DNA of 64,000 bases from NCBI RefSeq assembly GCF_012163145.1, contig NZ_JAAVTX010000005.1, positions 558,001 to 622,000 of the forward strand, written 5' to 3'. This document shows, in pieces, positions 1-64,000 of the stretch. Numbering within the stretch: position 1 is the first letter of the stretch; each line of letters begins with the position of its first letter. The stretch is from Falsiroseomonas frigidaquae. GTDB lineage: Bacteria; Pseudomonadota; Alphaproteobacteria; Acetobacterales; Acetobacteraceae. Under the pieces are notes generated by a model. The model worked only from the letters and a program-made list of their open reading frames with translations. It made no database searches and had not been told where the DNA came from. The position numbers and the translations under genes were made by a program.

Positions 1-339
1 GCGCCGCTGCGCTCCGGCGGGGTGAAGCTCGCGATCGACGATGCCGGCGCGGGCTATTCGAGCCTGCAGCACATCCTGCAATTGCAGCCGGACATCATCA
101 AGCTGGACATGGGCCTGGTGCGCGGCGTGGACCAGGACCCGGCGAAGCGCGCCTTGGCCGCGGCGCTGTGCTTCTTCGCCCGCGAGACCGGCTGCCAGAT
201 CGTCGCCGAAGGCATCGAGACCGAGGCGGAATTCGCCGCGCTGGAAGCGCTGGGTGTCAGCAGGGGCCAGGGCTACCTGCTCGGCCGGCCGGGCGATCTC
301 GCCGCGGCGCAGGAGATGGTGGGCGCGGCGGCAGGATAG
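1..339 (+). CDS. EAL-domain protein, C-terminal end only (c-di-GMP phosphodiesterase family)
   Basis: The open frame runs in from the left edge, so the start and the EAL signature itself are missing. The visible 112 codons match the second half of an EAL domain: DDAGAGYSSL (metal/substrate loop), IIKLD, the EGIET motif and the terminal GQGYLLGRP. The family hydrolyses cyclic di-GMP, or binds it when degenerate. The visible motifs look intact, so activity is possible, but the upstream catalytic Glu and any GGDEF, PAS or membrane part cannot be seen. The gene ends 73 bases before the convergent permease gene. Confidence 0.9.
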   Translation, partial: APLRSGGVKLAIDDAGAGYSSLQHILQLQPDIIKLDMGLVRGVDQDPAKRALAAALCFFARETGCQIVAEGIETEAEFAALEALGVSRGQGYLLGRPGDLAAAQEMVGAAAG

Positions 340-411
340 ATCCCGATCTTGCCGCCAGGTTCAGCCCGCTGCGGCGCCAGGATCCGTCGCGCGGGCCGAT
401 GCCGGGCTGCC

Positions 412-1629
412 TCAGCCGCTGCCGGTCCTCGGCGGGTCCAGGTATAGCGGGCTTTCCAGGTAGCGCCGCAGCCAGTAGCGCGCGACCACGCCGATGGCCG
501 CCGCCATCGGCACCGCCAGCAGTACGCCCAGGAAGCCGAAGGCGACGCCGCCGGCGAACAGCGCGAAGATCACCCAGACGGCGTGCAGCTCGACCCGGTC
601 CCCCAGCAGGCGGGGATAGATCACATAGCCTTCCACCGTCTGCCCGACGACGAAGATGCCGACCACCAGAAGCACCTCGTTCCAGGTGCCGAACTGCGCC
701 ACGGCCAGCACGATGGCGGTGACGAAGCCGGTCAACGATCCGACATAGGGGATGAAGGACAGCAGCCCCGCCATCAGCCCCACGGTCAGCCCCAGCTCCA
801 GCCCCACGGCGGACAGGGCGGCGGCATAATAGGCGGCCAGGATGGCGCAGCACAGCAACTGGCCGCGCAGCCAGGCGGACAGCACCCGGTCCGTGTCGCG
901 GGCCAGCTGGCGCAACGTCTGGGCGGATTTGCGCGGCAGCCAGCTTTCGATCCGCGCCATCATCCGCTGCCAGTCGCGCAGCAGGTAGAAGCCGACGATC
1001 GGCGTCACCACCAGCAGGGCAAACACATTGAACAGCGCCACGCCGCCGCCGATCAGCCGCGCCACGGCGGTGCCGAGGAAGGTGATGATCTGTCCCGCCT
1101 GGCCGATCACCAGGTCCCGCAGCTGGGTGTCCACCACCTCCGGTCCGAAGGCGTTCTGCGCGGCTTCCAACGCCTGGCGCACCGCCTCGCCGATGCCGGC
1201 GACATAGGCCGGGGTGCGGACCACCAGCACGCCGATCTGCGCCACCAGCAGCGGGTACAGCAGCAGCAGCGCCAGCAGCGCCAGCGCGGTCAGCCCCAGC
1301 ACCAGCAGGAAGGCGGCAACTGCCCGCGGCACGCCCAGGCGCGCCAGCTTCGTGGTCGGCGGGTCGAGGAAATAGGCGATGCAGCCGGCCAGGACGAAGG
1401 GCGTCAGGATGGCCGAGAACAGCCACATGGCGAACAGCAGGACCACCAGCCCGCCGATCACCATGGCCCAGCGTTCCGCCCGGGTGGCGTGGCGGCCGGG
1501 CTGCACCGGCGGCGGCAGTGGCGCCGGGCCGGGCCGCGGCTTCGGCAGATCCCCCACCGGCATCTTCACCGCTGGCGGCAGGGCCGGGGCTGGCAGGCTG
1601 GGTTGCAGGTCCGGCGGGTTGCGGCTCAT
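412..1629 (-). CDS. AI-2E family transporter / PerM-like permease
   Basis: A 405-residue polytopic membrane protein of the AI-2E/PerM family. A proline-rich cytoplasmic N-terminus of about 50 residues is followed by paired hydrophobic helices (GGLVVLLFAMWLFSAIL), a central soluble stretch, and the family-typical C-terminal helices around FIPYVGSLTGFV and VGQTVEGYVIYPRLLGD. Family members are proposed exporters of small molecules or Na+/Li+-H+ antiporters; the substrate here cannot be read. The ATG at 1629 overlaps the stop of the upstream phosphatidyltransferase gene (ATGA), which indicates translational coupling. A longer upstream frame exists but would lie inside that gene. Confidence 0.88.
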   Translation of the reverse strand: MSRNPPDLQPSLPAPALPPAVKMPVGDLPKPRPGPAPLPPPVQPGRHATRAERWAMVIGGLVVLLFAMWLFSAILTPFVLAGCIAYFLDPPTTKLARLGVPRAVAAFLLVLGLTALALLALLLLYPLLVAQIGVLVVRTPAYVAGIGEAVRQALEAAQNAFGPEVVDTQLRDLVIGQAGQIITFLGTAVARLIGGGVALFNVFALLVVTPIVGFYLLRDWQRMMARIESWLPRKSAQTLRQLARDTDRVLSAWLRGQLLCCAILAAYYAAALSAVGLELGLTVGLMAGLLSFIPYVGSLTGFVTAIVLAVAQFGTWNEVLLVVGIFVVGQTVEGYVIYPRLLGDRVELHAVWVIFALFAGGVAFGFLGVLLAVPMAAAIGVVARYWLRRYLESPLYLDPPRTGSG

Positions 1630-2297
1630 GCGCGGGAACGGGCCGCCTGCACCACATAGGCGGCGCCCGAGGCGAAGGTGGTGGCCGCCACCAGCAGGAT
1701 CGCGGCATCCAGCACCGCACGGGTTCCCAGGCCGTAGCCGGCCATCAGCAGGGCGAAGGCCGCGAGGCCGATCTGGAGCAGCGTGTTCAGCTTGGAGATC
1801 CACAGCGGTTTGATCAGCGGCGGCTGCCCCAGCATATACAGCACGATCACGCCGCCGACGATCAGCAGATCCCGGAACACAACGAGCATCGCCAGCCAAT
1901 CCGGCAGCACGCCAAGCACCGCCAGCGTGACATAGACGGAAACCAGCAGCGCCTTGTCCGCCACCGGATCCATCATGGCGCCGAGCGCGGAGCGGCTGTT
2001 GCAGACTCGCGCCAGCCAGCCATCCAGCCCATCGGACGCGCCGGCCGCGACGAAGACCCAGAAGGCCAGGTCAAGCCGGTTGTGCAGCATCAGCCAGATG
2101 GCGGCGGGCACCGCGCAGAGCCGGGCGAAGGTGATGACATTGGGCAGCGTGAAGGGCCCGCCATCGACTTCGGGACGCACCGCCACGGGACCCGGCGCCT
2201 CCGGTCGGGGCGATTCGGGAAGGGAGGCTCCGGGACGGGGCGCGTCAGCGGAACCCGGCAAGGCTGAGGCGCCATCCCTCGCTGCCTGGCCCGGCAC
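1626..2297 (-). CDS. CDP-alcohol phosphatidyltransferase (PgsA-like)
   Basis: Membrane enzyme that transfers a phosphatidyl group from CDP-diacylglycerol to an alcohol, most likely glycerol-3-phosphate (phosphatidylglycerol-phosphate synthesis). The signature DG-x2-AR-x8-G-x3-D-x3-D is intact in [11 protein letters not shown]...[11 protein letters not shown], after the usual [11 protein letters not shown] opening helix. The first 45 residues are a proline/alanine-rich extension unusual for PgsA. With the GTG at 2297 the gene overlaps the DUF2066 gene by 53 bases. A later GTG at 2186 would remove most of the extension and the overlap, so the start is uncertain. A cardiolipin or phosphatidylserine synthase-like role is not excluded. 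Confidence 0.87.
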
Positions 2298-3054
2298 CGC
2301 CGGGGGGGGTGGCCGCGCCGTAGCGAGGGTCGTAGCGCTCCGGCATGGAGGGTGCCAGCGCCAGGCCGACCGAGGCCAGCGCCAGCGCCGCCTCCGGCGC
2401 CTGGCTGCGCAGGCCGAGGCGCAGCCGCGCCTGGTCGCCGGCCACCGAGACCACCTGCACCCGCGCCACCGGCGGCGCCGTTTCCAGGCGACGGGTGATC
2501 TCCACCCATTCGGCGAAGCTGCGGTAGCTGGCCAGCGCCTCCACCGTCGTCACCGCCGGGCCGCTCGCCATCGGCGGCGAGGGGCTGGCGGATTGGGTGC
2601 CATCCGTGGCGGCCGGCGCCGCATCCGGGCTGGCGGGCAGCCGGCCACCGGCGGCGGCGACGCGCTGCGGGTTGAAGTTCACGGTGATACGGGCGGTGTA
2701 GGTGCGCGCCGTGATCCGTTCCGATTCGATCACCAGCGATCGCACCATGGACTCGATCTGCTGGGTCGAGGCGCTGGCGCTCAGCCCCAGGCTGGCGGCC
2801 ATCCGCTCATAGGCCAGGCGCTGGCCGGAATTCAGCGCCTGCTCGCGCGCCAGCACCGCGGTTTCGGCCGTTGCCTCGGCCGGCACGCCACGCTGCACCA
2901 GCGGGTCCTCCTGCGCCACGGCGGGCGCCAGGGCCACGCCGCACAGCAGCAGGAGAAGGAGACCCAGCACGCGGATTGCGGAGGCCACGCTCGCGTGGTT
3001 GTTTCCGCCCCGCCGGGACCGCCGCAGGCTGACCGGCAAGCTTGTGACCGGCAT
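2245..3054 (-). CDS. DUF2066 domain protein, exported
   Basis: A 269-residue protein with an N-terminal hydrophobic signal ([22 protein letters not shown]) and the DUF2066 pattern: [18 protein letters not shown] near the mature start, then the [23 protein letters not shown] block. The ATG at 3054 is chosen because AAGGA sits about seven bases upstream; a GTG at 2988 would give a more compact signal peptide. The molecular role of DUF2066 is not established. It heads the minus-strand group with the phosphatidyltransferase and permease and diverges from purM across only 48 bases, so the two promoters must overlap. Confidence 0.8.
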
Positions 3055-3102
3055 CTCGCCATCCTTTTCCGTTCTCAGCCGCATACCCGATCGGGGGCCG
3101 CC

Positions 3103-4164
3103 ATGACCAGCCTGACCTACCGTGACGCGGGGGTGGATATCGAAGCCGGCGACGCGCTGGTGGAGGTTATCAAGCCCCTCGCCCGCAGCACCGACAGGGC
3201 TGGAACGATGGGCGGCCTCGGCGGTTTCGGCGCCCTGTTCGATCTGAAGGCGGCCGGGTTCCGCGACCCGGTGCTGGTCTCCTCGACCGATGGGGTGGGC
3301 ACCAAGCTGAAGCTGGCGATCGATTCCGGCATCCATGGCTTCGTCGGCCAGGACCTGGTGGCGATGTGCGTCAACGACCTGGTGGTGCAGGGCGCGGAGC
3401 CGCTGTTCTTCCTGGACTATTTCGCCACCGGCAAGCTGGAGGTGGCGCAGGCCGCCGCCGTGGTGGGTGGCATTGCCGAAGGCTGCCGCATCGCCGGCTG
3501 CGCCCTGGTGGGTGGCGAGACGGCGGAGATGCCGGGCCTGTACAAGGGCGGCGACTATGACCTCGCCGGCTTCACGGTGGGCGCCGCGGAACGCGATGCG
3601 CTGCTGCCCCGGCCGGATGTGGGTCCGGGCGACGTGCTGCTCGGCCTGGCCAGTTCCGGCGTACATTCGAACGGCTTCTCCCTGGTGCGGCGGATCCTGG
3701 AAGGCACCAACCTGACCATGGAAGCCCCCGCGCCCTTCGCGAGCGGCCAGAGCGTGGCGGAAGCGCTGCTGGTGCCGACGCGGATCTACGTGAAGCCGGT
3801 GCTGGCGCTGCACAAGGCCGGCCTGCTGAAGGCCGCCGCCCACATCACCGGCGGGGGTCTGCCGGGCAACCTGCCGCGCGTGCTGCCCGCCGGGGTGGTC
3901 GCGGCACTCGATGCCCGCGCCTGGTCGCTGCCGCCGGTGTTCGGCTGGCTCGCCGCCCAGGGCAATGTGGCGCCGGAGGAGATGCTGCGGGTGTTCAACT
4001 GCGGCCTCGGCATGGTGCTGGTGGTGGGCGAGGCCGAGGCGGACGCCGCCAAGGCGCAGCTTGAGGCGGCCGGGGAGACCGTGTTCCGCATCGGCCTGCT
4101 GGAAGCGGGCGAAGGCGCCGCTGCCGTCCGCATCGACAATCTGGGCGCCGGCTGGCCCGGCTAG
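3103..4164 (+). CDS. purM: Phosphoribosylformylglycinamidine cyclo-ligase (AIR synthase)
   Basis: Fifth step of purine synthesis: ATP-dependent closure of FGAM to aminoimidazole ribotide. The 353-residue length is normal. Visible family motifs include [12 protein letters not shown] at the N-terminus, the GGFGALFDL segment, [14 protein letters not shown], the [24 protein letters not shown] block, GGETAEMPG and the C-terminal [17 protein letters not shown]. The ATG has a GGGGG-rich leader just upstream. purN follows after 135 bases, a usual partner order. Confidence 0.97.
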
Positions 4165-4193
4165 CGGCGCGCGCCTTCTCCTGCCCGCTGCCG

Positions 4194-4213
4194 CCCTCTC
4201 CCGCTCTTGCGGG
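4194..4213. repeat. GC-rich hairpin between purM and purN
   Basis: CCCGC-TCTT-GCGGG stem preceded by CCCTCTC, a short and degenerate relative of the hairpins seen at the other gene ends in this window. It could attenuate or terminate transcription between purM and purN. It lacks a clear U-tract. Confidence 0.4.
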
Positions 4214-4299
4214 GGGTTGCGGCACTGCCGCGACGCCAAGGGCTGGTTGGGGTGGGGGGTCGTCTCGACATGCGCCACTCGATGCCGTCAGGGAAAATC

Positions 4300-4971
4300 A
4301 TGCGCGTTGCCATCCTGATCTCCGGCCGCGGTAGCAACATGGCCGCGCTGCTGCGCGCCGCCGCGGTGCCGGGCTATCCGGCGGCCATCGCCCTGGTGCT
4401 GTCGAACCGTGCCGATGCCGCGGGTCTGGCGGTGGCGCAGGCCGCCGGCGTGCCCACCGCGGTGGTGGAAAGCCGCCCCTTCAAGGCGGATCGCGACGGC
4501 TTCGAAAGGGCGATGGAGGCGGAATTCGCCCGGCACGGGATTGAACTGGTGGCGCTCGCCGGCTTCATGCGGGTGCTGACGGAAGGCTTCGTCGCGCGCT
4601 GGCACGACCGGATGGTCAATATCCACCCGTCCCTGCTGCCCAGCTTCAAGGGGCTGGACACCCACGCCCGGGCGCTGGCCGCCGGGGTGAAGCTGCATGG
4701 CTGCACGGTGCACCTGGTGCGGCCCGGCGTGGATGAGGGGCCGATCCTGGCCCAGGCCGCCGTGCCGGTGCTGCCGGGCGATGACGAGGCGGCGCTGGCG
4801 GCGCGGGTGCTGGAGCAGGAACACGCGCTGTATCCGGCGGCGCTGGCCTGGCTGGCGGCCGGCCAGGTGCGGCTGCAGGGGGATGTGGCGGTGGTGACGG
4901 CGCCCGGCGCAACAGGCGCGCTGGCAAACCCCTTGCCGGCCCCCGCGCCGCTACCTACAACCGCCGCCTGA
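4300..4971 (+). CDS. purN: Phosphoribosylglycinamide formyltransferase (GAR transformylase)
   Basis: Third step of purine synthesis: 10-formyl-THF-dependent formylation of GAR. The N-terminus MRVAILISGRGSNMAALL carries the phosphate-binding SGRGSN loop. The catalytic Asn and His lie in MVNIHPSLLPSFKG, and the essential Asp in VDEGPIL. At 223 residues it is slightly longer than usual because of a Pro/Ala-rich C-terminal tail. The ATG at 4300 has AGGGA upstream. An in-frame ATG at 4270 would add ten residues before the canonical beginning and is not preferred. Confidence 0.96.
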   Translation: MRVAILISGRGSNMAALLRAAAVPGYPAAIALVLSNRADAAGLAVAQAAGVPTAVVESRPFKADRDGFERAMEAEFARHGIELVALAGFMRVLTEGFVARWHDRMVNIHPSLLPSFKGLDTHARALAAGVKLHGCTVHLVRPGVDEGPILAQAAVPVLPGDDEAALAARVLEQEHALYPAALAWLAAGQVRLQGDVAVVTAPGATGALANPLPAPAPLPTTAA

Positions 4972-4994
4972 CGCGGATCCGGATGAGGGTGGTC

Positions 4995-5153
4995 ATGGCC
5001 GAACAGGCGCCGACTTATGAGATGGTCGAAGTGAAGGCCGAGGACATCATGGCCGAACGCCGGGGCCTGTATGACGGCTTCCTGCGCGCCAGCACCTGGA
5101 GCATCGGCGCCACTGTGGCCGTGCTGGTGCTGATGGCGATCTTCCTGGTCTGA
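4995..5153 (+). CDS. Small membrane protein, aa3-type cytochrome c oxidase subunit IV-like
   Basis: A 52-codon frame with an acidic N-terminus containing EDIMAERRGLYDGF, followed by one transmembrane helix (TWSIGATVAVLVLMAIFLV) running to the C-terminus. Size, single C-terminal helix and the G-x-x-x-F-L-R-A-S/T-x-W region resemble the alphaproteobacterial aa3 oxidase subunit IV family (about 45-60 residues), a non-catalytic subunit of the respiratory oxidase. GAGGGTGG lies just upstream of the ATG and the frame begins 23 bases after purN. No oxidase genes lie in the window, so it would be an orphan copy. Family assignment rests on pattern only. Confidence 0.7.
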   Translation: MAEQAPTYEMVEVKAEDIMAERRGLYDGFLRASTWSIGATVAVLVLMAIFLV

Positions 5154-5189
5154 AAGCCGGGGGGGGGCGGTCGTCTGCCCCCCTTACCC

Positions 5190-5219
5190 AACCCTCTCCC
5201 CCAGCGGAGGGAGAGGGCT
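5190..5219. terminator. Hairpin between convergent genes (repeat family)
   Basis: CCCTCTCCC (5192-5200) pairs perfectly with GGGAGAGGG (5209-5217) around an eight-base loop. It sits between the ends of the small oxidase-like gene and ndk, so it could end transcription from both sides. It is one of several similar hairpins in the window. Confidence 0.6.
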
Positions 5220-5225
5220 TGAAGG

Positions 5226-5648
5226 TCAGCCGACGATTTCGGTGCCGGCGAAGAAGTAGGCGATCTCGATCGCGGCGTTCTCCAGGCTGTCGGAGCCGTG
5301 CACGGAATTCGCCTCGATGCTCTCGGCGAACAGCTTGCGGACGGTGCCCTCGGCGGCATTGGCCGGGTTGGTGGCGCCCATCACGTCGCGATGCTTGGCG
5401 ACCGCATTCTCGCCTTCCAGCACCTGAACGACGACCGGGCCGGAGATCATGAAGGTCACCAGGTCGTTGAAGAAGCCACGCTCCTTGTGCACGCCGTAGA
5501 AGGCCTCGGCCTGGGCGCGCGTCATGTGGATGCGCTTCTGGGCGACGATGCGCAGGCCGGCTTCCTCGAACACGGCGTTGATCTTGCCGGTCAGGTTGCG
5601 CCGCGTGGCGTCGGGCTTGAGGATGCTGAAGGTGCGCTCGATGGCCAT
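5226..5648 (-). CDS. ndk: Nucleoside diphosphate kinase
   Basis: Balances nucleoside triphosphate pools by phosphate transfer from ATP through a phosphohistidine. The 140-residue length is standard. Motifs are [18 protein letters not shown] at the N-terminus, [18 protein letters not shown], and the active-site histidine in [23 protein letters not shown] is the nucleotide-binding segment. The gene stands alone, convergent with the purN-side genes. Confidence 0.97.
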
Positions 5649-5761
5649 GCTGATGATCCTTGGTTGGTGGCGCGCCGGATAGGCGGGGATTGGCCGGGGC
5701 GCAAGGGTCAGGCCGGTTACGGCCGTTTTGCGTGCCGCTTCAGGGCTGGGCGGAGGCTTGC

Positions 5762-6253
5762 TCAGCCCTGCGCCGCCCAGGCTTCCAGCACCTCCACCGC
5801 CTCCGCCACCAGCGCCCTGCGCGCCTTCATCCGGCCGCTCCCGACGGGGCCGGAGGCCTCGGCGCGCAACGTGGTGATATCGGTCCGCACCCGCCGTGCC
5901 GGCCCCACCCCGGCCAGCACGCGGGCGCTGTCCGCAAGCCCCGCCGCGAAGACAACGGCCTCCACCTTGGCGATCTGCATGGTCGCGACGCAAAGCGCAC
6001 AGGGCTCGCAGGAGGTGAAGACGGTGCAGCCCGTCAGGTCCAGCGTGCCGAGACGGTTGCAGGCGTCGCGCATCGCCTCCGTCTCCCCATGCGAGGTGGG
6101 GTCGAGCTTGCCGATCGCCTGGTTGAACCCCTCCCCCACCACCGCGCCATCCTTCACCACCACGGCGCCGAAGGGCTGCGCGCCGGGGGTGTTGGCGGCC
6201 TGCTGCGACAGCGCGATGGCGCGGCGCATGAAGGTCTCGTCGGTCTGGTCCAT
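5762..6253 (-). CDS. Nucleoside deaminase, cytidine/deoxycytidylate deaminase family
   Basis: A 163-residue zinc hydrolase. The zinc/catalytic motif reads HGE (SHGETEAM) instead of the common HAE or CAE, and the second zinc motif is PCALC in [14 protein letters not shown]. Such proteins deaminate free bases or nucleosides (guanine deaminase-like) rather than tRNA, but the substrate cannot be fixed from sequence. The ATG at 6253 was chosen because family homology starts at once ([13 protein letters not shown]). It diverges from the ABC-F gene across 82 bases. Confidence 0.87.
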
Positions 6254-6335
6254 GGCGGTGCGCCTCGCTGCGTGAAGGGGTTGGCAGCTTGAAGCCCCTA
6301 CGCGTTGCCGGAAAGGCCCGCTATGAAGCGGTCCC

Positions 6336-8222
6336 ATGACCGTTCTCATCATCCGCGACCTCACCATCCGCTTCGGCGGGCGGGAATTGCTCAATGGGGC
6401 TGAGCTGACGCTCGACACCGGGCACAAGCTCGGCCTTGTCGGGCGCAACGGCGCGGGCAAGTCCACTTTGCTCAAGGCCATCACCAAGGAACTGATCCCG
6501 GATGGCGGCGAGATCCGCCTCGCCGCGCGCGCCCGCATGGGCGTGGTGGCGCAGGAGGCGCCGGGCGGGGAATCCAGCCTGCTGGATGCGGTGCTGGAAG
6601 CCGATACGGAACGCGCCGAGCTGCTGGCCGCGCTGGAACGCGACGACCAGGCCCACCGCGCGGCGGAAATCCACGAACGCCTGATGGCGATCCAGGCCGA
6701 TGCCGCCCCGGCCCGCGCGGCGACGGTCCTCGCCGGCCTCGGCTTCGATGCGGAGGCGCAGGCCCGGCCGCTGTCATCCTACTCAGGTGGCTGGCGGATG
6801 CGCGTGGCGCTGGCCCGCGCGCTGTTCCTGGAGCCGGACCTGCTGCTGCTGGACGAGCCGACCAACCATCTGGACCTTGAGGCGACGCTGTGGCTGGAGG
6901 GCTGGCTGAACCGCTTCGCCGGTGCCGCCATCATCGTCAGCCATGATCGCGGGCTGCTGGACCGCGCCGTGGATGGGATCGCGCATCTCGATCGCGGCAA
7001 GATCCTGTACTACCCGGGCAATTACGAACGCTTCGTCCGGGTGCGGACGGAACGCGCGGCGCAGGTGGAGGCGCAGCGTGGCAAGATCGCCGCCCAGCGC
7101 GCGCATATGCAGGCCTTCGTGGACCGGTTCCGGGCCAAGGCTTCCAAGGCCAAGCAGGCGCAGTCCCGCATCAAGGCGCTCGAAAAACTGCCGGTGCTGG
7201 ATGCGGTGATCGAGGATGCCAGCACCACCTTCGCCTTCCCCGAGCCGGAGGAGCTGGCGCCGCCCGTCCTGGCGCTGGAACACGTCGAGGTCGGCTATGG
7301 CGGCGCGCCGATCCTGCGCAACCTGGATTTGCGGATCGACCAGGAGGACCGGATCGCCCTGCTCGGCGCCAATGGCAACGGCAAGTCGACACTCGCAAAA
7401 CTGCTGGCCGGGCGGCTGGGTCCGTCCAAGGGCACGGTGAAGCGCGCGCCGCGGCTGCGCGTCGGCTTCTTCGCGCAGCACCAGTCGGAGGATCTGGACG
7501 CCACCGGCACGCCGCTGACGCATATGCAGGCGGCCCTGCCCAACGCCACCATCAGCCAGTGCCGCAGCCAGCTCGCGCGTTTCGGCCTGACGGTGGAGCG
7601 CGCCGAGACGAAGATCGCGAACTGCTCGGGTGGCGAGAAGGCGCGACTGCTGCTGGCGCTCTGCACGCGGGATGCGCCGCAGCTTCTCATCCTCGACGAG
7701 CCGACCAACCACCTCGACATCGATGCGCGGGAGGCGCTGGTCCGCGCGCTGGCGGATTTCGGCGGCGCCGTGCTGCTGATCACCCACGACCCGCATCTGG
7801 TGGAGCTGATCGCGGACCGGCTGTGGCTGGTCGCCGACGGCCAGGTGAAGAACTTCGACGGCGACATGGATGAATACCGCACCCTGCTGGCCGACCGCGC
7901 CCGCGGCGGCGGCCGCCCGGCCGGGGCCGAGCTAGGGGCCGAGGGCGGCGGCAAGGGATCACTGGAGCGGAAGAAATCCGCCTCCTCCCGCGCCGCGCTC
8001 GCGCCCATGCGGACCCGTCTGAAGGAAATCGAGCGGGAGATGGAAAAGCTGGCGCTGGAAGCCAAGCTGATCGAGAAGCGCCTGGCCGACCCCGCGACCT
8101 ACGCCAAGCGCAAGCCCGAGGACATCACCTGGGCCAATACCCGCCGCATCGTCATTTCCCGCCAGACCGCGACGCTGGAGGAGGAGTGGCTGACGCTGTC
8201 GGAGCAGCTGGACGCGGCCTGA
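6336..8222 (+). CDS. ABC-F family ATPase (YheS/Uup-like)
   Basis: A soluble duplicated ABC ATPase of 628 residues with no membrane part. Domain 1 has Walker A GRNGAGKST, signature SGGWRMRVALARAL and Walker B LLLLDEPTNHLD. A linker rich in Arg/Lys/Gln (KIAAQRAHMQAFVDRFRAKASK) follows, then domain 2 with GANGNGKST, CSGGEKARLLLAL and LLILDEPTNHLD. A charged coiled-coil tail closes the protein. ABC-F proteins act on the ribosome to relieve stalled or drug-blocked translation; this architecture is closest to YheS. The exact paralogue is uncertain. Confidence 0.93.
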   Translation: MTVLIIRDLTIRFGGRELLNGAELTLDTGHKLGLVGRNGAGKSTLLKAITKELIPDGGEIRLAARARMGVVAQEAPGGESSLLDAVLEADTERAELLAALERDDQAHRAAEIHERLMAIQADAAPARAATVLAGLGFDAEAQARPLSSYSGGWRMRVALARALFLEPDLLLLDEPTNHLDLEATLWLEGWLNRFAGAAIIVSHDRGLLDRAVDGIAHLDRGKILYYPGNYERFVRVRTERAAQVEAQRGKIAAQRAHMQAFVDRFRAKASKAKQAQSRIKALEKLPVLDAVIEDASTTFAFPEPEELAPPVLALEHVEVGYGGAPILRNLDLRIDQEDRIALLGANGNGKSTLAKLLAGRLGPSKGTVKRAPRLRVGFFAQHQSEDLDATGTPLTHMQAALPNATISQCRSQLARFGLTVERAETKIANCSGGEKARLLLALCTRDAPQLLILDEPTNHLDIDAREALVRALADFGGAVLLITHDPHLVELIADRLWLVADGQVKNFDGDMDEYRTLLADRARGGGRPAGAELGAEGGGKGSLERKKSASSRAALAPMRTRLKEIEREMEKLALEAKLIEKRLADPATYAKRKPEDITWANTRRIVISRQTATLEEEWLTLSEQLDAA

Positions 8223-8340
8223 GCGGCGCCGCCTCGACGATCTCCTCCGCCAGGGTGCGGCGCAGGAAGGTGGGCCACAAGGCACGCGCGGTCGCGGGTT
8301 CGGTGGACCTTCGCTCCAGGGTCGGCTGATCGGCATTCAT
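8152..8340 (-). CDS. Doubtful small ORF antisense to the ABC-F gene end
   Basis: A 62-codon frame whose ATG at 8340 is preceded by GGAGG nine bases upstream. The N-terminal half (MNADQPTLERRSTEPATARA) looks protein-like and the C-terminal half is Ala/Pro-rich. It overlaps the end of the ABC-F gene by 71 bases on the opposite strand. No family is recognised. The good ribosome-binding site is the only positive evidence. The remaining bases up to 8505 show nothing clear beyond the leader of the next gene. Confidence 0.25.
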   Translation of the reverse strand: MNADQPTLERRSTEPATARALWPTFLRRTLAEEIVEAAPLRPRPAAPTASATPPPASRSGGK

Positions 8341-8505
8341 GGCCTGATGCCTCCGGGTTGCCATTCTTGCGCCTGGGTAGCCTGCGCCCGACATTGGCAC
8401 GGATGCAACCTTGGCGTGTGACGGTGACGGAGAGGTGAGCGGCGCATCTTGACGGGGCGGGCCGGAGGTTGCGACACGGACTGAATACCTGGGGGAAAAC
8501 ACGCC

Positions 8506-9471
8506 ATGATCCGCCGCCGCAGCCTTGTCGCCCTGCCGCTTGCCGCCCTCGCCGCCCCTGCCGTGATGCGCGGCGCGCAGGCCCAGGGCACCGGCCCGAT
8601 CCGCCTGATCGTGCCGGCGCCGCCCGGCGGGCCGACCGACATCCTGGCCCGCGTCACCGGTGAACGCGCCGCGGCCGCGCTGGGCCAGCCGGTGGTGGTG
8701 GACAACCGCGCCGGGGCCGGCGGTGTCATCGGCTCCGAGGCCGCGACGCGGGCGGCGCCGGATGGGCTGACGCTGATCCTCGGCCACAACCAGACGCATG
8801 CCTCGAACCAGGCGATGATGTCGCGCCTGCCCTATCACGTGGTGGATGGCTTCACCCCGGTGGCGAAGCTGGCGACCGTGCATCACGCGACCGTGGTGCC
8901 GGCCAATTCGCCGGCGCGCAGCATGGCCGACCTGGCGAAGCTGACCGGCGCGGTGAGCTACGCCTCCTCCGGCGCCGGCTCGGCGAGCCATGTGATCTCG
9001 GAGACTTTCGTACGGCGGTCCGGGCTGAACGCGACGCATGTGCCGTATCGCGGCGCTGCGCCGGCGGCGACGGATACGGTGGCGGGGGTGGTGAATTTCT
9101 ACACCTCCACCTTCCCGACCGTAGCCGGGCTGATCAAGGACGGGCGGCTGCGCGCGCTGCAGGTCGGTGCGCCGGCCCGGCTGGCCGATTTCCCGGATGT
9201 GCCGACCTCGGCCGAGGCCGGCGTGCCCTACATGGCCGTTGATGCCTGGTTCGGCCTGTTCGGCCCGGCCGGCGTGCCCGCCGCGGCGGCGGAGCGGCTG
9301 GCGCAGGCCTTCCTCGGCGCCCTGGAGGATGCGGAGGTGAAGCGTCGCCTGGCGGCTGCCGCCTTCACGCTGGACCCGCTGCCGCCGGCCGCCTTCGCCG
9401 CCTTCCAGCGGGCCGAAGTGGCGCGCTGGGCGGAGATGGTGGACCTGACGGGCGTGAAGCTGGACGGCTGA
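8506..9471 (+). CDS. Bug/TctC-family periplasmic solute-binding protein
   Basis: A 321-residue receptor with a twin-arginine-like signal (MIRRRSLVALPLAALAAPAV) and the family landmarks IRLIVPAPPGGPTDILAR, VVVDNRAGAGGVIG, YASSGAGSASHV, THVPYRGAAPA, and FPDVPTSAEAGVP. Bug proteins capture carboxylates or other small organics; many have no linked permease. None lies nearby, so the ligand and partner are unknown. It is one of three such receptors in this window. Confidence 0.92.
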   Translation: MIRRRSLVALPLAALAAPAVMRGAQAQGTGPIRLIVPAPPGGPTDILARVTGERAAAALGQPVVVDNRAGAGGVIGSEAATRAAPDGLTLILGHNQTHASNQAMMSRLPYHVVDGFTPVAKLATVHHATVVPANSPARSMADLAKLTGAVSYASSGAGSASHVISETFVRRSGLNATHVPYRGAAPAATDTVAGVVNFYTSTFPTVAGLIKDGRLRALQVGAPARLADFPDVPTSAEAGVPYMAVDAWFGLFGPAGVPAAAAERLAQAFLGALEDAEVKRRLAAAAFTLDPLPPAAFAAFQRAEVARWAEMVDLTGVKLDG

Positions 9472-9479
9472 TTGTGCCA

Positions 9480-9513
9480 CATCCATGATTCGAGTATTCT
9501 CGAATCATGGATG
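9480..9513. promoter_or_regulatory. Perfect 15-bp inverted repeat over the arsR start: ArsR operator
   Basis: Left arm 9480-9494 (CATCCATGATTCGAG) and right arm 9499-9513 are exact reverse complements around the spacer TATT. The arsR start codon (9507-9509) lies inside the right arm. The core ATTCGA...TCGAAT resembles ArsR-family operators. Binding here would block the operon's own promoter (autorepression, relieved by arsenite). There is no Shine-Dalgarno sequence between the palindrome and the ATG, so the mRNA may be leaderless, or its start may be folded into the hairpin. Confidence 0.8.
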
Positions 9514-9863
9514 AAAACACTGCCATCGAGGCGCTGGGCGCCCTCGCCCAGGAAACCCGCCTCCGCACCTTCCGCCTGCTGATGGCATGCGGCCCGGAGG
9601 GCCTGCCGGCCGGGGAGGTGGCGCGCCGGCTGGGCACGCCCAGCAACACCATGTCCACCCACCTCGCCATCCTGACCCGCGCAGGGCTGCTGCGTGCGCG
9701 GCGGGAAGGACGGGTGGTGTGTTATGCGGTGGAGATCGCCGGCATCCGGGCGCTAATGGGATTCCTGGTGGAGGCCTGCTGCGGCGGCCAGCCCGCCGCC
9801 TGCGCGCCGCTGCTGGATACGCTGCTGCCGCTGGAATGCGGCGCCAGGGAAGGCCGCGCATGA
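9507..9863 (+). CDS. arsR: ArsR-family arsenite-responsive repressor
   Basis: A 118-residue winged-helix repressor. The helix-turn-helix is around [29 protein letters not shown]. The As(III) site is probably the C-terminal cysteine set Cys91-Cys92...Cys99 in [10 protein letters not shown], like the C-terminal sites of some ArsR proteins, rather than the CVC site in the DNA-binding helix. The stop overlaps the acr3 start (ATGA). It is the first gene of the six-gene arsenic operon and begins inside its own presumed operator. Confidence 0.93.
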
Positions 9864-10924
9864 CCGCGCCGGCCCGCCTGTCCTTCCTCGATCGCTGGCT
9901 GACCCTGTGGATCTTCGCCGCCATGGCGGCGGGCATCGCGCTCGGCAGCCTGGTGCCGGGCCTGCCGGCGGCGCTGGAGGGGATGTCGGTCCAGGGCACC
10001 AACCTGCCGATCGCCATCGGGCTGATCCTGATGATGTACCCGCCCCTGGCGCGGGTGCGGTACGAGGCGCTGCCCGAGGTTTTCGCGGATCGCCGCATCC
10101 TGCTGCTGTCCCTGGTGCAGAACTGGGTGATCGGCCCGGTGCTGATGTTCGCGCTGGCCGTGATCTTCCTGCCCGACCGGCCGGAATACATGACCGGGCT
10201 GATCCTGATCGGCCTGGCGCGCTGCATCGCCATGGTGCTGGTGTGGAACCAGCTGGCGCGCGGCGATGGCCAGTACGTGGCCGGGCTGGTGGCCTTCAAC
10301 AGCCTGTTCCAGCTGGCCTTCTTCGGCGTCTATGCGTGGTTCTTCCTGTCCGTCCTGCCGCCGCTGCTGGGGCTGGAGGGGCAGGTGGTGGAGGTGCCTT
10401 TCACCACCATCGCCGGCGCGGTCCTGCTGTATCTCGGCCTGCCTTTCGCGGCGGGCTACCTGACGCGGCGGCTGCTGATCGCGCGGCGCGGCGCGGCCTG
10501 GTTCACGCAGCGCTTCCTGCCGCGCATCGCGCCCATCACGCTGGCGGCGCTGCTGTTCACCATCCTGGCGATGTTCACGCTGAAGGGCGGGGAGGTGCTG
10601 CGCCTGCCGCTGGATGCGCTGCGCATCGCCCTGCCGCTGGCGATCTACTTCCTGGTGATGTTCCTGGTCTCCTTCGCCATGGGGCGTTGGATCCGTGCGG
10701 ATTACCCGCGCACCACCGCCATCGCCTTCACCGCGGCGTCCAATAATTTCGAGTTGGCCATCGCGGTGGCCATCGCCGCCTTCGGCCTCGCCTCCCCCGT
10801 CGCCTTCGCCACCGTCATCGGGCCGCTGGTGGAGGTGCCGGTGCTGGTGCTGCTGGTGCGGGTGGCGCTCTGGCTGGGGCGGCGCTGGTTCCCAGGCGAT
10901 GCGGTGGCCCAGGCGCGTGGCTGA
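9860..10924 (+). CDS. acr3: Arsenite efflux transporter, ACR3 family
   Basis: A 354-residue, ten-helix membrane protein that exports As(OH)3. Key features are the conserved cysteine in [15 protein letters not shown] (fourth helix), the [17 protein letters not shown] segment, and the conserved acidic helix [17 protein letters not shown]. It is translationally coupled to arsR by a four-base overlap. It handles the arsenite made by the ArsC domain downstream. Confidence 0.95.
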
Positions 10925-11984
10925 GGCGGATGCGGGGGTGCTGGATGTGGCCGTCATCGGTGGCGGCCAGGCCGGGCTGGCGGCGGGCTACTTCCTGCGC
11001 CGCACGGCGCTGCGCTTTGCCATTCTCGACGAAGGTGCCGCGCCGGGCGGGGCCTGGCGGCAAGGCTGGGAGTCGCTGACGCTGTTCTCCCCCGCCGCCT
11101 GGTCATCCCTGCCCGGCTGGGCGATGCCGCCGGCGGCCGAAGGGGGCAATCCGAGCCGGGACGATGTGCTGGCCTACCTCGCCGCCTATGAGGCGCGCTA
11201 CGCCCTGCCGGTCCGCCGCCCGGTGCGCGTGGGCGCCCTGCGGCGCGTGGCGGAGGGGCTGCGGCTGGAAGGTGCCGGCGTCACCGCCCGTGCCGTGATC
11301 AGCGCCACCGGCACCTGGAGCCACCCCTTCATTCCGGACATTCCCGGCCGCGACAGCTTTCGCGGCGTGCAGATGCACTCGGCCCAGTACCGCCGGCCGC
11401 AGGATTTCGCCGGCCAGCACGTGCTGGTGGTAGGCGGCGGCAATTCGGGCGCGCAGATCCTGGCCGAATTGTCCCGCCACGCCACGGTCACCTGGGTGAC
11501 GGAACGGCCGCCGGTGTTCCTGCCGGATGACGTCGATGGCCGCGTGCTGTTCGAACGCGCCACCGCCCGCTGGCAGGCGCAGCTTGAAGGCCGGCCGCCG
11601 CCGGAGGCGCTCGGCGGCCTCGGCAATATCGTCGCCGTGCCGGCGGTGCGGGAGGCCCGCACGCGCGGCGTCTTCGCCCACAGCCTGCGGCCCTTCGCCC
11701 GGCTGGAGGCGGAGGCGGCGATCTGGGCGGATGGCAAGCGCATCCCGGCCGACGCCATCATCTGGTGCACCGGCTTCCGGCCAGCGCTCGGCCATCTGGC
11801 ACCGCTCGGACTGCAGGATCCGGAAGGCCATGTGGCGGTGGGGCCGGAAGGGCAGGCGCTGGCGGAGCCGCGCTTGTGGCTGCTGGGCTATGGCGACTGG
11901 ACCGGCATGGCGTCGGCCACCCTGGCCGGCGTGACGCGGGCGGCGCGAGGCGTGGTGCAGGGCGTGGTGCGGGCGCTCGCCTAG
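10899..11984 (+). CDS. ArsO-like flavin-dependent monooxygenase / NAD(P)-FAD oxidoreductase
   Basis: A two-dinucleotide-fold flavoprotein of about 361 residues. The FAD motif is [17 protein letters not shown] and the NADPH motif is [14 protein letters not shown], with [15 protein letters not shown] between them as in flavin monooxygenases. ArsO-type enzymes recur in arsenic operons, though their reaction is not settled. The start is uncertain: ATG 10899 overlaps acr3 by 26 bases and GTG 10917 by eight; the FAD motif begins soon after both. The operon position supports arsenic-linked function. Confidence 0.83.
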
Positions 11985-11997
11985 CTTCATCGAAGCT
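11983..11997. promoter_or_regulatory. Short inverted repeat upstream of the arsR::arsC fusion gene
   Basis: AGCTTC-ATC-GAAGCT is an exact dyad starting at the stop of the ArsO-like gene. About 20 bases downstream, ATTCGA (12018-12023) repeats the half-site seen in the arsR operator. Together they suggest an internal, ArsR-controlled promoter ahead of the second half of the operon. No convincing -35/-10 pair was identified. Confidence 0.4.
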
Positions 11998-12036
11998 TCA
12001 CGCCGCGCCGCCGGATAATTCGATACTACTGGAAGC

Positions 12037-12918
12037 ATGGATAGTGAACAGGCGGCCCTGGGCTTCACCGCCCTCGGTCAGGGCACCCGGCTTGAACTGA
12101 TGCGCGCGCTGCTGGCGGCCGGGCCTTCCGGCCTGCCGGCGGGCGAGATCGGCATCCGGCTCGGCGTGCCGGCCTCCACCCTGTCCTTCCACCTGCGCGC
12201 GCTGGAACAGGCGGGGCTGGTCGCGGCGACGCGGCATGGCCGCAGCCTGGTCTATGCGGCGCAGATCGTCCGGCTGCGCGGGCTGGTCGCCTTCCTGGCG
12301 GAAGCCTGCTGCGGCGGCCAGCCGGATCGCTGCGGCGACCTGCACCGCCTGTTCGACACCGAGAGGGAGACAACCCCGATGGAAGCGCCCCGTTTCAACG
12401 TGCTGTTCCTGTGCACCCGCAACTCCGCCCGCTCGATCATGGCGGAGGCCATCCTGAACCGGATCGGCGAAGGCCGCTTCCAGGCCTATTCCGCCGGGTC
12501 CGAGCCGGCGGCGGAGGGGCCGCTGCCGGAGGTGCTGAGCCAGCTCAAGGCGCTCGGCCATGATGTCTCCGCGCTGCGATCGAAATCCTGGGATGTCTTC
12601 ACCGGGCCGCAGGCGCCGCGCATGGATTTCGTCATTGCGCTGTGTGACACGCTGGCCGGCCAGGCCTGCCCGGATTTCGGCGAGACGGCGCTGACCGCCG
12701 CCTGGCCGCTGCCGGACCCGGCAAAGTTCAGCGGCAGCGCGGCCGAACGCGCGACGCTGTTGAACGAGTTGTACGCCGCGCTGCAACGCCGCCTCGGCAT
12801 CTTCACCAGCCTGCCCTTCAGCACGCTGAGCCGCATGGCGCTGCAGGCGCGGCTGGATGAGCTGGCACACCCCCAAGGGACGAACCAGGGCATGAATCAG
12901 GGAATGGCGCGCGCATGA
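12037..12918 (+). CDS. ArsR-ArsC fusion: arsenite-sensing regulator joined to arsenate reductase
   Basis: Residues 1-110 are an ArsR winged helix closely parallel to the first arsR, including Cys91-Cys92...Cys99 ([10 protein letters not shown]). Residues 118-293 are a low-molecular-weight phosphatase-type arsenate reductase. Its P-loop runs from Cys126 to Arg132 ([10 protein letters not shown]), and a redox pair lies in [11 protein letters not shown]. It would reduce As(V) to As(III) with thioredoxin-type electrons while sensing the product. GGAAG precedes the ATG. The stop overlaps the GAPDH start (ATGA). Such fusions are known but uncommon. Confidence 0.92.
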
Positions 12919-13958
12919 GGGTTGGTATCAGCGGCATGGGCCGCATCGGGCGTCTGGCGCTGCGCGCGGCACTCGGTGCGGCGGAACGCCAGGCGGAGGA
13001 TCCGCGCGCCGGCAACCGGCTGGACGTGGTGCATCTGAACGAGATCAAGGGCGGCGCCGCGGCCTGCGCGCATCTGCTGGAATTCGACAGCGTGCAGGGC
13101 CGCTGGCGCGGCGGGATCGAGGCGGAGGGCAACGAGGCGCTCCGCATCGGCGACCGCCGCCTGTCCTTCTCCGAACATGCCAAGCCCGGCGAAATTCCCT
13201 GGGGCGAGATGGGCGTGGAGCTGGTGCTGGAATGCACCGGCAAGTTCCTGACGCCGGAGGTGCTGGAAGGGCACCTGGCGCGCGGCGCGAAGCGGGTGAT
13301 CGTCGCCGCGCCGGTGAAGTTCGACAGCGTGCTGAACGTGGTGGTTGGCGTGAACGAGCATCTGTACGATCCGGCGAAGCACCCGATCGTCACCGCGGCA
13401 TCCTGCACCACCAACTGCCTCGCCCCGGTGGTGAAGGTGGTGCATGAGGCCATCGGCATCCGGCACGGCCAGATCACCACCATCCACGACCCGACCAACA
13501 CCAATGTCGTGGTCGATGCGCCGCACAAGGATCTGCGCCGGGCGCGGTCCGCCATGCTGTCGCTGCAGCCGACGACGACGGGCAGCGCCACCGCCATCGC
13601 CCTGATCTACCCGGAGCTGAAGGGCAAGCTGAACGGCCATGCGGTGCGCGCGCCGGTGCTGAATGCCTCCCTCACCGACTGCGTCTTCGAGATGCGGCGG
13701 GAGACGAGCGCGGAGGAGGTGAACGACCTGTTTCGCGCTGCCGCCGCCGGGCCGCTCGCCGGCATCCTGGGCTATGAGGCGCGGCCGCTGGTCTCGGCCG
13801 ATTATGCACGGGACACGCGCAGCGCCATCATCGATGCGCCGAGCACGCTGGTGACGGATGGCACGCTGCTGAAGGTCTATGCCTGGTACGACAACGAGAT
13901 GGGCTATGCCTGCCGCATGGTGGACCTGGCCTGCCACATGGAACGGGCCGGGCTGTGA
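12915..13958 (+). CDS. ArsJ-associated glyceraldehyde-3-phosphate dehydrogenase
   Basis: A 347-residue GAPDH with NAD-binding [10 protein letters not shown], catalytic Cys164 in SCTTNCLAP and the C-terminal [15 protein letters not shown]. Insertions after the first fold and the direct coupling to arsJ place it in the arsenic-specific subgroup. These use arsenate instead of phosphate to make unstable 1-arseno-3-phosphoglycerate, which ArsJ extrudes. It overlaps both neighbours by four bases, so all three proteins are likely made at matched levels. Confidence 0.94.
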
Positions 13959-15190
13959 GCACCGCCGTCGGCAGCGCCGCAGGCACGCGCAACTACGCCA
14001 TCGTCACGGCGGCCTATTGGGGCTTCACGCTGACCGATGGCGCGCTGCGCATGCTGGTGCTGCTGCATTTCTTTCGCCTCGGCTATTCGCCCTTCACGCT
14101 CGCCTTCCTGTTCCTGCTGTATGAGGCGGCGGGGATCGGCGCCAATCTGGTCGGCGGCTGGCTGGCGGTGCGCTTCGGCATCGCGCGGATGCTGGCGGTG
14201 GGGCTGGGCACGCAGATCATCGGCTTCCTGATGCTGTCGGCGATGTCGCCGGACTGGGCGGCGGCGACCTCCGTGGCCTGGGTGGTGCTGGCGCAGGGCG
14301 TCTGCGGCGTGGCCAAGGACCTGACCAAGACGGCCAGCAAATCCGCCATCAAGCTGACGGCGGGGGAGGCTTCGGGGCGGCTGTTCCGCTGGGTGGCGTT
14401 CTTCACCGGCAGCAAGAATGCGATGAAGGGGGTCGGCTTCTTCCTCGGCGGCGTGCTGCTGGAAGTCGCGGGTTTTCGGGGCGCGCTGTGGCTGATGGCG
14501 GTGGGACTCGCCGTGATCCTGGCCGCCGTGCTGCTGTCCCTGCCGCCGCTGATGGGCCGCGCCAAGCCCTCGCGCAATGCGCGGGAGTTTCTTGGCAAGA
14601 GCCGGGGGGTGAACCTGCTGGCGGCGGCGCGGGTGTTCCTGTTCGGCGCGCGGGATGTGTGGTTCGTCGTCGGGCTGCCGGTGTTCCTGTATGCGGCAGG
14701 GTGGAGCTTCGCCATGGTCGGCGGCTTCCTGGCGCTGTGGACCATCGGCTATGGCGTGGTGCAGGCGGCAGCGCCCGGGCTGGTACGGCGCAGCCCGGAT
14801 GGCCTGTCCGCCGAGGTGCCGGCGGCGCGGCTGTGGTCGTTGCTGCTGGCGCTGCTGCCGATCGGGCTGGCCGCCGCGCTGGCTGCCGATGTGCCGCGGC
14901 CGGATCTGGTGGTGGTGGCGGGGCTGGCGCTGTTCGGCTTCGTCTTCGCGGTGAATTCCTCCGTCCATTCCTACCTGGTGCTGGCCTATGCGGGGTCGGA
15001 GAAGGCGGCGGAGGATGTGGGCTTCTACTACGCCGCCAATGCCGCCGGGCGCTTCGGCGGCATCCTGCTTTCGGGGCTGCTCTATGGGCTGGGCGGGCTG
15101 GCGGCCTGCCTGGCCGGGTCCGCCGTGATGCTGCTGGCCTGCTGGGGGCTGACCACGGCGCTGCCGTTGGAACGGGAGGCGCGGGCTTAG
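13955..15190 (+). CDS. arsJ: ArsJ organoarsenical efflux permease (MFS)
   Basis: A 411-residue, roughly twelve-helix major facilitator protein. ArsJ-type stretches include [49 protein letters not shown] and [18 protein letters not shown]. It exports 1-arseno-3-phosphoglycerate made by the preceding GAPDH, a path for arsenate that avoids reduction. The GTG start overlaps the GAPDH stop. It ends the operon, followed by a hairpin. Confidence 0.95.
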
Positions 15191-15199
15191 GCCCCCCTC

Positions 15200-15213
15200 C
15201 CCCGCAAGCGGGG
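15200..15213. terminator. Hairpin after arsJ, between convergent genes
   Basis: CCCCGC-AA-GCGGGG, preceded by CCCCTCC, lies between the arsJ stop and the end of the amidase gene. It is a short member of the intergenic hairpin family and may terminate both units. Confidence 0.5.
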
Positions 15214-15225
15214 CAGAGAGACAAA

Positions 15226-16044
15226 TCAGCCGCCGAGGCGGCGGAGGAAGGCGCCGTGGACGAAGCCATCGGGCACGGCGTCGCCCTGCAGATCCACTAG
15301 GCGCCAATCCCCCTCCTCCCGCAGCACGCGCAGCTTCGTGCCCGGCGGCAGCTTGCCGAGCACGGCGAAGCCGGTGCCGGGGCCGCCGCGCAGGTTCAGG
15401 CTGTCCCGCGCCGAAACCTCGAAGCTGCCGAGATCATTCTCGGCCAGCGTGCCGGACCCGGCGGCGCCGCCCAGATGCTGGAAGCGCGCCAGCGGGAAGG
15501 CCGGGCCGGGGTCCTGCTTGCGGCCGGGCGAGATGTCGTCATGGCCCACCACCTCCTGGATGCTGGGATAGGCGGCGCGGATCGCGGTGGTCAGCAGGGC
15601 CACGGCCTGGAGCTGCGCCTCGGGATAGGCTTCCCAGCCCATGCTGGCGCCGCCATTCTTGTGCCGCGCCACCAGCACCTCGGCCTCCCCCAGGCAGCGG
15701 CCGAGGCCGCCGCGGGTCCAGCCCGCCGCCTCCTTCCGGTCCAGCCAGCCGAGATTGGCGATCTCGATGCCGATGGAGGAATTGTTCAGCCCGTCATGCC
15801 CGCGCCATTGCGACGGCCCGGCATGATGCGCCAGGCGGTTGCAGGCCACGGTCTGGATGATGGCGCCGTCGCGATCGACGAAGAAATGCGCCGACAGGCC
15901 GCGGTCGCGGATGGCGCGCACGGAATTCAGCGCGGAGCCGCCGGCGGTATAATGCATCACCAGGAAGCGCGGGGTGATCTCGCGGCCCATATGCGGCGTG
16001 GCGTCGAAGGGCACGTCCTTGAGGCGGTGGTTCTCGACATGCAT
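15226..16044 (-). CDS. N-acetylmuramoyl-L-alanine amidase (AmpD-like) with SH3 domain
   Basis: A 272-residue peptidoglycan amidase. The amidase_2 domain spans about residues 10-190, with zinc ligands expected at the His in FLVMHYTAGG, the His in NRLAHHAG and the histidine/aspartate of VVGHDDISPGRKQDPG. An SH3-like domain (SARDSLNLRGGPGTGFAVLG) ends the protein. There is no signal peptide, so it may act in cytoplasmic muropeptide recycling or be released by lysis. It is convergent with arsJ. Confidence 0.92.
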   Translation of the reverse strand: MHVENHRLKDVPFDATPHMGREITPRFLVMHYTAGGSALNSVRAIRDRGLSAHFFVDRDGAIIQTVACNRLAHHAGPSQWRGHDGLNNSSIGIEIANLGWLDRKEAAGWTRGGLGRCLGEAEVLVARHKNGGASMGWEAYPEAQLQAVALLTTAIRAAYPSIQEVVGHDDISPGRKQDPGPAFPLARFQHLGGAAGSGTLAENDLGSFEVSARDSLNLRGGPGTGFAVLGKLPPGTKLRVLREEGDWRLVDLQGDAVPDGFVHGAFLRRLGG

Positions 16045-16121
16045 CGTCGTGTTCCCCCTGCGGCTGGGTTAGGAACACTATCCTTTTTCGTTCACCATTT
16101 GCAATCAGAACCTGCGGCGGC

Positions 16122-16580
16122 TCAGGACTTCTTCTCCCAGCCCCGCGCGCCCTGCTGCCAGTAGGTCAGCGCATGGCCGCCGGCCTTGGCGGCGCGCCAG
16201 CGGCCGCGGGCGGCGGCCACCGCCTCCGTATCGCCGCCATCGAACAGATCCAGTACCCGGTCGAAGGTATCGAGCCGCGCGGATTGGGTGGATTCCAGCA
16301 GGAACAGGAAGCGCGCGCCATTCGGCGCGCCCTCCGGCCCGGCATCCTCCGTGGTCAGCCAGATCGGCTGCAGATGCGGGTGGCCGGCGCGGGGGGAGCC
16401 GTGCGGCAGCCAGTCCGGGTCCGGGCAGGTCCACAGCGCCGCGTCCAGCGCCTCCAGCCGCTGCGGCTCCGCCATCAGCACCATGGCGCGGCCGCCGCCC
16501 GACAGCACCCGGCCGAGCAGCTTCGGCAGCGCCTGTTCCAAAGGGGTGCGGGTCAGGTGGTAGAAGCCGTATTCGGCCAT
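16122..16580 (-). CDS. holC: DNA polymerase III chi subunit
   Basis: A 152-residue clamp-loader accessory protein that links Pol III to SSB. Family features are the start EYGFYHLTRTPLEQALPKLL, the CPDPDWLPHG...PIWLTTED block and RVLDLFDGGD. Its start is directly joined to the stop of the upstream aminopeptidase gene; a pepA-holC pairing is common in proteobacteria. Confidence 0.92.
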   Translation of the reverse strand: MAEYGFYHLTRTPLEQALPKLLGRVLSGGGRAMVLMAEPQRLEALDAALWTCPDPDWLPHGSPRAGHPHLQPIWLTTEDAGPEGAPNGARFLFLLESTQSARLDTFDRVLDLFDGGDTEAVAAARGRWRAAKAGGHALTYWQQGARGWEKKS

Positions 16581-18025
16581 CAGCGGCGGCCCTGAGGTGG
16601 TTCCGGCGGCTCCTCATACTGCGCCGCCAGCAGCCGATCCAGCAGCCGCACGCCGAAGCCGGTGGCGCCAGCCGGGCCAAGGTCATGCGGCTTGTCCTGC
16701 GTATCCACCCCCGCGATGTCCAGATGCGCCCAGGGCGTGCCGCCGACGAATTCGGCCAGGAAGGCGGCGGCGTGGCTGGCATCGGGCTGCAGGCGGCCGG
16801 CGCCGGCGGGCATGCATTGGCGGATATCGGCGATGTCGGAATGCAGGTCTTCGCGGTGGCGGGCGCCGACCGGCATCGGCCACAGGTGTTCGCCCGTCTC
16901 CTCCCCCGCCGCGGCCAGCGAGGCCAGCAGCGCGGCGTCATTGCCGAACAGCCCGGCGCGATGCGGGCCGAGCGCGGTGACGATGGCCCCGGTCAGCGTC
17001 GCCAGATCCACCACCACCCGCGCGCCGAGCGTGGCGGTCGCGTGGTGCAGCGCATCGGCCAGCACCAGGCGGCCTTCCGCATCGGTGTCCACCACCTCCA
17101 CCGTGCGGCCGGATGCGGTGCGCAGCACGTCGCCGGGGCGGTAGCTGTCGGCACCAGTCGCATTCTCCGCGATCGCCAGCACCGCCACCACCGGCGCCGG
17201 GCAGCGCCGCAGGGCCAGGGCGAGCATGGCGCCGGCGCAGGCGGCGGCGCCGGCCATGTCGGCGCGCATCGCTTCCATTCCCTGCGCACCCTTGATGGAG
17301 ATGCCGCCGGTGTCGAAGACCAGTCCCTTGCCGACCAGGGCGATGGGTGGCGCCGCATACCACCCGGGCCAGCGCAGCACCGCCAGCCGCGGTGGGTCCG
17401 CGGCAGCGCGGCCGACGGCCAGCAGGGCGCCGAAGCCCGCCTTCTCCAGCCGCCTGCGGCCCCAGATCTCGACCTCCAGGCCGTGCTCGGCCAGCGCCTC
17501 CAGCCGATCGGCGAAGTGGCGGGTGGTCAGGTGGTTGGCGGGTTCGGAGACCAGGTCGCGCGCGAAAAGGCAGCCGCGGAGGGCGGGCAGCGCCGCCTCC
17601 CAGGCCGCGCGGCAGGCGGCGGGGTCGTCCACCAGGCAGGTGATCCGGGCGAGACGCGGCTTGCGGTCCCGCGTGCGATGGCGGTCGAAGCGCCAGGCGC
17701 GCAGCGCCATGCCGGCGGCGAAGGCGGCCGCCGCCTCCGGCGCCAGGCCCTGCGCGGCCACCGTGGCCAGCGGCGCCTCCGCCAGCACGGCTGCCGCGGC
17801 GGCGCCGGCCTTTTCCCAATCCAGCCGCAGCGGTGACGCTGACAGGCCGACCAGCACGCGGCGCGGCAGGCCCGGCGCATCCAGCACGCGGCCGGCCTCG
17901 GCGACAAATCCGGCGGCCTGCGCCAGGGCGGCGATCTCCGCCGGCAGGTCCCGGCCGGCCGGCAGCGGCCAGACCACGGGCAGGCCGGCGGCAGGCGCGC
18001 CACGCCGGAAGCGGAGCTTCAACAT
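16580..18025 (-). CDS. Leucyl aminopeptidase family protein (M17), second copy
   Basis: A 481-residue M17 metallopeptidase. Expected metal and catalytic residues are present: Lys233, Asp238 and Lys245 in VGKGLVFDTGGISIK, Asp256 in MRADMAG, and Asp316/Glu318/Arg320. The signature reads DTDAEGRL instead of NTDAEGRL, a change outside the metal ligands. It is clearly diverged from the adjacent copy (18059-19555), and its N-terminal domain is shorter. It removes N-terminal residues from peptides. The ATG lies within a 20-base duplication of the start region. Confidence 0.92.
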   Translation of the reverse strand: MLKLRFRRGAPAAGLPVVWPLPAGRDLPAEIAALAQAAGFVAEAGRVLDAPGLPRRVLVGLSASPLRLDWEKAGAAAAAVLAEAPLATVAAQGLAPEAAAAFAAGMALRAWRFDRHRTRDRKPRLARITCLVDDPAACRAAWEAALPALRGCLFARDLVSEPANHLTTRHFADRLEALAEHGLEVEIWGRRRLEKAGFGALLAVGRAAADPPRLAVLRWPGWYAAPPIALVGKGLVFDTGGISIKGAQGMEAMRADMAGAAACAGAMLALALRRCPAPVVAVLAIAENATGADSYRPGDVLRTASGRTVEVVDTDAEGRLVLADALHHATATLGARVVVDLATLTGAIVTALGPHRAGLFGNDAALLASLAAAGEETGEHLWPMPVGARHREDLHSDIADIRQCMPAGAGRLQPDASHAAAFLAEFVGGTPWAHLDIAGVDTQDKPHDLGPAGATGFGVRLLDRLLAAQYEEPPEPPQGRR

Positions 18026-18045
18026 GGGAAGCGCAGCTTCAGCAT
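18006..18045 (-). repeat. 20-base tandem duplication of the aminopeptidase start region
   Basis: On the minus strand, ATGCTGAAGCTGCGCTTCCC (18045-18026) is followed directly by a near-copy beginning ATGTTGAAGCTCCGCTTC (from 18025). The offset of 20 puts the first ATG out of frame: it encodes an eight-residue peptide ending in a TGA that overlaps the real start (ATGTTGA). It could be a neutral duplication or a small upstream ORF coupled to the gene. Confidence 0.6.
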
Positions 18046-18058
18046 GTCGCGCTGGGGA

Positions 18059-19555
18059 TCAAGTCTCGTCCCAATCCGCCACCAGCCGGTCGAGCAGCCG
18101 CACGCCATAGGCGGTGGCGCCCTTCGGGATGGTGGGGTGGTCCTTGCTGGTCCAGGCGGTGCCGGCGATGTCCAGATGCGCCCAGGGCATCGGCCCGTCC
18201 TTGGTGTTGACGAAGCGCTGGATGAACTGCGCCGCCGTCACCGCCCCACCCGGCCGGCCGCCGACATTCTTCATGTCCGCGATCTCGGAGCGCAGCGCCT
18301 TGTCATAGGCCTCGCCCAGCGGCATCCGCCAGGCGCCTTCCCCGGTCTGCTTGGCCGCCGCCAGGATGCGCTGCGCAAGGTCGTCGTCATTGGCGAAGAG
18401 GCCGGCATGTTCATGGCCGAGGGCCACGATGATGGCGCCGGTCAGCGTCGCCAGGTCGATCATGCAGCGCGGCGCGAAGCGTTCCTGGCAGTACCAGAGC
18501 ACATCGGCCAGCACGAGGCGGCCTTCCGCGTCGGTGTTGATCACCTCGATGGTCTGGCCGGAATAGGATTTCACCACATCGCCCGGCCGCTGCGCGGTGC
18601 CCGATGGCATGTTCTCCACCAGGCCCACGATGCCCACTACATCGGCCTTGGCCTTGCGCCCGGCGAGTGCCGCCATCAGCCCCACCACGGTGCCGGCGCC
18701 GGCCATGTCCCACTTCATGTCCTCCATCCCGCCGGCGGGCTTGATGGAGATGCCGCCGGTGTCGAAGGTGACGCCCTTGCCGATGAAGGCGAAGGGCTTG
18801 CCCTTGCGGCCCTTCGGCGCGCCCTTCCACTGCATCACCACCATCCGCGGCTCCACCGCGCTGCCCTGGGAAACGCCGAGCAGCGCGCCGAAGCCGAGGC
18901 GCTTCATCTCCTTCGGGCCGAGGATCTCGACCTCCACGCCCAGCTTCTCCAGCGCCTTGCAGCGATCGGCGAATTCGACCGGGTGCAGCACGTTGGGCGG
19001 CTCACTGACCAGTTCCCGGGTCAGGAACACGCCATCCGCCACGGCGCGCAGCGGCGCGAAGGCCTGCTTGGCGGCGGTGGTGTCGGCGGTGGCGAAGGCG
19101 ATGCGTTCCAGCTTCGGCTTGTCCTCCTCCTTCTCCTTCGTCCGGTAGCGGTCGAAGCGCCAGGCGCGCAGCAGGGCGCCCATGGCCAGCGAGGCGGCCA
19201 TGGCGGGGGCCAGCGCATCGGCGGCGACCGTCGCCTCCCGGTCCTGGTTGATGGCCGGGATCATGGCGCCGCCGGCGGCCTCGGCGACCAGCGGGGTGAG
19301 GTCGGCGGGCTTGCCGAGGCCGATGGCGACCACCTTGGCCAAGCCCCCGCCCGGCGCCCAAAGCGTGGTGGATTGGCCCTTGCGGCCCTTGAAGCCCGCA
19401 GCCTCCAGCGCGCGGGACAGGGCGCCGCCGGCCGCCGCATCGGCTTCCGCCGCCAGGCCGGTCCATGGGACGTTGGGCGTATCGGCTTCGTGAAGCGGCA
19501 GGACCAGGGTGCCGGAGCGCGGCAGAGCGGGCTTCGCGAAGGCGATATCGGGCAT
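18059..19555 (-). CDS. pepA: Leucyl aminopeptidase (M17)
   Basis: A 498-residue enzyme with the canonical signature NTDAEGRL, metal/catalytic region GKGVTFDTGGISIKPAGGM...MKWDMAGAG and the C-terminal PWAHLDIAGTAW. The N-terminal half has the variable M17 domain. It matches the usual size of PepA. The second, diverged copy follows after 33 bases, then holC, so this was probably one unit extended by gene duplication. It is divergent from cysQ. Confidence 0.95.
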   Translation of the reverse strand: MPDIAFAKPALPRSGTLVLPLHEADTPNVPWTGLAAEADAAAGGALSRALEAAGFKGRKGQSTTLWAPGGGLAKVVAIGLGKPADLTPLVAEAAGGAMIPAINQDREATVAADALAPAMAASLAMGALLRAWRFDRYRTKEKEEDKPKLERIAFATADTTAAKQAFAPLRAVADGVFLTRELVSEPPNVLHPVEFADRCKALEKLGVEVEILGPKEMKRLGFGALLGVSQGSAVEPRMVVMQWKGAPKGRKGKPFAFIGKGVTFDTGGISIKPAGGMEDMKWDMAGAGTVVGLMAALAGRKAKADVVGIVGLVENMPSGTAQRPGDVVKSYSGQTIEVINTDAEGRLVLADVLWYCQERFAPRCMIDLATLTGAIIVALGHEHAGLFANDDDLAQRILAAAKQTGEGAWRMPLGEAYDKALRSEIADMKNVGGRPGGAVTAAQFIQRFVNTKDGPMPWAHLDIAGTAWTSKDHPTIPKGATAYGVRLLDRLVADWDET

Positions 19556-19696
19556 GAGGTTCCGTTCCGGCGTTTTGCTGGTTCCAGCCTATCATCCCAT
19601 TGTCACGATGAAACCGCCACTTGCTGCGCAGGCAAGGCACATGCTGCGCAGGCTGGCCTCTCGCGCCGCGCGCCGCCCGCAGCTAATTCCCCTGGC

Positions 19697-20455
19697 ATGG
19701 ATGATGATGACCTGCTGGCGCTGGTGGTGCGCCTGGCCGGGGCGGCGGCGGCGGCGATCACCGCGGTCCGCGCCGCCGGCTTCGTGGTGGAGCGCAAGCG
19801 CGACCATTCCCCGGTCACCGCCGCGGATACGATCGCGGAGGCGCTGATCGTCGAGGGCCTGCGCGCTGCCGCACCCGGCATCCCGGTGGTGGCGGAGGAA
19901 GCGCATGAGGCCAGCGCCACGGCCGTGCCGGAAGGCCGCTTCTGGCTGGTGGACCCGCTGGATGGCACGCGCGACTTCGCCGCCAACCTCGATACCTTCG
20001 CGGTGAATATCGGGCTGGTGGACCACGGGCGGCCGGTTCTCGGCGCGGTGGCCCTGCCGGCATTTGGAGAAGTGTTCTCCGGCATTGTCGGGCGCGGCGC
20101 CTGGAAGCTGGATGCGGCTGGCCGCCGGCCCATCGCGGTGCGGCCGGTGCCGGCCAGCGGCGCCATCGCGGTGGCCAGCCGGGACCATCAGCGCGATCCG
20201 CGCATCATGGATTTCGTGCGGGAACGTGGCGCGCGGCTGGTGCCGATGGGATCGGCGGCCAAGCTGTGCCGGGTGGCGGAGGCGGCAGCGGACCTCTACC
20301 CGCGCCGCGGCCCGACCATGGAATGGGACACGGCGGCGCCGGAGGCGGTGCTGCTGGCCGCCGGCGGCCGCATGGCGGGCTGGGATGGCGCGCCGCTGCG
20401 CTATGGCAAGCCGGGCTGGCGCAACCCCGGCTTCCTGGCGGAGGGCGCCGCATGA
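19697..20455 (+). CDS. cysQ: 3'(2'),5'-bisphosphate nucleotidase (CysQ), inositol monophosphatase family
   Basis: A 252-residue Mg-dependent phosphatase that degrades PAP from sulfate assimilation. Family motifs are the SPVTAADTIAE loop, VVAEEAHE, the metal-binding DPLDGTRDFA, and the closing MEWDTAAPEAVL. The ATG at 19697 starts the clear homology; a longer upstream frame is antisense to pepA. The stop overlaps the tsaC/sua5 start (ATGA). An inositol-phosphatase role is a weaker alternative. Confidence 0.92.
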   Translation: MDDDDLLALVVRLAGAAAAAITAVRAAGFVVERKRDHSPVTAADTIAEALIVEGLRAAAPGIPVVAEEAHEASATAVPEGRFWLVDPLDGTRDFAANLDTFAVNIGLVDHGRPVLGAVALPAFGEVFSGIVGRGAWKLDAAGRRPIAVRPVPASGAIAVASRDHQRDPRIMDFVRERGARLVPMGSAAKLCRVAEAAADLYPRRGPTMEWDTAAPEAVLLAAGGRMAGWDGAPLRYGKPGWRNPGFLAEGAA

Positions 20456-21423
20456 CCCGCCTGCTGACCGACCCGGCCGAGGCCGCCGCCCTGCTACGCG
20501 AAGGCGCGCTGGTCGCCTTTCCCAGCGAAACTGTCTACGGCCTTGGCGCCGATGCCTGGAACGGCCGCGCCGTGGCCGCGGTATTCGAGGCCAAGGGCCG
20601 GCCCCATTTCAACCCGCTGATCTGCCATTTCGCCGAGGCCGAGGCCGCCTTCGCCGAGGTCGTGGCGGATGACCGCGCCCGCGCCCTGGCCGCCGCCTTC
20701 TGGCCCGGGCCGCTGACCCTGGTGCTGCCGCGCCGGCCCGCCTGCCGGGTGGATCTGCTGGCCGGCGCCGGGCTGGACACGCTGGCGGTGCGGGTGCCGG
20801 CACATCCCGCGACGCTCGCCATGCTGCGCGCGGCGGCGCGGCCGATCGCCGGGCCATCGGCCAACCGCTCCGGCCAGGTCAGCCCGACCAGCGCGGCGCA
20901 TGTGCTGGCCGGGCTGTCCGGGCGCATCGCAGCGGTGCTGGATGGCGGCGATTGCGCGGTGGGCGTGGAGAGCACGGTGCTCGACCTGACCGGCCCCGGC
21001 GCCGTGCTGCTGCGCCCGGGCGGGGTGCCCGCCGCGGCGATCGAGGCGGTGATCGGGCGCGTCGGCCGCCCATTGCGGCTTTCCGCCGCGGAGGCCACGC
21101 GCAGCCTGCGCAGCCCGGGGATGCTGCTGTCCCACTACGCGCCCGCCCTGCCGCTGCGGCTGGATGCGGCGGCGGTGGCGGCGGAGGAGGCGCTGCTGGC
21201 CTTCGGGCCGCATCCGCTGCCCGGCGCGGGGGCGCTGTGGAACCTCTCGCCCGGTGGCGATGTGGCGGAGGCGGCGGCGCGGCTCTTCGCCGGGCTGCGC
21301 TGGCTGGATGCGGAGGGGCAGCGCCTGGGGCTGAAGGGCATTGCCGCCATGCCGGTGCCGCTTGACGGCCTGGGCGAGGCGATCGCCGACCGGCTGGCGC
21401 GGGCGGCCGCACCGCGGGGCTGA
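20452..21423 (+). CDS. L-threonylcarbamoyladenylate synthase (Sua5/YwlC type)
   Basis: Makes threonylcarbamoyl-AMP for the t6A37 modification of tRNAs that read ANN codons. The YrdC domain is at residues 1-200, with VAFPSETVYGLGADA, KGRPHFNPLICH, FWPGPLTLVL and AGPSANRSGQVSPT. A C-terminal Sua5 domain (MLLSHYAPALPLRL onward) makes it the long form at 323 residues, not the short TsaC. It is translationally coupled to cysQ. Confidence 0.95.
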   Translation: MTRLLTDPAEAAALLREGALVAFPSETVYGLGADAWNGRAVAAVFEAKGRPHFNPLICHFAEAEAAFAEVVADDRARALAAAFWPGPLTLVLPRRPACRVDLLAGAGLDTLAVRVPAHPATLAMLRAAARPIAGPSANRSGQVSPTSAAHVLAGLSGRIAAVLDGGDCAVGVESTVLDLTGPGAVLLRPGGVPAAAIEAVIGRVGRPLRLSAAEATRSLRSPGMLLSHYAPALPLRLDAAAVAAEEALLAFGPHPLPGAGALWNLSPGGDVAEAAARLFAGLRWLDAEGQRLGLKGIAAMPVPLDGLGEAIADRLARAAAPRG

Positions 21424-21502
21424 AGCGGGACGTCTCATGGCCCGTCCCCCATTTTGGAGGAGCAGGGCTTGCCGCCGACCCGGCGCGCCGGGTGGGCGAG
21501 GT

Positions 21503-22039
21503 TCAGGCGCTCTCGCTGCCGCGGGACGCCTGGTCGGGCTGGTAGGCCTTCAGCGCGCGTTCCAGCATCGCGCTGAGCTGGGCCGCCACCTCCGTCTCGG
21601 TCCCGGTGCTGCCGGTCTCCTGCGCGCCGAACAGCACGCCAAGCATCCGATCGCTCAGGGAGCCGGTGGCGCCGGGGGGCGGACCCTCCGGCCTCGGCCC
21701 GGGCGGGCGGCCGGCCGGCCCCTGGTCCAGCTCGGTGGCGGAGATGCCGCCATCGCCATCGGTGTCGAGCAGGCCGAAGACCTGTTCGACCGTCGCCCGC
21801 GCCAGCTGCCCCGGCACGGATTGCGCCACTTCGCCGGCGGCAGGGCTTGCCGGATCCCCGGCAGGTCTTGCCGGCGCCGCTTCCCCACCCCCGGCCGTTC
21901 TTGCCGGTCGGGCCGGGCGGACCTCCTCCGGCGAGAGCCTGCCATCGGCATCCTCGTCGGCGCGGGCGAACAGCCTTTCGCGCCATTGTTGCAGCAGGGC
22001 GGCGTTGCCAGCGCCGCCCGACCCTGAAATCTCCATCAT
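21503..22039 (-). CDS. EF-hand protein of unknown function
   Basis: About 178 residues with two EF-hand loops: DEDADGRLSPEEV near the N-terminus and DTDGDGGISATEL in the middle, separated by Pro/Ala-rich linkers. Both loops have acidic residues at positions 1, 3, 5 and 12, so calcium binding is likely. No signal peptide is seen. The start MMEIS is chosen because AAGGAGG lies five bases before the double ATG; the longer frame would translate that site. It is divergent from another calcium-binding gene (RTX) and convergent with the threonylcarbamoyladenylate synthase gene. Confidence 0.8.
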   Translation of the reverse strand: MMEISGSGGAGNAALLQQWRERLFARADEDADGRLSPEEVRPARPARTAGGGEAAPARPAGDPASPAAGEVAQSVPGQLARATVEQVFGLLDTDGDGGISATELDQGPAGRPPGPRPEGPPPGATGSLSDRMLGVLFGAQETGSTGTETEVAAQLSAMLERALKAYQPDQASRGSESA

Positions 22040-22089
22040 GGAGCCTCCTTGCACGCGCCGGCGGGATGCCGGCGGGCAGGCCGGCCGAT

Positions 22090-22140
22090 CACGCAGCGTG
22101 CCGCGGCGCGCTGGACCGAGGCCGGATCACGGCACCGTGA
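22090..22140. promoter_or_regulatory. Two palindromes in the EF-hand/RTX divergent promoter
   Basis: CACGC-A-GCGTG (22090-22100) and TCACGG-CA-CCGTGA (22127-22140) are both exact dyads beginning with GATCACG-type half-sites. They lie in the 206-base gap between two oppositely transcribed calcium-binding protein genes. They could be paired binding sites for one regulator controlling both. No family can be assigned to the regulator. Confidence 0.45.
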
Positions 22141-22245
22141 CCGGCGCGGCGCAACAAGGCAGCGCCTATCGCGGCCAGAGGCGCGATCCCATCCGCCCCA
22201 CGCCTCCGATGCTGCTATGGCTGGCGCCACCAGAAGGAAGTCCGC

Positions 22246-22878
22246 ATGACCCGCAGCAAGACGATCATCGCACTTGACGAGGCCGATCTCGCCAAGGTGG
22301 CCGGCGGCGCCTTCCAGCAGGGTACCTTCGGCAGCGACAGCCTGTACGGCGGCACCTCCGCGGATGTGATCTTCGCCGGGGGCGGCAATGATGGTGTCGC
22401 CTCGGGCGCTGGCAACGACCAGGTCTATGGCGAGGCGGGCAATGACCACGTCAACACCGGATCGGGGAACGACATCGCCTATGGCGGCACCGGAAATGAC
22501 GCGTTGAATGGCGGCTCCGGCGCCGATGTGCTGCATGGGGAGGCTGGCGACGACGTCCTGGATGGCGGCGCCGGGGACGGTGCGGCCGATCTCGCCGATG
22601 GCGGCGCCGGGAACGACACCTTCCTGTGGGCGCCGGGCGACGGCAATGACGAGTTCCGCGGCGGTGACGGGGTGGACACGCTGAACCTGCTCGGCATGAA
22701 CCTGCAGGACCTGACGGCCGCGCTGCGCCTGGATACCCAGGGGCTGCAGATGCAGGTCACCAACAACGTCGTGACCTTCCTCGATGCGACCGGCAACCCC
22801 GCGACCTTCGGCGGGACGGTGAGCATCGGCGGCGAGACGCTGCGCTTCTCCGAGGTCGAGCGGATCAGGCTGGGCTGA
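22246..22878 (+). CDS. RTX-type calcium-binding repeat protein with double-glycine leader
   Basis: A 210-residue protein. Residues 25-125 carry glycine/aspartate nonapeptide repeats of the hemolysin type (GGGNDGVAS, GAGNDQVYG, GEAGNDHVN and so on), which form a Ca2+-filled beta-roll. The C-terminus (GETLRFSEVERIRLG) is typical of alphaproteobacterial RTX proteins exported by type I systems. Residues 10-21, LDEADLAKVAGG, fit the bacteriocin-type leader (L at -12, L at -7, V at -4, GG at -2/-1), so it may be cleaved by a peptidase-containing ABC exporter. GAAGGAAG precedes the ATG. No exporter is nearby. Confidence 0.85.
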   Translation: MTRSKTIIALDEADLAKVAGGAFQQGTFGSDSLYGGTSADVIFAGGGNDGVASGAGNDQVYGEAGNDHVNTGSGNDIAYGGTGNDALNGGSGADVLHGEAGDDVLDGGAGDGAADLADGGAGNDTFLWAPGDGNDEFRGGDGVDTLNLLGMNLQDLTAALRLDTQGLQMQVTNNVVTFLDATGNPATFGGTVSIGGETLRFSEVERIRLG

Positions 22879-22919
22879 GCCGGCCGCGCCCCCGCCCTGC
22901 GGGGACGCGGCACCACCCG

Positions 22920-23978
22920 CTACCGGTGCAGACCCTTGGCCACCAGCCAATCCTGCACAAGCTGCGCCACCTGATCGCTGTTGCGGTCCATCATGATCAT
23001 GTGGCTGTTGCCGCGGATGCCGCGCTCCGGCAGGTCCACCACATCCACGCTTCCGCCGGCCGCCCGCACGGCCTCGGCGAAGCGCACGCCGTTGCCGCGG
23101 ATGGTGGGCCAGCGGCTGTCCTGGGCGATGTAGTCGCCATAGACCATCAGCACCGGGATGTTGCGCAGCGCCGCCACCTTGGCGATGTCGCCGATCGCCG
23201 CCGGCTCGATCAGCACCAGGGCGCGCACCTTGTCCGGCCGTTCCTGCGCCGCGCGCCAGCCGAACAGGCCGGCCTGGCTATGCGCCACCACAACGGAAGG
23301 CCCGACGCGGTCGAGCAGCGCCAGATAGGCCTCCAGCGTCAGCGCATCCGTCGTGGTGAAGCGCGGCACCACCTGGCGCATGAAGTTCATGTAGCTGTCG
23401 CGGTCGGCCGGGAACTGGTTGCCGGGCAGCACCTCATTCCGCTGGAAGCTGCCCTGGCCGGCGCCGATGCGGAAGCGCTCGAAGGGATTGTCCACGGTCA
23501 GCAGAACGGGCTGGCCGCCGGTCTGCTCCGGGATCATGGACCAGCCGGCGCGGCCGCGCTCCACGGCATCCGAGACATAGGTGGGCCAGCCGCGGCGCAG
23601 GAAGAAGTTCTGCCAGCCCTCGCGGCCATCCGGCGTCGTCTCCCAGGTCACGCCGGTCAGGCCGCCGCCATGCCACAGCAGCAGCGGCGCCTGGCCGCGC
23701 GGGCCCGAGGGGACATGCGGGATCATGTACTGGGCGTACATGCCACCCATCAGGTAGGTGCCGTTCGGATCGACGCGGGCGGGCACGCCGCCGGGGGTGA
23801 ACAGCACCTCCCGCACCGGCTGGCCGGAGACTACCACTTCCCGCCCACCGACATGGAAGCTGCCCCAGCTCTGCAGGCTGACGGGCGGCGGGGTGGGGGC
23901 GGATTGCTGGGCGGCGGCCGGCATGGATGGACCGGCCACCACGGCGGCGAGCGCCATGGCGAGGATGGTCTTGTGCAT
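22920..23978 (-). CDS. Exported alpha/beta-hydrolase (esterase-like)
   Basis: A 352-residue protein with a signal peptide (MHKTILAMALAAVVAGPSMPAAAQ). The fold is shown by the oxyanion region LLLWHGGGLTG, nucleophile elbow VVAHSQAGLFG, a likely acid near PVLMVYGDYIAQDS, and a C-terminal His in IRGNSHMIMMDRNSDQ. The substrate is unknown; an ester, lactone or similar in the periplasm is possible. GGAG is about eight bases before the ATG. The LysR gene sits immediately upstream on the same strand. Confidence 0.83.
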   Translation of the reverse strand: MHKTILAMALAAVVAGPSMPAAAQQSAPTPPPVSLQSWGSFHVGGREVVVSGQPVREVLFTPGGVPARVDPNGTYLMGGMYAQYMIPHVPSGPRGQAPLLLWHGGGLTGVTWETTPDGREGWQNFFLRRGWPTYVSDAVERGRAGWSMIPEQTGGQPVLLTVDNPFERFRIGAGQGSFQRNEVLPGNQFPADRDSYMNFMRQVVPRFTTTDALTLEAYLALLDRVGPSVVVAHSQAGLFGWRAAQERPDKVRALVLIEPAAIGDIAKVAALRNIPVLMVYGDYIAQDSRWPTIRGNGVRFAEAVRAAGGSVDVVDLPERGIRGNSHMIMMDRNSDQVAQLVQDWLVAKGLHR

Positions 23979-24067
23979 GGTTTTTTCTCCCTCGAGTCCC
24001 GGCCTGGCCGGGTGCGGGGAGTGGATCACGCGGCGCGGCGGACCGCCATGCACCGGTCCGGCGCCCG

Positions 24068-25030
24068 TCAGGCCCCCATCGTCGGCCCGGCGGCGGCGAG
24101 CACGATGCCGCGCAGCCAGGCGAGGCCCGCATCGCCGTCCATCGCCTTGAGCCAGGCCATGTCGAGCCGATGCAGGCGCTCCGGCAGGGGCGAGGGCAGA
24201 ATGCGCAGGCGCAGCGCCTCCGCGAAGGGCGCAACGGCGCCGAGCGGCAGGGTGGTCACCAGGTCCGTCGCGGCGACGACATGCAGCGCCGCCTGGAAAT
24301 GCGGCACCGTGACGGCAATCCGCCGCCGCAGCCCCTGCGCCTCCAGCGCCTGGTCCATCCAGCTCAGCCGCCCGGGGAAGGAGGAGACGCGGACATGCCG
24401 CCGCGCCAGGAAGGCCGCCATGTCGAAGCATCCGGTCGCGTCCCAGCCCCGTTCGGCCAGGACGCAGACATGCGGGTCCTGGCGCAGCGCCTGCCGTTGG
24501 CAGCGCGGCGGCAGGGTGTCGATCTGGCCGAGCGCCAACTCCACCTGCCCCTCATCCAGCAGCCGAGGCAGGACCGGCCCATCCTGGTTCTGGCCGCGCG
24601 GCAGGTGGATCACCTCCAGCGAAATCGCCGGCGCGACGCTGCCGAGCGCCCTGAGCAGCAGGGGCAGCAGCGTGGCGGAGACATGGTCGTTCATGCCGAT
24701 GCGGAAGCGCCGATCGCTCGCCTCCGGCCGGAACGGCGCGGAGGGAAGGATGGCCTGCTCCAGCCCTTCCAGCGCCGCGACGGCGGCGAGGCAGAGTTCG
24801 GTGCCGCGCGGTGTCGGCACCAGGACGCCGGGGCCGCGCACGAACAGGTCATCCGCGAAGGCCAGGCGCAGCCGCTGCAGGGCGTGGCTCACGGCGGGCT
24901 GCGACAGGCCGATCATCCGGCCGGCCGCGGTGATGCCGCGGCATTTCCACAGCGCGTCCAGCACCTTCAACAGGTTGAGGTCCAGCGCCAGCAGCGACCG
25001 GATGGCCGCCATCTCATTCGTACGGTGCAT
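24068..25030 (-). CDS. LysR-family transcriptional regulator
   Basis: A 320-residue regulator. The N-terminal helix-turn-helix LDLNLLKVLDALWKCRGITAAGRMIGLSQPAVSHALQRLR is preceded by two candidate starts (25030 and 25012). The C-terminal part is a substrate-binding fold, with NDHVSATLLPLLLRALG as first strand region; it resembles the NodD/DntR-type subgroup. It diverges from the peptide-binding protein gene across 87 bases, the usual LysR layout, so that gene and perhaps the esterase are likely targets. Confidence 0.92.
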   Translation of the reverse strand: MHRTNEMAAIRSLLALDLNLLKVLDALWKCRGITAAGRMIGLSQPAVSHALQRLRLAFADDLFVRGPGVLVPTPRGTELCLAAVAALEGLEQAILPSAPFRPEASDRRFRIGMNDHVSATLLPLLLRALGSVAPAISLEVIHLPRGQNQDGPVLPRLLDEGQVELALGQIDTLPPRCQRQALRQDPHVCVLAERGWDATGCFDMAAFLARRHVRVSSFPGRLSWMDQALEAQGLRRRIAVTVPHFQAALHVVAATDLVTTLPLGAVAPFAEALRLRILPSPLPERLHRLDMAWLKAMDGDAGLAWLRGIVLAAAGPTMGA

Positions 25031-25117
25031 GGTCCGAATGCCTAGCATCGATTTGACCGATTGGCGGGGCGGCCATGACAATTCCGGCCGCTTGAATGCT
25101 GAAGGGGATGCCTCGCC

Positions 25118-26716
25118 ATGCTGCATGATCGGCCTCGGAGCCTTCGCGACGCCCGGCTGGGCCTGGCCGGACTGGCCTGCCTGGTGGCGGTGGCCGCCAA
25201 CCCGGCCAGGGCCGAGACCCTGAGCATCGGCATGGCCGGCGCCGTCACCTCGGTGGATCCGCATTTCTACAACGCCTCCCCCAACAACAGCATCGCCATG
25301 CAGATCTTCGATCGGCTGGTGGAACGCGGCGCCGATGGGGCGCTGGCGCCGGGGCTGGCCGAATCCTGGCGGCCGGTGTCCGAGCGTGTATGGGAATTCC
25401 GCCTGCGCCCCGGCGTGACCTGGCATGATGGCCGCCCGCTGACCGCCGACGACATCGCCTTCAGCTTCACCCGCGCGCGCAACGTACCGAACAGCCCCGG
25501 CGGCTTCGGCGGATTCCTGCGCAACATCGCCAGCGTCACCGGCGTCGATGCGACGACGCTGCGGATCGAGACGCGCGGCCCCTCCCCCGGCCTGCCGGGC
25601 GACCTGGTGAATGTCGCGGTGATCGCGCGCCATGTGGCGGAGGATGCGACGACCGCGGATTTCAACGCCGGCCGCGCCGCGATCGGCACCGGTGCCTTCC
25701 GCCTGCGCAGCTTCCGCCCGGGCGACCGGATCGAGCTGGAGCGCAACCCCGCCTGGTGGGGCGCGCCGGTGGCGTGGGAGGATGCGAGCTATCGCATGAT
25801 GCCCAACCCGGCTGGCCGCACCGCTGCGCTGTTGTCGGGCGATGTGGACATGATCGAGATGCCCAGCGCATCCGACCTGCCGCGGCTGCGCAACACGGCG
25901 GAGGTGGTGGTGGTCAGCGCCGCGGGCCTGCGCGTGATCTACCTTGCCCCCCGGCATGGCGATACTGCGCCGGCGCCCTTCGTCACCGCGGCGGATGGCA
26001 GCGCCCTGCCCGCCAACCCGCTGGCGCGGCGTGAGGTGCGGCAGGCGCTGTCGCTCGCCATCAACCGCACCGGCCTGGCGGAGCGCGTGCTGGAAGGTAC
26101 CGCGGCACCCACCGCGCAGATCCTGCCGCAGGGCACCTTCTCCGCCGTGCCGGCGCTGACGGTCGGCGAGGCGGCGCCCGACCGCGCCCGCGCGCTGCTC
26201 GCCGCCGCCGGCTATCCGGGCGGCTTCCGCCTGACCCTGCATGTGCCGACGGACCGCTACCCCGGCGCCACCTCCGTCGCGCAGGCCGTGGCGCAGATGT
26301 GGACGCGGATCGGCGTGCGCACCAGCGTCGCCTCCCTGCCCTGGAGCACCTATGCGACGCAGCGCGGCAGCTTCGCGATCCATGTGGTGGGGCTGGGGAA
26401 CGCGACCTTCGATGCCACCTCCATGCTGGTGAACGTGCTCGGCACGCCGGACCAGGCGCGCGGCATCGGCGCCGGCAACACCACCGGCTACGGCAACCCG
26501 GCGCTGGACAGCCTGGTGGCGCGGGCCGCCGGCACCTTCGAGGATCCGGCGCGGGAGGAGATGCTGCGCGAGGCCACGCGCCTCGCCATGGAGGATGCCG
26601 CCATCATCCCGCTGTACCACCAGACCAACAGCTGGGCGCTGCGGCGCGGCCTGACCTATGCGCCGCGGCTGGATGAGCGGACGCTGGCCAAGGACGTGCG
26701 GCGGGCGGCACCATGA
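25118..26716 (+). CDS. ABC transporter substrate-binding protein, family 5 (peptide/nickel type)
   Basis: A 532-residue periplasmic receptor with a signal peptide ending near ANPARAE. Family-5 landmarks are TSVDPHFYNASPNN, LAPGLAESWRPVSERVWEFRLRPGV, WHDGRPLTADDIAFSF, GTGAFRLRSFRPGDRIELERN and ALSLAINRTGLAERVLEG. It binds oligopeptides or similar compounds. No permease or ATPase gene follows; instead a serine hydrolase overlaps its stop (ATGA). Confidence 0.93.
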   Translation: MLHDRPRSLRDARLGLAGLACLVAVAANPARAETLSIGMAGAVTSVDPHFYNASPNNSIAMQIFDRLVERGADGALAPGLAESWRPVSERVWEFRLRPGVTWHDGRPLTADDIAFSFTRARNVPNSPGGFGGFLRNIASVTGVDATTLRIETRGPSPGLPGDLVNVAVIARHVAEDATTADFNAGRAAIGTGAFRLRSFRPGDRIELERNPAWWGAPVAWEDASYRMMPNPAGRTAALLSGDVDMIEMPSASDLPRLRNTAEVVVVSAAGLRVIYLAPRHGDTAPAPFVTAADGSALPANPLARREVRQALSLAINRTGLAERVLEGTAAPTAQILPQGTFSAVPALTVGEAAPDRARALLAAAGYPGGFRLTLHVPTDRYPGATSVAQAVAQMWTRIGVRTSVASLPWSTYATQRGSFAIHVVGLGNATFDATSMLVNVLGTPDQARGIGAGNTTGYGNPALDSLVARAAGTFEDPAREEMLREATRLAMEDAAIIPLYHQTNSWALRRGLTYAPRLDERTLAKDVRRAAP

Positions 26717-27744
26717 TGCGGGACGAGACCTTCCCCACCGCTGGCTGGGCGGATGTGGATGCGGCGGCGGCGGGCTTCGACCCGGCGGCGCTGGCGCGCT
26801 TCACCGAGACCCTGCGCGGGCTGACCACCACCTCCTTCATGGTCGTCTCGGGCGGCCGCGTGGCCTATCGCCATGGCGACGTGGCGGAGGTCAGCTACCT
26901 GGCCTCCACCCGCAAGAGCATCCTGTCCCTGCTCTATGGCCCGCATGTCGAGGCCGGGCGGATCGACCTGTCGCTGACTCTGGAACAGCTCGGCATCGAT
27001 GATGTGCAGGGCCTGCTGCCACAGGAACGCCAGGCGACGATCCGCGACATCCTGACCAGCCGGTCCGGCGTCTATGCCCCGGCCGGCAGCCCGGGCGGCG
27101 ACGATGCCGGCACGCCGCCGCGCGGTGCGCATCCGCCGGGCACGCATTTCCACTACAACAACTGGGACTTCAACGTCGCCGGCGCGATCTTCGAGCAGCT
27201 CACCGGCATCGCCGTGCATGATGCGCTACGCGACCAGCTGGCCATTCCGCTCGGCTTCGAGGATTTCGACCGGGCACGCCAGCGCATGCTGGGCTATCCG
27301 GACCGGTCGCGCTTCCGCGCCTACCACATGTTCCTGTCTGGCCGGGACATGGCGCGGGTGGGGCTGCTGACGCTGCGTGGCGGGCGCTGGGCCGGGCAGC
27401 AGGTCGTGCCGGAAGCCTGGGTGCGGGAGAGCCTGGCGCCGCATGTGCGGCCGGAAGACATGCAGGGCCGCTTCGCCGGGCGCGGCATGGGCTATGGCTA
27501 TTACTGGTGGCTGCCGATGCACAGCGACGCGCCGGAATGGCAGGGTGCCTTCCTCGGCTCCGGCCATTATGGGCAGTTCATCCTCGGCCTGCCGCGGCTC
27601 GACCTGCTGATGGTGCATCGCCGGGCGATCAGCGATGAGCGCGCCCTGAAGCGCAATGCCGGGATCGACCTCGGCGACCTGCCCTCCGTCTCGGCCGGGG
27701 AGATGGTGGCGCTGGGCCAGGCGGTGCTGGACGCCAGGGGCTGA
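26713..27744 (+). CDS. Serine hydrolase, class C beta-lactamase fold
   Basis: A 343-residue penicillin-binding-fold hydrolase. The active-site SxxK is STRK in YLASTRKSILSLLYG, the Tyr motif is YNN in FHYNNWDFNVAG, and GSGHYGQFI may hold the third motif. No signal peptide is visible, so it is probably cytoplasmic, unlike true beta-lactamases. Coupling to a peptide-binding protein suggests peptidase or amidase action on the imported ligand, which is inference. Confidence 0.87.
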   Translation: MMRDETFPTAGWADVDAAAAGFDPAALARFTETLRGLTTTSFMVVSGGRVAYRHGDVAEVSYLASTRKSILSLLYGPHVEAGRIDLSLTLEQLGIDDVQGLLPQERQATIRDILTSRSGVYAPAGSPGGDDAGTPPRGAHPPGTHFHYNNWDFNVAGAIFEQLTGIAVHDALRDQLAIPLGFEDFDRARQRMLGYPDRSRFRAYHMFLSGRDMARVGLLTLRGGRWAGQQVVPEAWVRESLAPHVRPEDMQGRFAGRGMGYGYYWWLPMHSDAPEWQGAFLGSGHYGQFILGLPRLDLLMVHRRAISDERALKRNAGIDLGDLPSVSAGEMVALGQAVLDARG

Positions 27745-27795
27745 CCAGGGGGAACTGACCGGGCGGCGCATAGCGGGCGGCGCCCCTCTCACCCA

Positions 27796-27824
27796 GCCCT
27801 CTCCCCCCGTCGGGGGGAGAGGGC
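27796..27824. terminator. Perfect 13-bp hairpin between convergent genes
   Basis: GCCCTCTCCCCCC (27796-27808) pairs exactly with 27812-27824 around the loop GTC, followed by TT. It is the best-formed member of the hairpin family. It separates the serine hydrolase gene from the second Bug receptor gene, which end towards each other. Confidence 0.65.
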
Positions 27825-27835
27825 TTCGGGGTCGC

Positions 27836-28813
27836 TCAATCCACCGTGATGCCGGCCTGGCGCACCACCGTCGCCCAGCGTTCCCGCTCCCACTTGATCA
27901 GCGCGGCAAAGCCGGCGCCGTCCATGGAGGACGGCTCGGCCCCCTCGTCGCGCAGGCGGCGCACCACATCCGGCTCGGACAGGGCGGCGCGCATCGAGGC
28001 GAAGATATGCGCGCGGATCGGCTCCGGCGTCCCCTTCGGCGCCAGGATGCCGTACCAGGCGGTCGCCTTGTAGGTCGGGATCGTCTCCGCCACGGTCGGG
28101 ATATTGGGGAACAGCGCCATGCGCGCATCGCCCGTCACCGCCAGCGGCCGCACCGCATTGCTGGTCATCAGCCCGACCACGGAAGGCAGCGTGGTCACCA
28201 TGAAGTGCAGGTGGCCGGCGACCACGTCGGTCAGCGCCGGGGCGGCGCCGCGGAACGGCACGTGTTCCGCCTGCAGCCCCGCCATCTGCAGCATCAGCGC
28301 CGCGGCGAGGTGGCTGGCGGAGCCGTTGGAGGCGCTGGCGTAGTTGATGTTGCCACGGGCGGCGCGGATTTCCGCCAGCAGCTCCGGCAGGTTGGTGGCC
28401 TTGGAGGCCGGGCCGACCACCACGATCAGCGGCGCGTCGGCGACCAGGCCGATCGGCTCCAGCGCCGTTTCCGGGTTCACCCGCATGTTGCGGAACAGGG
28501 AGACGTTGACGCTCATCGGGCCGTGGTTGCCCATCAGCAGCGTGTAGCCATCCGGCCGGGCGCTGGCCACGGCTTCGGTGGCGATGTTGCCGCCGGCGCC
28601 GGGGCGGTTCTCCACCACCAGGGTCTGGCCCAGGCTGGGGGTCATCGCGGCGCCCAGGGTACGGGCGATCAGGTCGGTGCCGCCGCCCGGTGCGAAGGCG
28701 AGCAGGAGGCGGACGGGGCGGCTGGGATAGGCCCCCTGCGCCTCGGCGGCGCCGCCTGCGGCAAGGAGCGGCGCGGCCAGGCTGGAGGCGAGAAGCGAGC
28801 GGCGGAGGATCAT
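27836..28813 (-). CDS. Bug/TctC-family periplasmic solute-binding protein
   Basis: A 325-residue receptor with signal MILRRSLLASSLAAPLLAAGG and motifs VRLLLAFAPGGGTDLIAR, VVENRPGAGGNIATEAV, INYASASNGSASHLAA, HVPFRGAAPALTDV and ALFPNIPTVAETIP. It captures a small organic, probably a carboxylate. No TctAB permease is linked. It diverges from the chrA pair across 129 bases. Confidence 0.92.
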   Translation of the reverse strand: MILRRSLLASSLAAPLLAAGGAAEAQGAYPSRPVRLLLAFAPGGGTDLIARTLGAAMTPSLGQTLVVENRPGAGGNIATEAVASARPDGYTLLMGNHGPMSVNVSLFRNMRVNPETALEPIGLVADAPLIVVVGPASKATNLPELLAEIRAARGNINYASASNGSASHLAAALMLQMAGLQAEHVPFRGAAPALTDVVAGHLHFMVTTLPSVVGLMTSNAVRPLAVTGDARMALFPNIPTVAETIPTYKATAWYGILAPKGTPEPIRAHIFASMRAALSEPDVVRRLRDEGAEPSSMDGAGFAALIKWERERWATVVRQAGITVD

Positions 28814-28942
28814 GTCGGAGTCTCTCGGTCGGAGAAGGCGGTTCTGCGTCCGGCGGCGGCGCAGCGCAATCGGTTGTGACGCAGCGCGGGAATGCAGCGG
28901 ACAGGGCTTGATCCGGAACGCCCCACGCGGTCCCTTGGCTGC

Positions 28943-29503
28943 ATGTCAGATACCGCCGGGCGGCCCCGGCCCACCGTCTCCGCCCTGTTCTTCACCTATC
29001 TCCGAATCGGCCTGATCGGCTTCGGCGGCGTCAATGCCTGGGCGCGCCGCGTTCTGGTGGAGGAACGCGGCTGGGTGACGGAACAGGAATATGCCGAGGT
29101 GCTGGGCCTCGGCCAGGTGCTGCCAGGCCCGAACGCGCTGAATGTCGCGATCCAGCTCGGTGAGCGGTTCCGGGGCGGGCTGGGCGCGCTGGCCGCCAGC
29201 GTTGGCCTGTTCGGCGGGCCGATGCTGGTACTGGTGGGGCTCGCCATCCTGCATGACGCCTATGGCGAGGTGCCGCTGGTGAAGGCGGTGCTGGCCGGAA
29301 CCGCGGCGGCGGCGGCGGGGATGATCCTGGGCACCGCGGCGCGCATCACGCAGAACCTGAAGCCGGCCTGGCCGATCCTGGCGGTGGGCATCGCGGCGCT
29401 GGTGGCGGGCGCGGTGCTGCGGCTGCCGCTGCCCTGGATCGTGCTCGGCCTGGCGCCGCTCGGCATCCTGGCGGCCTGGTGGAGCGGGAGGGCGCGGGCA
29501 TGA
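28943..29503 (+). CDS. Chromate transporter, short-chain CHR protein (first half)
   Basis: A 186-residue membrane protein matching one CHR domain: FFTYLRIGLIGFGGVNAWARR, GWVTEQEYAEVLGLGQVLPGPNALNVAI and the glycine-rich helices after it. Short-chain CHR proteins occur as pairs that together equal one full-length ChrA. They are thought to work as heterodimers that export chromate or related oxyanions. The stop overlaps the partner's start (ATGA). Confidence 0.9.
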   Translation: MSDTAGRPRPTVSALFFTYLRIGLIGFGGVNAWARRVLVEERGWVTEQEYAEVLGLGQVLPGPNALNVAIQLGERFRGGLGALAASVGLFGGPMLVLVGLAILHDAYGEVPLVKAVLAGTAAAAAGMILGTAARITQNLKPAWPILAVGIAALVAGAVLRLPLPWIVLGLAPLGILAAWWSGRARA

Positions 29504-30030
29504 GCGAGGATGGGGATGCGCTCGGCCAGCTCGCGATCGGCTTCCTGGCGATCTCGCTGATCGCGGTGGGGGGCGGCATCGCGGTGGTGCCGGAGATGAA
29601 CCGGCTGGTGGTCGATGTGCATGGCTGGATGACCGATGCGCGCTTCGCGCAGCTATTCGCCCTGGCCCAGGCCGCGCCGGGCCCGAACGTGCTGGTGGTG
29701 GGGCTGATCGGCTGGCATGTGGCGGGGCTGACCGGGATGCTGGTGGCCATCCTGGCGATGACCGGCCCGGCCGGGCTGCTGGCCTACGGCTTCTCCCGCC
29801 TGCGGTCGCGGCTGGCGGGCGCGGCCTGGTTGCGGACCATGGAGAAGGGGCTGGTGCCGGTGGCGGTCGGCCTCATCTTCTCCTCCGGCATCATCCTGGC
29901 GCAGGCAGCGGCGGTGAACGGGCTGGCCCTGGCGGTGACGGTGGGGTCCACCCTGTTCGTCTGGCGCAGCAACCGGTCGCCGCTCTGGGTGCTGGCCGGC
30001 GGCGCGGCACTGGGTGCGCTGTTTCTCTAG
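29500..30030 (+). CDS. Chromate transporter, short-chain CHR protein (second half)
   Basis: A 176-residue partner of the preceding gene. It has its own CHR signature: LAISLIAVGGGIAVVPEMNR, HGWMTDARFAQLFALAQAAPGPNVLVVGLIG and about five further hydrophobic helices. The ATG at 29500 overlaps the upstream stop; a frame extending to 29479 is less likely. Chromate specificity is inferred from family only. Confidence 0.9.
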   Translation: MSEDGDALGQLAIGFLAISLIAVGGGIAVVPEMNRLVVDVHGWMTDARFAQLFALAQAAPGPNVLVVGLIGWHVAGLTGMLVAILAMTGPAGLLAYGFSRLRSRLAGAAWLRTMEKGLVPVAVGLIFSSGIILAQAAAVNGLALAVTVGSTLFVWRSNRSPLWVLAGGAALGALFL

Positions 30031-30079
30031 ATGGGCGGCGCTGGGCGCCCCTCTTTCGCAATGGTAGTGAGGCGCGACC

Positions 30080-31531
30080 ATGCCCGATACATCCAACGCC
30101 CCCAATCCGCCCCCCGTCACTCCGCCAGGCCTGCTCGATGCCCTGGCCAGCCTGCTCGGCCCGCGCGGCCTGCTGACGGCGCCGGAGGATCTGGAACCGC
30201 ATCTGGCCGATTGGCGCGCGCTGTACCGCGGCGCGACGCCCTGCGTGGTGCGGCCGGCCGATACCGCCGAGCTCGCCGCCGCGGTGAAACTGTGCGCCGC
30301 GGCAGGGGTGCCGATGGTGCCGCAGGGGGGCAATACCTCCATGGTCGGCGGCGCCACGCCGGATGAGAGCGGCAAGCAGGTGGTGGTCAGCCTGGCCCGA
30401 CTGAACCGCATCCGCGCCATCGACCCGGTGGATCTGACCATGACGGCGGAAGCCGGGGTGGTGCTGAAGGCGGCACAGAACGCGGCGGCGGAAGCCGGCT
30501 GCCTGTTCCCGCTCAGCCTGGGGGCGGAGGGCACGGCCACCATCGGCGGCGTGCTGTCCACCAATGCCGGCGGCAACACCACGGTGCGCTACGGCAATGC
30601 CCGCGAATTGATGCTGGGGCTGGAGGTGGTGCTGCCCGATGGGCAGGTCTGGGACGGGCTGCGCCGGCTGCGCAAGGACAATACCGGCTACGCGCTGCGC
30701 CACCTGTTCACCGGGGCGGAGGGCACGCTGGGCTTCATCACCGCCGCGGTGCTGCGGATGTACCCTCGCCCGCGCGACACCGCGCTGGCCTTCTGCGCCG
30801 TGGCGGATGCGGAGGCGGCGCTGGCGCTGTTCCGCCGCTTCCGCGACCGGGACGAAAGCGCCGTGCGCGCCTTCGAGTACATGTCCGGCACCGGCGTCGA
30901 TTTCTGCCTGAAGCATATCGAGGGCGTCAGCCTTCCGGTGGCCAGCCGGGCCGACCACTACGTGCTGGTCGATCTCGCCTCCCCCCGCCCCGATGCCGGG
31001 CTGCGCGACATGGCCGAGAGCCTGCTGGCCGAGGCGATGGAGGCCGGCGAGGTGCTGGACGCGGTGTTGGCCGAGTCGGAAGCCCAGGCCCAGAAGCTGT
31101 GGAAGATCCGGGAGGAACATCCGGAAGCGCAGAAGCGGGAGGGCGCCTCGGTGAAATCCGATGTCTCCGTCCCCGTCTCCCGCGTGCCGGAGATGATCCG
31201 GCGCTGCTCCGCGGCGCTGGAGGCACTGATCCCGGGCAGCCGGCCGGTGCCCTTCGGCCATATCGGCGACGGCAACATCCACATGAACCTGGAACAGCCG
31301 CCGGGCATGGACCCGGCCGCCTTCCTGGCGCGCAGCCACGACATCATGGATTGCGTGAACGAGATCGTGCGGGAAATGGACGGTTCCTTCAGCGCCGAGC
31401 ACGGCATCGGGCGCCTCAAGACCGACATGATGCCGGAATGGCGCGGTGGGGCGGAGCTGGACACGATGCGCCGCATCAAGGCCGCGCTGGACCCCTGGGG
31501 CCTGATGAATCCGGGCAAGGTCTTCCCCTGA
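30080..31531 (+). CDS. FAD-binding oxidoreductase, D-2-hydroxyglutarate/D-lactate dehydrogenase type
   Basis: A 483-residue VAO/PCMH flavoprotein. The FAD-binding half contains VPMVPQGGNTSMVGGATP and GAEGTATIGGVLSTNAGGN; the C-terminal cap has PFGHIGDGNIHMNL (metal/substrate histidines) and the closing FSAEHGIGRLKTDMM...GLMNPGKVFP. It oxidises a D-2-hydroxy acid, passing electrons to a quinone or electron-transfer flavoprotein. The specific substrate cannot be determined here. Confidence 0.92.
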   Translation: MPDTSNAPNPPPVTPPGLLDALASLLGPRGLLTAPEDLEPHLADWRALYRGATPCVVRPADTAELAAAVKLCAAAGVPMVPQGGNTSMVGGATPDESGKQVVVSLARLNRIRAIDPVDLTMTAEAGVVLKAAQNAAAEAGCLFPLSLGAEGTATIGGVLSTNAGGNTTVRYGNARELMLGLEVVLPDGQVWDGLRRLRKDNTGYALRHLFTGAEGTLGFITAAVLRMYPRPRDTALAFCAVADAEAALALFRRFRDRDESAVRAFEYMSGTGVDFCLKHIEGVSLPVASRADHYVLVDLASPRPDAGLRDMAESLLAEAMEAGEVLDAVLAESEAQAQKLWKIREEHPEAQKREGASVKSDVSVPVSRVPEMIRRCSAALEALIPGSRPVPFGHIGDGNIHMNLEQPPGMDPAAFLARSHDIMDCVNEIVREMDGSFSAEHGIGRLKTDMMPEWRGGAELDTMRRIKAALDPWGLMNPGKVFP

Positions 31532-32268
31532 TCCGCCATCTGCTGCTGCTGCTGCCCGGGCCACTGGCGTTGGCGCTGACGCTGGCCGGCTGCGCCACGC
31601 CGGCGCCGCGCGCACCGGATCTGGCGCTGCGGGCGGCAACCGCGGTGGCGCAGCTCCGCTCCGGTGAGTCACCGCGCTGCCTGGCGACAGGGGCGGCGAT
31701 CCACCTCGGCGAGGGGCGTTTCGTGACGGCGGCGCATGTGGTGGATGGCTCCGCCCAGCGCCTGCGCGGCACCTGCCCCGCCGGCGCCGGGCCGCTGGTG
31801 CTTTCGGTGGGCGGCGCGCCCGCCCCCGCGCGGCTGGTCCGCGCCGGGCAGGACCGCATCGATCGCGACATCGGCCAGCTCTATCTGGGCGGGGAGGATG
31901 TGGCGCTGGTGGTGCCGCTGCGGCCGTTGCCCAGCCTCGGCACCGCGACGCTCTGCGCCGGCCTGCCCGCGGCGGGCACGCCGGCCCTGCTGGTGACGCC
32001 GCGCCGGCAGCACCGTACCCGCCTGCTGGGCGTGGTGCGGGAGACCGATTCGCGCTTCGGCATGTACCTGGAAATCCCGGAAACCCTGGCGCCGGGCGAT
32101 TCCGGCGGCGCGGTGTTCGAGGCGGCGTCCGGCTGCCTCGCCGGGCTGGTCAGCCACCGGGACGAGCCTGCCCCAGGCCAGGCCGCCCAGCCGCGGACCC
32201 GGCTGGTGCCGGCGCCGGTGGTCGCGCGTTTCCTGGCCGCCACGCGCGGCGGCACCGCCGGCCCGTGA
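31528..32268 (+). CDS. Trypsin-like serine protease, probable lipoprotein, probable CTG start
   Basis: The frame encodes a lipoprotein signal (IRHLLLLLPG...LTLAGC) and a chymotrypsin-fold protease with His in FVTAAHVVDG, Asp in GGEDVALV, and Ser in LAPGDSGGAVF. No ATG, GTG or TTG precedes the signal sequence; the CTG at 31528 overlaps the previous stop (CTGA) and has AAGG about seven bases upstream, so a coupled CTG start is the best reading. An internal TTG would lose most of the signal. Targets are unknown; periplasmic quality control is possible. Confidence 0.75.
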   Translation: MIRHLLLLLPGPLALALTLAGCATPAPRAPDLALRAATAVAQLRSGESPRCLATGAAIHLGEGRFVTAAHVVDGSAQRLRGTCPAGAGPLVLSVGGAPAPARLVRAGQDRIDRDIGQLYLGGEDVALVVPLRPLPSLGTATLCAGLPAAGTPALLVTPRRQHRTRLLGVVRETDSRFGMYLEIPETLAPGDSGGAVFEAASGCLAGLVSHRDEPAPGQAAQPRTRLVPAPVVARFLAATRGGTAGP

Positions 32269-32347
32269 CCCGGACCGATCCGCCGATCGATACACCCCTG
32301 GCAGGGTCCTTTGCAGCCCGCCCCCTGCGGCTGGTAGAAGGGGCCGG

Positions 32348-33550
32348 ATGACACGGATCGACCGCTATATCCTGCGCCAGCTCGTCGGCGGCCTGCTTGC
32401 CGTCACCTGCGGGCTGGCTGCGCTGGTCTGGCTGACCCAGTCGCTGCGCTTCATGGAACTGGTGCTGGACCGGGGGCTGTCGCTGTCCGTCTTCGTGCAG
32501 CTCACCGGCCTGATGCTGCCGGGCTTCGTGGCCGTGATCCTGCCGATCACCACCTTCGTGGTGGTGCTGTTCATCTATGTGCGGATGAACAGCGACCGCG
32601 AACTGGTGGTGATGCGCGCCGCCGGCCTGTCCCAGCTTCGCCTGGCGCGGCCGGCGATGCTGCTGGCCCTGGTCTCCGTCGGCATCGGCTATGCGCTGAA
32701 CCTGTGGCTGGTGCCGATGTCGCACACCGCCTTCCGCATCTGGCAATATGAGATCCGCAACGAAATGGCGGCGATCCTGGTGCAGGAAGGCGTGTTCTCC
32801 TCGGTCGGTGGCGACCTCACGGTCTATGCCCGGCTGCGCGACCGCGACGGCACCCTGCGCGGCATCCTGGTGCATGATGCACGGGAGGCCGGGGCGCCTG
32901 CCACCATCCTGGCCGAGGTCGGCCGCATCACCAACGGCCCCTACGGCCCGCGGGTTACGCTGCAGAACGGCGTGCGGCAGCAGATGGAACGCGTGCCGCC
33001 GCCGGCCGGGTCGCCGCCCGGTACGCCCGCCACCATGCGGCTGTCGGTGCTCAGCTTCCAGGAGAACAGCGTGGATCTGGCCCGCGCCACGCGGCAGGAG
33101 GAAGTGCGCTTCCGCGATTCGCGGGAACGCAGCGTCGCCGAATTGCTGAACCCCGACCCGGCCGAGCAGTTGCGCCCGCGGGAAATCTCCCGTTTCGTGG
33201 GCGAGGCGCATCAGCGGCTTTCCGCGCCGCTGACGGCGCTGACTTTCGCGCTGGTCGGCATGGCCGTGGCGCTGACCGGCCAGTTCCGGCGGCACGGCGG
33301 CGGGCTGCGGCTGGCGATCGGCGTCGGGCTGGTGGTGGGGCTGCTGGCGATGGGGCTGACCATCGGCAACCTGGCGACGCGCGATAACGCCTTCGTCTGG
33401 CTGATCTGGGTGCATGCCACCCTGCCCGGCGTGATCGCCGCCTGGTGGCTGGTGGGCGCGCCGGGCCTGCCCCGCTTCCGCCCCGCGCCGATGCCTCCCG
33501 GCTCGATGCCCCCCGGTTCGATGCCCCCCGCCTCCATTTCGGCCGGCTGA
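32348..33550 (+). CDS. lptF: LPS export ABC transporter permease LptF
   Basis: A 400-residue inner-membrane permease of the LptB2FG complex that extracts lipopolysaccharide. It has N-terminal helices (RYILRQLVGGLLAVTCGLAALVW), the MRAAGLSQLRLARP coupling region, a periplasmic beta-jellyroll (about residues 125-270) and three C-terminal helices. The tail holds three 15-base repeats encoding MPPGS-type units, unusual for LptF. lptG follows after seven bases. Confidence 0.95.
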   Translation: MTRIDRYILRQLVGGLLAVTCGLAALVWLTQSLRFMELVLDRGLSLSVFVQLTGLMLPGFVAVILPITTFVVVLFIYVRMNSDRELVVMRAAGLSQLRLARPAMLLALVSVGIGYALNLWLVPMSHTAFRIWQYEIRNEMAAILVQEGVFSSVGGDLTVYARLRDRDGTLRGILVHDAREAGAPATILAEVGRITNGPYGPRVTLQNGVRQQMERVPPPAGSPPGTPATMRLSVLSFQENSVDLARATRQEEVRFRDSRERSVAELLNPDPAEQLRPREISRFVGEAHQRLSAPLTALTFALVGMAVALTGQFRRHGGGLRLAIGVGLVVGLLAMGLTIGNLATRDNAFVWLIWVHATLPGVIAAWWLVGAPGLPRFRPAPMPPGSMPPGSMPPASISAG

Positions 33551-33557
33551 GCCCCGC

Positions 33558-34703
33558 ATGGTCCTCACCCCCACGCTGACCGGCTATGTGGCGCGCGGCT
33601 TCCTCGCCGCTACCCTGCTGGTGATGGCCGCGCTGATCGGCCTGGTTGCGCTGTTCGACTTCATCGAGCTGCTGCGCCGGGCGGCGACGCGGCCGGATGT
33701 CGGCTATTCCATCCCGCTGCAGATCGCGGCGATGCGGCTGCCCTTCGTGGCGCTGCAGATCCTGCCCTTCGCCATCCTGCTCGGCGGCATCATCGCCTTC
33801 TGGCGGCTGACCCGGTCCTCCGAGCTGATCGTGGCCCGCGCCGCCGGCATTTCCGCCTGGGGGTTCCTGACCGGGCCACTGGTGGTGGCGCTGCTGCTCG
33901 GCATGCTGGGCACCTTCGGCATCTCTCCCGTCTCCTCCGCCCTGCTGGCGCGGGCCGAGCGGATGGACATGTCCTTCCTGCGGACCGGCGGCGGCCTGTC
34001 CTCCCTCGCCGGCGGGCGGCTGTGGCTGCGGCAGGCGGACCGGGCGCTGGACCCGCATGGGGTGGCCATCATCTCCGGCCGCCCCGTCGCGATGCGCGAT
34101 GCGCCGGGGGCCGGGGACCCGCTGCGGCGCGGGCCGCGCTTCGAATTGCAGGAAGTGACGGTGTGGCGGCTTTCCGCCGATGACCGGCCGCTGGCCCGGC
34201 TGGAGGCGCCGCGCGCCCGGCTGATCGATGGCGCCTGGGTGTTCGAGGATGCGGTGAGCTTCGGCGCCGACCGCAGGGCCAGCCCGGCGATGCGCGTCAG
34301 CCTGCCCACCGAATTGACGCCCGACCGCATCCAGGACAGCTTCGCCTCGCCGGAAACGCTCGATTTCTGGGCGCTGCCCCGCTTCATCGCGGTGCTGGAG
34401 GAGGCCGGTTTTTCCGCCGTGCGCCATCGCATCCAGTTCCAGTCGCTGCTGGCCCTGCCGGCGCTGGCGCTGGGCATGGCACTGCTCGCCGCCGGCTTCT
34501 CCATGCGCCAGACCCGGCGCGGCGGCGTGGCGCAGATGATCGGCGGCGGCGTCGCCGCGGGCTTTGCCCTGTTCGTACTGGACAAGGTGAGCAACGAGAT
34601 GGGCGAGGCCGGTTCCCTGCCCGTGATCCTGGCCGCCTGGGCGCCGACGCTGGCCGGGCTGCTGCTGGCGCTGGCCCTGTTGCTGCACCTGGAGGATGGC
34701 TGA
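33558..34703 (+). CDS. lptG: LPS export ABC transporter permease LptG
   Basis: A 381-residue partner of LptF: six helices with a periplasmic beta-domain. Recognised by VARGFLAATLLVMAALIGLVALFDFIELLRR, the ELIVARAAGISAWGFL coupling segment and the RRGGVAQMIGGGVAAGFALFVLDKV stretch near the end. Its stop overlaps the lptD start (TGATG), so the export complex and its outer-membrane receiver are translated together. Confidence 0.95.
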   Translation: MVLTPTLTGYVARGFLAATLLVMAALIGLVALFDFIELLRRAATRPDVGYSIPLQIAAMRLPFVALQILPFAILLGGIIAFWRLTRSSELIVARAAGISAWGFLTGPLVVALLLGMLGTFGISPVSSALLARAERMDMSFLRTGGGLSSLAGGRLWLRQADRALDPHGVAIISGRPVAMRDAPGAGDPLRRGPRFELQEVTVWRLSADDRPLARLEAPRARLIDGAWVFEDAVSFGADRRASPAMRVSLPTELTPDRIQDSFASPETLDFWALPRFIAVLEEAGFSAVRHRIQFQSLLALPALALGMALLAAGFSMRQTRRGGVAQMIGGGVAAGFALFVLDKVSNEMGEAGSLPVILAAWAPTLAGLLLALALLLHLEDG

Positions 34704-37012
34704 TGCCGCCGACCACCCGGCCATCCCGCAAGCTGCCGCCGCCGATCCGGCCGGTGGCGCGACCCGCCGCGCCTGCCGCACCTATCGCGCCTTCTGGCCC
34801 CGCCGCGCCGCCGCCGGGCCGGACCAGGCTGGGCCTGGCCGGGCTGGTGGCACTGACGGCCCTCGGCATGGTGCTGTGGCCCACCGGGCCAGGCGCCCAG
34901 CAGGGCCTGATGGGCCTCGGCAACCGCGCCGTCGGCGAGGGCCCCGTCACCTTCACGGCGGATGAGGTCGAATACGACCAGACCACCAACATGGTGACCG
35001 CGCGCGGCAAGGTGGAAGCCTGGCAGGGCGACCGCGTGCTGCGCGCCGATGAATTCACCTATGACCGCGACACCGGGGTCGCCACCGCCACCGGCAACGT
35101 GGCGCTGATTGAGCCGGACGGGCAGACCCTGTTCGCCGACCGGGTGGAACTGACCGATGGCATGCGCGATGCCGCGATCGAGGGCATCCGCGGCCTGCTC
35201 GCCGCCAATGCGCGCGTCGCCGCCGCCGGCGCCCGGCGCACCGGCGGCACCGTCACCGACCTTGCGCGGGTCGTCTATTCCTCCTGCGACCTGTGCCCGG
35301 AGGACCCGACGCGGCCGCCGCTGTGGCAGTTGCGGGCGCGGATCGCCACGCTCGACAGCGTGGAGCAGCGGGTGCGCTACCGGGACGCCGCGGTGCAGTT
35401 CGGCGGCGTGCCGCTGCTGTATACCCCCTATTTCAGCCATGCCTCGCCGGATGCGCCGCGCGCCTCCGGCTTCCTGTCGCCCACCTTCGGGCAGACCCGC
35501 TTCCTCGGCGGCTTCGCGGAGCTGCCCTACTACTGGGCGATCGACGACCATTCGGACGCGACCATCAGCGTCACCGCCTCCACCGACCAGGTGCCCAACC
35601 TGGGCGGCGCCTATCGCCGGCGCTTCAACAGTGGCGAGGTGACCTTCGAGGGCTCGATCGGCAACCTGGACGGCACGGATGCGGATGGCATCGGCGGGCA
35701 CGTCTTCTCCCAGGGCCGCTTCACGCTGGACGAGAATTGGCGGGTCGGCTTCGCCGTGAACCGCGCCTCCTCCCGCGAATACCTGCAAGCCTGGCGCTAT
35801 GGCGCGCCGCGGGTGCTGACCACCACGGCCTATGCCGAAGGCTTCTGGGGCGCGGAAGGCTACGCCCGCATCGACTCGATGCTGTACCAGGGGCTCGACG
35901 CCGCCAATTCGACCGACCTGACCCCCTTCGTGCTGCCGCGCGGCTATGCCGACTACGTCTTCCCGAATGACGGCCTCGGCGGGCGATTCACGGTGGATGC
36001 CTCCGCCTTCAGCCTGTTCCGCTCCAGCGGCACGGATACCCGGCGCGTCGCCACCCGCACCACCTATGAACTGCCGCTGATCGGCGGCATGGGCGACATC
36101 TGGACCTTCCGCACCCATGCCGACCTGGTCGGCGGCTGGGTCGATGGGCTGGCGCTGGCGCCCACCTACGGCGATGCCGGCGGGGATGGCTTCTTCGGCC
36201 GAGGGCATATCCGCACCGCGCTGGATTGGCGCATGCCCTTCGTCCGCAGCGCGGGCGAATACGGGTCCCAGATCATCGAGCCGCGGGTGCAGGTGGTGAC
36301 CGGCCCGGCCACCGGATCGCAGCTTCGCTTCCCGAACGAGGACAGCGTCGATTTCGAATTCACCGACGCCAACCTGTTCAGCCTGAACCGCTTCTACGGC
36401 CGCGACCGCTTCGAGGGCGGCACGCGGGCGGATGCGGCGCTGCGGGGCGCCTGGCTGTTCCCCAATGGCGGGCAGATCGAGGGTCTCGCGGGGCGCTCCG
36501 TCCGCCTTGCCACGGACGAGACCTTCGCCGATGGCTCGGGGCTGGAGAACCGGTCCTCCGACTGGGTCGGCCGGCTGCGGCTGGCGCCGGTCACCTGGCT
36601 GGAACTGCTCGGCCGCGGCCGACTGGACAAGGATACCGGCGAGGGAAGGCTGTGGGATGCCACGGCGACGGTCTTCGGTGGCCCCTTCAGCCTGTCCGGC
36701 GGCTACCTGCTGACCAACCCGGCGCCGAACGTCACCACCCGGAAGCGGGAGGAGTTCTCCCTCGGTGGCACGTTCCGCCTGAACGAGTACTGGCGGGTCG
36801 GGCTGTTCGGCCGCTACGACATCGGGCTGGACCGGCCGGTGGCGGCCCAGGCCTCCGCCACCTATGAGGATGAGTGCTTCATCTTCGAGACGCGCTTCGT
36901 CCGCAGCTGGGCGGAAGACCCGAGCACGCGGGCCGACTACACCGGCGGCACCCTGTTGCTGTTCCGGGTCGGGCTGAAGACGATCGGCGATTTCGGTCTG
37001 CGCGCGCTGTGA
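34703..37012 (+). CDS. lptD: LPS-assembly outer-membrane protein LptD
   Basis: A 769-residue barrel protein that inserts LPS in the outer leaflet. After an unusually long Pro/Ala-rich N-terminus and a hydrophobic signal (LGLAGLVALTALGMVLWPTGPGAQ), the OstA beta-jellyroll begins at VTFTADEVEYDQTTNMVTARG. The barrel domain starts near LLYTPYFSHASPDAPRASGFL. Cysteines near residues 198 and 201 and one near the C-terminus could form the maturation disulfides. It lies between lptG and surA, its usual chaperone. Confidence 0.94.
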   Translation: MPPTTRPSRKLPPPIRPVARPAAPAAPIAPSGPAAPPPGRTRLGLAGLVALTALGMVLWPTGPGAQQGLMGLGNRAVGEGPVTFTADEVEYDQTTNMVTARGKVEAWQGDRVLRADEFTYDRDTGVATATGNVALIEPDGQTLFADRVELTDGMRDAAIEGIRGLLAANARVAAAGARRTGGTVTDLARVVYSSCDLCPEDPTRPPLWQLRARIATLDSVEQRVRYRDAAVQFGGVPLLYTPYFSHASPDAPRASGFLSPTFGQTRFLGGFAELPYYWAIDDHSDATISVTASTDQVPNLGGAYRRRFNSGEVTFEGSIGNLDGTDADGIGGHVFSQGRFTLDENWRVGFAVNRASSREYLQAWRYGAPRVLTTTAYAEGFWGAEGYARIDSMLYQGLDAANSTDLTPFVLPRGYADYVFPNDGLGGRFTVDASAFSLFRSSGTDTRRVATRTTYELPLIGGMGDIWTFRTHADLVGGWVDGLALAPTYGDAGGDGFFGRGHIRTALDWRMPFVRSAGEYGSQIIEPRVQVVTGPATGSQLRFPNEDSVDFEFTDANLFSLNRFYGRDRFEGGTRADAALRGAWLFPNGGQIEGLAGRSVRLATDETFADGSGLENRSSDWVGRLRLAPVTWLELLGRGRLDKDTGEGRLWDATATVFGGPFSLSGGYLLTNPAPNVTTRKREEFSLGGTFRLNEYWRVGLFGRYDIGLDRPVAAQASATYEDECFIFETRFVRSWAEDPSTRADYTGGTLLLFRVGLKTIGDFGLRAL

Positions 37013-37107
37013 AACCCCCACCGGCCCCGCGCGTGATGGCGTGGCCGTCTTCCGATGATCAGGCCCGGGTGATTTCACCCGGACCGGTATTGCTCTAGGA
37101 AAGCGCC

Positions 37108-38430
37108 ATGCGCCCCACCGCCCGAGCCCTGCTGCTGCTGTCCACCCTGGCCAGCGCACCCATCCTGACCCTCCCGACCCCCGTGCTGGCCCAGAGGAGC
37201 CCGGCCGATGCGACCGCGTCGGCTGCGCAACAGGTCAACCGCATCGTCGCCGTGATCAACGGGGACATCGTGACGCAGGCCGATGTGGATGGCCGGCGAC
37301 GGTTGTTCGCGCTGAATGCCGGGCTGAACATGACGCCGGAGGTGCTGCGACGGCTGACGCCGCAGGTCACCCGGCTGCTGGTGGATGAACGCCTGCGGGT
37401 GCAGGAAGTGCAGCGCCGCCGCATTCCGGTGACGGATACCGACATCGCCACGGCGGTGGCGGAGCTGGAGCGCCGCAACGGCCTGCCGGCCGGCGCCCTG
37501 GTGGCCCAGCTGCGCCGCGCCGGGGTGGAGCCCCGCGTGCTGTACGACCAGCTTCGCGTGCAGATCGGCTGGGCCCGGCTGATCCGCCAACTGCTCGGCC
37601 CGCAGGCGGAGCCTTCCGAAGCCGCGGTGGCGGAGCTGATCGCATCCCAGCGCGCCCGCACCGGCCAGCCGGAATTCCTGGTCAGCGAGATCTTCGTGCC
37701 GGTGGATGATCCGTCCGAGGAGGACGAGGTCCGCAGCTTCGTCGATGAGGTGGTCAGCCAGCTGCGCCGCGGCGTGCCCTTCCCGGTGGCGGCGACGCAG
37801 TTCAGCCAGGCGCAGACCGCGCTGCAGGGCGGCGACCTCGGCTGGGTGGGCGCGGAGGCACTGGATGCGGAAGTGGCGGAGGTGGTGCGCCAGATGCCGC
37901 CCGGCGCCATCGCCAACCCGATCCGCGTGCCCGGCGGCTTCCAGATCGTGGCATTGCGGCAGAAGCGGGAGGTGGGGCGCGACATGGCGACCATCCTGAC
38001 GCTGCGCCAGGCCTTCTTCCCCTTCTCCGGCGCGCTCGACCCAAACAACCCGACGCCGCAGCAGATCCAGACGGTGGAGCGGGCCCGCGCCCTGTCCAAC
38101 TCGGCGCGAAGCTGCGAGGCGGTGGAAGCCGCGGCGCGCGCCGCCGGCGGCACCCGGGACCCGAACCCGGGCGAGGTTCGCCTGGAAGCGGTGCAGCCGC
38201 CGCCGCTGCGCCAGCTGATCGGCGGGCTGCAGCCGGGCCGCGCCAGCCAGCCGGTGATCGCGCCCGATGGCGTCGCCGTCATCATGGTCTGCACGCGGGA
38301 GACCCGGAACCAGGCCGAGCTGACGCCCGAGGCCGCCCGCGCCCAGCTGCTGCGCGACCGCGCGGAGCTGCTGTCCCGCCAGGTGCAGCGCGACCTGCGC
38401 CGCCGCGCGCAGATCGAGATGCGCAGTTGA
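37108..38430 (+). CDS. surA: SurA-type periplasmic peptidyl-prolyl isomerase/chaperone
   Basis: A 440-residue exported protein (signal peptide ending at VLAQ). The SurA N-domain begins VNRIVAVINGDIVTQADVDGRRRLF; the first parvulin domain contains FLVSEIFVPVDDPSE and the GGDLGWVGAEALDAEV and GGFQIVALRQKREV motifs; a second, degenerate domain follows. It escorts outer-membrane proteins, including LptD encoded just upstream. rsmA follows after 120 bases without the usual pdxA. Confidence 0.92.
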   Translation: MRPTARALLLLSTLASAPILTLPTPVLAQRSPADATASAAQQVNRIVAVINGDIVTQADVDGRRRLFALNAGLNMTPEVLRRLTPQVTRLLVDERLRVQEVQRRRIPVTDTDIATAVAELERRNGLPAGALVAQLRRAGVEPRVLYDQLRVQIGWARLIRQLLGPQAEPSEAAVAELIASQRARTGQPEFLVSEIFVPVDDPSEEDEVRSFVDEVVSQLRRGVPFPVAATQFSQAQTALQGGDLGWVGAEALDAEVAEVVRQMPPGAIANPIRVPGGFQIVALRQKREVGRDMATILTLRQAFFPFSGALDPNNPTPQQIQTVERARALSNSARSCEAVEAAARAAGGTRDPNPGEVRLEAVQPPPLRQLIGGLQPGRASQPVIAPDGVAVIMVCTRETRNQAELTPEAARAQLLRDRAELLSRQVQRDLRRRAQIEMRS

Positions 38431-38550
38431 GGCGGACGCCTCGACTGCTGTTTTTCAGCCTTCAGGCGCCAGGCGCCGCCTCCGGCGGCTTGGCTCGCCG
38501 CATGGGCGGCGGCGGCCATCCGGCCGCTCGGACCGCTGGCGCGGTCCGCC

Positions 38551-39405
38551 GTGGTGGGTGAGCTTGCGCCCCTCCCCTCGCTCCGCGACACGGTCCGCGA
38601 ATACGGGCTGGATGCCCGCAAGTCGCTCGGCCAGCACTTCCTGCTGGATCCGGCGGTCTGCGCGCGCATCGCGGCGCTGGCCGGTGACCTGACCGGTCGG
38701 CATGTGCTGGAGGTCGGCCCCGGCCCCGGCGGGCTGACCCGCGCCCTGCTGGCGACGCCTGCCGCGCATGTGCTGGCGGTGGAGCTGGACCGCCGCGCCA
38801 TCGCGGCGCAGGCGGCGCTGGCCGCGCACCACCCTGGCCGCCTGACGGTCCGGGAGGCGGATGCGCTGGAGGTGGATGTGCTGGCCGAGCTGCCGGCGCC
38901 GCGCCGCATCATCGCCAACCTGCCCTACAACGTCGCCACGCCCCTGCTCGTCGGCTGGCTGCGCCGGGCGGCGGGGATCGAGGGCATGACCCTGATGTTC
39001 CAGCAGGAGGTGGCGGAGCGGATCTGCGCCGCGCCGGGCAGCGACGCCTATGGAAGGCTCGGCGTGCTGGCGCAGTGGCGCTGCCGCGCGCAGTTCCTGC
39101 TCAGCCTGCCGCCCGGCGCCTTCACGCCGCCGCCGAAGGTCTTTTCCGCCGTCGTCGGGCTGACCCCGCATGCCGAGGACCCCGGCCCCGCCTTGTTCGC
39201 CGCCATGGAACGCACCACGGCCGCCGCCTTCGGCCAGCGGCGCAAGATGCTGCGCGGTGCGCTGAAGCAGCTCGGCCAGGCGGAGGCATTGCTGGAAGCG
39301 GCGCAGATCGCCGGCGAAAGGCGGGCGGAGACGCTGACCATCGCCGAATTCGACCGCCTCGCCCGCGCCCTCCTGGCCCGCGAGGCGACCGCCCAGGGGG
39401 TCTGA
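38551..39405 (+). CDS. rsmA: 16S rRNA dimethyladenosine transferase RsmA/KsgA
   Basis: A 284-residue methylase that dimethylates two adjacent adenosines near the 3' end of 16S rRNA. Motifs are KSLGQHFLLDPAV, the SAM loop LEVGPGPGGLTRALL, catalytic NLPYNVATPLL and FQQEVAERI. The start is a GTG at 38551; a clear Shine-Dalgarno is not seen and a following GTG is also possible. The 120-base gap after surA is packed with short GC inverted repeats (for example CGGACCG...CGGTCCG at about 38525-38545). Confidence 0.94.
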   Translation: MVGELAPLPSLRDTVREYGLDARKSLGQHFLLDPAVCARIAALAGDLTGRHVLEVGPGPGGLTRALLATPAAHVLAVELDRRAIAAQAALAAHHPGRLTVREADALEVDVLAELPAPRRIIANLPYNVATPLLVGWLRRAAGIEGMTLMFQQEVAERICAAPGSDAYGRLGVLAQWRCRAQFLLSLPPGAFTPPPKVFSAVVGLTPHAEDPGPALFAAMERTTAAAFGQRRKMLRGALKQLGQAEALLEAAQIAGERRAETLTIAEFDRLARALLAREATAQGV

Positions 39406-39468
39406 GGGGGTTGCCTGCGCGGCGCCGCGCGGGTTTGGTGCGCCTCCAGGCTCCAGGAGAGACGCGCC

Positions 39469-40434
39469 ATGCTGCCGCCCGATGACCAGCTTACCCTCTG
39501 CTTCGCCCATGTCGCCTACCGCTTCAGCGAGCGCTACGCCCAGCGCGGCGGCAAGCTGAAGCATTTCGAGGTGCGGAGCCTGGATGAGCTGGAGGCGCGG
39601 CTGCCCGAGGCCGATGTGCTGCTGGTCTCCGGCATGTGGCGCAACCACCTGGCGGCCAAGGCGCCGCGGCTGAAGTTCATCCAGTCCATCAGTGCCGGCG
39701 TCGACCAGTATGACAAGGCGGTGCTGGCGGGTGCGGGCATCCGCCTGGCCTCGGCGCAGGGCGCCAATGCCAATGCGGTGTCGGAACACGCCATGTCGCT
39801 GATCCTGGCGCAGGCCCGGCTGCTGCCGCAGGCCCGCGACAACCAGGTGAAGCAGCATTGGCGCGGCATGATCGGCGACCTGACGCAGCGCGAGGATGAG
39901 CTGGGCGGCAAGATTCTGCTGGTGGTTGGCATCGGCCGCATCGGCGGGCGCCTGGCCCGGCTGGCCAAAGCCTTCGACATGAAGGTGGTGGGGCTGCGGC
40001 AGGACCCGTCCAAGGGAAGCGAGGGCGCGGACGAGATCCACGGCATGGATCAGCTGCATGCGCAGCTGGGTCGTGCCGACATCGTCGCGCTGACCTGCGC
40101 GCTGACCCCGGAGACCCGCGGCCTGATGAATGCCGCCGCCTTCGCCGCCATGAAGCCGGGTGCGACCCTGGTGAATGTCGCGCGCGGCGCGGTGTGCGAC
40201 GAGGCGGCGCTGATCGCGGCGCTGGCTTCCGGCCAGGTCGGCCAGGCGGCGCTGGACGTGACGACGGAGGAACCGCTGGCCGGCGCCAGCCCGCTCTGGG
40301 CCATGCCGAACGTCTTCATCACGCCGCATACCGGCGGCGAGACGCGGGCCTATGAGGGCAATGTGCTGGACCTGCTGGAAGCCAACCTGCCGCGGCTGCG
40401 GGCGGGGGAAGCGTTGGTCAACCAGGTGGTGTGA
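39469..40434 (+). CDS. D-2-hydroxyacid dehydrogenase family protein
   Basis: A 321-residue NAD(P)-dependent dehydrogenase. The nucleotide-binding loop is VVGIGRIGGRLARLAKAF. Active-site residues are Arg in NVARGAVCDEAAL, Glu in DVTTEEPL and His in ITPHTGGETRAYEGN. The ligand-binding half starts with LTLCFAHVAYRF, unlike SerA, and the exact hydroxy- or keto-acid cannot be named. AGGAG lies about ten bases before the ATG. Confidence 0.9.
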   Translation: MLPPDDQLTLCFAHVAYRFSERYAQRGGKLKHFEVRSLDELEARLPEADVLLVSGMWRNHLAAKAPRLKFIQSISAGVDQYDKAVLAGAGIRLASAQGANANAVSEHAMSLILAQARLLPQARDNQVKQHWRGMIGDLTQREDELGGKILLVVGIGRIGGRLARLAKAFDMKVVGLRQDPSKGSEGADEIHGMDQLHAQLGRADIVALTCALTPETRGLMNAAAFAAMKPGATLVNVARGAVCDEAALIAALASGQVGQAALDVTTEEPLAGASPLWAMPNVFITPHTGGETRAYEGNVLDLLEANLPRLRAGEALVNQVV

Positions 40435-40453
40435 CGGCGGGGGGTGGCGCAGA

Positions 40454-40539
40454 GCCCCCACCCCGACCCTCCCCCGCAGTGCGGGGGAGGGAGAAGCAAA
40501 GCCCACCCCCGCACTGCGGGGGAGGGTTGGGTGGGGGCC
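40454..40539. repeat. Double hairpin of the intergenic repeat family
   Basis: The first hairpin, CCCTCCCCCGC-AGT-GCGGGGGAGGG, spans 40467-40491. The second, CCCCCGCA-C-TGCGGGGG, spans 40506-40522. Flanking GCCCCCACCCC (left) and GGGTGGGGGC (right) can pair around both. It sits between convergent genes and is the largest copy of the family in the window. Confidence 0.6.
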
Positions 40540-40555
40540 CGGCGCGCGCTCCCCC

Positions 40556-40942
40556 TCAATCCAGGTTGGTGCTGCCCCGCGGCCGTGCGCTGGCGTTCCA
40601 GGCGGCTCGGATCGCCTCGCTGACGCCGACCGGGTCCGGCACGCCGCGCAGCACATGCTCCTCATCCGCGCGGCCTTCGGTCGCCTTGATGACGACGTCG
40701 CCGATGCCCAGCATGCGGTGCCAGATCGCCTGCTTCGAGACGACGTCGCGGATGCGGAACACCTCCACATCGTCGCGCAGCTTGGTCCAGAAGCCCTGCT
40801 CGATGATCACCCGCTCATTCGTCACGCGGATGCGCTGGCGGCCGAGGAAGGGCAGGCCGAGCATCAGCACGGCCAGCCCGCCGCGGACCAGGCCGAAGGA
40901 TCGCTTGGTCTCGCGCGTCACCAGGATATCGGTCTCGGGCAT
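40556..40942 (-). CDS. Bacterial PH-domain membrane protein
   Basis: A 128-residue protein: a hydrophobic segment (FGLVRGGLAVLMLGLPFLG) followed by a bacterial pleckstrin-homology domain (RIRVTNERVIIEQGFWTKLRDDVEVFRIRDVVSKQ...GIGDVVIKAT). Such domains are small beta-barrels at the membrane with unclear ligands. The ATG at 40942 is fixed by GAGGAGG five bases upstream; earlier in-frame ATGs would be inside this site's leader. It is co-transcribed with the hydrolase gene ten bases upstream. Confidence 0.83.
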   Translation of the reverse strand: MPETDILVTRETKRSFGLVRGGLAVLMLGLPFLGRQRIRVTNERVIIEQGFWTKLRDDVEVFRIRDVVSKQAIWHRMLGIGDVVIKATEGRADEEHVLRGVPDPVGVSEAIRAAWNASARPRGSTNLD

Positions 40943-40952
40943 CGGCACCTCC

Positions 40953-41681
40953 TCAACCATGCTGCGGGGGGAATGGGGCGGCATCAAGCCACTCATGCAG
41001 CAGGGCGGTTACCGCCTCCGGCTCCTCCATCGGCGGCAGGTGGCCGGTGCGGGGGATGCGGTGCAGGCGGGCGCCGGGGATCAGGCTGGCGATTTCCTCG
41101 GCCAGGTCCGGCGGTGTCAGCACATCCGCCTCCCCCACCGCGACCAGCGTCGGCACGGCGATGCCGGGCAGCAGGGCGCGGCTGTCGCGCCGGGCCAGGA
41201 TGGCCTGCTGCTGCCGGGCGAAGGCGTCGCGGCCGACCCGCTCCGCCATGTCACGCACTGCTTCGCCCAGGGGGCCGGCGAGATTGTCCGGGTGCAGCAA
41301 TTGCGGCAGCAGGCGGGGGGTGACGCCGCGGAACTGGCCGGAGCGGGACAGCGCCAGCAGGCCGCGCCGCCTGCGCGCCTGTTCCGGCGTATCGGCGCGG
41401 GCGGAGGTGTCCATCAGCGCCAGGCGGACGATCCGGCCGGGCGCCTGGCGCATCGCCTCCATCGCCACATAGCCGCCCATGGACAATCCGACGAGGGCGA
41501 TCGGCGCCGCCGCCGGCACCGCGGCCAGGGCGCGCGCGGCCATGGCGGGCAGCGTCGCGTCCTGCGTCAGGTCGGCGACGACGCAGCGATGCGTCGCGCC
41601 AAGCGTTGCCACCTGGTCCCGCCACAACCGCTGGTCGCAGAGCAGGCCGGGCAGCAGCAGCAGGACGGGGTCGCGGGACAT
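40953..41681 (-). CDS. Alpha/beta-hydrolase (cytoplasmic)
   Basis: A 242-residue hydrolase. Oxyanion region LLLLPGLLCDQRLW, nucleophile elbow VGLSMGGYVAMEAM, acid in VAVGEADVLTPPD and catalytic His in IPRTGHLPPMEEPEAV complete the triad. It resembles the BioH/3-oxoadipate enol-lactonase branch, but the substrate is not clear. The ATG at 41681 begins the homology; upstream codons in frame look non-coding. Confidence 0.88.
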   Translation of the reverse strand: MSRDPVLLLLPGLLCDQRLWRDQVATLGATHRCVVADLTQDATLPAMAARALAAVPAAAPIALVGLSMGGYVAMEAMRQAPGRIVRLALMDTSARADTPEQARRRRGLLALSRSGQFRGVTPRLLPQLLHPDNLAGPLGEAVRDMAERVGRDAFARQQQAILARRDSRALLPGIAVPTLVAVGEADVLTPPDLAEEIASLIPGARLHRIPRTGHLPPMEEPEAVTALLHEWLDAAPFPPQHG

Positions 41682-41845
41682 GCGCGCGGTCCTATGCCGC
41701 GGGGCGGTGCGCGTCCAGTTGGCCCGCGAAGTCGGGGACAGGTGGCGTCTTGCCTTGATTTCCCGGCCATTGCGGCGCATATGCGCTGCATCCCGCCCGG
41801 CCCCGCCAAGCGCCTGTCATCGCGCCTGTGGGGCGCCCCCGCTGA

Positions 41846-44203
41846 ATGCGCGTCCTGATGGGATGCGTGCAGGTGGCGGGCAGGTCCGAGGCATGCAGAG
41901 AACCAAGCACGTTGAGCGATCATAGCGACGCGACCGCCCCGCGCGCGGCCGAGACTGAACACACCGCCGCCGCCCCGGCCGAAGCCGGCACCCCCGCGAC
42001 GGAAACGTCCGCGGTGCCGAAGGCTGCGGAATCGGAGGCTGAGGAATCGGGGGCTGCGGAAGCAGCACCCGCGCCGCGCAAGCGCCGGGCACCCAGCGCC
42101 AAGACGCTGGCAGCCCGCGCCGCCAAGGCCGAGGCCGCCGCGGCCAAGGCGCGCGAAGCCGAGGTGCCAGGGCTGCTCGCCGAGGCGCACGAGCCCGTTG
42201 CCGAGATGCCCCCGGCGGAGCCTGCCGCAGCCGAGCCGGTTGCGCCGGAACCTGTTGCGGCCGAGCCGGCTGCCCAGGAATCCGCGGCGCCCGAGCCGGT
42301 CGTGCAGGAGCCGGTCGCTGCGGAGCCGGCCGCCCCAGAACCGGTTGCGCCCGAGCCGGTCGCCCCCGAGCCGGCAGCCGAGGCAGCCCCGGCTGCCGAG
42401 GTGGCAGTGGTGCCGGAGGCCCAGGCCGAGCCTGCCGACGAGACCCCCGTGCTGACGGAGGCCGAGACCGAGGCGGCACAGGAAGCGCGGGAGGAAGCCG
42501 CGAGCTGGGCCGCCGAGGAACCGCCGCGCACCACCTTCGCCGATCTCGGCCTGTCCGAGCCGATCCTGCGCGCCGTGGCCGATACCGGCTACCTGCACCC
42601 CACGCCGATCCAGGAACAGGCGATCCCGATCGTCCTGATGGGCCGCGACGTGCTGGGCTGCGCGCAGACCGGCACCGGCAAGACCGCCGGCTTCACCCTG
42701 CCGATGCTGGACATCCTGGCCGGGTCCCGCGCCAAGGCACGCATGCCGCGCAGCCTGATCCTGGAGCCGACGCGCGAGCTGGCGCTGCAGGTTGCCGAGA
42801 ACTTCGTGAAGTACGGCAAGCACCTGAACCTCACGCACGCGCTGCTGATCGGCGGCGAGAGCATGAACGACCAGCGCGACGTGCTCGAGAAGGGCGTGGA
42901 CGTGCTGATCGCGACCCCGGGCCGGCTGCTGGACCTGTTCGACCGCGGCCGCATCCTGCTGGCGGATTGCAAGGTGCTCGTCATCGACGAGGCCGACCGC
43001 ATGCTGGACATGGGCTTCATCCCGGATGTCGAGCGCATCGTCTCCATGCTGCCGCGCATGCGCCAGACGCTGTTCTTCTCCGCCACCATGGCGCCGGAAA
43101 TCCGCCGCCTGGCGGATGCCTTCCTGCAGAATCCGCGCGAGATCACCGTCTCCGCGCCCGCAACCGTCGCCACCACCATCACCACCGGCCTGGTATGGGT
43201 GCGGGAGCATGAGAAGCGGGAAGCGCTGCGGAAGCTGCTGAACAAGGAAGCGGTGCAGAACGCGCTGGTGTTCTGCAACCGCAAGGTCGAAGTGGACGTC
43301 CTGTACAAGTCGCTGAAGAAGCACGGCTTCTCGGTCGGCGCGCTGCATGGCGACCTGGAGCAGTCGGTGCGCTTCGCGACGCTGAACCGCTTCAAGGCGA
43401 ACGAGATCCAGATCCTGGTGTGCAGCGACGTTGCCGCGCGCGGGCTGGACATCGGCGGCCTCAGCCACGTCTTCAACTTCGACGTGCCGTTCCATGCGGA
43501 GGACTACGTCCACCGCATCGGCCGTACCGGCCGCGCCGGGCGTCAGGGCCATGCCTATTCGCTGGCAGCCCCCGAGGATGCGAAATCCGTCGCGGCGATC
43601 GAGCGCCTGACCGGCATGCCGATCCCGCGCATGGAGATCGAGGGTCTGGAGCCGGTGACGGCCGAGGAGATCGAGGAAGGCGCCAAGGCCCGCCGCGGCC
43701 GTGGCGGCCGCGCCGCCCCCGCTGGCCGCGAAGCCGGTGGACGCGAATCCGGCGGCCGTGATGTCGGCAAGGGACGCGATGGCGGCCGTGGGCGCGACCG
43801 CGGTCGCGAGCCGCGCCGCGACGCGCCGCCGCCGGCGCGCGCCGAGGAAGCCGTGCGCGCCGAGCGCCCGCCGCGGGAAGATCGCGGCCCGCGCCGCGAT
43901 GCCCGCCCGCCGCGCGACGAGGCGCGCCCGCCGCGTGAGGATGTCCGCCCGGTGCGGGACGAGGCGCGTCCGCCGCGTGACGAGGCACGCCCGCCGCGTG
44001 ACGATCGCGGCCCGCGCCGCGACACGAAGCGGGAGGAGCCGCAATCGCTGGAGGCACGGCGCGAGGAATTCCGCCGCGAGCGCCGGGAAGACCGCGAAGC
44101 TGGTCCCTCCCCGCGCGGTTTCGGCGATGCGGTGCCGGCCTTCATGCTGCTGAGCGTGCCGAAGCCGCGCCGGGACACGTCCTCGGACGCCGAGGCCGCG
44201 TAA
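41846..44203 (+). CDS. DEAD-box RNA helicase with long disordered tails
   Basis: The helicase core begins near residue 228 with the Q motif ([16 protein letters not shown]...[10 protein letters not shown]), then [24 protein letters not shown], the DEAD box in [21 protein letters not shown] and [10 protein letters not shown]. An Ala/Pro/Glu-rich N-terminal tail of about 220 residues carries PEPVA-type repeats. The last 200 residues are Arg/Gly/Asp-rich (RPPRDEA repeats), typical of RNA-binding disordered tails. It likely remodels RNA in ribosome assembly or decay. The start is uncertain: ATG 41846 or TTG 41912 (MSDHSD...). Confidence 0.92.
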
Positions 44204-44352
44204 TCGCGACCCGGCGGTTGCCGGATTCCGGCGCTCGCGCCAGATTGCCCGGCCAGATTGCCGGATAGTCCATCAAAGCCTGGAGGTCGCGGGTGCCATT
44301 TGCGGGCCGCGACCCTATTTCCACAGCTGTCGCCGCCCGCCAGGAGGAAGCC

Positions 44353-45576
44353 ATGAACGTCGTCACCCCGGTCGCCCAGCAAGCTGGCGCGAAGAAGTCC
44401 AGCAGCTCCCCCTTCACCTGGGACGACCCGCTGCTGCTGGACCAGGCGCTGACCGAGGATGAGCGCATGATCCGCGATGCGGCGCGCGAGTTCTGCCAGG
44501 AAAAGCTGATGCCGCGCGTGCTCATGGCGAACCGGAACGAGACCTTCGACCGGGAGATCATGAACGAGTTCGGCGAGATGGGCTTCCTGGGCGCCACGCT
44601 CGAGGGCTATGGCTGCGCCGGCGTGTCCTATGTCTCCTACGGCCTGATGTCGCGGGAAGTGGAGCGGGTGGATAGCGGCTATCGCTCCGCCTTCTCCGTG
44701 CAGTCCTCCCTGGTGATGTACCCGATCCACGCCTTCGGGTCGGAGGAGCAGAAGCAGAAGTTCCTGCCGAAGCTGCGCACCGGCGAATGGGTCGGCTGCT
44801 TCGGCCTGACCGAGCCGGATGCGGGTTCCGACCCGTCCTCGATGCGCACCCGCGCGAAGAAGGTGGATGGCGGCTACCTGGTCAGCGGCTCCAAGACCTG
44901 GATCACCAATTCCCCGATCGCCGATGTGGCGGTGGTCTGGGCCAAGGATGATGAGGGCGTTCTCCGGGGTTTCCTGCTGGAGCGGGGGATGAAGGGGCTG
45001 ACTTTTCCGAAAATTGAAGGAAAATTTAGCCTGCGCGCCTCGGTCACCGGCATGATCATGATGGATGAAGTCTTCGTGCCGGAGGAGAACAAGCTCCCGG
45101 GCGTGAAGTCCCTCGCCGGCCCCTTCTCCTGCCTCAATCGTGCCCGCTATGGCATCGCCTGGGGTTCGCTGGGCGCCGCCGAGTTCTGCTGGCATGCGGC
45201 GCGCGACTACACGATGAACCGCAAGATGTTCGGCCGCCCGCTGGCGCAGACGCAGCTCATCCAGAAGAAGCTGGCCGACATGCAGACCGAGATCACGCTG
45301 GGCCTGCACGCCGTGCTGCGCGTCGGCCGGCTGTTCGACGAGCATAAGGTCGCGCCGGAGATGATCTCCCTGGTCAAGCGCAACAATTGCGGCAAGTCGC
45401 TGGATATCGCGCGCATGTCGCGGGACATGCATGGCGGCAACGGAATCGTGGACGAGTACCACGTGATCCGCCACGTCATGAACCTGGAGACGGTGAACAC
45501 CTATGAGGGCACGCATGACGTCCATGCGCTGATCCTCGGCCGCGCCCAGACCGGCCTGAACGCCTTCGGCGGCTGA
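44353..45576 (+). CDS. gcdH: Glutaryl-CoA dehydrogenase
   Basis: A 407-residue FAD enzyme that oxidises and decarboxylates glutaryl-CoA to crotonyl-CoA in lysine/tryptophan breakdown. Family motifs are [57 protein letters not shown] and the catalytic Glu in [17 protein letters not shown]. The ATG at 44353 has AGGAGGAA upstream; a longer frame to 44293 is rejected. No lysine-pathway partners are adjacent. Confidence 0.94.
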
Positions 45577-45587
45577 GACCTGCTTCC

Positions 45588-45610
45588 CCTCCCCCGCTTT
45601 GCGGGGGAGG
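45588..45610. terminator. Hairpin after gcdH (repeat family)
   Basis: CCTCCCCCGC (45588-45597) pairs exactly with GCGGGGGAGG (45601-45610) around TTT. It lies 11 bases after the gcdH stop and before the next, same-strand gene, so it probably ends the gcdH transcript. Confidence 0.6.
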
Positions 45611-45689
45611 TCGGGTGGGGGCTTCGACCTCACCCATATTGCTGCGCCGCAGAAACACCGGTTACGCTCGGGCATCAGGAGTATCCCAG

Positions 45690-46655
45690 ATGCCCTCACG
45701 TCGTAGCCTCGGCGTCGCCGCCCTTTCCCTGCTTGCCGCCCCTGCTTTGGCACAAGGCACCTGGCCGAACCGGCCGGTCCGCCTGCTGGTGGGCTTCGCG
45801 CCCGGCGGCTTCACGGACATCGTCGCCCGCGCGATCGCGGAGCAATACACTGCCATCCTCGGCCAGAACTTCGTGGTGGAGAACCGCTCCGGCGCCTCCG
45901 GCACCATTGCCGCCGATGCGGTGGCCAAGGCGCCGGCGGATGGCTCCGTGCTGCTGCTCGGCCATTCCACGCCGAATGCGGTTTCCGCCGCGCTCTTCTC
46001 CAACCTGCCCTTCGACCCGCTGAACGACCTGACGGCGGTGGCGCAGCTGGCCGTGCACCCGCATCTGCTGGTGGTGCCGACCGCGTCCCCCTTCCGGACC
46101 ACGGCGGACCTCATCGCGGCGGCGAAGGCGCGTCCCGGGGCGATCTCCTTCTGCTCGGCCGGCATCGGGTCGGTCCACCACACGGCGTGCTCCATGCTGG
46201 CGCAGAAGGCGGGCGTCGAGTTCACCCACGTGCCCTATCGCGGCAGCGCGCCGGCCATGGCGGATCTGATCGCCGGGCGCGTCGACATGACGATCGAGGG
46301 CATCAACACGGTCGGCCCGCTGATCAATGACGGCAAGCTGCGCCCGCTGGCCGCCGGCACCCTGGCCCGCATCGGCCCGCTGCCGGATCTGACGACGCTG
46401 CAGGAACAGGGTTTCGGGGATATCGATGCGCAGAGCTGGGTCGGCATCTTCGGCCCGGCCGGGCTGCCGGCGGAGATCGTGGCGAAGCTCGGCACGGCGT
46501 CGGACCAGGCGATGCATGCGCCGGCCTTCCAGCGCATCCTGACCACCGGCGGGTCGATCCCGGCCAGCCGCCGCGGCGCCGAATTCCGCGCCTTCCTGGC
46601 GCTGGAGATCGAGCGCTACAAGGCGGTGCTGGGGGATGGCAAGATCGCGCTGTAG
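45690..46655 (+). CDS. Bug/TctC-family periplasmic solute-binding protein
   Basis: A 321-residue receptor with signal MPSRRSLGVAALSLLAAPALAQ and motifs VRLLVGFAPGGFTDIVAR, VVENRSGASGTIAADAV, ISFCSAGIGSVHH, THVPYRGSAPAMADL and GLPAEIVAKL. The ATG at 45690 has CAGGAG upstream. Proximity to gcdH is not enough to infer a glutarate-like ligand, though dicarboxylates are a common ligand class. No permease is linked. Confidence 0.92.
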   Translation: MPSRRSLGVAALSLLAAPALAQGTWPNRPVRLLVGFAPGGFTDIVARAIAEQYTAILGQNFVVENRSGASGTIAADAVAKAPADGSVLLLGHSTPNAVSAALFSNLPFDPLNDLTAVAQLAVHPHLLVVPTASPFRTTADLIAAAKARPGAISFCSAGIGSVHHTACSMLAQKAGVEFTHVPYRGSAPAMADLIAGRVDMTIEGINTVGPLINDGKLRPLAAGTLARIGPLPDLTTLQEQGFGDIDAQSWVGIFGPAGLPAEIVAKLGTASDQAMHAPAFQRILTTGGSIPASRRGAEFRAFLALEIERYKAVLGDGKIAL

Positions 46656-46676
46656 CGGCTGGCCGCCCTCACCCAA

Positions 46677-46707
46677 CCCTCTCTCTCCCTCCTGCGGGTG
46701 GAGAGGG
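46677..46707. terminator. Imperfect hairpin between Bug gene and T6SS cluster
   Basis: CCCTCTC (46677-46683) pairs with GAGAGGG (46701-46707), with partial pairing of TCCC/GGGT inside and CTTTT after it. It separates the convergent Bug receptor and T6SS phosphatase genes and marks the left border of the T6SS locus. Confidence 0.55.
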
Positions 46708-46711
46708 CTTT

Positions 46712-47422
46712 TCAGGCTGCGCGGACGACGATGGCCGTCACATTGTCCCGCGCGCCATTGGCCAGCGCCGCCTGCAGCAGCACCTCCGCCCCGAAGCCAT
46801 CCGTCAGCATGCGGCCGATCTCGGCTTCGGGCACGGCCTTGAACAGCCCGTCGCTGCATAGAAGAAACAGGTCCCCGGGGGCCAGGCGGGCGCTGGTCTT
46901 GTCGAGTTCCAGCTCCCCGGCGGCACCCACCGCGCGGGTGATGACATTGGCCTGCGGGTGGGCCTCCGCCTCCTCCTCCCGCAGCACGCCCTGGTCCACA
47001 AGGTCCTGCACCAGGCTGTGGTCGCGGGTCAGGCGGGTGAAGGCGCCGTCGCGCAGCAGGTAGATGCGGCTGTCGCCGGCCCACAGGCAGGCGAAATGCC
47101 CGCCACGCGCCAGCAGCACCGCCAGCGTGGTGGCGATGATCCGGCCCGGCCCGGCCTCCTGCGCCCGGCGCTGCAATTCCGCATGCACGGCGGTGATCCG
47201 CAGCCGCACCTGCGCCAGCATCTCCGCCGCCGAAAGCGCCGGCGGCAGGTCCTGCAACGCGGCGACGGCGGCGGCGGAGGCGACATCGCCGGCGCCATGC
47301 CCCCCCGCGCCATCGGCTACCGCCCACAGCCCGACATCGGGGCGGTCCACGAAGGCATCTTCGTTCCGAGATCGCACCGTACCAGGGTGGGTGGCGGCCT
47401 CGCTGGCCAATGCGCCGTTCAT
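46712..47422 (-). CDS. PP2C-family Ser/Thr phosphatase, T6SS-associated (PppA-like)
   Basis: A 236-residue PPM phosphatase with THPGTVRSRNEDAF, metal-binding VADGAGGHGAGDVAS, LWAGDSRIYLLRDG, RDHSLVQ, SDGLFKAVP and ARDNVTAIVV. In T6SS loci such enzymes reverse phosphorylation made by the kinase PpkA and so switch secretion off. The start overlaps the tagF stop (ATGA). No ppkA is in the window, but an FHA protein is, so the kinase may lie beyond the right edge. Confidence 0.92.
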   Translation of the reverse strand: MNGALASEAATHPGTVRSRNEDAFVDRPDVGLWAVADGAGGHGAGDVASAAAVAALQDLPPALSAAEMLAQVRLRITAVHAELQRRAQEAGPGRIIATTLAVLLARGGHFACLWAGDSRIYLLRDGAFTRLTRDHSLVQDLVDQGVLREEEAEAHPQANVITRAVGAAGELELDKTSARLAPGDLFLLCSDGLFKAVPEAEIGRMLTDGFGAEVLLQAALANGARDNVTAIVVRAA

Positions 47423-47937
47423 CCCCCGCCCTCCACCAGCACGCGGAACAGCATCGGCGGCGGCAGCGCCGGCAGCGGCCAGTGGTGCTCCGGTGTCAGC
47501 CACCAGCCCTCCTCCGGCGAGGTTTCCGCCGCCCAGGGTTCGGGCAGGGCCGCCAGCAGCGCATCGGCATCCTGGCCCAGCGCGCGAGCCTGCTGGCCGG
47601 CTTCCTGCAGGCTGTCGAACCAGGCCTCGGCGGGGGCGGGAGAGGCAGGCGGCAGCAGCGCGGCCAGGGTCAGCGGGTAGCGCCGGCCGACCAGGTCCTC
47701 GCTCGGCAGGATCACCCCGGCGACGCGGGATGCGCCGCAGGCACCCGCCGGCAGGAGGAAGCGCCAGGCCGGCGTTGCGTCCCAGGCGGCGGCGAAGGCC
47801 GTGTCGTCCAGCCCCTCGCGCAGCGCCGCCAGGCCCGCCTGCAGCCAGTCATCCCACGGCACGGCGAAATCCTCCGGCAGCGCCCGCCGCAGGAAATCAC
47901 CATGCGCCGGCAGCTTGCCGAGGAAGCCGGTGGGCAT
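47419..47937 (-). CDS. tagF: T6SS-associated protein TagF
   Basis: A 172-residue TagF-type protein, recognised by the opening TGFLGKLPAHGDFLRRALPEDF, LREGLDDTAFAAAWDATPAWRFLLPAGACG and the WWLTPEHHWP segment. TagF is a post-translational repressor of T6SS assembly in some species. Here only the TagF domain is present, and the phosphatase follows as a separate coupled gene; in some bacteria the two are fused, which supports a joint regulatory role. Confidence 0.9.
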   Translation of the reverse strand: MPTGFLGKLPAHGDFLRRALPEDFAVPWDDWLQAGLAALREGLDDTAFAAAWDATPAWRFLLPAGACGASRVAGVILPSEDLVGRRYPLTLAALLPPASPAPAEAWFDSLQEAGQQARALGQDADALLAALPEPWAAETSPEEGWWLTPEHHWPLPALPPPMLFRVLVEGGG

Positions 47938-47967
47938 CTCAGCCGGCTTTCGGGGGGGTGGCGGTGC

Positions 47968-50900
47968 TCATGGGGCCAGTGCCGGGCAGCGGAAATCCTG
48001 CAACTCGCGCAGCCCGAAGGGATGCACGATGGAGGAGGCGCGCAGCTCGAACTCCGCCCGGCGCTCGCCGTGCTGCAGGGTCAGCCGCAGCCGGTCCGCC
48101 GCCCGGGTGGTGGTCAGCCGCCCGCGGGAGACCAGCCGCATCGCCGCCCAGGCACCATCCGTCGCCAGCGGCCCGGCCGAGCTTGGCGGGTCGAAGGTCA
48201 GGGTGATGCCGCCGCGGGCGGGCCATTGCATGGGGATCGGCCGGCTGGTGGCGCCCTCCCCGGCCAGCACCACGCGATTGCCCTCCACCTCCAGCACCGC
48301 GCCGGTGGCGCCGGGGTCGATGCCCAGCGGCACCAGTTCGAAGCGCAGCCCCATCGCTGCACCGGCAATGCCGGCGGGCCAGAAGGCGTCGCGGATGGCG
48401 GCGGCGCGCTGGAATTGCCGCAGGTCCGCCTGGGTGACGGGCGGCACCAGGCCGTCGGCGGCAACCGGCCGCCAGGGATTCTGGGTGGTGTCGACGAAGT
48501 TCCGCAGATGCTGGGCGAAGAACTGGTCGAAGACGCCGCCCGGGCCGAACAGGCGGACGAAGTCATCATAGGGCGTGTCCGCGGCGGAGAGCGTCTGGCG
48601 GAAGGGGAAGCGCGTCTCCAGCCCGCGGCAGAAGGGCGCCAGCGCCGCGCCGCCGGCCGCCGCGATGGCGGCGCGCGCGCCGCCGCTCCGGGCGGTGGCG
48701 GTGGAGAGCGACAGGGTGTTGAGCCAGCGGGAGAGTGGTTCCGGCGCCCGCTGCGCCTCCGCCGCCAGGCGCTGGCCGGGGTCGAGGCCGATGCTGGGCG
48801 GGATGACGGTGCCGGGCGGCGAGGACACCACGCGGGCCACCTGCACATACAGCTCGTTGACGATGGCCAGGATGGCGTCGAGCGGCTGGCCCGCCACCTC
48901 CCGCAACGGCCGGAAGCGTTCCTCCACGATGGTGGCGACCGGCGCGGCGGAGGAAGGCTGCAAGGCGGCGCCGACGGCGGCGGCGAGACGGCTGGTGCTG
49001 GCAGCGGCGGCCTGTGCGGCCTCGGTGGCGGCCGCGGCCGGGGCTTCCGGCGGCGTGCCGGGGGAAAGCTGGCGGGCGGCGCCGCGCAGCACGTCGCGCA
49101 GCGGGGAATTCGGCGCGCCGAGCAGGTTCAGCGCCTCCGCCGCCTGGTGCAGGTTGCGGAAGGGCGGCAGCACGATGTCGGCCAGCATGGCCTGCCAGGC
49201 GCGGGCGTAATCCTCCGCGTACAGACGCAGCACCGCGGCTTCCAACTGGCGCGGGTCGCCGGCCATGGCGGTCGCCGCCTCCGCCCCCAGCACCCAGCTT
49301 TCGGAGGCCGCTTCCAGGATGGCGCGCGGCAATTGCGGCAGCAGCGCCTTGTGCAGCCCGTCCACCGTGAACAGCCCGGGCACGGCGAGCTCCGCAATGG
49401 GGCGGCCGGAGGCGGTGGCGAACCAGCGCTGGCCGGCGACGCCCATCGCATCGCCCGGCTTCCAGGGCGGCGCGTTGTTGGCTGCCGTCCGAAGCCGGCT
49501 GTAGATGCGCTCCGCCATGGGCAGGCGGGAGAAGATGCGCCGCGCCTGGTCCACCAGCGCGCCATCCAGCGCGTAGCGGCTGAAATCGGTGGCGAGCAGG
49601 GCTTGCAGATGGCCGGACAGCGCATCCCGCACCGGGGTGCCGACGGCGCCGGGGAAGGCCTGCTGCCAGTCCAGCGTCATCCATTCCTGCACCAGGGCGC
49701 GGTCCATCGGGCCGGCGCGGCCGAGCATCAGGTAGATGCGGGTCGCCTCGTACAGGAATTCCGGGCGCTGCATGCCGGCGCGGATCTGGTTCTCCAGCCT
49801 CGCCAGCAGGCGGGGCAGCAGCACGCGGTCCAGCGCACGCTCGTAGGAGAGGTCGCCGGCCTCCACCAGCTTCGCCTCCTGGCTCAGCCCGAGTCCGACA
49901 CCCTCGGCGCGGGCGGCAGCCGGCAAGGCGCGGGTGGCGTCGAGATAGGGGATGACGCGCAGCAGTTCGTCTTCGGCTGTGATGCGGTCCAGCGGCAGGC
50001 CCTGGGCGGCCTGTTCGGCGCGGGCGATGGCGGCTTGCAGATTGGCGCGGCGGGTCGCCTCCGCGTTCATCGCGGCATAGCCCCAGGCGCCGCCGCCGAT
50101 CAGCAGCAGCAGCGCCGCCGCCCAGGCGCCGGCCTGCACCAGGCGGCCGCGCTTGGCCTGGCCACGGTCGCGTGCTGCCAGGCGGGCCTCGCCGAACACC
50201 ACGTCCCGCAGCAGCCGGCCGAGGAAATAGCTGCGCCCCTTCTGGCCCATGACGGAGGCCGGGCGGCGCGGATCGAGGCCGAAGGCGCGGGACAGCGCGC
50301 CGGTCAGCCGGTCGATCGGCGTGCCTTCCTGGGTGCCGGAGGTGAAGTAGATGCCGCGCAGGAAGGGCGCGGGGTCGAGCTTCGATCCGCCGAAGGCAGC
50401 GGTGACGAAGGCCTGCAGGGGCGCTTCGAGGGAGGCGAACTGCGCCGGGAAGCCGCCGATGCGGGCGCGCTGTTCCGGGCCACGTTCGGCCTGCAACCGC
50501 TCCAGCAGCCGGTCCTGCAAACGCTGCGTCAGCGCGGCGAATTCGGCCGGCAGCTTCGCCGCATGGCCGTCCGGCCCGGCATCCTCGGGGAAGGTCACGC
50601 CCCAGACCTGGGCACGGGTTTCCTTGTCGAGATCGTCGAAGAACTCGGAAAAACCGACGATGAGGTCGGCCTTGCTGACGACGAAATACACCGGCAGGCG
50701 CTGGCCGAGCTTCTGCTCCAGCTCCCGGATCCGGTTGCGCACGGTCTGCGCATGCGCATCCCGCTGCGCCGCATCCAGCCGGCTGATCATATCCGCGCCG
50801 AAGGCGACGACCACGCCGTTCAGCGGCTGCTTCGGCCGCTGCCGCTTCAGCAATTCGAGAAAGCGTTCCCAGCCGGCCTTGTCCGCCTGCGCGTCCGAAT

Positions 50901-51444
50901 CCTGCGTGGTGTAGCGGCCAGCCGTATCGATCAGCACCGCCTGCTCGGCGATCCACCAATCGCAGTTCCGCGTGCCGCCGACGCCCTTCACCCGGCCGGC
51001 GGACAGAGGAAAGTTCAGGCCGGAATTCTCGATGGCGGTGGTCTTACCGGAGCCGGGCGGGCCGATGATGACGTACCAGGGCCGCTCATACAGATAGCCG
51101 CCCTTGCCGCCGCCGGCCGTCTTCAGCGCGCCCAGCGCCTCCGCCAGCCGGGCGGAGACAGCTTGTTCCTCGGCGCTCGCGGCCTCCGCGCTCGCCTTGT
51201 CCTTCGCGGCGGCGGTGTCGGCGGCGGTGACGCCGGCGATCAGCCCGGCCTCCCGCTTGCGGCGGCGCTGCACCACCACCAGCATCACGGCCAGCCAGAC
51301 CAGCACCGGCAGCGCGGCGAGCAGGCCGAGCAGCCACAGCGCCTCGATGCCCAGCAGCGCCGGGGCAAACAGCCAGATCACCGGCACCAGGATCAGCGCG
51401 CCGAACAACCCGCCCAGGGCGGGGATGGTGAGGAAGGCCTTCAT
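47968..51444 (-). CDS. tssM: T6SS membrane-complex protein TssM (IcmF)
   Basis: A 1158-residue inner-membrane protein that spans the periplasm. Two N-terminal helices (residues about 10-60) are followed by a cytoplasmic NTPase-like domain with Walker A GPPGSGKT (128-135) and DTAGRY. A third helix is near GAWAAALLLLIGGGAWGYAAM. The large periplasmic part ends in a C-terminal beta domain that docks TssJ. The intact Walker A suggests ATP binding. It overlaps tssL by one base. Confidence 0.96.
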   Translation of the reverse strand: MKAFLTIPALGGLFGALILVPVIWLFAPALLGIEALWLLGLLAALPVLVWLAVMLVVVQRRRKREAGLIAGVTAADTAAAKDKASAEAASAEEQAVSARLAEALGALKTAGGGKGGYLYERPWYVIIGPPGSGKTTAIENSGLNFPLSAGRVKGVGGTRNCDWWIAEQAVLIDTAGRYTTQDSDAQADKAGWERFLELLKRQRPKQPLNGVVVAFGADMISRLDAAQRDAHAQTVRNRIRELEQKLGQRLPVYFVVSKADLIVGFSEFFDDLDKETRAQVWGVTFPEDAGPDGHAAKLPAEFAALTQRLQDRLLERLQAERGPEQRARIGGFPAQFASLEAPLQAFVTAAFGGSKLDPAPFLRGIYFTSGTQEGTPIDRLTGALSRAFGLDPRRPASVMGQKGRSYFLGRLLRDVVFGEARLAARDRGQAKRGRLVQAGAWAAALLLLIGGGAWGYAAMNAEATRRANLQAAIARAEQAAQGLPLDRITAEDELLRVIPYLDATRALPAAARAEGVGLGLSQEAKLVEAGDLSYERALDRVLLPRLLARLENQIRAGMQRPEFLYEATRIYLMLGRAGPMDRALVQEWMTLDWQQAFPGAVGTPVRDALSGHLQALLATDFSRYALDGALVDQARRIFSRLPMAERIYSRLRTAANNAPPWKPGDAMGVAGQRWFATASGRPIAELAVPGLFTVDGLHKALLPQLPRAILEAASESWVLGAEAATAMAGDPRQLEAAVLRLYAEDYARAWQAMLADIVLPPFRNLHQAAEALNLLGAPNSPLRDVLRGAARQLSPGTPPEAPAAAATEAAQAAAASTSRLAAAVGAALQPSSAAPVATIVEERFRPLREVAGQPLDAILAIVNELYVQVARVVSSPPGTVIPPSIGLDPGQRLAAEAQRAPEPLSRWLNTLSLSTATARSGGARAAIAAAGGAALAPFCRGLETRFPFRQTLSAADTPYDDFVRLFGPGGVFDQFFAQHLRNFVDTTQNPWRPVAADGLVPPVTQADLRQFQRAAAIRDAFWPAGIAGAAMGLRFELVPLGIDPGATGAVLEVEGNRVVLAGEGATSRPIPMQWPARGGITLTFDPPSSAGPLATDGAWAAMRLVSRGRLTTTRAADRLRLTLQHGERRAEFELRASSIVHPFGLRELQDFRCPALAP

Positions 51445-52832
51445 CAGCGGGGCTCCCCACGCGTCAGCACGAGTTCGATGCGGCGATTCTCCTCGCGCCC
51501 CGCGGCGGTGGCGTTGCTGGCCAGCGGCTCGGTATCGGCGCGGCCGACGGCGCTGAAGCGGCCGGGATCAGCGCTGGCGGCGGCAATGACGCGCATCGCG
51601 GCTTCCGCGCGGGCCAGCGACAGATGGTGGTTGGAGGGGAAGCGGACGGTACGGATCGGCTGGCTGTCCGAATGGCCGTACAGCACGACGCGTCCGCGTT
51701 CCTCCGCCATGGCTTCGGCGATGCGGTTCAGCAGCGGCAGGAAATTCGACTCCACGCTGGCGCTGCCGGAACCGAACATGCCTCGGCCCTTGATGCGGAT
51801 GGTCAGGCGCTGCGCATCGCCATCCACCACCACCAGGTTCTGCTGGATCTCCGGCGCCAGGAAGGTGCGGACGCGCTCGATCAGATCCGGCCGCGCGGTG
51901 GGCGGCGGCGGCGGGGGCGGCGCGGGCGGCACCGGCGGGGCGGTGCGGTCGATGCCCGGCAGCGCGCCGGGCGGCAGGCTGGCGAGGCGCGCCTGCAAGC
52001 CGTCACCCGCCGCATTCACCTGGTCCGAGACGAAGATCCAGCCGAAGGCCAGCAGCGCCACGGCCACCGCGCCCGCCACCCAGGCGGGGACGGAGCGGCC
52101 GGGCCCGCGATGCGGCGCATCGACGCCGCGCCAATGCGGCGACAATTCGCGTTCCCAGTTGCCGCGCAGCTGCACCAGAAGCTGGAACAGGCCTTCGCGG
52201 ATGCGGTCGAGTTCCGCATGGCCGCGCGGCGCCAGGCGGTAGCGGCCCTGGAAGCCCAAGGCGAGGCAGAGGTAGCAGATCTCCAGCGCCGGCAGGTACC
52301 GGCCGGGGTCCTTCTGCATGCCGGTCAGCAGGTCGAAGAATCGCTCGCCGCTGCGGACTTCCTGGTGGAAGGAGGAGACGAGGGAGCGCGTGGCCCAGCC
52401 GCTCGCCTGGCCCCAGGGGGTGGCGAGCGCCACATCATCCAGCGCGGCGCAGAGCGCGTAATGCGCGGCACGAAGCTGGTCGGGCGTGACCTCCAGCGCG
52501 CGGGCCTCGGCCTCGAAGGCGCGCAGCGCGCGCATGGCGCGTTCGCGCAGTTCCTCGGGGTTCGCCACCTGCGCGGCCTGCGGGCCGGCGCCGAGGCGGG
52601 CCAGCAGGTCCAGCAGCGGCGCGGCGGCGGCGGCCAGTGGCGAGAGGCCGACCTTCGGTAATGCCTCCGCCTCGCCGGCCATGCGCGGCGCGGCTTGCAT
52701 CGGCGCGGCAGGCTGGGCGGGGGCGGCGGTGCGGGGCGGCGGTGGCGGCACCGCACCACCCATACCCCCACCGGGGCCGCGCACCACCGTGCGGTCATTG
52801 TCGTCGGGTTCGGAGAAGGGATTGTCGCTCAT
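51444..52832 (-). CDS. tssL: T6SS membrane-complex protein TssL with OmpA-like domain
   Basis: A 462-residue protein. The DotU domain spans about 45-235 (LLARLGAGPQ..., HYALCAALDDVALATPWG, YLCLALGFQGRYRL). One helix follows (VAGAVAVALLAFGWIFVSD), then a periplasmic OmpA-like peptidoglycan-binding domain (VVLYGHSDSQPIRT...LSLARAEAAMRVI). The extreme N-terminus has DRTVVRG with Thr15; in Agrobacterium a Thr in this region of TssL is phosphorylated and read by the FHA protein. It overlaps tssK by four bases. Confidence 0.95.
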   Translation of the reverse strand: MSDNPFSEPDDNDRTVVRGPGGGMGGAVPPPPPRTAAPAQPAAPMQAAPRMAGEAEALPKVGLSPLAAAAAPLLDLLARLGAGPQAAQVANPEELRERAMRALRAFEAEARALEVTPDQLRAAHYALCAALDDVALATPWGQASGWATRSLVSSFHQEVRSGERFFDLLTGMQKDPGRYLPALEICYLCLALGFQGRYRLAPRGHAELDRIREGLFQLLVQLRGNWERELSPHWRGVDAPHRGPGRSVPAWVAGAVAVALLAFGWIFVSDQVNAAGDGLQARLASLPPGALPGIDRTAPPVPPAPPPPPPPTARPDLIERVRTFLAPEIQQNLVVVDGDAQRLTIRIKGRGMFGSGSASVESNFLPLLNRIAEAMAEERGRVVLYGHSDSQPIRTVRFPSNHHLSLARAEAAMRVIAAASADPGRFSAVGRADTEPLASNATAAGREENRRIELVLTRGEPR

Positions 52833-54169
52833 GCGCGGATCGCCCAGAGCTCCATGCGCAGCCCAGGGAATTCGCCGGAGACATGGATGGCGAAGCCGCC
52901 CGAGGTCTGCATCTGCTGCCAGTGCGGACTGCCCCTATCGAGCTCGAAATAGGTGGCGCCGGCGTTGAAGGGAATCTGCCGCGGGGCGACGGGCAGCGGC
53001 CGCACGGCAATGCCGGGCAGCGCCACATTCACCAGCTCGCGGATATGCTCGACGGCGCCGATCTTCACCTGGTTCGGGAAGATCCTGCGGATCTGCTCGC
53101 CGGGGACATCGGCAGCGACGGTCAGCACGAACTGGCTGGCGCGCAGCAGGTTGCGATCGGTGATGGCGCCGACGCGGACGCCGAAATTGCGGTCCTGCAG
53201 CGGGATCGAGACAGCATTCGTCTCCAGCACCGCCGAGAGCGAGCGGCGCAGATCGGCCACCACGGGCGCGAAGCTGCGTTGCAGATCGTCGTGCCGGTAG
53301 GAGGGATAGGCGGTGGCGCGCTTGTCCGGCGCCGTGAAGGTGGCCAACTCGCCCGCCACCTGCACCAGCGCAGCGAACAGCGTCTCGGGGTGCAGGTTCC
53401 CGGCATCGGCCCAATGCGCGATCAGCGGCTGCCAGCGGTTGATGGTCTGCAACAGAAGAAAGTCCGCCACATCGGCGACGCCGCGCGCGCCGGGCTGGCC
53501 GAGTCGGGCGGCCAGCGCCTCCCCCCTCTGGCCCAGCATGCCGACCAGCTCCGCCACCAGGTTGTTCAGCACCGCGGCGGCGGAGACGCGCAGGCAGGGC
53601 GGGATGAAGCGTTCATCCAGCACCACGCGGCGATCCGCCTGCACCTCCACCACCCGGGCGAGACCCAGGCAGGCATAGCCGGCGCGCTCCTCGCTCTCCA
53701 GCATGTAGCGCATCCGCAGGCGCCCGATGCCGAGTTCGGCGGCCATGGTGCTGTCGCTATGGGTGTCGAAGGCCTCGAAGGCGCGCAGCGTGTGGCGGGC
53801 GCGGGCGGCCTCGGGGCCGGCATCGGGGTTGGCGACCTCCGGGCTGCCGGGCTGGCGCAGCGGCAATGCGAGATACACCACGGCGTTGCGGGTGCCCTCC
53901 GGCAGGTCCAGCGGCAGCGGCGCATCGGCGGTGCCGGGGATGGCGAAGGGCGTGCCATCCTCCATCACGCCCATGGCGCCGGACAGCGCGAAGCGGCCGG
54001 CGGCCAGCAGATCCCGGTCCAGCGATAATTCAGTGACGCCCCAGGGATGCGGTCGCAGCGGCGCGGTCCGCGCCTGGAGCAGATGCTCGAAGTGCCGGTC
54101 CTGCTGCTGGAAGTGCTGCGCGCGAAGGAACATGCCTTCCTGCCAGACCACCTTGTCGTGCCAGACCAT
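52829..54169 (-). CDS. tssK: T6SS baseplate protein TssK
   Basis: A 446-residue adaptor linking the baseplate to TssL/TssM. Family landmarks are the opening KVVWQEGMFLRAQHFQQQDRHFE, PWGVTELSLDRDLLA, the FPNQVKIGAVEHIRELVN stretch and the ending FAIHVSGEFPGLRMELWAIR. Size is normal. It lies between tagH and tssL in an operon. Confidence 0.96.
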   Translation of the reverse strand: MVWHDKVVWQEGMFLRAQHFQQQDRHFEHLLQARTAPLRPHPWGVTELSLDRDLLAAGRFALSGAMGVMEDGTPFAIPGTADAPLPLDLPEGTRNAVVYLALPLRQPGSPEVANPDAGPEAARARHTLRAFEAFDTHSDSTMAAELGIGRLRMRYMLESEERAGYACLGLARVVEVQADRRVVLDERFIPPCLRVSAAAVLNNLVAELVGMLGQRGEALAARLGQPGARGVADVADFLLLQTINRWQPLIAHWADAGNLHPETLFAALVQVAGELATFTAPDKRATAYPSYRHDDLQRSFAPVVADLRRSLSAVLETNAVSIPLQDRNFGVRVGAITDRNLLRASQFVLTVAADVPGEQIRRIFPNQVKIGAVEHIRELVNVALPGIAVRPLPVAPRQIPFNAGATYFELDRGSPHWQQMQTSGGFAIHVSGEFPGLRMELWAIRA

Positions 54170-54185
54170 CTTGCTTCGTTATCCC

Positions 54186-55904
54186 TCAGCGCTCTCGCCG
54201 TGTGGTGGCCTGTTCATAGGCCCTTGCGAAGGCCTTGCCGAAGGCGCTGTCGAAATCATCCTCGAACTGCTCCACCAGCAGCCCATGGCGGCGCCGGTAG
54301 GAATCCCACAGCCGCTTCTCCTTCGCGCCCGGCAGCAGGCCGCCGCCGGGATCGTCGGCCTCGATCGAGGCGGGGGCCAGGCGTTCCAGCAAGGCGCGGG
54401 CAGCGGCCTGGGTGGCGGCGAGCGTTGCCACCTGATGCGCCGTCAGATCCTCCACGGTCTCCTGCACCGCGGCCAGCGCCGGGCTGCGCGGGTCGAGCAG
54501 CGCGGCGAGGGCCTGGTCCTCGGTGGCGGCGAATTTCAGCGGGTTGTTGTTGGCCGCGCGGAGCATGGTCTGCTCGATGCGGAATTCGCGCTTCACATCG
54601 GCCCGCGCGATCAGCAGGGCGCGGATGCCGGTGATCGCGGCGCGCAGCACGGCACCGGCGGCACGCAGCGCGGCATCCGGATTCTGCGCGGCGAGTTGCG
54701 CTGCCATCTGCGGCGGCAGGCCGGCGCCGTCCAGCAGCGCGGCCAGGGATGCGGCGCTGTCCGGCGCGGGCATGGCGGGCGCGGGCATGGCGGGCGGAGG
54801 CATCGCAGGCGCGGGCGACTGGGCCGGCGGGACGTGCGGCACGGCGGCGGGCGGCGCACGGAAAGCGTCGTCGGTTTCGAGGAATGGGTCGCGCGGCGGT
54901 GGCGCCGGGGGTGCAGGCGGTTGGGGCGCGGCCGGCATCGGCGCAGACGGCATCGGCGCAGACGGCATCGGCGCGGACGGTATTGGGGTGGGCGGCACGG
55001 GCGCGAAGGGGTTCGCGGCCGGTGCGCCAAAGGGGTCGGCGGCGAAGGGGTCCACCGCTGGCGGCGGGGTGGGGCGCGGTGTCGGCGCGGCGGGTGGCGG
55101 CGCGGCCGGACGCGCGGGCGTGAGGTCCAGGTCCCAATCATCGGGGATCAGCGCCTTGCCGGCCGGCAGGCTCGGCGGGACCATGAAGGCCTCAGCGGTG
55201 GAGGGCGCGTGATCCGGCATCGGGCCCTGCTGCTCAGCGGGGCCGAAGGGGTCGAAATCATCCGGCAACAGCCCGCCGCCGCCCTGCCCCGGAGGGGCAC
55301 CAAAGCCCTGCCCCGGAGGGGTACCAAAGCCCTGCCCCGGAGGGGTACCAAAGCCCTGCCCCGGAGGGGTACCAAAGCCCTGCCCCGGAGGGGCGCCGAA
55401 ATCCTGCCCCGGCGGGGCGCCAAATCCCTGCCCCGGGGGGGTGCCGAAATCCTGTCCCGGCGGGGTGCTGAAGCCCGAACCTGAGGGAGCGCCGAAACCG
55501 GGCAGCGATGCGCCTCCGAAACCCTGGCTCGGCGGCGCGTTCGCGAAGGGGTCGGGTGCGGCGCCCCAGCCGGGCTGGTCCGCCGCCTCCGCGATCCGCA
55601 CCTCGATCTCATAGGCGCCGAGTCGCAGCCGGTCGCCATCCCGCAGCGGCCGAATCTGGTCGCGACCGACCGGCGCCTCGGCATGGTTCACGAAGGTGCC
55701 GTTGGTGGACAGGTCGCGCACCTGCCAGCCACCGCCGAAGAACTCCAGCACGCAGTGCCGCTTGGACAGCACGCGGTCCGGGTCGGCCAGCGGCCAGTCG
55801 CATTCCGCGGCGCGGCCCAGGCTGATCTCGCCGCCGGTGGCGCGGCGCTGGCCTGGCACCACGGCATCGGGGCAACGCAGCACGGACAGGGTGATTTCCG
55901 ACAT
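54186..55904 (-). CDS. tagH: T6SS FHA-domain protein TagH (Fha)
   Basis: A 572-residue protein. Residues 1-105 form an FHA phosphothreonine-binding domain with GRAAECDWPL, SKRHCVLEF and LSTNGTFVN, so the binding residues are present. A low-complexity middle (about 120-370) carries eight FGTPPGQG-type repeats and MPSAP repeats. The last 190 residues are the TagH C-terminal domain (ITGIRALLIARADVKREFRIEQTML...NNNPLKF). It probably reads phosphorylated TssL to promote assembly. The repeat region is much longer than usual. Confidence 0.94.
   Translation of the reverse strand: MSEITLSVLRCPDAVVPGQRRATGGEISLGRAAECDWPLADPDRVLSKRHCVLEFFGGGWQVRDLSTNGTFVNHAEAPVGRDQIRPLRDGDRLRLGAYEIEVRIAEAADQPGWGAAPDPFANAPPSQGFGGASLPGFGAPSGSGFSTPPGQDFGTPPGQGFGAPPGQDFGAPPGQGFGTPPGQGFGTPPGQGFGTPPGQGFGAPPGQGGGGLLPDDFDPFGPAEQQGPMPDHAPSTAEAFMVPPSLPAGKALIPDDWDLDLTPARPAAPPPAAPTPRPTPPPAVDPFAADPFGAPAANPFAPVPPTPIPSAPMPSAPMPSAPMPAAPQPPAPPAPPPRDPFLETDDAFRAPPAAVPHVPPAQSPAPAMPPPAMPAPAMPAPDSAASLAALLDGAGLPPQMAAQLAAQNPDAALRAAGAVLRAAITGIRALLIARADVKREFRIEQTMLRAANNNPLKFAATEDQALAALLDPRSPALAAVQETVEDLTAHQVATLAATQAAARALLERLAPASIEADDPGGGLLPGAKEKRLWDSYRRRHGLLVEQFEDDFDSAFGKAFARAYEQATTRRER
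55281..55472 (-). repeat. Eight 24-bp tandem repeats inside tagH
   Basis: Eight in-frame units encode F-[GS]-[TA]-PPGQ-[GD]. Three central units are nearly identical in DNA. The length is a multiple of three, so gain or loss of units would lengthen or shorten the flexible linker between the FHA and C-terminal domains without a frameshift. A second repeat of 15-base MPSAP units lies at about 54935-54990. Confidence 0.85.
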
Positions 55905-55911
55905 GCGCGCC

Positions 55912-56217
55912 TCAGCCGCCGATCAGCACGGTGGGGAAGCCCATCACCAGCGCGCCGCCATGCGCGCAGGTATCGCCGATGCGCGCCGCCGGCAGCTTGT
56001 TCACCAGCACCGTCATGCTGCCCTTCACGATGATATCCGGTGGCCCGACGCACATGCAGGTATCGGTGAGGCGCGCCTGCGGCAGCTTGCCGGTCAGCAC
56101 GGTCGGGGAGCCCATCAGCACCGGCCCGCCGACATGGGGTATCGGCACCGGGGCGGGCGTGACCATCGGGCAGACATGCATGTCCGTGATCCGGGAAGCC
56201 GGCGGTCCTGGCATCAC
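55912..56217 (-). CDS. PAAR-domain T6SS spike tip protein
   Basis: A 101-residue PAAR protein, which caps the VgrG trimer and sharpens the spike. The start is PGPPASRITDMHVCPM; repeated GSPTVLTG / GFPTVLIGG-type beta turns and VGPPDIIVKGSMTVLVNKLPAARIGDTCAHGG complete the domain. There is no C-terminal toxin extension, so cargo would be a separate protein. The start overlaps the stop of the DUF6931-like gene (ATGA). Confidence 0.9.
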   Translation of the reverse strand: MMPGPPASRITDMHVCPMVTPAPVPIPHVGGPVLMGSPTVLTGKLPQARLTDTCMCVGPPDIIVKGSMTVLVNKLPAARIGDTCAHGGALVMGFPTVLIGG

Positions 56218-56840
56218 CCCACCTCCGCGGTCTTGGCGCCCACCGGCTGGGAGTCTTCCTCCGGCGCGATGCGCCCGGCGCCACCGGCGGCGATGTCACG
56301 TGCCGAGGCGAGGAAGCGCGCCAGCCGGTCCTGCGCGCGTTCGGGACGGATTCTGACGGCCGCCAGCACCACGCCGCCGCTGATGGCGACGCCGGTCAGG
56401 TGGTCCGGCGGCGGCACCTCCGGCTGGCCGGCGGGCGCCATGCTGCCGCCGGACCAGAAGGCGCCGACGGCGGCCCAGGCTTCCGGCGTTCGGAAGCCGG
56501 TGCGCTGCGCCGCTTCCATCGCGGCGCGGCGCAGCCCGTCATCGCCCGGCTTGCGAACCCAGGCCTCCGCCGCCTGCAGCGCCGCGGCATCGGCCGGCGT
56601 CAGCGCCGGGTCGGGCACCGCGCGGGCGCACATGCAGCCCCACCACACGGCCTCACGCTTCGGCAGCGCATGGGCGGCCAGCCGCGCCGCCTCGTTGCGC
56701 AGCCCGGCGGCCTCCAGCTTCGCGATGCCTTCCGCGGCGGTCGCGGCGCCGGCGATGGCGGCGACGGCGGGTGGGTCGAGCTCGAGCCGCGGCAGCAGGG
56801 GAAGCAGCGGCGCGGCAAGCTTGGGAAGGGGCTCGGTCAT
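56214..56840 (-). CDS. T6SS-associated protein of unknown function (DUF6931-like)
   Basis: A 208-residue, alanine-rich, mostly helical protein without signal peptide or membrane helix. Conserved-looking parts are EAVWWGCMCARAVPD and a Trp/Gly segment WAAVGAFWSGGSMAP, then PPPDHLTGVAISGGVVLAAV. It resembles a family (DUF6931) that occurs between VgrG and PAAR genes. That location fits a loading adaptor or chaperone, but no function is shown. It is tightly packed between the two spike genes. Confidence 0.7.
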   Translation of the reverse strand: MTEPLPKLAAPLLPLLPRLELDPPAVAAIAGAATAAEGIAKLEAAGLRNEAARLAAHALPKREAVWWGCMCARAVPDPALTPADAAALQAAEAWVRKPGDDGLRRAAMEAAQRTGFRTPEAWAAVGAFWSGGSMAPAGQPEVPPPDHLTGVAISGGVVLAAVRIRPERAQDRLARFLASARDIAAGGAGRIAPEEDSQPVGAKTAEVG

Positions 56841-56841
56841 G

Positions 56842-58827
56842 TCAGTTGATCATCACCAGGGCGCCCTCGACCTGGATCAGCGCGTCCCCCTTCTCCTGCA
56901 CCATCAGGCCCTTCACCTTGTGCACGAGCTGCGCCTCGCTGGTGATCAGCATGCCCTTCAGCGTGATGCCGGTCTGGTCCACCACCAGCGAGGATTGCCC
57001 GACCTTCAGCGTGATGGACTGCATCGCCTCCAGCGTGATGGCGCCGAGGTCGCATTTGATGGAGAGGTTGCCGAGCTTCAGGTTCGTGCTGTCATTGCCC
57101 ATCTTCAGCACGGTGTCGCGGTTGCCCATCTCGATAGCAAGCGAATCATTGCCCATCTTGATGGTCTCGGTCCGATTGCCCTTCTCCAGCGTCAGCGTGT
57201 CGTCCGCATCCTTCACCGTGACGGTGCGCGCATTCTGCACCACTTCGGTCTGGTTGTGGCCGATGGTGCGCTTCTCGTCGTTCTCGACCTCGACCGTGAG
57301 GTCCTTCTGCGCGTGCAGCGTGATGTCCTCGCTGCCCTTCTTGTCCTCGAAGCGCAGCATGTTGGCATCCGCCGCGCTGTCCGACTTGTAGCTGCGCGTC
57401 AGGATGCCGCTCTGCGCCTTGTTGGTGCCGGGCTTGAAAGGTGGCGGCGCATCCTTGCCATAGACCGATCCGACGACGATCGGCCGGTCCGGGTCGCCAT
57501 CGAGGAAGGCGACCAGCACCTCATCCCCCACGCGCGGTGGAAACCAGGTGCCGCCCCAGGCGCCGGCTGCCGTCTGCATGACGCGCACCCAGATCGAGGA
57601 GGTGTCGTCATCTTCCGCCCAGCGGTCCCAGCGGAAGCGCAGCTTCACGCGGCCGAATTCGTCGAGGTGGATCTTCTCCCCCTTCGGGCCGGTCACCTTG
57701 GCGGAATGCATGCCCGGCATGATCGGCCGCGTGTGGCGCGGCTGCGGCATCCAGACGCGGCCGGCGAAAACCAGGCGAAGCTGCGCGGCGTAATGCTCCG
57801 TCTGCCCCGCACCAGCGACGAGGCCGGAGGTGTCGGAGGCCTGGTGGCGGGCGCCAGTGACCAGGAACTGCCGGTTGTTGAGGCTGCCATCCTCCCGCTT
57901 CACGCCGACGAAAAGCCGCACGCCGGGGGCGAAGCGCGGGTCGCGCGCATCCGCGCCGTATTCCTCGGACGCGGCTTCCTGCGCGCCCATCAGCACCTCG
58001 CCGCTCTCCAGGTCGGGGCGGGTGGACATGCCGCCGGGCCAGTGGAACACCTCGCCCCCCGCCCACATCTGCGCTTCCTCGACATAGGTGCGGGTCTGCC
58101 TTGTGGCGTGCAGTACCTCGGAGGGCCGCGACCTTTCGCTGTCCATGTCGTCCAGCTTGGTCATGGCGCTGCGCGCGCGGTTGATGCGCCGCCAGCCGCC
58201 GAGATGGTCGAGCTGCGGCGCGCCATGTTCCGCCGTCATGCTCTCCACCACGTATTGCGGGAAGCCCTGCGCGCTGTAGGCCACGTTCATCTCGTGGCCG
58301 GAGGCACTATGGGTGAAGCTGTAGGTCAGCCCGTGTTCTTCCAGCAGGCGGGAGACGAAGTGCAGGTCGGTCTCGTTGAACTGGGTGCAGTAGGGCATCG
58401 GCTGGAAGCCGGGCAGCATGCTCCATTTCGGCTCCGCCAGGCCGTGGTCGGACAGCACGGCCTTCACCACCTCCTGCACCGTCTTGTCCTGGAAGATGCG
58501 GCAGTTGCGGCGCAGCCCGAGCCGCCACAGATTCGGCACCGCCACCAGGCGATAGGCCATGCGGCCGGCCGGGCCCGGGCCGAGGCGCTGGAATTCCGCC
58601 ACCACGCCATGGAAGTGCCGCACCAGCGGCGAGGGTCCATGCTGCGTGACGGTGATGCAGAGATCCTTGGTCAGCAGGCTCTCGGGCAGCAGGTCCGGAT
58701 CCTCGCCCAGCACCTCGGCCTCGATCGCGTAAGGCGTGCCCAGCTCCTCGGTCACGTTCAGCCGCACGACCATGAGGGCCCGGTCGGGCAGATGCGTCTT
58801 GATGCCGAGTAGTCGCGGAGGCTGCAT
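56842..58827 (-). CDS. vgrG: T6SS spike protein VgrG (TssI)
   Basis: A 661-residue protein with gp27-like N-terminal domains (HFHGVVAEFQRLG, FNETDLHFVSRLLEEHGLTYSF), the gp5 OB-fold (KLRFRWDRWAEDDDTSSIWVRVMQ, WFPPRVGDEVLVAFLDGDPDRPIVVGSVYG) and a long beta-helical needle of MGND/LGN-type repeats. It ends at KGDALIQVEGALVMIN with no toxin domain. The ATG at 58827 is chosen because homology (LLGIKTHLPDRALMVV) begins at once; a frame to 58938 runs into the promoter region. Confidence 0.95.
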   Translation of the reverse strand: MQPPRLLGIKTHLPDRALMVVRLNVTEELGTPYAIEAEVLGEDPDLLPESLLTKDLCITVTQHGPSPLVRHFHGVVAEFQRLGPGPAGRMAYRLVAVPNLWRLGLRRNCRIFQDKTVQEVVKAVLSDHGLAEPKWSMLPGFQPMPYCTQFNETDLHFVSRLLEEHGLTYSFTHSASGHEMNVAYSAQGFPQYVVESMTAEHGAPQLDHLGGWRRINRARSAMTKLDDMDSERSRPSEVLHATRQTRTYVEEAQMWAGGEVFHWPGGMSTRPDLESGEVLMGAQEAASEEYGADARDPRFAPGVRLFVGVKREDGSLNNRQFLVTGARHQASDTSGLVAGAGQTEHYAAQLRLVFAGRVWMPQPRHTRPIMPGMHSAKVTGPKGEKIHLDEFGRVKLRFRWDRWAEDDDTSSIWVRVMQTAAGAWGGTWFPPRVGDEVLVAFLDGDPDRPIVVGSVYGKDAPPPFKPGTNKAQSGILTRSYKSDSAADANMLRFEDKKGSEDITLHAQKDLTVEVENDEKRTIGHNQTEVVQNARTVTVKDADDTLTLEKGNRTETIKMGNDSLAIEMGNRDTVLKMGNDSTNLKLGNLSIKCDLGAITLEAMQSITLKVGQSSLVVDQTGITLKGMLITSEAQLVHKVKGLMVQEKGDALIQVEGALVMIN

Positions 58828-58933
58828 GCCCGTCAGGTCCTCCCCTGGGGAATCCGAAATGGAAAGCGGAATCCCTGCCCTGCCGGCAGGATAGACACGC
58901 TTCGCCGCCGACGGAAGCAACCGCTGCGCCGGA

Positions 58934-58970
58934 TGCAACAGGGCGCAACAGTGTTGCGCGGTCGGCGCAA
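58934..58970. promoter_or_regulatory. Palindrome and repeated half-sites between vgrG and the lipoprotein gene
   Basis: GCGCAACA-G-TGTTGCGC (58943-58959) is an exact dyad. Further GCAACA-like half-sites lie on both sides (TGCAACA at 58934-58940, GCGCAAC at 58965-58971), spaced close to one helical turn. The cluster is centred in the 224-base divergent promoter region. It looks like a multi-site operator able to control both the T6SS structural genes and the caspase module. Confidence 0.6.
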
Positions 58971-59051
58971 CCTTGACGCGAATTGCAGGGTGGCGGCGGA
59001 TCGTCGCCGCTGTTACCGTTCGTTGCCATATCCTGCGCCGGAACGCCGCAC

Positions 59052-60167
59052 ATGCCGCGCCCTCATCCCATTGCCGACACCCAGGCAGGCCCGGTTCGGG
59101 CCAACCCGGTCGGGGCCAATCCGGTCGAGGCCAATCCGGTCGGGGCCAACCCGGTCGGGGCCAATCCAGTTCGGGGCAAGCTGCACCGCGGCCTCGCCAT
59201 GCTCACCGCCGCCACCATGCTGACGGCCTGCGTCTCGACGCGGGAGGCACGGATCGGTGGCGAGGACGGCGACGCCTGCCGCACGCAGCTCGTCGCGCTC
59301 GACAGCACCGGCAATTTCTTCGCCGAGGACATCCTGCGCGGCGCCGCCATGGGCGCGGTCGGCGGCGCGCTGATCGGCGGGCTGCTGGCCGCGGCCACCG
59401 GGCAGCGCGGCAGCGGCATCGCGGCGGGCGCCGCGATCGGCGCGGTGGGTGGCGGCGTGGTGGGCGGCACCGCCGGCTACCTCTCCGCCCGCCAGCAGCA
59501 GGCCACCGACCAGGCCTCGCTGAACCTGGCAGTGGCGGGCGACCTGGCGGCGGAGAACGCGCAGCTCGACCGCACCCAGATCGCCTTCGACCAGCTGATG
59601 GATTGCCGCTTCCGCAGCGCGGAACAGATCCGCGCCGATCTTCGCAGCGGGCGCCTCGCGCGGCCGCAGGCGGCGGCGGCGATGGAGAACATCCGCGCCC
59701 GCACGCAGCGCGACATCCAGCTGGCGCAGACCATCAACGGGCAGATCGCCAGCCGCGGCGCCCAGTTCGACACGGCGATCGACACCGTGGCCCCCGGCGT
59801 GAAGCAGGCCGCCGCCATGCCGGTGCGCGCCGTGCCGGCGCAGCCACGCGGCGACGTGAAGCTGTATCTCCGCCCCGATGCCGCCTCCCCGGCCGTCGCG
59901 CAATTGCCGCCGCGGGAACGGGTGACGCTGCGCCCGGCGCGCAACGGCTTCACCCAGGTGGAGACCAGCTCCGGCCTGCGCGGCTATGCGGCGACGCAAT
60001 CCTTCCCCGAGGCGCGCAGCCTGGAGGCCCGCCCGGCCGTGGCGGAGGGCGGCGACGTGCGTTCGCTGGCCGCCAGCAACATCGCCCGGCGCGACAACTT
60101 CGCCGAGAGCGTCGGCACGGCGGAGCGTGTGATGGCGCAGGGCCAGGGCTTCGAACTGGCGACCTGA
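59052..60167 (+). CDS. Glycine-zipper lipoprotein with SH3-like C-terminus and repeat-bearing N-terminus
   Basis: A 371-residue protein. Its lipobox LTAC puts the lipidated Cys at residue 60, after a hydrophobic stretch (LAMLTAATML). Residues 14-45 are five PVGAN-type repeats, odd ahead of a signal peptide. A start at ATG 59199 would leave only ten residues before the Cys. The mature part has a glycine zipper (MGAVGGALIGGLLAAATG...AIGAVGGGVVGG), a helical coiled region, and an SH3-like segment (DVKLYLRPDAASPAVAQLPPRERVTL). It may anchor to the outer membrane and bind peptidoglycan near the T6SS. Confidence 0.85.
   Translation: MPRPHPIADTQAGPVRANPVGANPVEANPVGANPVGANPVRGKLHRGLAMLTAATMLTACVSTREARIGGEDGDACRTQLVALDSTGNFFAEDILRGAAMGAVGGALIGGLLAAATGQRGSGIAAGAAIGAVGGGVVGGTAGYLSARQQQATDQASLNLAVAGDLAAENAQLDRTQIAFDQLMDCRFRSAEQIRADLRSGRLARPQAAAAMENIRARTQRDIQLAQTINGQIASRGAQFDTAIDTVAPGVKQAAAMPVRAVPAQPRGDVKLYLRPDAASPAVAQLPPRERVTLRPARNGFTQVETSSGLRGYAATQSFPEARSLEARPAVAEGGDVRSLAASNIARRDNFAESVGTAERVMAQGQGFELAT
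59091..59165 (+). repeat. Five 15-bp tandem repeats at the lipoprotein gene start
   Basis: Five units of CCGGTCGGGGCCAAT type, with a degenerate sixth to 59180. In frame they encode P-V-[GER]-A-N. They sit between the chosen ATG and the lipoprotein signal, so they could equally be an untranslated leader if translation starts at 59199. Confidence 0.85.
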
Positions 60168-60168
60168 G

Positions 60169-60420
60169 ATGCGCCGGCGCCCCGCCGGCCGCCGGCTGGT
60201 GGTGGATCGGGCGCAGCGCGCCTTTCGCCGCGCCTTCGCGGCAGGCGCGCTTGCGGGGCGGGCCTGTCGGGCCTCACCGGATGACGAGGATCTGGTCGCG
60301 GAAGAACGCGCGATGACCGGCGACCGTTGGTGGTATGCCGGAGCCCTCGGATACCTGCCGGAGACGATATGGCCCGACGATCTGGCTGGCCTGCTGGCCA
60401 CCGCGCTGCCAGCGCATTGA
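60169..60420 (+). CDS. 83-residue protein of unknown function in the caspase module
   Basis: The frame begins two bases after the lipoprotein stop, and its TGA overlaps the ATG of the caspase-like gene (TGATG). This tight packing argues that it is translated. The N-terminal half is Arg-rich (MRRRPAGRRLVVDRAQRAFR). The C-terminal half has a compact Trp-containing segment (TGDRWWYAGALGYLPETIWP) and a hydrophobic end. No signal peptide, membrane helix or family is recognised. A shorter product from ATG 60313 is possible. Confidence 0.55.
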   Translation: MRRRPAGRRLVVDRAQRAFRRAFAAGALAGRACRASPDDEDLVAEERAMTGDRWWYAGALGYLPETIWPDDLAGLLATALPAH

Positions 60421-63380
60421 TGCTTCGCACCGTCTGCCTGCTGCTGCTGCTGATCGGCTGCGTGGGGAATGTGGCGGCGCAGGTGCCCGAGCCGCCGCAG
60501 CAACCCTTCCTGCGGGTGGAGGCGGCCGCGCACACCGCCCCCGTGGCGCGACTGGCCACCGATGCGGCCGGGCGCATGCTGGCGAGCGTTTCCGACGACA
60601 AGACGCTGCGGCTGTGGGACCTGCCGGAAGGCACGCTGCGCGCCGTGCTGCGCCCACCCATCGCGCCGGAGGCGGAGGGCGAGCTTTACGCCGTGGCGCT
60701 GACGCCGGATGGCAGGCGCGCCTTCGTCGCCGGCTGGACCGGCGCGGCCTGGGACCGCAGCTATGCGATCTACCTGTTCGATACCGGCAGCGGCCGCATG
60801 CTGGCCCGCCTGCCCGGCCTGCCCGCGCCGGTGCAGCATCTGGCGCTGTCCGCCGATGGCGCGCGGCTGGCCGCGGCCTTCGGCGGACGCGCCGGCATCC
60901 GCGTCTGGAACGCGACCAACGGCGCGCCCTTGTGGGAGGATACGGGCTTCGCCGGCCCCGCCCGCATGGTGGCGTTCGAGCCGCGCGGCCCAAGGCTGGC
61001 CGCCAGCGGCGCCGACGGCAGGCTGCGCGTGTACGACGCCAGCGGCCGCAAGCTGGTGGAGCGTGTGCCGCTCGCCAATGCGCGCCCCTTCGGCCTCGCC
61101 TGGTCGCCGGATGGCGGGCTGATCGCGCTCGGCTTCGAGGACCGCCTGCAGGTGGAGGTGCTGGCCAGCAGTGATCTGCGCGCCGTCTTCACCCCCGATC
61201 TGGCGGGGCTGGAAGGTGAGGGCCTGCCCGCGGTGACCTGGGCGCAGGATGGCAGCGGTGGGGTGCAGCTGCATGCCGCCGGCTATGCGCGGCGCGCCGT
61301 GGTGGCGCGCGGCATCGCCACGCAACGGGACACGGCGCCGGCGGAATTCATCATCCGCCGCTGGGGCGATTACGGCCTCGGCGGCTTCACCGACGTGGCG
61401 GCGGCGCGGGATGCCATCGCGCATCTGCTGCCGCTGCCCGGCGGCGGCCTGGCCTTCGCCGCCGCCGATCCGGGCTGGGGGATGCTGGCGCCGGATGGCA
61501 GGCTCGCCATCGCACCGCGGCCGCCGGGGGCGGATTTCCGCAATACCGGCGCGGCGCTGGCGGTTTCCGCCGATGGCACGCGGCTGCGCGTTTCGCTGCG
61601 GCGGAACGGGGCGCCGCTGGTCTTCGATGCGTTGGCCGGCACACTTGGGACCGGCAGCCCTGGCGGCGCCGCAAGCGGTGCCTTCGCACAGGCGCGGACC
61701 GAAAGCACGAAGCTGGTGGTGACCAATTGGCAGGACACCAACAGCCCAAGGCTTGGCCGCACGCGGCTCGCGCTCGGCGCCGGTGAATTCGCCCGCAGCC
61801 TGGCGCTGCTGGACGGTGATGCCGGGCTGCTGCTCGGCACCGACAACCATCTGCGGCTGTTCAACGCGGCCGGCCGCCCGCTGGCCAGCCTGCCGGTGCC
61901 GGGCGCGGTCTGGGGGCTGGCGCTGGCAGGCGATGTCGCGGTCGGCGCGCTGGGCGATGGCACGCTGCGCTGGTGGCGGATTGCCGGCGGCACCATCACC
62001 GAACAGGCGGCGCTGTTCATCCATGCCGAAACGCAGCGCTGGGTGCTGTGGACGCCGGAGGGGCTGTTCGACCACGCGCCGAATGGCGGCCAGGAACTGG
62101 TCGGGCTGCATCTGAATGGTGGCCGCGCGCAGACGCCGGAATGGGCCAGCTTCCAGCAGGCCTATCGCGCGCTGTACGCACCGGCCGCGGTGCGCGCGCG
62201 CATCGCCGGGGATGGCGCGCCGGCTCGCGCCCGGCTGGCGCAGCTTGGCGAATTGCGCGCCCGCGTCGGCCGTCTGCCGCTGCTCGCACCGGAATCGGCC
62301 TGCGCCGTTACGCCCGCGGGCTGCACGGAACTGGCCTGGGACAGCCGCAGCCTGCCGGAAGGCGCGACCGCGCTGCGGCTGCGCTTCGCCACCACCGATC
62401 GGGGCCTCGGGCTGGGTCCGCTGGATGTGCTGGTGAATGACCGCATCGCCGCGCGCGCCGAACCCGAACTGGCCGCCGGGACCCGCGGCAATGCCGGGGC
62501 GCTGGAGGCGGAGGTGCCGCTGGACCCCGGCCCGAACCGCATCACCACGCGGTTATACGCCGAGGACCGCACGCTGTTCGCGGAGGGTCCGGCACTGGAT
62601 CTGCGCCGCGCCGGCGCCCAGGCGCCGCCGGAGGCCGGGCGGCTGGTGGTGCTGGCCATCGGCGTCAATCGCTACGCCAACCCGGCTTTGAACCTGAACT
62701 TCGCGGTGCCGGATGCGGAGGCCGTGGCGCGCGCGCTGCGCGCCCGGGCCGGCGGGCTGTTCCGCGACGTGCAGGTGACGGTGCTGCGCGATGCGCAGGC
62801 GACGCGGCGCGGCGTGCTGGCGGCGCTGGAGGATCTGGCACGCACGACCAAGCCGCAGGACACCTTCGTGCTGTATCTCGGCGGGCACGGCGTGCGGACG
62901 GAGCCGGACCAGCGCTTCCTGTTCCTGCCCCAGGACGCGACGGCAACCGGCGACTGGGCCACGCTGCGCCGGCAGGGGATCGAGGATTCGGTGCTGGTCG
63001 CCGCCATCGCCCGCATCCGCGCGCGCGACGGGCTGCTGCTGCTGGATACCTGCCACGCCGGCCAGTTGACGCTGGACCAGCTTTCCGCGCTGGGAAATGA
63101 GACCGGTCGCTTCCTGCTCGCCGCCAGCACTTCGGTGCAGGAGGCGCTGGACAGCTACGACGACCGCAACGGCGTGTTTGCCTTCGCAGTGCTGGAGGCA
63201 CTCGGCGGCCGCGCCGCGGCAGATGGCGAGGGCCGGGTCAGCGCGCTCGCGCTCGGCGAATGGGTGATGCGCCGCGTGCCGCAGCTCGCGGCCGAAAAGC
63301 GGCACCGGCAGGATGCGGTGTTCCGCAGCGCCAGCCGCGACCTGCGCAGCTTCTCGCTCGCGATCGTGCCGCAGCCCTGA
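60420..63380 (+). CDS. Exported WD40-repeat protein with C-terminal caspase-like (C14) peptidase domain
   Basis: A 986-residue protein with a signal peptide (MLRTVCLLLLLIGCVGNVAAQ). Residues about 35-560 form a WD40-type propeller (SVSDDKTLRLWDLPEGTLRAV, AGIRVWNATNGAPLWED, SGADGRLRVYDASG). A linker of about 180 residues leads to a caspase fold starting at VVLAIGVNRYANP. The catalytic dyad is His823 (LGGHG) and Cys878 (LDTCHAG). Such folds cleave after Arg/Lys in many bacterial relatives. Divergent placement inside a T6SS locus suggests a periplasmic role tied to secretion; effector, immunity or processing roles are all possible. Confidence 0.88.
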   Translation: MLRTVCLLLLLIGCVGNVAAQVPEPPQQPFLRVEAAAHTAPVARLATDAAGRMLASVSDDKTLRLWDLPEGTLRAVLRPPIAPEAEGELYAVALTPDGRRAFVAGWTGAAWDRSYAIYLFDTGSGRMLARLPGLPAPVQHLALSADGARLAAAFGGRAGIRVWNATNGAPLWEDTGFAGPARMVAFEPRGPRLAASGADGRLRVYDASGRKLVERVPLANARPFGLAWSPDGGLIALGFEDRLQVEVLASSDLRAVFTPDLAGLEGEGLPAVTWAQDGSGGVQLHAAGYARRAVVARGIATQRDTAPAEFIIRRWGDYGLGGFTDVAAARDAIAHLLPLPGGGLAFAAADPGWGMLAPDGRLAIAPRPPGADFRNTGAALAVSADGTRLRVSLRRNGAPLVFDALAGTLGTGSPGGAASGAFAQARTESTKLVVTNWQDTNSPRLGRTRLALGAGEFARSLALLDGDAGLLLGTDNHLRLFNAAGRPLASLPVPGAVWGLALAGDVAVGALGDGTLRWWRIAGGTITEQAALFIHAETQRWVLWTPEGLFDHAPNGGQELVGLHLNGGRAQTPEWASFQQAYRALYAPAAVRARIAGDGAPARARLAQLGELRARVGRLPLLAPESACAVTPAGCTELAWDSRSLPEGATALRLRFATTDRGLGLGPLDVLVNDRIAARAEPELAAGTRGNAGALEAEVPLDPGPNRITTRLYAEDRTLFAEGPALDLRRAGAQAPPEAGRLVVLAIGVNRYANPALNLNFAVPDAEAVARALRARAGGLFRDVQVTVLRDAQATRRGVLAALEDLARTTKPQDTFVLYLGGHGVRTEPDQRFLFLPQDATATGDWATLRRQGIEDSVLVAAIARIRARDGLLLLDTCHAGQLTLDQLSALGNETGRFLLAASTSVQEALDSYDDRNGVFAFAVLEALGGRAAADGEGRVSALALGEWVMRRVPQLAAEKRHRQDAVFRSASRDLRSFSLAIVPQP

Positions 63381-63391
63381 CGGCGCACATG

Positions 63392-63424
63392 AAAAACCCC
63401 ACCCGGCATCGCTGCCGGGTGGGG
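63392..63424 (-). terminator. Intrinsic terminator of hcp
   Basis: CCCCACCCGGCA (63397-63408) pairs exactly with 63413-63424 around TCGC, a 12-bp stem. On the minus strand it is followed by TTTTTC, the classical layout for a rho-independent terminator of hcp. It also lies just after the convergent caspase gene. Confidence 0.88.
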
Positions 63425-63453
63425 CGGAAGGTACGGGCGGATGCCCGCGCCGC

Positions 63454-63933
63454 TCAGCCGGACTTGGCGGTGGCGATGTCGTAGATCACGTGGCCCGTGG
63501 TGGTCGACTTGAACTTGTCGTCCACCTTCAGGTACTCGCTGTCCACCTTGGTGAAGTTGAACGACAGCGACTCCGACGGGCGGTCGCCGCCGCTGCTCAG
63601 CGAGTAGCCGCTGATCAGCGTGTTGGTCAGGATGTACTTCTGGTAGGCGATGTGCTTGCCGCTCGCATCCGTCTGCGTCAGGTCGATCTTCACGGTCTTC
63701 GCGTCACCGCCGATCGCTTCCTTCAGCATGAGCGGGGAGATCGCGTCCATCGTCTTGGTCACGACGATCTCGGACACGCTCGGCGCCGTCGCCTCGCGCT
63801 TGGAGCCGCCGCCGACGCCGGAGGAAATGCCACGGCCGACGCCCCACTGAAGGCTCTGGACCTCCATCCACTTCTCGTAGCCCGTCGCCGTCGCCTCGCC
63901 CGCGAGGTCGCCATACTTGATGAAGATCGCCAT
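63454..63933 (-). CDS. hcp: T6SS tube protein Hcp (TssD)
   Basis: A 159-residue Hcp: IFIKYGDLAGEATATGYEKWMEV, SLQWGVGRGISSGVGGGSKREA, the VTKTMDAISPLMLKEAIGG segment and SLSFNFTKVDSEYL. It stacks as hexamers in the inner tube and carries small effectors. AAGGGA lies before the ATG. Its own terminator fits the high expression Hcp needs. The 67 bases from 63934 to the edge hold its leader; the sheath genes (tssB/C) would be expected further right. Confidence 0.96.
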   Translation of the reverse strand: MAIFIKYGDLAGEATATGYEKWMEVQSLQWGVGRGISSGVGGGSKREATAPSVSEIVVTKTMDAISPLMLKEAIGGDAKTVKIDLTQTDASGKHIAYQKYILTNTLISGYSLSSGGDRPSESLSFNFTKVDSEYLKVDDKFKSTTTGHVIYDIATAKSG

Positions 63934-64000
63934 TGTCCGGTCCCTTGTCTCTGGTTGACCAACATTTCCCCGAATATCGCTGCCTCGGCCGCGGGGCCCT

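Follow-up and report, generated by a model that had tools for sequence, protein, structure and literature searches.

Post-translational control of type VI secretion systems (T6SS) has been described as acting through kinases, phosphatases, TagF and TagQRST, and the passages of PMC10482370 that treat the subject do not mention a caspase. According to passages of PMC10482370 and PMC12607579, the TagQRST-PpkA pathway of the Pseudomonas aeruginosa H1-T6SS includes a glycine-zipper outer-membrane lipoprotein with a second envelope protein, and bacteria with TagQRST have a T6SS with PpkA, PppA, TagH and TagF. TagH, an FHA protein, usually serves as the phospho-target or the reader in PpkA signalling (PpkA-Fha relation from the part of PMC12607579 on these proteins). 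TssW of Acidovorax citrulli, an accessory outer-membrane protein, binds both PpkA and TssM (PMC12607579, same part). Among prokaryotic metacaspases and orthocaspases, WD40 is one of the commonest partner domains, present in 10.9% of sequences (passages of PMC3501461). Caspase-like domains are also found in other conflict systems; in PMC7159879, which covers these, type VI secretion appears once, in the reference list.

The 64,000-nucleotide stretch of Falsiroseomonas frigidaquae DNA analysed here (the window) contains a locus that resembles each of these systems in part. As in TagQRST bacteria, a glycine-zipper lipoprotein is found with a second envelope protein in the company of PpkA, PppA, TagH and TagF. 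Unlike that of TagQ, however, the partner is an exported-looking WD40-caspase, and the C-terminal part of the lipoprotein is SH3-like. As with TssW, an accessory envelope component would be tied to PpkA and to T6SS positioning; this likeness is one of description, and the TssW paper (PMC12607579) does not mention a caspase. Like metacaspases and orthocaspases with WD40, the protein combines a C14 domain with a His/Cys dyad, but unlike those in the PMC3501461 passages it looks exported, has a lipoprotein for a partner and is associated with T6SS. Its best NCBIfam match is to the EACC1-associated caspases (NF047832, 84.6 bits), yet this lies below the cut-off of 140, and the EACC1 model had no match among the scanned neighbours. 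Tentatively, we favour the view that lipoprotein and caspase act in the envelope as an accessory to T6SS control, with a plausible place upstream of PpkA.

Organization of the locus

As originally predicted, three plus-strand ORFs lie between vgrG and hcp, flanked by the minus-strand VgrG and Hcp genes (Table 1). The TGATG overlap of the 83-aa ORF with the caspase gene was also read correctly, but the first two ORFs, described as two bases apart, are separated by one (TGA G ATG). The T6SS cluster had been called otherwise minus-strand; past the window, however, plus-strand genes follow for TssA, TssB, TssC, a second TssC, TagJ, TssE, TssF and TssG. The cluster thus continues on the plus strand, which places the pair in the middle of a bidirectional T6SS cluster.

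Table 1. Features of the lipoprotein-caspase locus and its neighbours (window numbering).
Feature	Position	Strand	Remark
PppA-type PP2C phosphatase	46712..47422	-	PP2C_2 59.9 bits
TagH (FHA)	54186..55904	-	TIGR03354 266 bits
VgrG, divergent neighbour of pair	56842..58827	-	TIGR03361 440 bits
Lipoprotein gene, 371 aa	59052..60167	+	glycine-zipper / SH3-like, TagQ-like in architecture
15-bp tandem repeat, 6 copies, in annotated N-terminus of lipoprotein	59090..59179	+	sequence
Lipobox cysteine codon (Cys60)	59229..59231	+	Cys in 63/64 aligned rows
83-aa ORF	60169..60420	+	apparently private to own genome; outside conserved module
WD40-caspase (C14) gene, 986 aa	60420..63380	+	Pfam WD40 and Peptidase_C14 above cut-off
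Catalytic His823 codon	62886..62888	+	putative dyad; His in 62/62 aligned rows
Catalytic Cys878 codon (DTCHAG)	63051..63053	+	putative dyad; Cys in 62/62 aligned rows
Hcp, convergent neighbour of pair	63454..63933	-	PF05638 100 bits

Searches of Pfam, NCBIfam and PADLOC gave nothing for the 83-aa ORF. The 15 other genomes of the genus yielded no convincing counterpart (best E 0.025), and a tblastn search of the other fetched loci returned two chance-level matches only (E 0.47 and 0.56). In the nearest relative (L067, caspase 93% identical) the ORF is absent and the lipoprotein and caspase genes are separated by one base. Judged by sequence comparison, the ORF is therefore private to its own genome and not part of the conserved module. 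The three-gene module that had been proposed is rejected for this want of support in congeners and other loci: the genes are real, and the conserved module is two genes, lipoprotein and caspase.

The WD40-caspase and the lipoprotein

The caspase protein scores above the cut-off for both Peptidase_C14 (PF00656, 41.4 bits against 21.4), the one such match in its genome, and WD40 (53.6 bits against 27). A signal peptide at about residues 1-21, assigned by eye, is followed by WD40 or propeller-type repeats from about residue 35 and a caspase domain at about 743-953. The protein was aligned with 61 of 68 caspase references, caspases of 600 aa or less having been dropped earlier. Besides the residues of the dyad, Asp876 is present in all 62 aligned rows, and a hydrophobic, Sec-type N-terminal segment is found in 57 of the 58 that have an N-terminus. 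In a further set of 21 rows, all 19 that reach the caspase domain carry both His and Cys; the other two (L179, L180) end before it. Domain score and His-Cys dyad thus point to a Peptidase C14 member and putative protease, and the exported-looking WD40-caspase with an intact dyad stands as first described, with His823 and Cys878 at the predicted residues. A reading as a defence system was set aside: all that spoke for it was a 48-bit "caspase" match in PADLOC.

The lipoprotein was aligned with 63 of 66 references, proteins of 200 aa or less having been dropped earlier, and a lipobox-like motif is present in 62 of the 64 rows. The six-copy 15-bp repeat was not seen in the other aligned rows, and the true start of the protein is unsure because of this tandem-repeat N-terminus. 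Among the best 80 of 133 loci, which were named, a lipoprotein gene lies directly upstream of the caspase gene in 71; of the remaining 9, 7 are at contig edges. The match to SH3_3 is below cut-off (21.7 bits against 27), as is that to the TagQ model NF041250 VI_TagQ (52.5 bits against 300). The latter cut-off was passed by 6 of 398 phylum genomes, at 503-524 bits, and the control genomes of E. coli and Caulobacter also give sub-cut-off matches to the model. Compared as whole profiles, lipoprotein and TagQ match with 99% probability over 194 columns. Without the zipper, the part after it gives 3.5%, the part before it 31% and a reversed control 0.04%. A zipper/OmpA protein gives 97% against TagQ (52 columns) and 95% against the lipoprotein profile (49 columns). 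The resemblance to TagQ would therefore reside mainly in the glycine zipper. On the failure of the zipper-free comparisons, the lipoprotein was not taken for a TagQ. In the fetched TagQ loci, TagQ adjoins a protein taken by eye for TagR; TagR, TagS and TagT had no match among the scanned cluster genes from 46712 to 82248 (window numbering, one gene left out).

Position relative to T6SS loci

Neighbourhoods were analysed with an in-house gene caller and blastp, and genes were named by the T6SS proteins of the window's own cluster. Core T6SS genes flank 25 of the 80 best-matching loci (of 133, and biased to close relatives) and PpkA 2 more, leaving 55 without core T6SS genes in their flanks, some of which are short. 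An even draw across the family gave 33 fetched loci from 31 of 36 other matching genomes (G004, G041, G084, G091 and G148 were left out). Core T6SS genes are found at 2 of these loci and PpkA at 2; 31 have no core T6SS genes, again with some short flanks. By position, then, homologues lie mostly outside T6SS loci, the outcome that had been named beforehand as counting against the module. This predominance of unlinked loci in the even draw would suit a positional accident, an unrelated operon having by chance been placed within the T6SS cluster of this genus.

Such an accident is very unlikely, given that the linked copies belong to several clades and show several gene orders. Between VgrG and Hcp, the pair is found in 7 Falsiroseomonas-type loci as well as in the window. 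The Roseococcus group has one orientation, lipoprotein-caspase-VgrG-DUF6931-PAAR-TagH-TssK-L-M, and of the 10 loci in which caspase and VgrG adjoin, 9 have them 34-85 bases apart. In AR75, 71 bases separate the pair from the preceding TssM-TagF-PppA genes of a divergent T6SS, and in G875, from another family, a single gene stands between the pair and the divergently oriented TssA-B-C. On a tree of caspases of 701 to 1299 aa, the linkage label needs 9 changes when every row is counted (84 rows, 26 linked), and 6 when unlinked rows with less than 5 kb of flank are removed (68 rows). It still needs 6 when ten distant or duplicate rows are also removed (59 rows, 25 linked). By our estimate, about 1% of positions would fall so near a T6SS cluster by chance (about 56 kb of 5 Mb). 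Co-occurrence with T6SS and the joint decay described below also argue against an accident.

Instead, the neighbouring VgrG might deliver the caspase, either as an effector of the T6SS in its own right or as a protease of effectors; effector and effector-processing roles had also been suggested. Its place beside VgrG and PAAR genes in several lineages is in keeping with this. Median identities in the Roseococcus group to the window's own proteins are 64 for the caspase, 65 for TssM, 63 for TssL and 41 for VgrG, so that caspase identity follows TssM and TssL and not VgrG. In Falsiroseomonas the medians are 78 (caspase), 83 (TssM), 70 (VgrG) and 66 (lipoprotein), and the contrast with VgrG is weak. 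One conserved orthologue that evolves like TssM in the Roseococcus group while VgrG diverges, a Sec-type N-terminus, a constant upstream lipoprotein and a gene mostly encoded away from T6SS genes do not suit variable cargo, and delivery as an effector is the least probable reading of all.

Co-occurrence with T6SS

Most copies being unlinked, co-occurrence across genomes was used as well. A close orthologue of the caspase (best E 1e-160 or lower) is present in 30 of 150 family genomes, and TssC in 29 of these 30, against 79 of the 150 overall (Fisher p ~1e-8). Kinship was handled in these counts by a genus tally alone, which gave 23/23 vs 61/102 (p ~1e-6). Within the genus, 10 of 16 genomes have the caspase and 12 have TssC, all 10 being among the 12 (p 0.008). 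Linkage alone is therefore the wrong test, because nearly all close-orthologue genomes of the family carry TssC; the pair tracks T6SS within the family. The sole close-orthologue genome without T6SS (G045, no TssC or TssK match) has one in-frame stop in the lipoprotein gene and one in the caspase gene. In G125, which shares its genus code, TssC is present and the pair is open. The tie between module and T6SS thus holds in co-occurrence, repeated linkage and joint decay, but not in position, most copies lying outside T6SS loci. With up to 5 or up to 2 candidates scored per genome, absences are not firm; as counted, a close orthologue is missing from 50 of the 79 TssC-bearing family genomes and from 2 of the 12 in the genus, and a T6SS can therefore do without the module.

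Of 12 homologue genomes searched for TssK, 8 of them outside the family, 3 were positive, all among the 8; the claim of a T6SS association is therefore limited to the family. Distant pairs occur in G705 and G605 (the lipoprotein of G605 judged by eye), where TssK had no match, and in another class (G203, G263), where they lie beside response regulators. The lipoprotein-caspase pair is thus older than its T6SS association. These distant pairs, together with the mostly unlinked family copies, are what would be expected of a general envelope-stress or quality-control pair, useful where a T6SS is built or received and with no direct part in its control. Solved-structure matches of the lipoprotein profile, weak and restricted to the zipper region (an OmpA-family protein, E 0.0057; SlyB, E 0.008), fit this too. 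We consider such a general function possible but somewhat unlikely, since almost all family genomes with a close orthologue have a T6SS, the one that does not has a stop in each gene of the pair, and linked arrangements turn up repeatedly beside different T6SS clusters.

A possible role in T6SS control

A connection to PpkA is suggested by two Siccirubricoccus loci, in which a PpkA 77% identical to the window's own over the aligned part lies downstream of the pair. The distance is 312 bases in L100, and in L107 one gene intervenes. In the two genomes concerned, G063 and G138, that PpkA is the single match to a PpkA C-terminal query. A PpkA C-terminus of the same type also occurs in three genomes without T6SS.

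An envelope accessory of T6SS control would account for the conserved pair, its export signals and invariant dyad, the family co-occurrence, the repeated linkage and the one joint decay; localisation, partner, cut and sign of effect are what we infer. The lipoprotein would be held in the outer membrane by its acyl anchor and glycine zipper and would keep the exported caspase in the periplasm. There, the WD40 part might dock on a partner, for which the candidates are the TssL/TssM complex and, in its periplasmic part, the kinase PpkA. Metacaspases with a DTC motif cleave after a basic residue, and the caspase would cut its partner likewise if its DTC motif acts in the same way. The cut could license or reset T6SS assembly via PpkA, TagH and PppA, perhaps after envelope damage. 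The response to incoming T6SS attack that was among the original suggestions is perhaps close to this explanation. In a more specific form, the periplasmic caspase would be a damage or attack sensor that is held by the lipoprotein, replaces TagR, gates PpkA and switches the T6SS by proteolysis; this we regard as unlikely.

Alternatively, the pair might serve to anchor the T6SS membrane complex at the outer membrane or to position it, and the caspase would then have a structural or remodelling part. TssW, an accessory protein of the outer membrane with binding to PpkA and TssM (again from passages of PMC12607579), offers a precedent. Of the cluster genes from PppA to PpkA that were scanned, none had a TssJ-type match (cluster genes only, one OmpA-type gene across the L032/L033 border left out), and TssL of the cluster has an OmpA domain; both would leave room for such an anchor. 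The invariant catalytic dyad argues for catalysis, however, and with 50 of 79 T6SS family genomes having no close orthologue the pair cannot be a general anchor, which makes this role quite improbable.

To our knowledge, few physiological roles of bacterial caspases are known, and no description of a caspase-lipoprotein module tied to T6SS was found in the open-licence PubMed Central literature. If control of the T6SS by the pair is real, it would give bacterial caspases a role in the envelope and add a possible proteolytic step to T6SS control. As a separate observation, passages of a Janthinobacterium paper name caspase-family proteins and a T6SS, each separately.

Conservation and origin of the lipoprotein-caspase pair

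The glycine-zipper lipoprotein and the WD40-caspase encoded on the plus strand of the window are usually found together. In a scan of named genomes, from which the best 80 of 133 loci were kept, the lipoprotein gene lies directly upstream of the caspase gene in 71 of the 80; seven of the nine misses are contig edges, the others being loci L133 and L137. The closest named relative by caspase is a Falsiroseomonas MAG (L067, 93% identity). The pairing is again usual in 33 family loci, where "family" is the genome collection's family code, whose members NCBI places in Acetobacteraceae, Roseomonadaceae and Elioraeaceae. Family caspase-like genes that lack a lipoprotein partner include divergent (L058, L060, L061, L065) and edge-truncated (L059, L064) examples.

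A draw of 385 genomes of the class, which takes in our own and part of the family, gave 8 genomes outside the family with a homologue of E 1e-40 or lower. TssK is present in 3 of these 8 (one a weak partial match), and only in genome G875 (50% identical) is the pair near T6SS genes; it is also present in G705 and G794 and, by eye, in G605. The pair reaches beyond Alphaproteobacteria, being found also in two genomes of another class. Because pairs occur outside the family and in another class, the origin of the pair predates its T6SS association. At L190 and L191, loci of the other class, another caspase gene, a shorter one, comes after the pair, which is divergent from response-regulator genes.

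Association with T6SS

A close orthologue of the caspase (best E 1e-160 or lower) is present in 30 of 150 family genomes, and TssC is found in 29 of these 30, compared with 79 of 150 overall. With weaker caspase matches included, TssC is found in 34/37. The three caspase-match genomes without T6SS are G015 and G106, whose caspase homologue is divergent and has no lipoprotein, and G045, in which each gene of the pair contains one stop. Within the genus, each of the 10 genomes with the caspase is among the 12 with TssC, leaving G153 and G159 with TssC only.

By position, core T6SS genes lie within the fetched flanks of 25 of the best 80 of 133 loci (at least two kinds in 22), and PpkA without core T6SS genes in 2 more. 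Among the 33 family loci, core T6SS genes were found in 2 (one genus) and PpkA in 2 (one genus). Gene orders of linked loci vary between groups, and the linkage label requires 9 changes on the tree of all 84 rows, or 6 when short-flank and distant rows are omitted, 5 of these being forced by starred branches. Locus AR75 is a telling case: although its T6SS is divergent (46% identity to ours for TssM, 69% for TssK), the caspase shares 71% identity with ours and the pair lies 71 bases after PppA. At four loci (L099, L102, L105, L133) a conserved gene of 196-197 aa follows the caspase toward VgrG on the opposite strand.

The window (C15:558001-622000 of a 6.08 Mb genome) holds part of a T6SS cluster that extends from PppA to the PpkA kinase, 16-18 kb past the window end. 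No TssJ-type match was found among the cluster genes scanned. The TssL protein contains an OmpA domain, and TssC is followed by a second TssC-like gene.

Features of the T6SS cluster and related genes (window numbering unless a contig is named)
Feature	Position	Strand	Remark
Cluster	46712 to 82248		PppA to PpkA
PppA, TagF, TssM, TssL, TssK, TagH, PAAR, DUF6931, VgrG (in cluster order)	PppA at 46712	minus	
Lipoprotein	59052-60167, after VgrG	plus	
15-bp tandem repeat	59090-59179		six copies
83-aa ORF	60169-60420	plus	
WD40-caspase	60420-63380	plus	
Hcp, ClpV	after WD40-caspase	minus	
TssA, TssB, TssC, second TssC, TagJ, TssE, TssF, TssG	after ClpV	plus	
Methyltransferase, two OmpA-type genes, 319-aa gene	after TssG	plus	319-aa gene at 79109-80065 (L033 1109-2065)
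PpkA	cluster end, past window	minus	DUF4384 match below cut-off
Second lipoprotein (L186)	G000:C13:236953-237789		39%
Second PpkA-like C-terminus (L187)	G000:C14:241541-242176		43%

Features of the encoded proteins

The caspase consists of a Sec-type N-terminus, WD40 or propeller-type repeats and a C14 domain, in that order. The N-terminus is hydrophobic and of Sec type in 57 of the 58 rows that have one, while His823, Asp876 and Cys878 are invariant in 62/62 aligned rows. Cysteines 628 and 635, equally invariant (62/62), would suit an oxidising compartment. When distant homologues are included (21 rows), 19 reach the C14 domain and all 19 keep His and Cys. Its DTC motif would point to cleavage after basic residues, should it work as in metacaspases.

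In the lipoprotein, a lipobox-like motif (62/64 aligned rows; its cysteine in 63/64) is followed first by a glycine zipper and then by a middle region, a stretch resembling SH3 (SH3_3 at 21.7 bits, under the cut-off) and a conserved tail. Of the proteins of its genome it alone matches the TagQ model (NF041250, cut-off 300 bits), at about 52 bits; six genomes of a phylum draw match at 503-524 bits. Profile comparison with those six TagQ proteins aligned 194 columns (99%). Since an unrelated zipper protein also aligns, through the zipper alone, and the match to the TagQ profiles is not significant once the zipper is removed, the lipoprotein appears TagQ-like in architecture only. The tandem repeat adds an ANPVG-type stretch ahead of the signal peptide. 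It was not seen among aligned relatives, and thus may have changed the start or export of the window copy. A second lipoprotein of this kind (L186) has no caspase adjoining.

For the 83-aa ORF, neither 15 congeners nor the other loci fetched up to that comparison gave a convincing match, and domain and family scans assigned it to no family. The predicted ORF scores low for coding, at 16 over 83 codons, and may be a private insertion.

Proposed mechanism and the PpkA kinase

Searches of open-licence papers for T6SS together with caspases listed none that describes such a module. We suggest that the exported caspase would be anchored at the outer membrane by the lipoprotein, that its WD40 part would dock on an envelope protein of the T6SS, and that its protease would act on the protein so bound. 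PpkA would be the best candidate partner, because it is the sole T6SS gene adjoining the pair in Siccirubricoccus, because in AR75 the pair lies next to PppA and TagF, and because PpkA acts downstream of TagQ and TagR in Pseudomonas (PMC10482370).

A query with the PpkA C-terminus matched in 24 of the 30 close-orthologue genomes, versus 26 of the 50 remaining genomes with T6SS. With a threshold of at least 46% identity, 16 genomes were matched, of which 13 have a close caspase orthologue; the remaining three (G015, G106, G075) have no TssC. Since these three carry a PpkA-type C-terminus, the kinase may also work without T6SS, with other partners. Two of them, G015 and G106, have a divergent caspase (L060, L061). 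Our own genome encodes a second protein with a PpkA-like C-terminus (L187).

The 319-aa protein adjoining PpkA had no match in Pfam and NCBIfam scans. By eye it contains an HExxH-type motif, HHELSHG, and is a possible candidate for a second envelope protease of the cluster.
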